Virus record (IMG/VR): IMGVR_UViG_3300035698_002589
Coordinates: 1-20,112 of that record
DNA: 20,112 bases
Source: a virus
Direction: 5' to 3' (one strand)
In this document: in pieces, positions 1-20,112 of the stretch
Position numbering within the stretch: the stretch's first letter is position 1
How the letters are laid out: every line of letters starts with the position of its first letter
Made by a program: the position numbers and the translations under genes
The notes under the pieces: generated by a model
What the model saw: only the letters and a program-made list of their open reading frames with translations
Databases searched by the model: none
Told to the model about the DNA's origin: nothing

Positions 1-1049
1 ACCTCTGGCCAAGCAACAGTGCCGTCGCTCGCCAACAACGCGCTACGCAGGCTGGTTAGGGTATCGACTTCTTCCCATCCCCACATGCCGAACCAATTGC
101 CCTTGGACGCATCGCGGTCAACGTGCCGCTTCACCTTGCCGTCTTCTATCTTATAGTTGTCTGGATTAGAATACTGCTCGGCTTTGAGCAATGCCTCGCG
201 CAAAGGAATCTGCTCGTTTACATAGGCGTAGGCTGCATCGGCAGCAAAGGTCGGGTCTTCTGTTTCGGTAAACGCCTGTTCTGCGAAAGCAGCATATTCC
301 TCAAGCAACCCCATAGACCTGACGCGGTTGAGGTTCTGTCCACCACTAAAGTCTCCGGTTTCTACGTCAACAGCATTTATGTATTCTGCGGTTTCCTTGT
401 CCCAATATCCAACAGCCTTTTCATTGAAGAGCCCGCGCAAAAACGCTTGCCGCGAGACGGGCTTCTTTTCGTTGTCACCGCTGCCGGTTTCCTTCGGGTA
501 CAGCGCATTGAGAGTAGCCGCGCTATAGTCAAGTTCTTCGGCACCGCCAACCTTGTGACGGTCGCCTTGCGGAACCGTCACGACATTACCCGGCTCCTCA
601 ACTTCTGGCACTACGGGTTGACGCATCGCGTATGCAAGCGCGTCGGCATTACTCACCGGCACACCAGCCATGTCGGCAAGCGTCGGCTCAGGCGGCCCCT
701 GAAACTGTCTCATAGGACCACCTGTCGATTGCCCGGCAAGCCCCGGTCCTTGCTGCATCGGCATTGGAGCAGGCTGATTGTACGGATCATTCTCGAAGCC
801 CTCGCCAACCAGCACGTTTCTCAGATCGAACTGAGAGGCGTCACGGGCCTGCGCATTGGCAAGACCACGCTCTCCGGCAGCGACACGGCTGGCCTCAATG
901 ACCTTCTGGTGCTCAAGCCACTGCGCTTCGTCGAAGGCCCGCTGCTGCTCAAGCGCCTGCTGCTGTTGCTGCTGCGCCATGTACATTTTAGCCATGTCGC
1001 CGATGCTGTAGGCTAAGTTTTGTCCGCCCTGTCTCCAATTCAAGCCCAT
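1..1049 (-). CDS. Putative internal virion (DNA-ejection) protein, 3' end beyond window
   Basis: An open frame runs from the ATG at 1049 to the window edge with no stop, giving at least 349 residues. The start is supported by AGGGGA six bases upstream and by lying just after the TAA of the 178-aa gene (1053-1055). The product begins MGLNWRQGGQNLAYSIGDMA and then has a Gln/Ala-rich helical stretch (residues about 25-75, with QQQQQ), a Pro/Gly/Met/Gln-rich linker (about 85-125), and a more ordered acidic and aromatic part from about 165 on. I see no enzymatic motif. Its place at the end of the tail genes, after another Gly/Ala-rich protein, is where short-tailed phages often keep internal proteins ejected with the DNA. 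That role is inferred from position and composition, not homology. It could instead be another tail component. The missing 3' part could hold a functional domain such as a lytic transglycosylase. Confidence 0.8.
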   Translation of the reverse strand, partial: MGLNWRQGGQNLAYSIGDMAKMYMAQQQQQQALEQQRAFDEAQWLEHQKVIEASRVAAGERGLANAQARDASQFDLRNVLVGEGFENDPYNQPAPMPMQQGPGLAGQSTGGPMRQFQGPPEPTLADMAGVPVSNADALAYAMRQPVVPEVEEPGNVVTVPQGDRHKVGGAEELDYSAATLNALYPKETGSGDNEKKPVSRQAFLRGLFNEKAVGYWDKETAEYINAVDVETGDFSGGQNLNRVRSMGLLEEYAAFAEQAFTETEDPTFAADAAYAYVNEQIPLREALLKAEQYSNPDNYKIEDGKVKRHVDRDASKGNWFGMWGWEEVDTLTSLRSALLASDGTVAWPE

Positions 1050-1052
1050 GAC

Positions 1053-1589
1053 TTATCCCCTGCCGAAGATGTTGCCAAGTTTATTGCGCATAATCTGGTT
1101 GAGGCCTGGACCAGCAGCGGGATTCGCCGCCGTACTTCCCCAGCCGACCTGTGCCTGATCCTGCATCCTGCCCATGTTGCCGAAGTCCTGAGACGCCCAG
1201 CCTGCTCCAGCCGTCGAGTCAGCAGTGACCGTACCGGGGCTGTAGGTCATCAGATTCATCGCATAGTTACGACGGGCGGCGGCGTCCTGCGCCATCGCGC
1301 CACCGAGCATGTCACCCTGAGCACCCATAGCGACTCCGCTATTGGGGTTGATCCCCCTGCCTGCGAACATCTGCCCCAACGTGGCGTTACCCTGCTTCGC
1401 GATGTTCCCAAACCCGAAGTCACCTGCGCCTGCCATCGTGTTGCGGAGCTGTTGCTGCGCCATGATGGTGCCATAGGGATTTGTCTGGTACGCCTTGCCG
1501 GGGTTTGCCTGTTCGGGGTCTTTTGATAACAGCCCTCCCAGAAGATTAGACCCGCCCATGATCATCGCAGCACCAGTAATTGGGTCCAT
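1053..1589 (-). CDS. Gly/Ala/Met-rich small virion protein, putative ejection protein
   Basis: The 178-aa product begins MDPITGAAMIMGGSNLLGGL, a short hydrophobic Gly-rich segment. It continues with Gly, Ala, Asn, Gln and Met-rich sequence of low complexity and ends in a basic tail (KLGNIFGRG). It has no long charged domain and no catalytic motif. Small Gly/Ala-rich proteins with an amphipathic or hydrophobic N-terminus are typical of podovirus internal proteins that are ejected through the envelope ahead of the DNA. The assignment rests on composition and on its place between the tail genes and the larger candidate internal protein. The ATG lies one base after the stop of the upstream 40-aa gene, with a poor ribosome site, so translational coupling is likely. 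An alternative is a minor tail protein. Confidence 0.75.
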   Translation of the reverse strand: MDPITGAAMIMGGSNLLGGLLSKDPEQANPGKAYQTNPYGTIMAQQQLRNTMAGAGDFGFGNIAKQGNATLGQMFAGRGINPNSGVAMGAQGDMLGGAMAQDAAARRNYAMNLMTYSPGTVTADSTAGAGWASQDFGNMGRMQDQAQVGWGSTAANPAAGPGLNQIMRNKLGNIFGRG

Positions 1590-1590
1590 C

Positions 1591-1713
1591 TTAATACCCC
1601 GCGTCCGTTAGCCGCTTATCAAGACGGCGCATCATTGCAACCAAGGCCCATATAGCAGCGTTGACCGCCTCAAGGCTCCACTCTCTTAACTCAACGTGTT
1701 CTATCTTGCTCAT
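1591..1713 (-). CDS. Small hypothetical protein, 40 aa
   Basis: This small frame (ATG at 1713, TAA at 1591-1593) fills the gap between the 878-aa tail gene and the 178-aa gene. It begins MSKIEHVELREWSLEAVNAA and goes on as one long amphipathic helix ending in a basic stretch (MMRRLDKRLTDAGY). Its ATG overlaps the end of the tail gene (stop at 1715-1717) by less than one codon's distance, and its stop is one base before the next ATG, which is the spacing of a true coupled gene. No Shine-Dalgarno is obvious. No family is recognised. Because everything around it is contiguous coding sequence on this strand, I judge it probably real. A helical head-tail or internal-protein cofactor is one possibility. 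Confidence 0.6.
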   Translation of the reverse strand: MSKIEHVELREWSLEAVNAAIWALVAMMRRLDKRLTDAGY

Positions 1714-1714
1714 G

Positions 1715-4351
1715 CTAAACCGTCTCTATGCTGAAGCCATGTATCGTAGCGGTGCCGCTGAACGTCAACCAGAAATACTCAGCTATGAAACTCATCGGAG
1801 CAGCCTTGCGCACCGTCTGTCTTGTGGCGGTGTCAAGCGTGTACTCCTGCGAATCTCCACGGCTCGTGTGCAGTGTCACCGTCTCGTCGCTGCCACCACA
1901 GTCTATGTCGAAAACGAGGCGCGCCACCCGCGTCGGCCTGCCGCTACCGTACTTCTTTGTCGTCAGCGCGACGGTAGTTGATTCTGACCCGGTCCCGACA
2001 GTGCTTATGTTCCCAGAACCAGTAGCAGTATACAACAAATTGTTATCGCCGTTTGCAGTAAACGCCGTCGGGTCTAACAAAACCCCTCCCCCAAGCGTTT
2101 CGCGGGTCCATTGAATTCCCTCGGCTGTCTTCCTGCCGACAAAAACAGGGTCATCCACCACGGTTCCACTAGCAACGAAAAACAACTGCCCGCGCCAAAA
2201 CTCGCCAGCCCACTCTACTCCACTATCGGAACCGCTGGAAGTTCCTCTTACATCTCGCCAATCGTCTTCAATCGCGTCGGTGAGCAACTGAGGGGCAGAA
2301 CCGTTATATGACCAGAGCCCTGTGCGCGTAGCCCACACAATCCCATACGGGGTGGTCACTACAGAATTAGGGTACTGACAACCGACAGGAGAGTCGATGT
2401 CGTCTATGTAACCGACCTCGTCTTCCTGCGAAAGAAGCGCCCAGCGACTATTGCAAAACACTGCTACCCTCGACCCGTACCTGCCCAATGCAGTGATAGT
2501 GTCACCGAACTCGTGGTACGAAGTAGCGTTTACATAGTCAGGAAAGCCGAACAGAGAGAAGTACAACTTGCTCCCCGAAGCATAGAACATCCGCCCGTTG
2601 TGGAAGAAACCCAGTCCGGAATCAGGCGGTACGCCGTGGTCAAGGTCACCGTGGATATACAGCGCTCCCAAGTCGGCGTCTCGTTTGGTGTCTATCACAG
2701 AGACGTATTCAGCGATGCCTGTGGCTGCGCTAGTCAACGCAGTGGTCGAGTTGAGGTAGTAGTCCGTCCCAGCCGCCTTCGTCCTGTAGAGGCGCAAAGA
2801 GGCCGTCACAGCGCCCTCGCCAGCGACGAGCTGCACAGACCCGCCTGCCGCCCATGCCGACCACAACGAGGTATCTACATATCCTGCGATATCATTACCA
2901 TCGGTGATCTTCAGCTTAAACGTGTTGGTCGCTTTGTCGCTGACGACGTAGTAGCCGGTGTTGCCGAGCAGTGCAGCCTCGTCTATAGGTACAAACACGC
3001 CGCCAGTAGTTTCGTCGGTGTAGTCGGTGGTGTCTACCGCATACCCGCGGCTGTCGCCACTCGCGTATTTCAGCGAGAAGGTCGTTGCTCCTATCGACAC
3101 CACCTCATAATCAGCGTCGTTTAGCTCAGTCATTTCGTCAAGACCAGAAATGCAAATTATCTCTCCACCAGAAAGGCCATGTGCAGCAGATGTCACAACT
3201 CCAGTAGCAGCCACAATCCCAGTGATCGTCTTCGTCGTCTTCGTCAACGCCGTGATAGACTTCACCTGTACGATGTCGCCGTCAGTGTACCCGTGAGCAG
3301 CACTCGTCACCACGGCCTCAGAAGCAGTAGACAACGCAGTGATAGTCTTCGCAGTGGCGTACTTCGCACTGTTGATATAGGAAGCGATATCACTTGCCGA
3401 TATGGTGGGCAGATGCACAGTGACAGCGTCTTCGGCAGCTATTACGATGGTGGTTTCAGAAGTGTCTTTGCCGTACCTGCCGCTGTACGGAATCGTGTAT
3501 ATCTGAGACTCAATCTCCTGCCCATCGGTCATCGTCACCACTACAGTAGAGCCATAAAGGAAGCTGCCGTCGAGCCCAATGCCTCCGGCCCTTACGGTGC
3601 CCGCGCTTGGCGTATACACATAGACGAATTCGTGAAAGTCGGTGGTGTCAACCGGCACACCGGCAGTTGTTTCTATGGTAAAATGGTCATCGTCTATTTT
3701 CTCAGTGATCGTATATGCTTCACCCACAAGCGTACCGGGACGCAAACCGGTGAGGGTGTCAAAGACAATCCTGTTGCCCGCGACAAACCCATGTCCAGTC
3801 ACTTCAAAAACGCCTGGGTCAGCGTATGTCATGTCTATCAAGGTTTGCGTAGCAGCCTCTTGAGCCACGTCTACGCCGAGGACTACCTGAGTGGGCACTT
3901 GCAGGTCGGTGAGCGTAGCCCTTTCCAGCGCACCTACAAGCCGCGTGTACGACCCGTCCCATACCTTCGGGCGCAAGACGACATCTGAACCATTTGTGTC
4001 GAAGATGTAAGCACGTCCGTCAGCTTCACTGAAAATCGTCCCGTAGTACCCGTCTCCCACCGCTCCAGAATAGATCAAACTAGCGGCAAGCGTTGCTGTA
4101 GTCGGGTCTTCGTAGATGTTTGTATCGCCGAGCCTAGCAACGTAGTGCTGCGTGCTGTCTCTGCGGAAAGAGATGATGTCAGAACGGTCCTCTTGCCTGT
4201 CAGCGACAATCTCAGTGGCGTCCTTTTGCGGGACGGCATGTCCAGACACCAAGTTGGCGTTGACAGCAGCCACGAGGTCGCCGTCTTTGAGAAGCGTAGC
4301 GTCTTTCATCACGTTGTAACCCGTGAAGATGCGTGTTCCGTAGGAGCCCAT
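1715..4351 (-). CDS. Large beta-rich tail protein (putative nozzle or tail-stem protein)
   Basis: The 878-aa product begins MGSYGTRIFTGYNVMKDATL. No signal peptide is present. Residues about 20-160 look like a beta-propeller-type start (repeated short strands, YIFDTNGSD). The middle (about 180-510) contains repeated beta modules with the pattern T-S-A-A-H-G followed by G-D/E-x-I: copies near 182-248, 346-375 and 384-454, and a degraded one near 462-508. These resemble the modules often labelled FCCH-like in phage tail proteins. The C-terminal third returns to propeller-like sequence (FHNGRMFYASGSKLYFSLFG; YGIVWATRTGLWSYNG). In podoviruses the large gene following the adaptors often encodes the tail nozzle, and the propeller pattern agrees with this. 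Start: AAGGGA eight bases before the ATG. The neighbours are the tailspike-like gene upstream (stop at 4364) and small ejection-type genes downstream. Nozzle is the best guess. A generic tail fibre or hub protein is the alternative. Confidence 0.85.
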   Translation of the reverse strand: MGSYGTRIFTGYNVMKDATLLKDGDLVAAVNANLVSGHAVPQKDATEIVADRQEDRSDIISFRRDSTQHYVARLGDTNIYEDPTTATLAASLIYSGAVGDGYYGTIFSEADGRAYIFDTNGSDVVLRPKVWDGSYTRLVGALERATLTDLQVPTQVVLGVDVAQEAATQTLIDMTYADPGVFEVTGHGFVAGNRIVFDTLTGLRPGTLVGEAYTITEKIDDDHFTIETTAGVPVDTTDFHEFVYVYTPSAGTVRAGGIGLDGSFLYGSTVVVTMTDGQEIESQIYTIPYSGRYGKDTSETTIVIAAEDAVTVHLPTISASDIASYINSAKYATAKTITALSTASEAVVTSAAHGYTDGDIVQVKSITALTKTTKTITGIVAATGVVTSAAHGLSGGEIICISGLDEMTELNDADYEVVSIGATTFSLKYASGDSRGYAVDTTDYTDETTGGVFVPIDEAALLGNTGYYVVSDKATNTFKLKITDGNDIAGYVDTSLWSAWAAGGSVQLVAGEGAVTASLRLYRTKAAGTDYYLNSTTALTSAATGIAEYVSVIDTKRDADLGALYIHGDLDHGVPPDSGLGFFHNGRMFYASGSKLYFSLFGFPDYVNATSYHEFGDTITALGRYGSRVAVFCNSRWALLSQEDEVGYIDDIDSPVGCQYPNSVVTTPYGIVWATRTGLWSYNGSAPQLLTDAIEDDWRDVRGTSSGSDSGVEWAGEFWRGQLFFVASGTVVDDPVFVGRKTAEGIQWTRETLGGGVLLDPTAFTANGDNNLLYTATGSGNISTVGTGSESTTVALTTKKYGSGRPTRVARLVFDIDCGGSDETVTLHTSRGDSQEYTLDTATRQTVRKAAPMSFIAEYFWLTFSGTATIHGFSIETV

Positions 4352-4363
4352 TATCGTCCCTTG

Positions 4364-6700
4364 CTAGTTCGTAATCGCCACAGAGACAGAGCCATTGTCA
4401 AGAAGGTTGTTGGCGCTTGTGGTAATCCTAAAAAGAATCCCCTCTACTCCAGCACCGAGAATCGCCTGATCAACCCCAACTATCTTAAATGCTCCATATG
4501 TCCCGCTCGTAGTCCCAACCTCAGTTGAATGCGTATCTGCCATGTCGGCAAGAGGGGTCGGCGGAGTGGCGCCAGAACCAGTATACGTCCATCCAGTTAT
4601 CTTGTGGTGGATCAATTCAATGTCCACGTTTCCCGTCGCACTGCCGAGCCACAAGCACTCAATGTCTGAAACAGTAAAATCGTTGTTGAAGTTATCCCAG
4701 TATTTGCAGAACCCATAGTCTACAAGCCGATCAGTACCAGCAGTCTTCTCTATGGCGACAGTCCCGAGCCACTTCTTCGTGGTTTCATAGTAGACATTTG
4801 CAGCAGCGCCGACTAATGATATAACCTCTGTATCGGTAGCTGTCCTGACTCCCGCGTCAGTGAGCGAAGTACCACTTACGGTCAACTCAGTATCGACAGC
4901 CCCGGCAGCAGCCACAACAAAGAGATGGGATGCGTAACTTGAATTGGCGGTGCCGAAGTTTACTGACGGATTGAAGTCGTTAGATGTCCCGCCATGTATA
5001 TAGTGCCCACCGGAATAGTACGTGCCTGCGTTAAGCCCCTCCGGCATCGGCCACGACATCACCTCTTGGTGGAACCCGCCGATGGGCTGCCAACCAGTGT
5101 TCCCTGTACCAGACTCTTTGACGTAGAGAGTCGTTCCTTTGCCGCCGTCTGTTTTCTGATAGGTAGATCCTATCGGAGCGGTTACTGCGCCTTCGGGAGA
5201 AAGAGAACCGGCTCGCTCATACACTCCAGCACGAACTCTAAATCCATCAATATCTATAAACTCGTTAGTCGTCAACAAAGCCGAACTAAAATTACATCCA
5301 GTTGACGAAAGCATGTTGCCTGAAATAGTAAGGTTGTCAATGGTTGCAGTAGGGGTCAATATAAATATATCCCTACTACCTGAATTAGTTATTGAGTTTC
5401 CAGTTATCGAAACATTGTCAACATCGTATCCAACAAAAATGCCACGCTCGTTGTTAGCAATCGTGTTGCCGCACACAACAATGTTTTCATTGCTGTAGCT
5501 CGCATCCTCAACCGCGATACCGTCCGCCTCTTCCCACGGGTCTTCTGCTTCTCCGGTGGCTGTCGTATCGTTCGTGATCAAATTACCAGACACCGTGGTA
5601 TTTCCTCGTTCGGCGACACCGCCACTGACTGCGATTCCTCGCTGAAATGCCGCACCACCCGTGCCAACAAGGATGTTCCCAGAAACAACACAGTCGCCTT
5701 CTTGAATCCCAATGCCAGCCCACATATTCCCAGTCCACGCGGTAGCTGCATATGTTCCCACCAGCGAAGTCGTGATGGTGTTCCCCGTTATCAACACACC
5801 TCTGTTCTGTATCTTTATCGCTCTCTTGGCACAATCCCTAAACACGTTGTTGGATATAACGGCATTTGCCGGGGTGTCACTATAGGACTCTCCATATTCT
5901 ACCATCTGTAAAACAATTCCATCAGCATCGTCAGATGGCGTAATGTCTTCGATAAGACATCCAGATATCACAATATCCTGAACCTGCACATCATTTGTAT
6001 TTGCGGTAGTTGTAAAATGTATCCCACGAGAAACCAATTGCGATGACGAGTCGATGTCGTGGATATGGCAATTGCGGATATAAATACCGGCAGATCCGGT
6101 AGTAGTGCTGTTCGTGACATAAATCCCATCAGACGCATTACATGAATCTGTCGCGTCCTCAAGGATATTATATATCTCGCAGTTTTCAATGAGCGCGTTG
6201 TCGCACCCGGCAAGGTGGATTCCCCTTGGGGCCAAATCAGCACCATTGATAGCAACGTTGATTATAGAGAAATCATCTGCCTTGTCGGCCTTTATCACAT
6301 GAGACGTAGTCGCGACAGTATGTGCGCAAAGGAGTATCGTACCAGATTCCCCGCGAATTGTCACACCGCTATTGTCTACAGACAGAGCAGAAGACAGAGA
6401 GTATGTCCCAGTAGGGAGATAAACTGTGCCGCCACCAGCGGCCTCTACAATGTTGATCACTGCCTGAAGCGAGTCGGTACAGTCTGTCGCTCCCGTGTTG
6501 TCCACGCCATAGGCGAGCACGTTGATAGGGGTGTGTCCATGCCGTTCGACAGTGTCCGTGGTGAGGATAGAAGCGCGGTCATAGGCACCGCCCCACTTGG
6601 TGTCCTCGACGCTCATGCGGCGCTGTGCGCCAGCGTCAAGCGGCCAGCCAACAAGCACGGCTACGGCTACGGCTGCGAGAAGAACTACAAAACGTTCCAT
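4364..6700 (-). CDS. Tailspike-like right-handed beta-helix protein with N-terminal signal peptide
   Basis: The 778-aa product, from the ATG at 6700 (AGAGG eight to nine bases upstream), begins MERFVVLLAAVAVAVLVGWP and reaches a plausible Sec cleavage site near DAGAQ, about residue 26. Residues about 58-110 carry the start typical of pectate-lyase-3 beta-helices: NVLAYGVDNTGATDCTDSLQ, then GGGTVYLPTGTY. Residues about 110-470 are a regular right-handed parallel beta-helix with many repeats of the type I-x-G-N-x-I-T (for example NVSITGNSIT, NLTISGNMLS). After it comes a phage-tail motif (SPEGAVTAPIGSTYQKTDGG, about 510) and a beta-rich C-terminal part. Such proteins bind and often cleave host surface polysaccharide. 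The signal peptide is odd for a virion protein assembled in the cytoplasm. The gene lies between the adaptors and the large tail protein. The helix part has lower G+C than its neighbours. The substrate cannot be told. An exported polysaccharide lyase that is not in the virion is the alternative. Confidence 0.88.
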   Translation of the reverse strand: MERFVVLLAAVAVAVLVGWPLDAGAQRRMSVEDTKWGGAYDRASILTTDTVERHGHTPINVLAYGVDNTGATDCTDSLQAVINIVEAAGGGTVYLPTGTYSLSSALSVDNSGVTIRGESGTILLCAHTVATTSHVIKADKADDFSIINVAINGADLAPRGIHLAGCDNALIENCEIYNILEDATDSCNASDGIYVTNSTTTGSAGIYIRNCHIHDIDSSSQLVSRGIHFTTTANTNDVQVQDIVISGCLIEDITPSDDADGIVLQMVEYGESYSDTPANAVISNNVFRDCAKRAIKIQNRGVLITGNTITTSLVGTYAATAWTGNMWAGIGIQEGDCVVSGNILVGTGGAAFQRGIAVSGGVAERGNTTVSGNLITNDTTATGEAEDPWEEADGIAVEDASYSNENIVVCGNTIANNERGIFVGYDVDNVSITGNSITNSGSRDIFILTPTATIDNLTISGNMLSSTGCNFSSALLTTNEFIDIDGFRVRAGVYERAGSLSPEGAVTAPIGSTYQKTDGGKGTTLYVKESGTGNTGWQPIGGFHQEVMSWPMPEGLNAGTYYSGGHYIHGGTSNDFNPSVNFGTANSSYASHLFVVAAAGAVDTELTVSGTSLTDAGVRTATDTEVISLVGAAANVYYETTKKWLGTVAIEKTAGTDRLVDYGFCKYWDNFNNDFTVSDIECLWLGSATGNVDIELIHHKITGWTYTGSGATPPTPLADMADTHSTEVGTTSGTYGAFKIVGVDQAILGAGVEGILFRITTSANNLLDNGSVSVAITN

Positions 6701-6718
6701 CAAAACAACCTCTTTGTG

Positions 6719-7450
6719 CTAGTCTGTGGCTGCGGTAGCGTAATCAGATACACGACCGTCTTCCCCGTCCTGCTCATACGGCGACCAGCCGGGAGCGCTC
6801 CTATGATAGAGAACCCTCGGCAACTTCCCATTCACGCGAATACGCAACCTCCGAGCAACGTACTTCGCCATCGCGCCATACAGCGCAGACGCCTCTATGT
6901 TTCTCAATTCAGTGTTTGAGGAAAACGCCCTCTCAAGCGCCCCAAACAACAGCCCCGCATACGACCACACCGGAATCTCGGGGTAGTTGTCGTCTGTCCC
7001 CAGATCGTATGGAGAGGCCAAATACTCCACGACCAAATGGCTTGTCCCCTCGCCCACGTAGACGGCGGCAGTGTCAGGTATCGGGTAGAGGCCGATCTCT
7101 CCGTCTAGGCCGTCTAGGTAGTACAGAGCGGGCTCTCCAGTGGTGTCAGCCCACGTCATGTCTATAGAACGAAGGTACTGCTTCGTCACCGGCCTCAACG
7201 CGCCGTCAGCATACGTCACTCGCAAGACCTTCACACAGTCTGCCGGTAGGGTATACTCACCCGTCTCTGCCGTCAGATCAATTGACATCCTCTCCTCGAT
7301 GCACTCGCTTTCGTCAACCAGAGAGCCTATAGAGGCGTTGAAAAATGTGTCCATAGAGGCTGACGCCAAGTGCACGGGACTAGTAGAACTGTCACCAGAC
7401 AGGCTATAAGCCAAGTCCTTCAAGTTACCGTATGTCAGTAGAGTGCTCAA
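6719..7450 (-). CDS. Head-tail adaptor-like protein 2 (paralogue of the preceding gene)
   Basis: The 243-aa product begins (TTG)STLLTYGNLKDLAYSLSGD. The TTG start overlaps the stop of the upstream adaptor gene (TTGA) and has GGAGG nine bases upstream. The next in-frame start is about 32 codons in, so I accept TTG. The fold appears to have N-terminal helices, a central beta part (EYTLPADCVKVLRVTY; TTGEPALYYLDG; GEIGLYPIPD) and C-terminal helices (YGAMAKYVARRLR). The motif E-P-x-x-Y-x-L-x-G followed by I-G-L-x-P is shared with the 219-aa neighbour, so the two are likely paralogues. Proteins with this P-x-x-Y and I-x-L-x-P pattern are common connector or tail-tube A-type proteins joining portal to tail in short-tailed phages. 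Function is inferred from this pattern and from location between head and tail genes. Confidence 0.82.
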   Translation of the reverse strand: MSTLLTYGNLKDLAYSLSGDSSTSPVHLASASMDTFFNASIGSLVDESECIEERMSIDLTAETGEYTLPADCVKVLRVTYADGALRPVTKQYLRSIDMTWADTTGEPALYYLDGLDGEIGLYPIPDTAAVYVGEGTSHLVVEYLASPYDLGTDDNYPEIPVWSYAGLLFGALERAFSSNTELRNIEASALYGAMAKYVARRLRIRVNGKLPRVLYHRSAPGWSPYEQDGEDGRVSDYATAATD

Positions 7451-8106
7451 ACCAGCCTACCTCCGCCTAGCAACCGTTGTCCTAGCCCGTCGCCATACTT
7501 GCCCTCGTACCGCACCCGAACGCGCGTGATTCCGCTGATATACTTCTCAAGGTACCAACCAGCCGCATTAGCATCGTATGGAGCAAGAAGTATCGTGAGC
7601 ATCATCGGAACGTAGGCATCGTCTATGTCCACGCTAGCCGCCGTGCCGTCTGTCGTCGTCAAACAAAACACTCCATGTACCCTGACGACCTGAGAAGCCA
7701 CAGACGTTATACGCGGCCATAGACCAATCTGCGCCTGACTGTTGGTGCCGGGAGTGCCTGACAAGAAGTATCTTGTTGGTTCACTCCCGGTATCTGTGTA
7801 CCACGTCCTGCCGAGATAGCGGCCGTCCATCTCAAGCGCGGTCGTGGGATCTATCCTGCCGTCTACGTCAGAACCATCGGTCAGCATCTCGACGTAATCG
7901 ACTTGTACTAACTCCTTGTCAAGGTCGTAGTAAACAGTGTCGTCCGTCAACGTGATGTCTTGATAGCTGTGGTACATGCTAGACTCTTCCCTGACGAGCC
8001 TATCGACAAGCTGAAACACTTCAAGAAGAACTGCATCAGTCCATCGGTCAGACGTGTCAGGTTCGTTTGCGCGCACCCTGGCATAGACATCAGTGACGAG
8101 AGACAT
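7447..8106 (-). CDS. Head-tail adaptor-like protein 1
   Basis: The 219-aa product begins MSLVTDVYARVRANEPDTSD. It starts with helices (WTDAVLLEVFQLVDRLVREE), passes through beta segments (TVYYDLDKELVQVDYVEML) and the motif SEPTRYFLSG then QIGLWPRI, and closes with a helical region (YVPMMLTILLAPYDANAAGW) and a Gly-rich tail. The N-terminal helical bundle and late beta core fit the head-completion or adaptor proteins that bind under the portal ring. It shares its core motif with the next gene downstream. The start has AGGTAGAA upstream. It follows the small head protein gene by nine bases, the usual position of head-completion genes. No specific family name can be assigned by eye. Confidence 0.82.
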   Translation of the reverse strand: MSLVTDVYARVRANEPDTSDRWTDAVLLEVFQLVDRLVREESSMYHSYQDITLTDDTVYYDLDKELVQVDYVEMLTDGSDVDGRIDPTTALEMDGRYLGRTWYTDTGSEPTRYFLSGTPGTNSQAQIGLWPRITSVASQVVRVHGVFCLTTTDGTAASVDIDDAYVPMMLTILLAPYDANAAGWYLEKYISGITRVRVRYEGKYGDGLGQRLLGGGRLV

Positions 8107-8115
8107 CTGTTCTAC

Positions 8116-8556
8116 CTAGTCCTTGCAGTCAAAGAACACTTTGCCAATAGCCATCGAGGTGCCGCCATCGTCGGCGGTAGCATAACCACTCGCCGTCTCA
8201 GACACCAACGTTGCAACACTCTGCCATGCGCCGGACGTTGCCGAAGCGGTAAGCATCTCAGTGTTGGTCACGCTGCCGTCGGTCAAGATGGCGACCAGAT
8301 TTGGACCATAGGTCTGCATCTGAACATAGTCACCGTCTCCGCCAGCCTGAAGCGCGCAGCCACAGGGCCGATCGGTCACGGCAGCACACTGGATAGCGCT
8401 GATGCCGTCATCCTCGTAAACGAGGCAGTCACCAACGGTCACACTTGCAGCGCCGAGCAGAACCAACTTGATCCTAACTTCTGCACCGAGGTCGTACTCG
8501 CCGGAGTTCATCCCCTGTGCCATGCGTCGTCCATTGCCATGAAAATACGTAGCCAT
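8116..8556 (-). CDS. Small head protein, putative capsid decoration protein
   Basis: The 146-aa product begins MATYFHGNGRRMAQGMNSGE and is rich in Gly, Ala, Thr and Val with alternating beta strands (AEVRIKLVLLGAASVTVGDC; DYVQMQTYGPNLVAIL). It is 16 bases downstream of the major capsid gene and has GGGGGTG seven bases before its ATG. Position directly after the capsid gene, small size and beta-barrel-like composition resemble head decoration proteins that bind capsid trimers or the hexon centre in many tailed phages. No family motif was recognised, so the role is inferred. Four cysteines are present (DCL, QCA, PCGC), an unusual number for an exposed decoration protein. An alternative is a minor tail or fibre-type protein. 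Confidence 0.75.
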   Translation of the reverse strand: MATYFHGNGRRMAQGMNSGEYDLGAEVRIKLVLLGAASVTVGDCLVYEDDGISAIQCAAVTDRPCGCALQAGGDGDYVQMQTYGPNLVAILTDGSVTNTEMLTASATSGAWQSVATLVSETASGYATADDGGTSMAIGKVFFDCKD

Positions 8557-8572
8557 TTTATGTCACCCCCTA

Positions 8573-9634
8573 TTAAGCAATGCTGCTAGACTGAATGTTT
8601 TCGACACAGCCGAGCTTGCGCCGGTTGTTTGCGATAAGCTGACCACGGAAGATATGCTTGGAAATCAGCGTATCCTGATCAGCGGGTTCAATGAACTTGC
8701 CGGGCTTGAAATCCTTGCCTGCAAGAATCTTCAGCCCCATAGCCTTCGAGTTCAGCAAGAAGATGCTGTCCTTCGTAGCCGACGCGCTGTCGTAGTCGTA
8801 CTCCTGCCCAGCATCAGGACACATGTAGTCCCAGCCGAACTCGCAACCACGGCTCAGACGAATCGTCTCGAAGCCAGCCTTCGCGCTGTTGGTGTCCGCG
8901 TACCTGACCTTGGTATCAAGACCAGACACGTAGACTTCCCACGCATCCTGTCCACCGATGGCCATGTCGGGACCACCGAAGGGGCCGCGAGAACAGTCAT
9001 TGATGGCAGAACGAATCTTGTCCTGAAAACCCTTGTGGGTCGTGACAGCGTTCACGTCTTTGTTCTTCGGGGACCAGTACGCAGCCGGACTCGTCCCAGC
9101 CGCAATAACGCCGACCGTTGAGATGTTGTTACCGGGATCGTTCACGCACAACATCGGCACGGAGATGATATCCTTGCCAGCATTTCCAGTCGTGCCGTTA
9201 GCAAACGGATACTCGATAGCCCAAAGATCCTCATTCATGCCTTCGGCAGTCGTGCCTACAAGCTGAGTAACCTTTTCCTTGAGAACCGAGATGATCTTCT
9301 CTTTGCCGCTGTTCATGTCCATCTCGCCCTTGTCGAGGACGAGCAGACACGCATAACGAGCCCACGTATACTGTGCGCGGGTGAAGCCGTTCTGCGCGGC
9401 AGCATTGAGAGTGTCATACGGACCGAACGACCCGAACGTAGTGTTCAGGCCGCTCATCACGTTTACTTCGATACCCGAGCCACCGCTGATCTTCTCAACG
9501 CGACCCTTCGCTTTGAGCCAATTCAGGAGAATGTTGCTCTCCGTGATGGCATCCTGAACGGCACCCTGCTTATACAGATGGTCGATAGTCGCATCCATAA
9601 AACCATCGTGGCCGCTCGCTCTGGTGTAACCCAT
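8573..9634 (-). CDS. Major capsid protein
   Basis: The 353-aa product begins MGYTRASGHDGFMDATIDHL and has the size and pattern of an HK97-fold coat protein. It has an N-terminal helical arm (about 1-50), an E-loop-like region (SGGSGIEVNVMSGLNTTFGS), a long spine-like helix (EKIISVLKEKVTQLVGTTAE) and a P-domain/A-domain part with a conserved-looking segment (WEVYVSGLDTKVRYADTNSA; LSRGCEFGWDYMCPD). It ends with a beta segment (GQLIANNRRKLGCVEN) usual for coat proteins whose last strand reports the gene product RNP motif. The gene directly follows the acidic scaffold-like gene by 16 bases and has AGGTGA upstream of ATG. Position and length make this the coat protein. HK97 fold itself is inferred rather than shown. 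Confidence 0.9.
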   Translation of the reverse strand: MGYTRASGHDGFMDATIDHLYKQGAVQDAITESNILLNWLKAKGRVEKISGGSGIEVNVMSGLNTTFGSFGPYDTLNAAAQNGFTRAQYTWARYACLLVLDKGEMDMNSGKEKIISVLKEKVTQLVGTTAEGMNEDLWAIEYPFANGTTGNAGKDIISVPMLCVNDPGNNISTVGVIAAGTSPAAYWSPKNKDVNAVTTHKGFQDKIRSAINDCSRGPFGGPDMAIGGQDAWEVYVSGLDTKVRYADTNSAKAGFETIRLSRGCEFGWDYMCPDAGQEYDYDSASATKDSIFLLNSKAMGLKILAGKDFKPGKFIEPADQDTLISKHIFRGQLIANNRRKLGCVENIQSSSIA

Positions 9635-9650
9635 TCTAAGTCACCTGCCT

Positions 9651-10568
9651 TTATTCGGCAGCCGCCTCTACCGCGAGAGCTACCGCGTCATCGAGACTGC
9701 GCGCAAACACCTCTTTAGGTGCAGCGTTTTTCACAGCCTTTTTGCCGGGGCGAGTCACTGCGCGTTTATTTGCGGTTGCCTTATGATTAGCAGAAGACGT
9801 TTTGCGCGTTTTAAGCTCTACCTTGTCTCTAGCAAGCTCGTAGATACTTGCAATTGTTTCAGGAGTAGCGGGCTGATTAAAGTAAAGCGGGTTGGAATTG
9901 ACCAACTCACGCACCATCGCCTCCACGGCAGGACTGTGATCGTCGCGTCCGGTTTCCTTTGCTCGTGCAGTTGAGATAGCTTCCGCAGTCATCTTCTGCT
10001 CAAGCGCCGCAACGCGGTCAACACCGATACTGCTTGTTTGCCGTTCCTGTTCGATTGCTTTCTTCACATGCCACTGAGTCAGGGCAGCTTGTTTTGCGTT
10101 GAACGTCTCCTCATTGTCTTCAAATGTAGGGACGGGTGGAGGACCGTCTTCGGCAACAGCCGATTCAGGTGCCTTCTTCGCCTCTGCGATAGCGGCTGCT
10201 AGTTCCTTGCGTTGCAAAGCAGCCTCTTCCATCTTTATCCCGTAGCCACGGACCATCTGGAGATGAGTCGGCTTAAGCGCATCTGGTAGCGTGTCAGGAT
10301 TGCCGTCCCACGTGAACGGTTCCGCAACAGCCTCTTCGCTTTCCGTCTCTTCCTCGTCGTCAGTGTCTTCGGTAACTTCGTCCTCTTCGTCAGACGTACC
10401 CTCGTCGGTTGCGTCGTCTTCGACGGCGGCCTCTTCGGGTTCCTGCTCAGATTCCTCTTCAGTCTCTTCTCCAAGACTGGCAAGCACGTCGTCGGGAAGG
10501 TCCCAATCTGCACCGTCAATGGGCGACGGACCGTCGGTCCCCATCGAGGCGTTGGCTTCCTGAGTCAT
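9651..10568 (-). CDS. Putative scaffolding protein (acidic N-terminus)
   Basis: The 305-aa product begins MTQEANASMGTDGPSPIDGA. Residues about 30-90 are extremely acidic, dominated by Glu, Asp, Ser and Thr. Next come a helical region rich in Ala, Glu and Lys (ALQRKELAAAIAEAKKAPES), a middle region with more helices (FNAKQAALTQWHVKKAIEQE), and a basic C-terminal segment (about 255-292, Lys/Arg/Ala-rich). Scaffolds are typically acidic and helical with a basic C-terminal end that binds coat protein, and this gene is directly before the coat gene. The ribosome site is strong (AAGGAG seven bases before ATG). It also could be a capsid assembly protease or its substrate, but no catalytic Ser/His pattern is seen. 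Confidence 0.85.
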   Translation of the reverse strand: MTQEANASMGTDGPSPIDGADWDLPDDVLASLGEETEEESEQEPEEAAVEDDATDEGTSDEEDEVTEDTDDEEETESEEAVAEPFTWDGNPDTLPDALKPTHLQMVRGYGIKMEEAALQRKELAAAIAEAKKAPESAVAEDGPPPVPTFEDNEETFNAKQAALTQWHVKKAIEQERQTSSIGVDRVAALEQKMTAEAISTARAKETGRDDHSPAVEAMVRELVNSNPLYFNQPATPETIASIYELARDKVELKTRKTSSANHKATANKRAVTRPGKKAVKNAAPKEVFARSLDDAVALAVEAAAE

Positions 10569-10579
10569 CGTATCTCCTT

Positions 10580-11047
10580 CTACATACCTGAAACTGCGCG
10601 AATAGCATCTGTAGCGGCAGCGTCGATAGGTTTATCGAGTGCTTTGCAAATGCTCTCTGTCTTGATCTTGTCCTGAGCCGCCTTCATGTTTTTGTTGGTA
10701 GCTGTCTTTGCCTCCCTGCTTCCTGCCCGTGATTGCTTCTTGATATATTCGTTCTCTTCTCTCATCTTCTGCGCAAGCGGATCAGCCACAAAGGGCTCTA
10801 TCCCCTGCCGCTCCATCTCGTCTTTTCGCTGCTGGCGACTGCCAATCTGCTTCTCCAGAACGGTGTCGTAGTAGTTGTAGATCCCGCCGTGGATAGTCGG
10901 CAGGTCGCCAGTCAACATCGGGGCTGAATACAGCCGCCGTGAGTTCGCACCACACGCCTCACATCGCGCCGTGTGCCTGTCATTCATTTCCTGTAGCTCC
11001 TCCTGCCGGTGTAGGCAGGCGGGGCACTCGAACTCGTACAAGGGCAT
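10580..11047 (-). CDS. FmdB-type zinc-ribbon protein
   Basis: The 155-aa product begins MPLYEFECPACLHRQEELQE, the signature start of FmdB-family zinc ribbons (MPLYEYxCxxCGxxFE). Cysteines C8, C11, C29 and C32 are spaced as two CxxC pairs that would bind one zinc. FmdB proteins are usually about 60-110 aa. Here residues 40-155 add a highly charged, probably helical extension (EEKQIGSRQQRKDEM-type; PLAQKMREENEYIKKQSRAG) rich in Lys/Glu. FmdB ribbons are mostly of unknown function and occur in bacteria. They also appear in phages next to capsid genes. The ATG overlaps the portal stop by one base (TAATG), and the stop is 11 bases before the scaffold gene, so it is part of the head-assembly unit. 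A chaperone, capsid cofactor or gene-expression role is possible but unproved. Confidence 0.82.
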   Translation of the reverse strand: MPLYEFECPACLHRQEELQEMNDRHTARCEACGANSRRLYSAPMLTGDLPTIHGGIYNYYDTVLEKQIGSRQQRKDEMERQGIEPFVADPLAQKMREENEYIKKQSRAGSREAKTATNKNMKAAQDKIKTESICKALDKPIDAAATDAIRAVSGM

Positions 11048-13011
11048 TAGCCAGCCCTCCCTTGCTGCGACCTCGCCTCACCGGGATTACGCGGGGCGGC
11101 ATTGCCCTTTGGGGGCTGTGTGCCCGGCTGCGTAGGCGGAGGGTTGGTCATCTTCATCATGTCGTTCGCTGCCTTGACCAAAGCGTCGATAGCCGCCTGA
11201 TCCTTTATGCCCATTTTCCCACAAATGACCTCAGCAGCTTTCCGCTCCATAAGCAACCACGGAGCCTGAGCAGCCATCGTGAGCCCGTTGATAAACTTTC
11301 CGTCTTCCTGCTCACGAGACGTAGGCATCATGTCGGTGATCTCTACGTCTACGTCGCATTCGCAAGCGATGTCCTCGGGCGTAACAGCACGCTGGAACAG
11401 CATCCCGTCGCCACCAAGGATGGACACAGCCTGCTCAGTCGTCATGTTGTCCAGCGACTTGTTGAGCTTGATGACGGCCCCTCTAATCGCCTCCTTCAGC
11501 AACGCACGTTGGTCATTCACGCGGATGTTGCCGTGGCCCTCCATGATCTGCGACTGCGTAGCCGTCTTCGACGCGGGGTTACCCTGCGACTCTGGCGACT
11601 GCCCCATCTGCTCGTTCCACGACCGTTCAAGTTCCTGCCCGTAGTTGTAGACCTCGGGAGACAGCGGCGGGAATGGCACAGGGGCGACAGCGCCCTCAAG
11701 CGTCGAGCTCTTTACGATGATATGATGGTCGCCACGAGCGATCAGCTTATTCTGATCCTTTGGGTCGAGCTTACCCTCAAGCCCCATCGTCTTCCTATCA
11801 GACGACTTCAACGCACCACGCATACGGCAGGTACGGTACATGTTGATCTCAACGGCTATAGGCACTCCGTCGCTTAGCGGAGGACGCTGGTAAAACTCCC
11901 CGTCAATCTCCTGGGGACGAAAGAATTCGTAGGGGCTGTGAGGCACGTTGTCGGGCGTAGGACCATCGCGCAGGAACTTGTCGTGCCCGTCAGCCAACAC
12001 CAGCAACTCGTCAGCGTCGAGATCCCAGAACTCAAACAGCCTGATAGCTTCGTCGGCTTCCTCTATCTCGTCGTCGCTTTCGTGGTCCTGCGACTGAATA
12101 CCGTCAGGGTAGTCGTGCCCCTCCTCATACGACATGCCTGCTTTGCAGGTAAACTTCAAATCCTCAGTGTTCTTATAGTTCTTGTTGCTCTTGACTTCCG
12201 CAAGCGGAACGACCATCTCCTGACATACCCACGAGTGATTGTAGAAGTTGCCGTCGCCGTCAGGGTCTATGATCATGTGGTCGGGCTTGACGTACTCGAT
12301 GAACCACGACTCGCGGATAGGGCCAGCGTCCTTGGGTACAAGCTCGCCGTCTTCCTCGATCAGTTCACCGTTCTCATCGCGTCTGAAACCAGAGAAGTCC
12401 AGTTCACCGTCCTCGCCTACAGGAATCTCAGTGCCGTCGTCAGAGTCGTCTTCATAGTCGGGGGTATACCCAGACTTGAACACACCGTAGGCAATCTGCC
12501 CTGACCGCCCAACCCGTCTGATAGTGTCCTTCATCCCGAAGTCGTGAAGCCCGAGGATGTGGTTGAGAAGGTTCTCCCTGACCTTGTAGCGGGCGATAGA
12601 GTGGGCCTTGGGCTGCTCTCCCATGATGGGGGCACCTGTAGCAGGGTCTTGCCCCACCTGCACCTGCTCCATAACCGGCCCCGTTTCGGGGTCGATCATC
12701 GGCACCTGTATCCGCTCCCAGCCCGCTGCGTTGACAGGGCGCAGAGCCACACGAGGAGCATTAAAGGCGATGGCAGCACAGTGGTCACGCATGAAGGCGC
12801 CCAGCTTGTTTACCGTGACCTCGTCACCGCTGCCCCTACGGGTTTCCGTGCCCTTGTCATTGAGCCATTGCCGCCCTCTGACCATCTCCCGATTCATCTT
12901 CCATCGCTTCGTCTCTTTCTTCCTGCGCTCAATCCCACGTTGGATCTTGTGCAGAGTGAGCCGCAGCTTCGTGGGGGCGGTCATAGGCATACTGACTTTT
13001 TCGCCAAACAT
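11047..13011 (-). CDS. Portal protein
   Basis: The 654-aa product begins MFGEKVSMPMTAPTKLRLTL and has the size and layout of a podovirus/P22-size-class portal. It has an N-terminal basic helix (about 25-65), a conserved-type segment near WKMNREMVRGRQWLN with the GDEVTVNKLGAFMRDH helix, and a core beta/alpha region with the acidic clip-like stretch (FKSGYTPDYEDDSDDGTEIP). There is the segment EYVKPDHMIIDPDGDGNFYN (a typical portal pattern) and C-terminal helices ending in an extended, Pro/Gly/Gln-rich tail. It is the portal by position after the large terminase, and it is followed by head genes. Its ATG directly follows the stop of the zinc-ribbon gene (TAGATG), with AGGAAG about ten bases upstream. 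Confidence 0.9.
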   Translation of the reverse strand: MFGEKVSMPMTAPTKLRLTLHKIQRGIERRKKETKRWKMNREMVRGRQWLNDKGTETRRGSGDEVTVNKLGAFMRDHCAAIAFNAPRVALRPVNAAGWERIQVPMIDPETGPVMEQVQVGQDPATGAPIMGEQPKAHSIARYKVRENLLNHILGLHDFGMKDTIRRVGRSGQIAYGVFKSGYTPDYEDDSDDGTEIPVGEDGELDFSGFRRDENGELIEEDGELVPKDAGPIRESWFIEYVKPDHMIIDPDGDGNFYNHSWVCQEMVVPLAEVKSNKNYKNTEDLKFTCKAGMSYEEGHDYPDGIQSQDHESDDEIEEADEAIRLFEFWDLDADELLVLADGHDKFLRDGPTPDNVPHSPYEFFRPQEIDGEFYQRPPLSDGVPIAVEINMYRTCRMRGALKSSDRKTMGLEGKLDPKDQNKLIARGDHHIIVKSSTLEGAVAPVPFPPLSPEVYNYGQELERSWNEQMGQSPESQGNPASKTATQSQIMEGHGNIRVNDQRALLKEAIRGAVIKLNKSLDNMTTEQAVSILGGDGMLFQRAVTPEDIACECDVDVEITDMMPTSREQEDGKFINGLTMAAQAPWLLMERKAAEVICGKMGIKDQAAIDALVKAANDMMKMTNPPPTQPGTQPPKGNAAPRNPGEARSQQGRAG

Positions 13012-13218
13012 CTAGGTCAACTTCCTGATTGGTTTAGGCATCTTCTCCACCACGCGCTGCATCTCTTCATTGCACTTGACGCAGATACGCCGACATACCG
13101 TCCACCCACGGTCGCGATGCTCATACCCACACTTAGGGCAACAGTGAAGGATGGTCGGCAACTTTGGCGGGAGCCGCTTCATCGGCCTACCGCGTTTTTT
13201 CTTTTCCTCTACAGGCAC
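13012..13218 (-). CDS. Small AT-hook / zinc-ribbon protein between terL and portal
   Basis: From the GTG at 13218 the product is 68 aa and begins (GTG)PVEEKKKRGRPMKRLPPKL. The start is chosen because GGAGG lies six bases before it. The longer frame from the ATG at 13236 lacks a ribosome site. Residues 6-15 contain an AT-hook-like core (KKKRGRPMKR; RGRP core) and residues 27-49 a zinc-ribbon pattern: C27-x2-C30 and C46-x2-C49, with H34 and further cysteines C26 and C42 near it. The pairing suggests a small DNA- or RNA-binding protein. Phage Mu Com is a small zinc-binding translational regulator, which shows that such roles exist, but there is no evidence of homology. It overlaps the last ten bases of terL and abuts the portal ATG, so it is expressed with them. 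What it binds is unknown. Confidence 0.8.
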   Translation of the reverse strand: MPVEEKKKRGRPMKRLPPKLPTILHCCPKCGYEHRDRGWTVCRRICVKCNEEMQRVVEKMPKPIRKLT

Positions 13219-14999
13219 ACTATTCCTCCCGAACATTTAGCCAGCGCTTCGTCTACGTCGAGTTCTCTCTCTGCTGCTCCAAACGTACCCGGCCCCGGCG
13301 AATGCACCTTAGCGATGTAACCCAGCGGCCTCAAGTCAAACAGGTACGAGTCTGCGTCAACCGCGTGGTTGTCCTTCTGCATGATGCTCTCTGGGCGATT
13401 GCTGTGCTTGGCCACCGCAGAAGACTGCTCCGCCCACCTGAGCCCACAATACTCCCGACGTGTGTTAGGGCACGCATCGGTGATGTAAACCTTCGGCTTA
13501 GACGGCTCTCCCCAATAAACACTCTGGAACAACTTCGCTACGGGCACGTCTACGTCTCTGTTCCCCTTGCGGAAACGGATGCCTTGTTCAGCGAATAAGT
13601 CGGCTATTGATTGTTTGCCGCTCCTTACCTGCTGAGTGTTGGCCCATATGGACGGATCAGCTACGGACCACTCTAGCTTCTCCCAATAGGGGCATCCTTT
13701 GATCTTCTTCGCGTGCTCTACCAAATTGACACACGGCTCGTGTAGTTCCCAAACCTTGTACGCTTTCTTCTCGCCGTCAAACTCCCACACCCCGAAGCTC
13801 GAAGGGTTGGTGCTGCCATAGTCGTAGCACCCATAGTATTTCGACGTAGTGCTGGTTTTCCCCGCATGTTCTGCCGACACCTTCGGCGAGAACACTTCGC
13901 AGTCTATGTCAATCAAGAACGGATAGACCGGGTTGCCGCCCTTGGCGTCGTAGTCGATCTCGTACTCTCTACGCCAATCAGGGCTGTTCATTCCGCCAAC
14001 TTGACCTTGTAGTTGGTCCTGCACCCACGCACGACCCTCTGGTGTCCTCGGATCTTTAGCGGGGTCGGCGCTGTAGTGCACCTCAAGTACCCAAATCCCT
14101 GCGGGCGTTCTCCGGCTCCTCATGCCCCTTGGCAACCCACGAGGGAACCACCACTGGATAGACTCAGGAATCGGGTTGTCCCAAACCACCACGCCATCGT
14201 CGTCGGGCTCAAGGACAGCGTCTACGAAGTATCCCTGATCAATAGTGGAGGCCGCCAGAAACTTGCCGCCACGACCATCGAGGTATTTGCCACCTCGAAT
14301 GGCGGGGAGGATGGCGCCAACGGCGGCCCCGAATTCTTCCTGAAACGCCGCCTCGTCAGAAACGTATGCTGACGGCGTCTTCCCTCTGACCTGCTTGCTG
14401 CCCTGTGCAACAGCTTTGATTACTGACCCATGCCACGGCACCTTCACGCCGTTGTATCGCTGTGTAGGCGTATAGGCGAGCCGCCCAACGCCGTTACCGG
14501 GTCCGTTGATGATGTTCGGGTCTTGTAGCGCCTTCGGAAGCCACTGCTCTATGTGGTCTATCCGCCCCTCTGAGGGGGACGGCTGGCCCTTGCTCACCAT
14601 GTCCTGCGCGTCTTCTTCTTTCTGCGACTGCCACACCACGCGGCGCTTGGGGGCGAGCCTCGCCAACCACGCGCACATCCCTGATAGCCACCACGAAATC
14701 ATGATCTGTCGTGACTTCGGCACAAACAGCACAGGACACGCGAGCGCGAAAAGTGTCAACGCCTTCAGGTACGTCTTCTCATTCACCGGAAGCGGCTTAA
14801 TGGGATTGTCAACGTCGTGCGAGTCAAAGGTCTTCACGTGGTTCCAGAACTCCCAGATGCCACTATCGGCATAGCCCATCTTCTTGCCTGTAGTCGGGTC
14901 TACGTAGTCTGGATTACCATAATGGCAAACACGCGCATGACGATCAGCAAGTTGCTTGCGCTGGTCAGCAGTCAGTGCCGTTTGTTTGCCATATGACAT
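13209..14999 (-). CDS. terL: Terminase large subunit (ATPase and nuclease)
   Basis: The 596-aa product begins MSYGKQTALTADQRKQLADR. The N-terminal ATPase has a variant Walker A at 94-101 (PKSRQIMI), then a coupling-type segment (RVVWQSQKEEDAQD) and Walker B at 211-216 (AYVSDE, D215/E216). The C-terminal nuclease domain shows an acidic residue in YGCYDYGSTNPSSFGVWEF (D393), a second near VADPS (D448) and a third in DNHAVDAD (D548), which suit the RNase H-like metal site. TerL cuts concatemeric DNA and pumps it through the portal. Start: ATG at 14999 overlaps the TAA of the SGNH gene by one base (TAATG), with GGAGA eight bases upstream. The portal follows after one small gene. The putative small subunit lies about 4.2 kb upstream instead of adjacent. 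Confidence 0.95.
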   Translation of the reverse strand: MSYGKQTALTADQRKQLADRHARVCHYGNPDYVDPTTGKKMGYADSGIWEFWNHVKTFDSHDVDNPIKPLPVNEKTYLKALTLFALACPVLFVPKSRQIMISWWLSGMCAWLARLAPKRRVVWQSQKEEDAQDMVSKGQPSPSEGRIDHIEQWLPKALQDPNIINGPGNGVGRLAYTPTQRYNGVKVPWHGSVIKAVAQGSKQVRGKTPSAYVSDEAAFQEEFGAAVGAILPAIRGGKYLDGRGGKFLAASTIDQGYFVDAVLEPDDDGVVVWDNPIPESIQWWFPRGLPRGMRSRRTPAGIWVLEVHYSADPAKDPRTPEGRAWVQDQLQGQVGGMNSPDWRREYEIDYDAKGGNPVYPFLIDIDCEVFSPKVSAEHAGKTSTTSKYYGCYDYGSTNPSSFGVWEFDGEKKAYKVWELHEPCVNLVEHAKKIKGCPYWEKLEWSVADPSIWANTQQVRSGKQSIADLFAEQGIRFRKGNRDVDVPVAKLFQSVYWGEPSKPKVYITDACPNTRREYCGLRWAEQSSAVAKHSNRPESIMQKDNHAVDADSYLFDLRPLGYIAKVHSPGPGTFGAAERELDVDEALAKCSGGIVCL

Positions 15000-16945
15000 T
15001 ATTCAGTCGTCTCCAGATACCCGCCAGGCCCGTCTGCCTTCTGCTCGACCTGGAGGCCCCAGAAGTAATTGCCGACGCCGGCGGTGTTGACGCCCTCGAA
15101 CGGGAACATATTGACATACCACGCATCAGCGGCCTGCGCTGCAGTCAGATCGACTTCGAGATAAAACCGATACCAGCCATCACCGATAAGACGGTTTCCA
15201 TAATTCGTTGTGATGGCGGAGCCGAAGTAGACGGGGGCGCCAGACGACCATGTGTATTGAAGATATACGCTCGTTGCCGGGCTGGCGCACTGGAGACGTA
15301 TACCGAACTTCGACCCAGCTCCATACGGTTTTGCATACCAGCTCAACGTATAGGTGCCAGCACCCGACGTAATCGGGCTGGCGTCCGTCTGGATGTTTCC
15401 CCATTGCCCATCGGCTGCGGTGTGATAAGCGTATGCGTCCGACCCACCGTCAGGAGCAGAAGCGTTCTTTACCGCAGTCCACTTATCAGCAGACGCACCG
15501 CCAAGCCAATCGGTCGCGTCAGGATAATAAATCTCACTCGCCAAAACGCTATTTTCAAGGATCGGCTGGAACGCTCGGAACTGCGAATAGATCGCGTCGG
15601 CCATCTGGTTGTTACCAGTAGTCGTCGGGTGGATGCTGTCGCTTTGCAAAGTCACCTTATGGCCGTATGCATCATCGCGCACGCTACGGATTACCGATGC
15701 GGCAGCATATCCATACTCGCGGTCAACCCATAGATTCGCGCCGCACACAGACACGTTGTCGTCATATGCTTCGCCGTCGTATGCAGCGATAATCCTTCTC
15801 GCGAGATCGTTCATCGCGTTTTGTGCCGAGATCCATTCAAACGTCACGGATGAAGGACTGGCGTCGCCGTCGATCTTGCCCCCCGGAGGTTCGATAGCAA
15901 TGATGATCTTCGCGTGGGGGAACCCGTAGGTCGTGCTCGTGAGCGCATCCATGATCGTCGCCAAGTTGGTCGCGATAGTTCCAACATCGACAACCGTCGT
16001 CGCGTTGTCGGCGGCGAGTAGACAGTCGTTGATTCCAAGCGTGATCACCACGACGTCGGGCCACCACTGCGAATAGGTCGCCGCGTAGGTGCGGAAGTCG
16101 AGCCGCGAGTTTGTGAAATCATAGAACGGGTTCTGCCCGCTGGCAGCAGCAGCGGAAAACGCAACGGTCGCGTCACCCGTGCCGGACGCCTTTGTCAGAT
16201 CGCCGGACGCCTCGGGTGCGCCGGTGCCTGTACAGAAGACCTCGTCCCACGCCGCGCGGTCTTCAACAACCGTGAACGTCTTGCTATTGTTCGTGTAGGT
16301 GTCGCCGACGACTGCGGTGACAGTGTTCGCCACGGTAAAGGCGTAGCCGTTGGACCCGTATCCTGCATATTTTTCCAGCGTCCACCCGGCGCGCCCTTCG
16401 TGCTCGTCGGGGTTTGCGCCGAGGATTCCGATATGGTCGCGGTCAGCACCACCGTCAGCGTCGATCATGTTGCCGATCTCGCCGATATAGGATGTGGCCG
16501 TGGTCAAGCTGTCGCCGATGTAGAGGATGTGCTGGTTGCCGTCTCCGGTGTCCTCGGCTACGCTCTTGAGTACCGTGCTCGTAGACCCGATCCGGTTCCC
16601 GTGACTGTCGATTGCATAAATATCAAGGTCATGCACGAGCCACGCCGAAGCCGGCGACCACTGGAAACAGTTGTGCTTGATGTCGCCGACGTCACAGTCG
16701 ACGGTGAACGAGCACGGCTCCATCCCCGGCTGGATAAGCGCGAGCTGGTCCCAGTGCAGATTCAACTGGCAGGCCGTTCCGCCGGTCCGATAGGCAACAT
16801 AGATGGTGTCTGGAACAGTAAACTGTGGCATATATTTTGTTGACGCGCTATGTCGCCCGATACCATGCTGTGCCTCCGCAACGCCAGCAAACACAGCAAG
16901 CGCGACCATCAATGGCAGGAGGAAGCCAATGAACTTCGACTTCAT
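14999..16945 (-). CDS. Secreted SGNH (GDSL) hydrolase with C-terminal carbohydrate-binding-like domain
   Basis: The 648-aa product begins MKSKFIGFLLPLMVALAVFA, a Sec-type signal with cleavage probable near GVAEAQ (about 26). SGNH blocks are visible: GDSLT at 144-148 (nucleophile S146), a possible block II Gly in EGRAGWT (about 183-189), LGIND at 303-307 (oxyanion N306) and DSIHP at 436-440 giving D436 and H439. Together these predict an esterase/deacetylase. Residues about 205-275 hold an inserted beta module (GDTYTNNSKTFTV; DLTKASGTGDATV) of a type seen in phage structural proteins. Residues about 470-648 form a jelly-roll-like domain (TYTLSWYAKP; YFWGLQVEQK) suggesting sugar binding. A role removing acetyl groups from surface polysaccharide is likely. 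Start overlaps the upstream stop (ATGA). The stop overlaps the terL ATG. Whether it is on the virion or secreted is open. Confidence 0.9.
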   Translation of the reverse strand: MKSKFIGFLLPLMVALAVFAGVAEAQHGIGRHSASTKYMPQFTVPDTIYVAYRTGGTACQLNLHWDQLALIQPGMEPCSFTVDCDVGDIKHNCFQWSPASAWLVHDLDIYAIDSHGNRIGSTSTVLKSVAEDTGDGNQHILYIGDSLTTATSYIGEIGNMIDADGGADRDHIGILGANPDEHEGRAGWTLEKYAGYGSNGYAFTVANTVTAVVGDTYTNNSKTFTVVEDRAAWDEVFCTGTGAPEASGDLTKASGTGDATVAFSAAAASGQNPFYDFTNSRLDFRTYAATYSQWWPDVVVITLGINDCLLAADNATTVVDVGTIATNLATIMDALTSTTYGFPHAKIIIAIEPPGGKIDGDASPSSVTFEWISAQNAMNDLARRIIAAYDGEAYDDNVSVCGANLWVDREYGYAAASVIRSVRDDAYGHKVTLQSDSIHPTTTGNNQMADAIYSQFRAFQPILENSVLASEIYYPDATDWLGGASADKWTAVKNASAPDGGSDAYAYHTAADGQWGNIQTDASPITSGAGTYTLSWYAKPYGAGSKFGIRLQCASPATSVYLQYTWSSGAPVYFGSAITTNYGNRLIGDGWYRFYLEVDLTAAQAADAWYVNMFPFEGVNTAGVGNYFWGLQVEQKADGPGGYLETTE

Positions 16946-17289
16946 CGTAACAGCCCCCTGACTTCTACTGTATCTGTTTGCGAAGCCACGAGAACCGTAT
17001 CAACTCTGCCAGCGTAAACATATGAGTCACCCGGAAGCAACACAAACGGACGCTTGTCGCCGCCATCACTGGGCGTTCTTACCCGGATACTAGATGTACC
17101 GCGAGAATAGATATCAACTCCTGCCGGATACTTGACATCTCCATCCTCATCTGTCCAATAAACGACAACGTCTTCACCAGCAGTAGATCCGTCGCTAAAT
17201 TGAATTGGCCGTGAGGAAGAAAATCCCCACGCGCAAACCGCTGCACACACGACAAGAAGCGCAGCCACTATCAAAGAAATCTTTCTCAT
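16942..17289 (-). CDS. Secreted beta-rich protein of unknown function, 115 aa
   Basis: The product begins MRKISLIVAALLVVCAAVCA, a signal peptide with basic n-region and hydrophobic core, cleaved probably near ACAWG (about 20-22). The mature part (about 93 aa) is beta-rich and acidic, with DVVVYWTDEDGDVKYPAGVD, SIRVRTPSDGGDKRPFVLLP and GDSYVYAGRVDTVLVASQTD. No cysteines remain in the mature part and no enzyme motif is seen. The ATG has AGGAG seven bases upstream. The stop overlaps the ATG of the SGNH hydrolase (ATGA), so the two are co-translated and may work together. A small capsid- or tail-decorating beta-sandwich or partner of the hydrolase is possible. The family is not recognised. Confidence 0.75.
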   Translation of the reverse strand: MRKISLIVAALLVVCAAVCAWGFSSSRPIQFSDGSTAGEDVVVYWTDEDGDVKYPAGVDIYSRGTSSIRVRTPSDGGDKRPFVLLPGDSYVYAGRVDTVLVASQTDTVEVRGLLR

Positions 17290-17308
17290 CGTCTTCTCCT
17301 AAGAAGGT

Positions 17309-17368
17309 CTACTTCCGCAACCACCAGAAAATGTCTGCCACAAAGATAGCCAGTATCACCAAGTCCAT
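17309..17368 (-). CDS. Possible 19-residue membrane peptide
   Basis: A short frame (ATG at 17368, TAG at 17309-17311) encodes MDLVILAIFVADIFWWLRK, a single hydrophobic helix with an acidic N-end and a basic C-end. GAGG lies seven bases before the ATG, and the frame sits between the 109-aa spanin-like gene (stop at 17373) and the 115-aa gene (start at 17289), filling the whole gap. Both facts favour translation. Such tiny membrane peptides can act as toxins, antiholins or regulators, but I cannot assign one. It may equally be an accidental ORF in a spacer. Confidence 0.4.
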   Translation of the reverse strand: MDLVILAIFVADIFWWLRK

Positions 17369-17372
17369 CGTA

Positions 17373-17702
17373 CTACCTCGCTACGCTAATCGAAACGTTT
17401 ACCATAAGCGCGTATGCAACGGCACCAGCTACGAACCAAAGTCTGTGGTCGTCATACCAGTGCCGCCCATTCTCGTCTATCTCGCGCTCCAGCCACCCGA
17501 TCTTGAGGCTGTTAAGTGTCTGTGCGCTGTCAGCCTCTATGTGGGCGAACAGCAAGTCTCTCTCCAACCGCACTACATCAAGCTCAAGAGACTCGGCGTA
17601 CCGTTCGAGGTCAGTCTTCGGCTGGATGGTTTCTTGCCCATTCGCCAGCACGGTCATTGACATCACCATCAGCAAGGTCAGCCACGCGATTTTCAGCCTC
17701 AT
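17373..17702 (-). CDS. Signal peptide plus C-terminal TM protein, putative spanin-like
   Basis: The 109-aa product begins MRLKIAWLTLLMVMSMTVLA, a signal peptide with likely cleavage after ANG (about 22). A periplasmic helical, charged stretch follows (about 24-85; DLERYAESLELDVVRLERDL), then a hydrophobic C-terminal segment at about 88-107 (LWFVAGAVAYALMVNVSISV). This N-outside, C-terminal anchored arrangement is the topology of a unimolecular spanin (periplasmic coiled coil between outer and inner membrane), but the lipobox cysteine expected at its N-terminus is absent. It overlaps the 91-aa gene by 92 bases, an overlap style usual for Rz/Rz1 pairs. A spanin subunit is plausible. Another periplasmic membrane protein is not excluded. 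Confidence 0.72.
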   Translation of the reverse strand: MRLKIAWLTLLMVMSMTVLANGQETIQPKTDLERYAESLELDVVRLERDLLFAHIEADSAQTLNSLKIGWLEREIDENGRHWYDDHRLWFVAGAVAYALMVNVSISVAR

Positions 17703-17886
17703 GTCTCACCTGCTCTCTGAGCCTCGCCGAGGTCACTGCTACGGCGACCTTCTCGGCGGCCTGTGCGCGTTTCTCAGAGGACTTCTCTCGTCTGCTGGTG
17801 CCGTGACTGCGTGAGCCGACGAAGAACGCCACCGTGGCGAGCACAGCCGCCACGATGAGTTTCCACTTTGACTTCAGGTTGACCAC
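17611..17886 (-). CDS. N-terminal TM, charged helical protein, putative inner-membrane spanin
   Basis: The 91-aa product begins (GTG)VNLKSKWKLIVAAVLATVAFF: one membrane helix at about 8-24, then a long Arg/Glu/Lys/Ala-rich helical part (SRREKSSEKRAQAAEKVAVA and on), which suggests a coiled coil. This is the arrangement of an i-spanin (Rz-like): inner-membrane anchor and periplasmic coil. The size is smaller than typical Rz (about 150 aa). GTG start: AGGAG lies six bases upstream. The C-terminal region overlaps the following 109-aa gene. The topology with a positive N-terminus favours C-terminus outside. Weak points are the many basic residues in the coil and the lack of a recognisable outer-membrane lipoprotein partner. 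Confidence 0.7.
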   Translation of the reverse strand: MVNLKSKWKLIVAAVLATVAFFVGSRSHGTSRREKSSEKRAQAAEKVAVAVTSARLREQVRHEAENRVADLADGDVNDRAGEWARNHPAED

Positions 17887-17895
17887 GGCGTACTC

Positions 17896-18060
17896 CTAGA
17901 AGAGGGCCCAAACCATCGTGGTATCACTACCGGCTGCTTCGCGGAACGAAATCGAATCAAGCTCGGCATTGATAAAAACACGGCACGGGAACTTCTCTAC
18001 AGTCTTGACGCCCAAGACGCAATGGACGCAACCATTAGCACCCCAACGAGAGCGATACAT
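17896..18060 (-). CDS. Small hypothetical protein, 54 aa, CxxC motif
   Basis: A frame from the ATG at 18060 to TAG at 17896-17898 encodes 54 residues beginning MYRSRWGANGCVHCVLGVKT and ending with SFREAAGSDTTMVWALF. There is a CxxC (GCVHC) near residue 11 and another cysteine at about 26. The ribosome site is weak. The ATG lies 14 bases inside the 25-codon frame whose start has a good ribosome site (see that entry), so the two are nested in different frames. The sequence composition of the last 35 residues looks like a normal beta-rich protein. It is therefore likely that it is translated, either from its own start or by a frameshift from the upstream signal-like frame. Function unknown. Confidence 0.5.
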   Translation of the reverse strand: MYRSRWGANGCVHCVLGVKTVEKFPCRVFINAELDSISFREAAGSDTTMVWALF

Positions 18061-18074
18061 ACGAGCTTTTTCAT
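17997..18074 (-). CDS. Possible 25-residue hydrophobic (signal-like) peptide
   Basis: From the ATG at 18074 to TAG at 17997-17999 the frame encodes 25 residues that begin MKKLVCIALVGVLMVASIAS: a basic n-region followed by a hydrophobic stretch, like a signal peptide or a lone membrane helix. The ribosome site is good (GAGG eight bases upstream). The short tail WASRL then ends at the stop. On its own it would be a tiny membrane peptide. Alternatively it is the N-terminus of a secreted protein whose remainder is read in the 54-aa frame after a frameshift. The last 35 codons of that frame follow directly. The bases do not show an obvious slippery heptamer that I can identify. Confidence 0.4.
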   Translation of the reverse strand: MKKLVCIALVGVLMVASIASWASRL

Positions 18075-18103
18075 CTCACAAGCCTCTTTCACTTGTTCTG
18101 GCC

Positions 18104-18123
18104 AAAACGGGGGTGCACCCCCC
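18104..18123 (-). terminator. Possible Rho-independent terminator after the holin-like gene
   Basis: Immediately after the stop of the two-TM gene the minus-strand RNA reads a G5-6 run, UGCA and C5, then GUUUU. The arms GGGGG and CCCCC pair perfectly around a UGCA loop. The U tract is only four bases, so termination may be partial. It would separate a short terS-to-holin transcript from downstream genes. The very stable stem is clear in the sequence, the function is inferred. Confidence 0.5.
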
Positions 18124-18303
18124 TTACTTCTTGAAAATCTTCTCAGCCGTGGTCGCGCCAGCCAAGATCAGCGCATTGGAAATAACCGTCTGCATCCAGA
18201 TGGAATCCCCAATATTGTGCGCCATAAGTCCCCACATAGCGCCACCAAAGATAAGCAGCGCCATAGCAAACTTCCGCTGCGTAGTCGTCAGATACTCAGT
18301 CAT
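18124..18303 (-). CDS. Two-TM holin-like protein, 59 aa
   Basis: From the ATG at 18303, supported by GGAG seven bases upstream, the product is 59 aa and begins MTEYLTTTQRKFAMALLIFG. Two hydrophobic segments are predicted, at about 12-28 (FAMALLIFGGAMWGLMA) and 36-52 (WMQTVISNALILAGATT), linked by a short polar turn (HNIGDS), and the C-terminus is basic (EKIFKK). This is the pattern of a small class II holin, with both ends in the cytoplasm. A longer in-frame frame reaching 18408 has no ribosome site and would begin with an unusual Arg-rich part, so I reject it. The spanin-like genes nearby support a lysis role. Alternatives are a membrane pilot or antiholin protein. Confidence 0.65.
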   Translation of the reverse strand: MTEYLTTTQRKFAMALLIFGGAMWGLMAHNIGDSIWMQTVISNALILAGATTAEKIFKK

Positions 18304-18322
18304 TTCGTCTCCATTGTTGATG

Positions 18323-18358
18323 TCGTGCCCGTTTGGTTTAGCCCAACTCCGGGCACGA
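18323..18358 (-). promoter_or_regulatory. Long inverted repeat upstream of the holin-like gene
   Basis: A perfect 9-bp inverted repeat, TCGTGCCCG / CGGGCACGA, spans 18323-18331 and 18350-18358 with an 18-base loop. It lies in the 73-base gap before the holin-like gene, with its end about 20 bases before the holin ATG at 18303. There is no U tract after it, so I do not call it a terminator. It could be an mRNA hairpin that influences holin translation or transcript stability, or a protein-binding site. Confidence 0.55.
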
Positions 18359-18376
18359 ACACGCCGTGAACGTCGT

Positions 18377-18592
18377 CTAAACGACCAAAGTGTCACCGAA
18401 GGCGCCATCTTTGACGGCCACCAGCAGTGCCAGCAAATCCTCGTCAGTCTCTATTCCAAGCTCGTCCATACAATCTGAAATCTGTTCCTCAGTATTTGGA
18501 GGATTCGCCCCGTCTGCGCTATACACAACAAAGTCTCTACCGGTATAGGCATAAACGGGCCGTCCATACAGTTTCGCGGTAGCCAACGTCAC
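18377..18592 (-). CDS. Small hypothetical protein, 71 aa
   Basis: From the GTG at 18592, which overlaps the stop of the upstream single-TM gene as GTGA and has AGGTG five bases before it, the product has 71 residues and begins (GTG)TLATAKLYGRPVYAYTGRD. A longer form from a GTG at 18607 lacks a ribosome site. It continues with FVVYSADGANPPNTEEQISD and CMDELGIETDEDLLALLVAV, an acidic helix, and ends with a hydrophobic beta strand (FGDTLVV). No transmembrane segment or enzyme motif is seen. Between two membrane-protein genes, it is probably a phage-specific small protein. Function unknown. Confidence 0.65.
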   Translation of the reverse strand: MTLATAKLYGRPVYAYTGRDFVVYSADGANPPNTEEQISDCMDELGIETDEDLLALLVAVKDGAFGDTLVV

Positions 18593-18750
18593 AGAACACC
18601 TACCCACTTTAACAGCCCTCCGAATGCCACAACGAACAGAATGCCCAAAACCAAGGTGATCATCACCATCAAGACCCAGTCTCCCACTTTACCGAACACA
18701 GCTTTGTATAGCCTCGTGTCTTTCTCTGTCGCTCTAGGCTGACCTGACAT
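18589..18750 (-). CDS. Single-TM small protein, 53 aa
   Basis: From the ATG at 18750 (GGGAG five to seven bases upstream) to TGA at 18589-18591, the product is 53 aa. It begins MSGQPRATEKDTRLYKAVFG, a polar basic N-terminus, and then has one hydrophobic segment of about 25 residues (WVLMVMITLVLGILFVVAFG), closing with GLLKWVGVL. It lies directly after the 65-aa gene and overlaps the next gene by GTGA, a spacing that supports a real gene. A small single-span membrane protein could be an antiholin, a single-TM (class III type) holin, or a membrane-remodelling factor. No homology can be claimed. Confidence 0.65.
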   Translation of the reverse strand: MSGQPRATEKDTRLYKAVFGKVGDWVLMVMITLVLGILFVVAFGGLLKWVGVL

Positions 18751-18774
18751 CACATACTCCCATATGTAGTAAAT

Positions 18775-18972
18775 TCACTCGCCGTCGTTTAGCCGCCCCA
18801 AATTGCCCGCTACGCCACGCACGTCGTCCCGCGCCACTCTGTACCGCTTGCCGCCCGTTCGTCTCGTGGTGGGGACGAGGAGGCGGTTAAAGGAATCAGC
18901 GGGCTCTCTGTGCCGCCACGCGTGCTGCATGATGCCAAACGCCCTGCGGGCTTCGCGGTTGGGAAAGCTCAT
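18775..18972 (-). CDS. Small basic hypothetical protein, 65 aa
   Basis: The chosen start is the ATG at 18972, which overlaps the stop of the preceding gene as ATGA. The product begins MSFPNREARRAFGIMQHAWR. A longer frame from 19020 overlaps the upstream gene by 52 bases with no ribosome site. The product is strongly basic (many Arg residues: REARRAF; TTRRTGGKRYRVARDDVRG) with a Gly/Asn-rich end (GNLGRLNDGE), a composition compatible with nucleic-acid binding. No known motif is seen. It lies 25 bases before the single-TM gene. Function unknown. Confidence 0.55.
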   Translation of the reverse strand: MSFPNREARRAFGIMQHAWRHREPADSFNRLLVPTTRRTGGKRYRVARDDVRGVAGNLGRLNDGE

Positions 18973-19187
18973 CGCAAACGACCAATCGCTGTACCTACGC
19001 TCGAAATGGTTCGGTAGCATTCGAGGGCAAGCCGTGCCCTAAGGCGGCTGCTCCCGCGATAGACCTTCTTCCCGCTGCTGTAAACCGCATAGATAGGTTT
19101 ATTTTTGTATCCAAAATCGACACCACCCTCATAGTGTGTCGATATGCCGTACATCTCGCTTGCGCTGGGATGACAGTCTTCACTCAT
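18969..19187 (-). CDS. Small hypothetical protein, 72 aa
   Basis: I choose the ATG at 19187, which has GGGAG eight bases upstream and overlaps the terS stop (ATGAGTGA). Two in-frame starts lie upstream at 19193 and 19196 but are too close to the ribosome site. The product begins MSEDCHPSASEMYGISTHYE and continues with GGVDFGYKNKPIYAVYSSGK and a basic helix (RGSSRLRARLALECYRTISS). It has no domain that I recognise. It is translationally coupled to the small terminase candidate and to the next gene, so it may serve in packaging or be a host-takeover protein. This cannot be decided. Confidence 0.6.
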   Translation of the reverse strand: MSEDCHPSASEMYGISTHYEGGVDFGYKNKPIYAVYSSGKKVYRGSSRLRARLALECYRTISSVGTAIGRLR

Positions 19188-19698
19188 CGTCATCACTCCC
19201 TACGACTTTGAGGTTAGGTGAACCACTTGAGGTTTGGTTAGTATTGGTAAAAGTGTTGTCGGTACTCTCACAGCCATCCATAGTACCATCATGGGGTACC
19301 GGGGTGTCGGGGGGGGCCCCCCCGTCGAGGGTTATAGGCGTGGGCGCTTCGTCGTCCATCTGGAAGCCAGCGCCTTTATGGGTGACCTCTTGCCTGTCTG
19401 TCCACCCGTCCTTTGCCTTGAGCACGAACGCAGGGCCACCTATGTTGCCCTTGATGGTCCCATCTGCTATGTCGAATGCCCTACGTCGGGCAGCGTCAAC
19501 TCGTCTCTTGTCATACGACAGGCGGTCGTAAGCCAGCTCCTTATCCCTAGCGATAAGGTCGGATAACCCGTGCCTGTCGATGCCGAATGCATCGGCAGTG
19601 TCGGACAGGTTGCCACCGAAACCCCCGTAGACAGCCAGGAACTCCTTTTTAATGCGGGCGTGGACAGAGGGATCTAGATGTTTTCCCGGTATTCCCAC
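19180..19698 (-). CDS. Putative terminase small subunit
   Basis: The 172-aa product begins (GTG)GIPGKHLDPSVHARIKKEFL. A DNA-binding helix-turn-helix-like region lies at about 24-51 (YGGFGGNLSDTADAFGIDRH, then GLSDLIARD). A helical region with RRVDAARRRAFDIADG follows, and about 88-104 reads GPAFVLKAKDGWTDRQE, a pattern common near the end of small terminase proteins (FxLK..GWxxxQE). The remaining 65 residues are Thr/Pro/Asp-rich and likely disordered, ending in acidic SDDDE. TerS recognises the packaging site and feeds DNA to TerL. The GTG start has AGGGT about three bases before it and AAGGA further upstream. It is the first gene of the leftward transcript. Identity rests on these motifs and place, and terL is 4.2 kb away, so some doubt remains. 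Confidence 0.72.
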   Translation of the reverse strand: MGIPGKHLDPSVHARIKKEFLAVYGGFGGNLSDTADAFGIDRHGLSDLIARDKELAYDRLSYDKRRVDAARRRAFDIADGTIKGNIGGPAFVLKAKDGWTDRQEVTHKGAGFQMDDEAPTPITLDGGAPPDTPVPHDGTMDGCESTDNTFTNTNQTSSGSPNLKVVGSDDDE

Positions 19699-19713
19699 TA
19701 CCCTATCCTTCCC

Positions 19714-19728
19714 GTCTCAATATGAGAC
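19714..19728. promoter_or_regulatory. Palindrome in the terS leader (GTCTCAATATGAGAC)
   Basis: A perfect inverted repeat with 6-bp arms (GTCTCA/TGAGAC) and a 3-base centre lies 16 bases upstream of the terS GTG. In RNA it could form a small hairpin next to the ribosome site, or in DNA it could bind a repressor. No match to a known operator is claimed. Confidence 0.4.
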
Positions 19729-19783
19729 ACCCACAACCTATCCAATTACATTGACTTGTGTTGTAGTGTAGCGCTTGTGCGTC

Positions 19784-19799
19784 TGTACCTACAGGTACA
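19784..19799. promoter_or_regulatory. Operator-like palindrome in the divergent region
   Basis: TGTACCT-AC-AGGTACA is a 16-base site with 7-bp arms. It lies next to the leftward promoter candidate and about 47 bases upstream of the rightward -35. This is an arrangement from which a regulator could control the leftward, or both, transcripts. The symmetry is seen. Regulation is inferred. Confidence 0.45.
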
Positions 19800-19827
19800 A
19801 CCTAGTCGTCCCCCATAAACCGGGCAA
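19799..19827 (-). promoter_or_regulatory. Weak leftward sigma70-like promoter candidate
   Basis: On the minus strand TTGCCC (19822-19827) and TAGGTT (19799-19804) are 17 bases apart, and the palindrome at 19784-19799 starts at the expected start-site region. The -35 and -10 each match the consensus only partly. It is the best candidate for driving terS and the late genes, but a phage RNA polymerase or another sigma factor could also be used. Confidence 0.3.
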
Positions 19828-19845
19828 GTTTTCCTAAAGTATCAC

Positions 19846-19874
19846 TTGACTGGTGCCGATGATTATGCTACGTT
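19846..19874 (+). promoter_or_regulatory. Rightward promoter with extended -10
   Basis: TTGACT at 19846-19851 matches the -35 consensus at five of six bases. It is 17 bases from TACGTT (19869-19874), which is preceded by TG at 19866-19867 (TGnTAnnnT, an extended -10). The predicted start is about 35 bases before the rightward gene start at 19917. The spacing and extended motif make this a credible promoter for the rightward gene. Confidence 0.6.
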
Positions 19875-19916
19875 GGCTTAGTCAACAGACACCGCACACA
19901 AACGAAGGGTGAAGCG

Positions 19917-20112
19917 ATGATTAAATCCACAATCACAGCAGCATATATGCTTGGGTTCTGCCGGATGAATTACACTGGAGGTCCACGCCTATCACCGTAC
20001 GGCGCAGTTCAAGCCCTTCACATGATTGGGCTCCCCAACGGGGCAGACCATTGCCTCGCTTGCGAAAGGGGTGCCACAGACGCGGAACAGGGCCGGGTGG
20101 TAAATTTTGCCG
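19917..20112 (+). CDS. Start of a rightward gene of unknown function, 3' end beyond window
   Basis: From the ATG at 19917 (GAAGGGTGAAGCG just upstream) the frame stays open to the edge, giving at least 65 residues. It begins MIKSTITAAYMLGFCRMNYT and continues with GGPRLSPYGAVQALHMIGLP, then NGADHCLACERGATDAEQGR. The HCLACERG segment hints at a metal- or redox-type cysteine pair but is not diagnostic. It is divergent to the late operon and follows the best promoter of the window, so it is likely the first gene of an early or regulatory transcript. Function unknown. Confidence 0.65.
   Translation, partial: MIKSTITAAYMLGFCRMNYTGGPRLSPYGAVQALHMIGLPNGADHCLACERGATDAEQGRVVNFA

Follow-up and report, generated by a model that had tools for sequence, protein, structure and literature searches.

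The window analysed here is an entire IMG/VR record of 20,112 bases, which may be a piece of a larger genome, and its virion and lysis genes are carried on the minus strand. Going downstream, these comprise a probable TerS, small candidate holin- or spanin-type genes (with a weak DUF2514 match), the gene for a 115-aa protein, an SGNH hydrolase gene and a probable TerL, followed by a portal with weak matches to SU10_portal and phrog_156, then by genes for a zinc-ribbon protein, a scaffold-like product and a major capsid protein matching phrog_9953. Beyond the capsid gene come a further small protein, a pair of SU10-type adaptors, the spike, a protein matching phrog_511 and, where ejection proteins would be expected, two small genes. 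TerS, TerL, scaffold and ejection are names given mainly on the basis of position and size. The spike gene, which runs from an ATG at 6700 to a stop codon at 4364-4366, is closely spaced with its neighbours and sits within the tail operon of a podophage, flanked by an adaptor gene and a gene resembling P22 gp10, the latter being placed through synteny with MW202803 by position only. Distant relatives of the window capsid are found in MW202803, Mx8 and Mx9. The zinc-ribbon protein (PF09723, 10580-11047, minus strand) adjoins the portal, and the gene in the same place in MW202803 is annotated as a DNA-directed RNA polymerase. No match to the window capsid protein was obtained among 388 Verrucomicrobiota genomes searched for host inference, a search that had no positive control. 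The coordinates of the features discussed below are collected in Table 1.

Table 1. Features of the window and of two cultured-phage fibre genes used for comparison.
Feature	Position	Strand	Evidence
Signal-peptide-bearing tailspike gene (predicted signal), 778 aa	4364..6700	-	ORF, Shine-Dalgarno site, Pfam, PHROGs
Shine-Dalgarno AAGAGG, 8 nt before the spike ATG	6709..6714	-	Sequence
Predicted Sec/SPase I signal peptide, residues 1-25, cleavage between AGA and Q	6626..6700	-	n-h-c filter; AF2 helix at residues 2-16
Right-handed beta-helix, residues ~58-470	5291..6529	-	Pfam; AF2 (confident only at ~57-180); fold search
Tail-fibre module SPEG...LYVKESGTGNTGW, residues 478-547	5060..5269	-	tblastn to cultured phages; alignments A1 and A3
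C-terminal domain, residues 548-778	4367..5059	-	No Pfam or PHROGs family match
Two SU10-type adaptor genes just upstream of the spike (6719-7450 and 7447-8106)	6719..8106	-	Pfam PF24175
Gene just downstream of the spike, in the position of the P22 gp10-like stabilisation protein	1715..4351	-	phrog_511 internal virion protein
SGNH/GDSL hydrolase, 648 aa, with its own predicted signal peptide (MKSKFIGFLLPLMVALAVFAGVAEA followed by Q)	14999..16945	-	Pfam PF00657/PF13472; signal-peptide filter
115-aa protein with signal-peptide-like N-terminus, overlapping the start of the SGNH gene	16942..17289	-	Signal-peptide filter; no Pfam or PHROGs match
Burkholderia phage BcepC6B gp19	L314:7001-8074		
Xanthomonas phage PBR31 gp35	L313:7001-7810		

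The spike matches the Pfam families Beta_helix (5e-17) and Pect-lyase_RHGA_epim (1e-14), its best PHROG is tail spike (6e-27), and alginate epimerases are among its nearest sequence matches in the PDB. The AF2 model has a pLDDT of about 90 at residues 61-120 and mostly of 68-91 up to residue 180, is poor past residue ~255, and shows a helix at residues 2-16 followed by a low-confidence stretch at residues 17-55. A Foldseek search with this partial model returned PARMER_00599, AlgE4/6, ORF18 of Geobacillus virus E2 and RbmB, with the Sf6 tailspike lower down; a polysaccharide lyase (RbmB) and alginate epimerases are thus among the fold neighbours. Pfam, PHROGs and the fold search thereby bear out the first-pass annotation, which had described a beta-helix tailspike-like protein. 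Pfam matched no domain before residue 58, and only ~32 residues separate the predicted cleavage site from the helix. The module that follows the helix also occurs C-terminally in fibres and spikes from phages of Klebsiella, Pseudomonas, Gordonia and Acinetobacter.

The N-terminus of the spike up to its predicted cleavage site (MERFVVLLAAVAVAVLVGWPLDAGA followed by Q) has a textbook-like Sec/SPase I pattern, with the n-region MER, an uncharged h-region of ~15 residues (FVVLLAAVAVAVLVG) whose best 12-residue Kyte-Doolittle mean is 3.3, and the c-region WPLDAGA, which places an alanine at both -3 and -1. Cleavage is predicted between A25 and Q26 and would leave a mature protein of 753 aa; the removal of a signal that had been proposed earlier is thus retained, at a length of 25 rather than 26 residues. 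The sole soft spot of this putative signal peptide is its weak n-region charge, which is zero if the N-terminal amine is ignored. As E2 and R3 cancel, the spike failed the first version of our home-made, heuristic n-h-c filter, which required a net n-region charge of at least +1 with the amine ignored; the rule was loosened once, to zero, because the amine adds a charge, and this was done after the spike had been seen to fail. With the relaxed filter the spike passes, as do 575 of 20000 shuffles of the spike and 48 of 4816 internal positions of the window genome, which makes the pattern a chance event of ~1-3% per start with the Shine-Dalgarno site left out of the count. The filter result by itself is good but not overwhelming evidence, and is raised by the Shine-Dalgarno site at the start and by the comparative data presented below. 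The n-h-c pattern noticed in the first reading thus stands, given the filter pass, the AxA motif and the well-placed start. The RR expected of a twin-arginine signal is absent ahead of the h-region, no lipobox cysteine for SPase II occurs in residues 1-30, and the predicted site between AGA and Q sets the N-terminus apart from signal-anchor-release helices, which have no cleavage site.

Two further ideas about the spike were rejected. A dual start, in which the internal ATG at codon 29 yields a cytosolic virion form, has no Shine-Dalgarno site at that codon, and only L051 among 15 genes scanned has an internal start with a better site; oxidative folding via cysteines was dropped, as the spike has 13 Cys and most other signal-peptide-bearing fibres have few.

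The spike is accompanied by other genes whose products have signal-peptide-like N-termini. The SGNH hydrolase, a second and probably glycan-active gene product of the window, lies together with the overlapping 115-aa gene between the small lysis-type genes and TerL, and its product has no match among cultured phages. A 109-aa protein (17373-17702, minus strand), which starts inside the DUF2514-like gene, combines a signal-like N-terminus with a hydrophobic segment at its C-terminal end.

Tailspikes normally have no signal peptide, the premise from which the first-pass annotation had started, and this general knowledge agrees with our survey of environmental phage fibres and spikes, in which most module-bearing fibres are without one. 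A strong signal peptide was nevertheless present at an upstream ATG in 11 of 78 distinct non-truncated module-bearing viral ORFs as compared to 3 of 1238 internal start codons, rates that are not strictly comparable per start since each ORF offers several upstream starts. The loci were chosen by similarity to module-bearing queries and the second round was seeded with signal-positive members, so that 11/78 is not a population frequency. In a control of 80 loci chosen by capsid similarity alone, signal-peptide-like N-termini were found in 0 of 230 proteins of more than 400 aa and in 4 of 295 proteins of 200-400 aa; by inspection two of these four look false, and the other two (L146 and L161) belong to the fibre family of BcepC6B gp19 and PBR31 gp35. 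In the operons whose context was read, fibres with signal peptides have a 934-aa tape-measure-like protein on one side and a gpJ-like one on the other (operon G002), or lie between an ordinary tail-fibre anchor gene and a second short fibre followed by lysis genes (operon G009, where the second fibre has a signal-like N-terminus missed by the filter), or form a run of three consecutive signal-peptide genes after a 2210-aa protein (operon G001). At L283:4630-12147 three such genes follow that of a 2210-aa protein, the third with fibronectin type III domains. The signal-bearing fibres of other phages are fibre-like over their whole length, the regions after the signal in L051, L061 and L283 resemble, by eye, the N-terminal adaptors of ordinary fibres, and in L041, L063 and L291 the signal drifts ahead of a conserved AQ(T/V)K. 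The Bcep22-like fibres of BcepMigl were found to have no signal peptide, and the virion proteomics of JC1 consequently does not bear on the question of exported fibres.

Several side observations were made among these loci. One Verrucomicrobiaceae MAG contains an L041/L063-type fibre. L193 and L183, contigs of a Peregrinibacteria MAG bin, carry phage-like runs of consecutive signal-peptide genes whose signals differ and whose mature N-termini (DTHQTVPSANFSFMSDLQNFLR) are identical. In L178, L199, L215 and L197, on Paenibacillus and Nocardioidaceae contigs, proteins whose N-termini are Tat-like end in the fibre module.

The control locus L161, whose fibre matches PHROG tail fibre families, leads to cultured phages, namely to gp19 of Burkholderia phage BcepC6B and gp35 of Xanthomonas phage PBR31, with L315-L394 as further members. 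The proteins of this family, whose annotations say no more than tail fiber or structural protein, share a conserved signal peptide followed by LNPxQLLNPAGSTSGQAIVSTG, and 58 of 60 distinct members in IMG/VR have an in-range start and a signal; L382 has no start codon in range. Between random pairs the 12-residue core of the signal is 26% identical and the adjacent 20 residues 83%, and a charged, amide or His residue occurs at just 4 of 696 core positions; these statistics on core hydrophobicity, charge and identity are independent of the relaxed charge rule. Signal peptides under selection evolve in this manner, with a drifting core and a retained layout and adjacent segment, and the export of some phage fibres is on this pattern very probably real. 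One member, L387:3986-4789, retains the adaptor segment and has no signal (MSTSPTLVPVQLVNPTGS...), and so provides a natural comparison. The fibres of this family adjoin lysis genes in several members, and in both BcepC6B and PBR31 an ordinary spike without a signal peptide adjoins the signal-bearing fibre, which suggests a separate job for the exported fibre in these phages.

For the window spike, export is predicted from its own sequence and by analogy with these fibres, and we give an even chance to its being a Sec-exported, tailspike-type polysaccharide depolymerase that acts outside the cytoplasm. The host Sec pathway would export the spike and the signal peptide would be removed, after which the mature beta-helix, probably a trimer, would fold in the periplasm and outside the cell and would degrade the surface glycan of the host itself, aided by the SGNH esterase that the phage also encodes and would export. 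The phage would likely benefit in that receptors or matrix are stripped from the producing cell and its debris, so that progeny are released rather than re-adsorbed. What we infer here extends to export, cleavage, catalysis, trimerisation, substrate, timing and benefit alike. The reading is supported by the signal predicted for the SGNH hydrolase of the same phage and by the repeated occurrence of signal peptides among fibres and spikes of phages unrelated to one another, both of which go beyond what the first-pass annotation had seen. Of the two branches offered by that annotation, the depolymerase exported before lysis is thereby supported, through a cleavable-looking predicted signal, the signal on the SGNH companion and fibres that evolve as bearers of signal peptides do, with export itself at the level of prediction. 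Against it we counted the weak n-region charge, a location in the tail operon that would be expected of a virion protein, a module typical of virion proteins, the adaptor-like regions in L051, L061 and L283, the finding of no signal peptide in the late genes of the sister phage MW202803, and the want of a close relative in the collections. No relatives of the spike, TerL, portal or (by single-sequence search) major capsid protein were found in IMG/VR, which leaves the window as the only member of its lineage in the collections for judging whether the signal is conserved.

The gene's place between adaptor and gp10-like genes, its fibre module and the adaptor-like regions behind the signals of L051, L061 and L283 could also be accounted for if the cleaved spike waited in the periplasm and joined virions as lysis mixed the compartments, its main role then being receptor binding on the virion. 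We know of no spike that is exported and then assembled, the virion-anchored spike of BcepC6B and PBR31 is a different gene without a signal peptide, and the short stretch between the predicted cleavage site and the helix holds no recognised virion-binding domain; we consider such assembly after export rather unlikely, though the strongest of the competitors. It is more doubtful still that a secreted beta-helix enzyme of cellular origin, or a moron, was recently acquired here and retains the signal it came with, without a part to play in the virion. The module does occur in proteins with Sec- or Tat-like N-termini on bacterial contigs (Paenibacillus L178 and L199, Acidobacteria L181, Flavobacteriales L189), and the alginate epimerases among the PDB matches point the same way, but the short-spaced late-operon position, the tail spike PHROG as best match and the fibre-like character, over their whole length, of the signal-bearing fibres of other phages all count against this origin.

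An uncleaved hydrophobic N-terminus could fix the spike to a membrane or to the tail of the virion, the other branch offered by the first-pass annotation, and the hydrophobic helix and the operon location would suit it. The c-region is clear, however, with alanine at -3 and -1, and comparable families retain the n-h-c layout and the small-residue site despite a drifting core, which is not expected of an anchor; we regard this as the weakest reading, very improbable and not favoured. We set equally little store by chance resemblance, with the spike staying in the cytoplasm, for instance by translation mainly from the in-frame ATG at codon 29: although ~1-3% of the shuffles or positions satisfy the filter, a Shine-Dalgarno site precedes the first ATG whereas codon 29 has none, and the signal recurs in other fibres.

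Beyond this one gene, the odds seem to us evenly balanced that Sec-exported fibres and tailspikes form an overlooked, repeatedly evolved class of tailed-phage proteins, receptor-binding or receptor-destroying, which act off the virion by stripping or masking receptors or dissolving matrix, or which are added to virions only once lysis has occurred. The common assumption, which annotation pipelines follow in their naming, is that tail fibres and spikes are made in the cytoplasm as parts of the virion; our literature search, of partial coverage, found no paper on signal-peptide-bearing tail fibres as a class. If a recurrent subset is indeed exported, such genes would not determine host range in the usual way, there would be a dedicated cause for the depolymerase haloes and the loss of receptors around infected cells, and corrections would be needed in phage proteomics and in the prediction of host range. 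The availability of BcepC6B and PBR31 in culture makes the question of fibre export directly testable.

Among known systems, the P22/Sf6-type podophage tailspikes (pectate-lyase-like, PF12708) share with the window spike a beta-helix and a tail-operon gene, and the Sf6 tailspike was among its fold matches; these are, however, cytoplasmic proteins with an N-terminal virion-binding domain and no signal peptide, whereas the window spike has a signal-peptide-like N-terminus with a Shine-Dalgarno start and only the short linker before its helix. WceF of Pantoea stewartii provides a precedent for the favoured reading, as an exported enzyme with a trimeric tailspike fold that cuts the exopolysaccharide of its own cell (PMC7949094), but it is a cellular, Tat-exported protein from a polysaccharide cluster, while the window spike belongs to a phage tail operon and has a Sec-type predicted signal. 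The endolysins that some phages secrete, Lys44 of fOg44 for example, and SAR endolysins are likewise sent out by the host Sec pathway before lysis (PMC6116005); these enzymes target peptidoglycan and time lysis, in contrast to the glycan-type beta-helix and fibre module found here. The SGNH esterase gp40 of PBR31 has an N-terminal export signal, lies near lysis genes and was suggested by its authors to have a role in lysis (PMC10975493); the SGNH hydrolase of the window resembles it in family, predicted export signal and vicinity to lysis genes, gp40 being much shorter at 215 aa. The gp19/gp35 family has in common with the window spike that a phage fibre-type protein bears a signal peptide, but its members are short fibres without a beta-helix and without sequence relation to the spike. 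The proposed class of signal-peptide-bearing phage fibres is defined by a strong signal peptide at an upstream start followed by fibre or spike domains, and the window spike, with its predicted signal, beta-helix and fibre module, has this arrangement.
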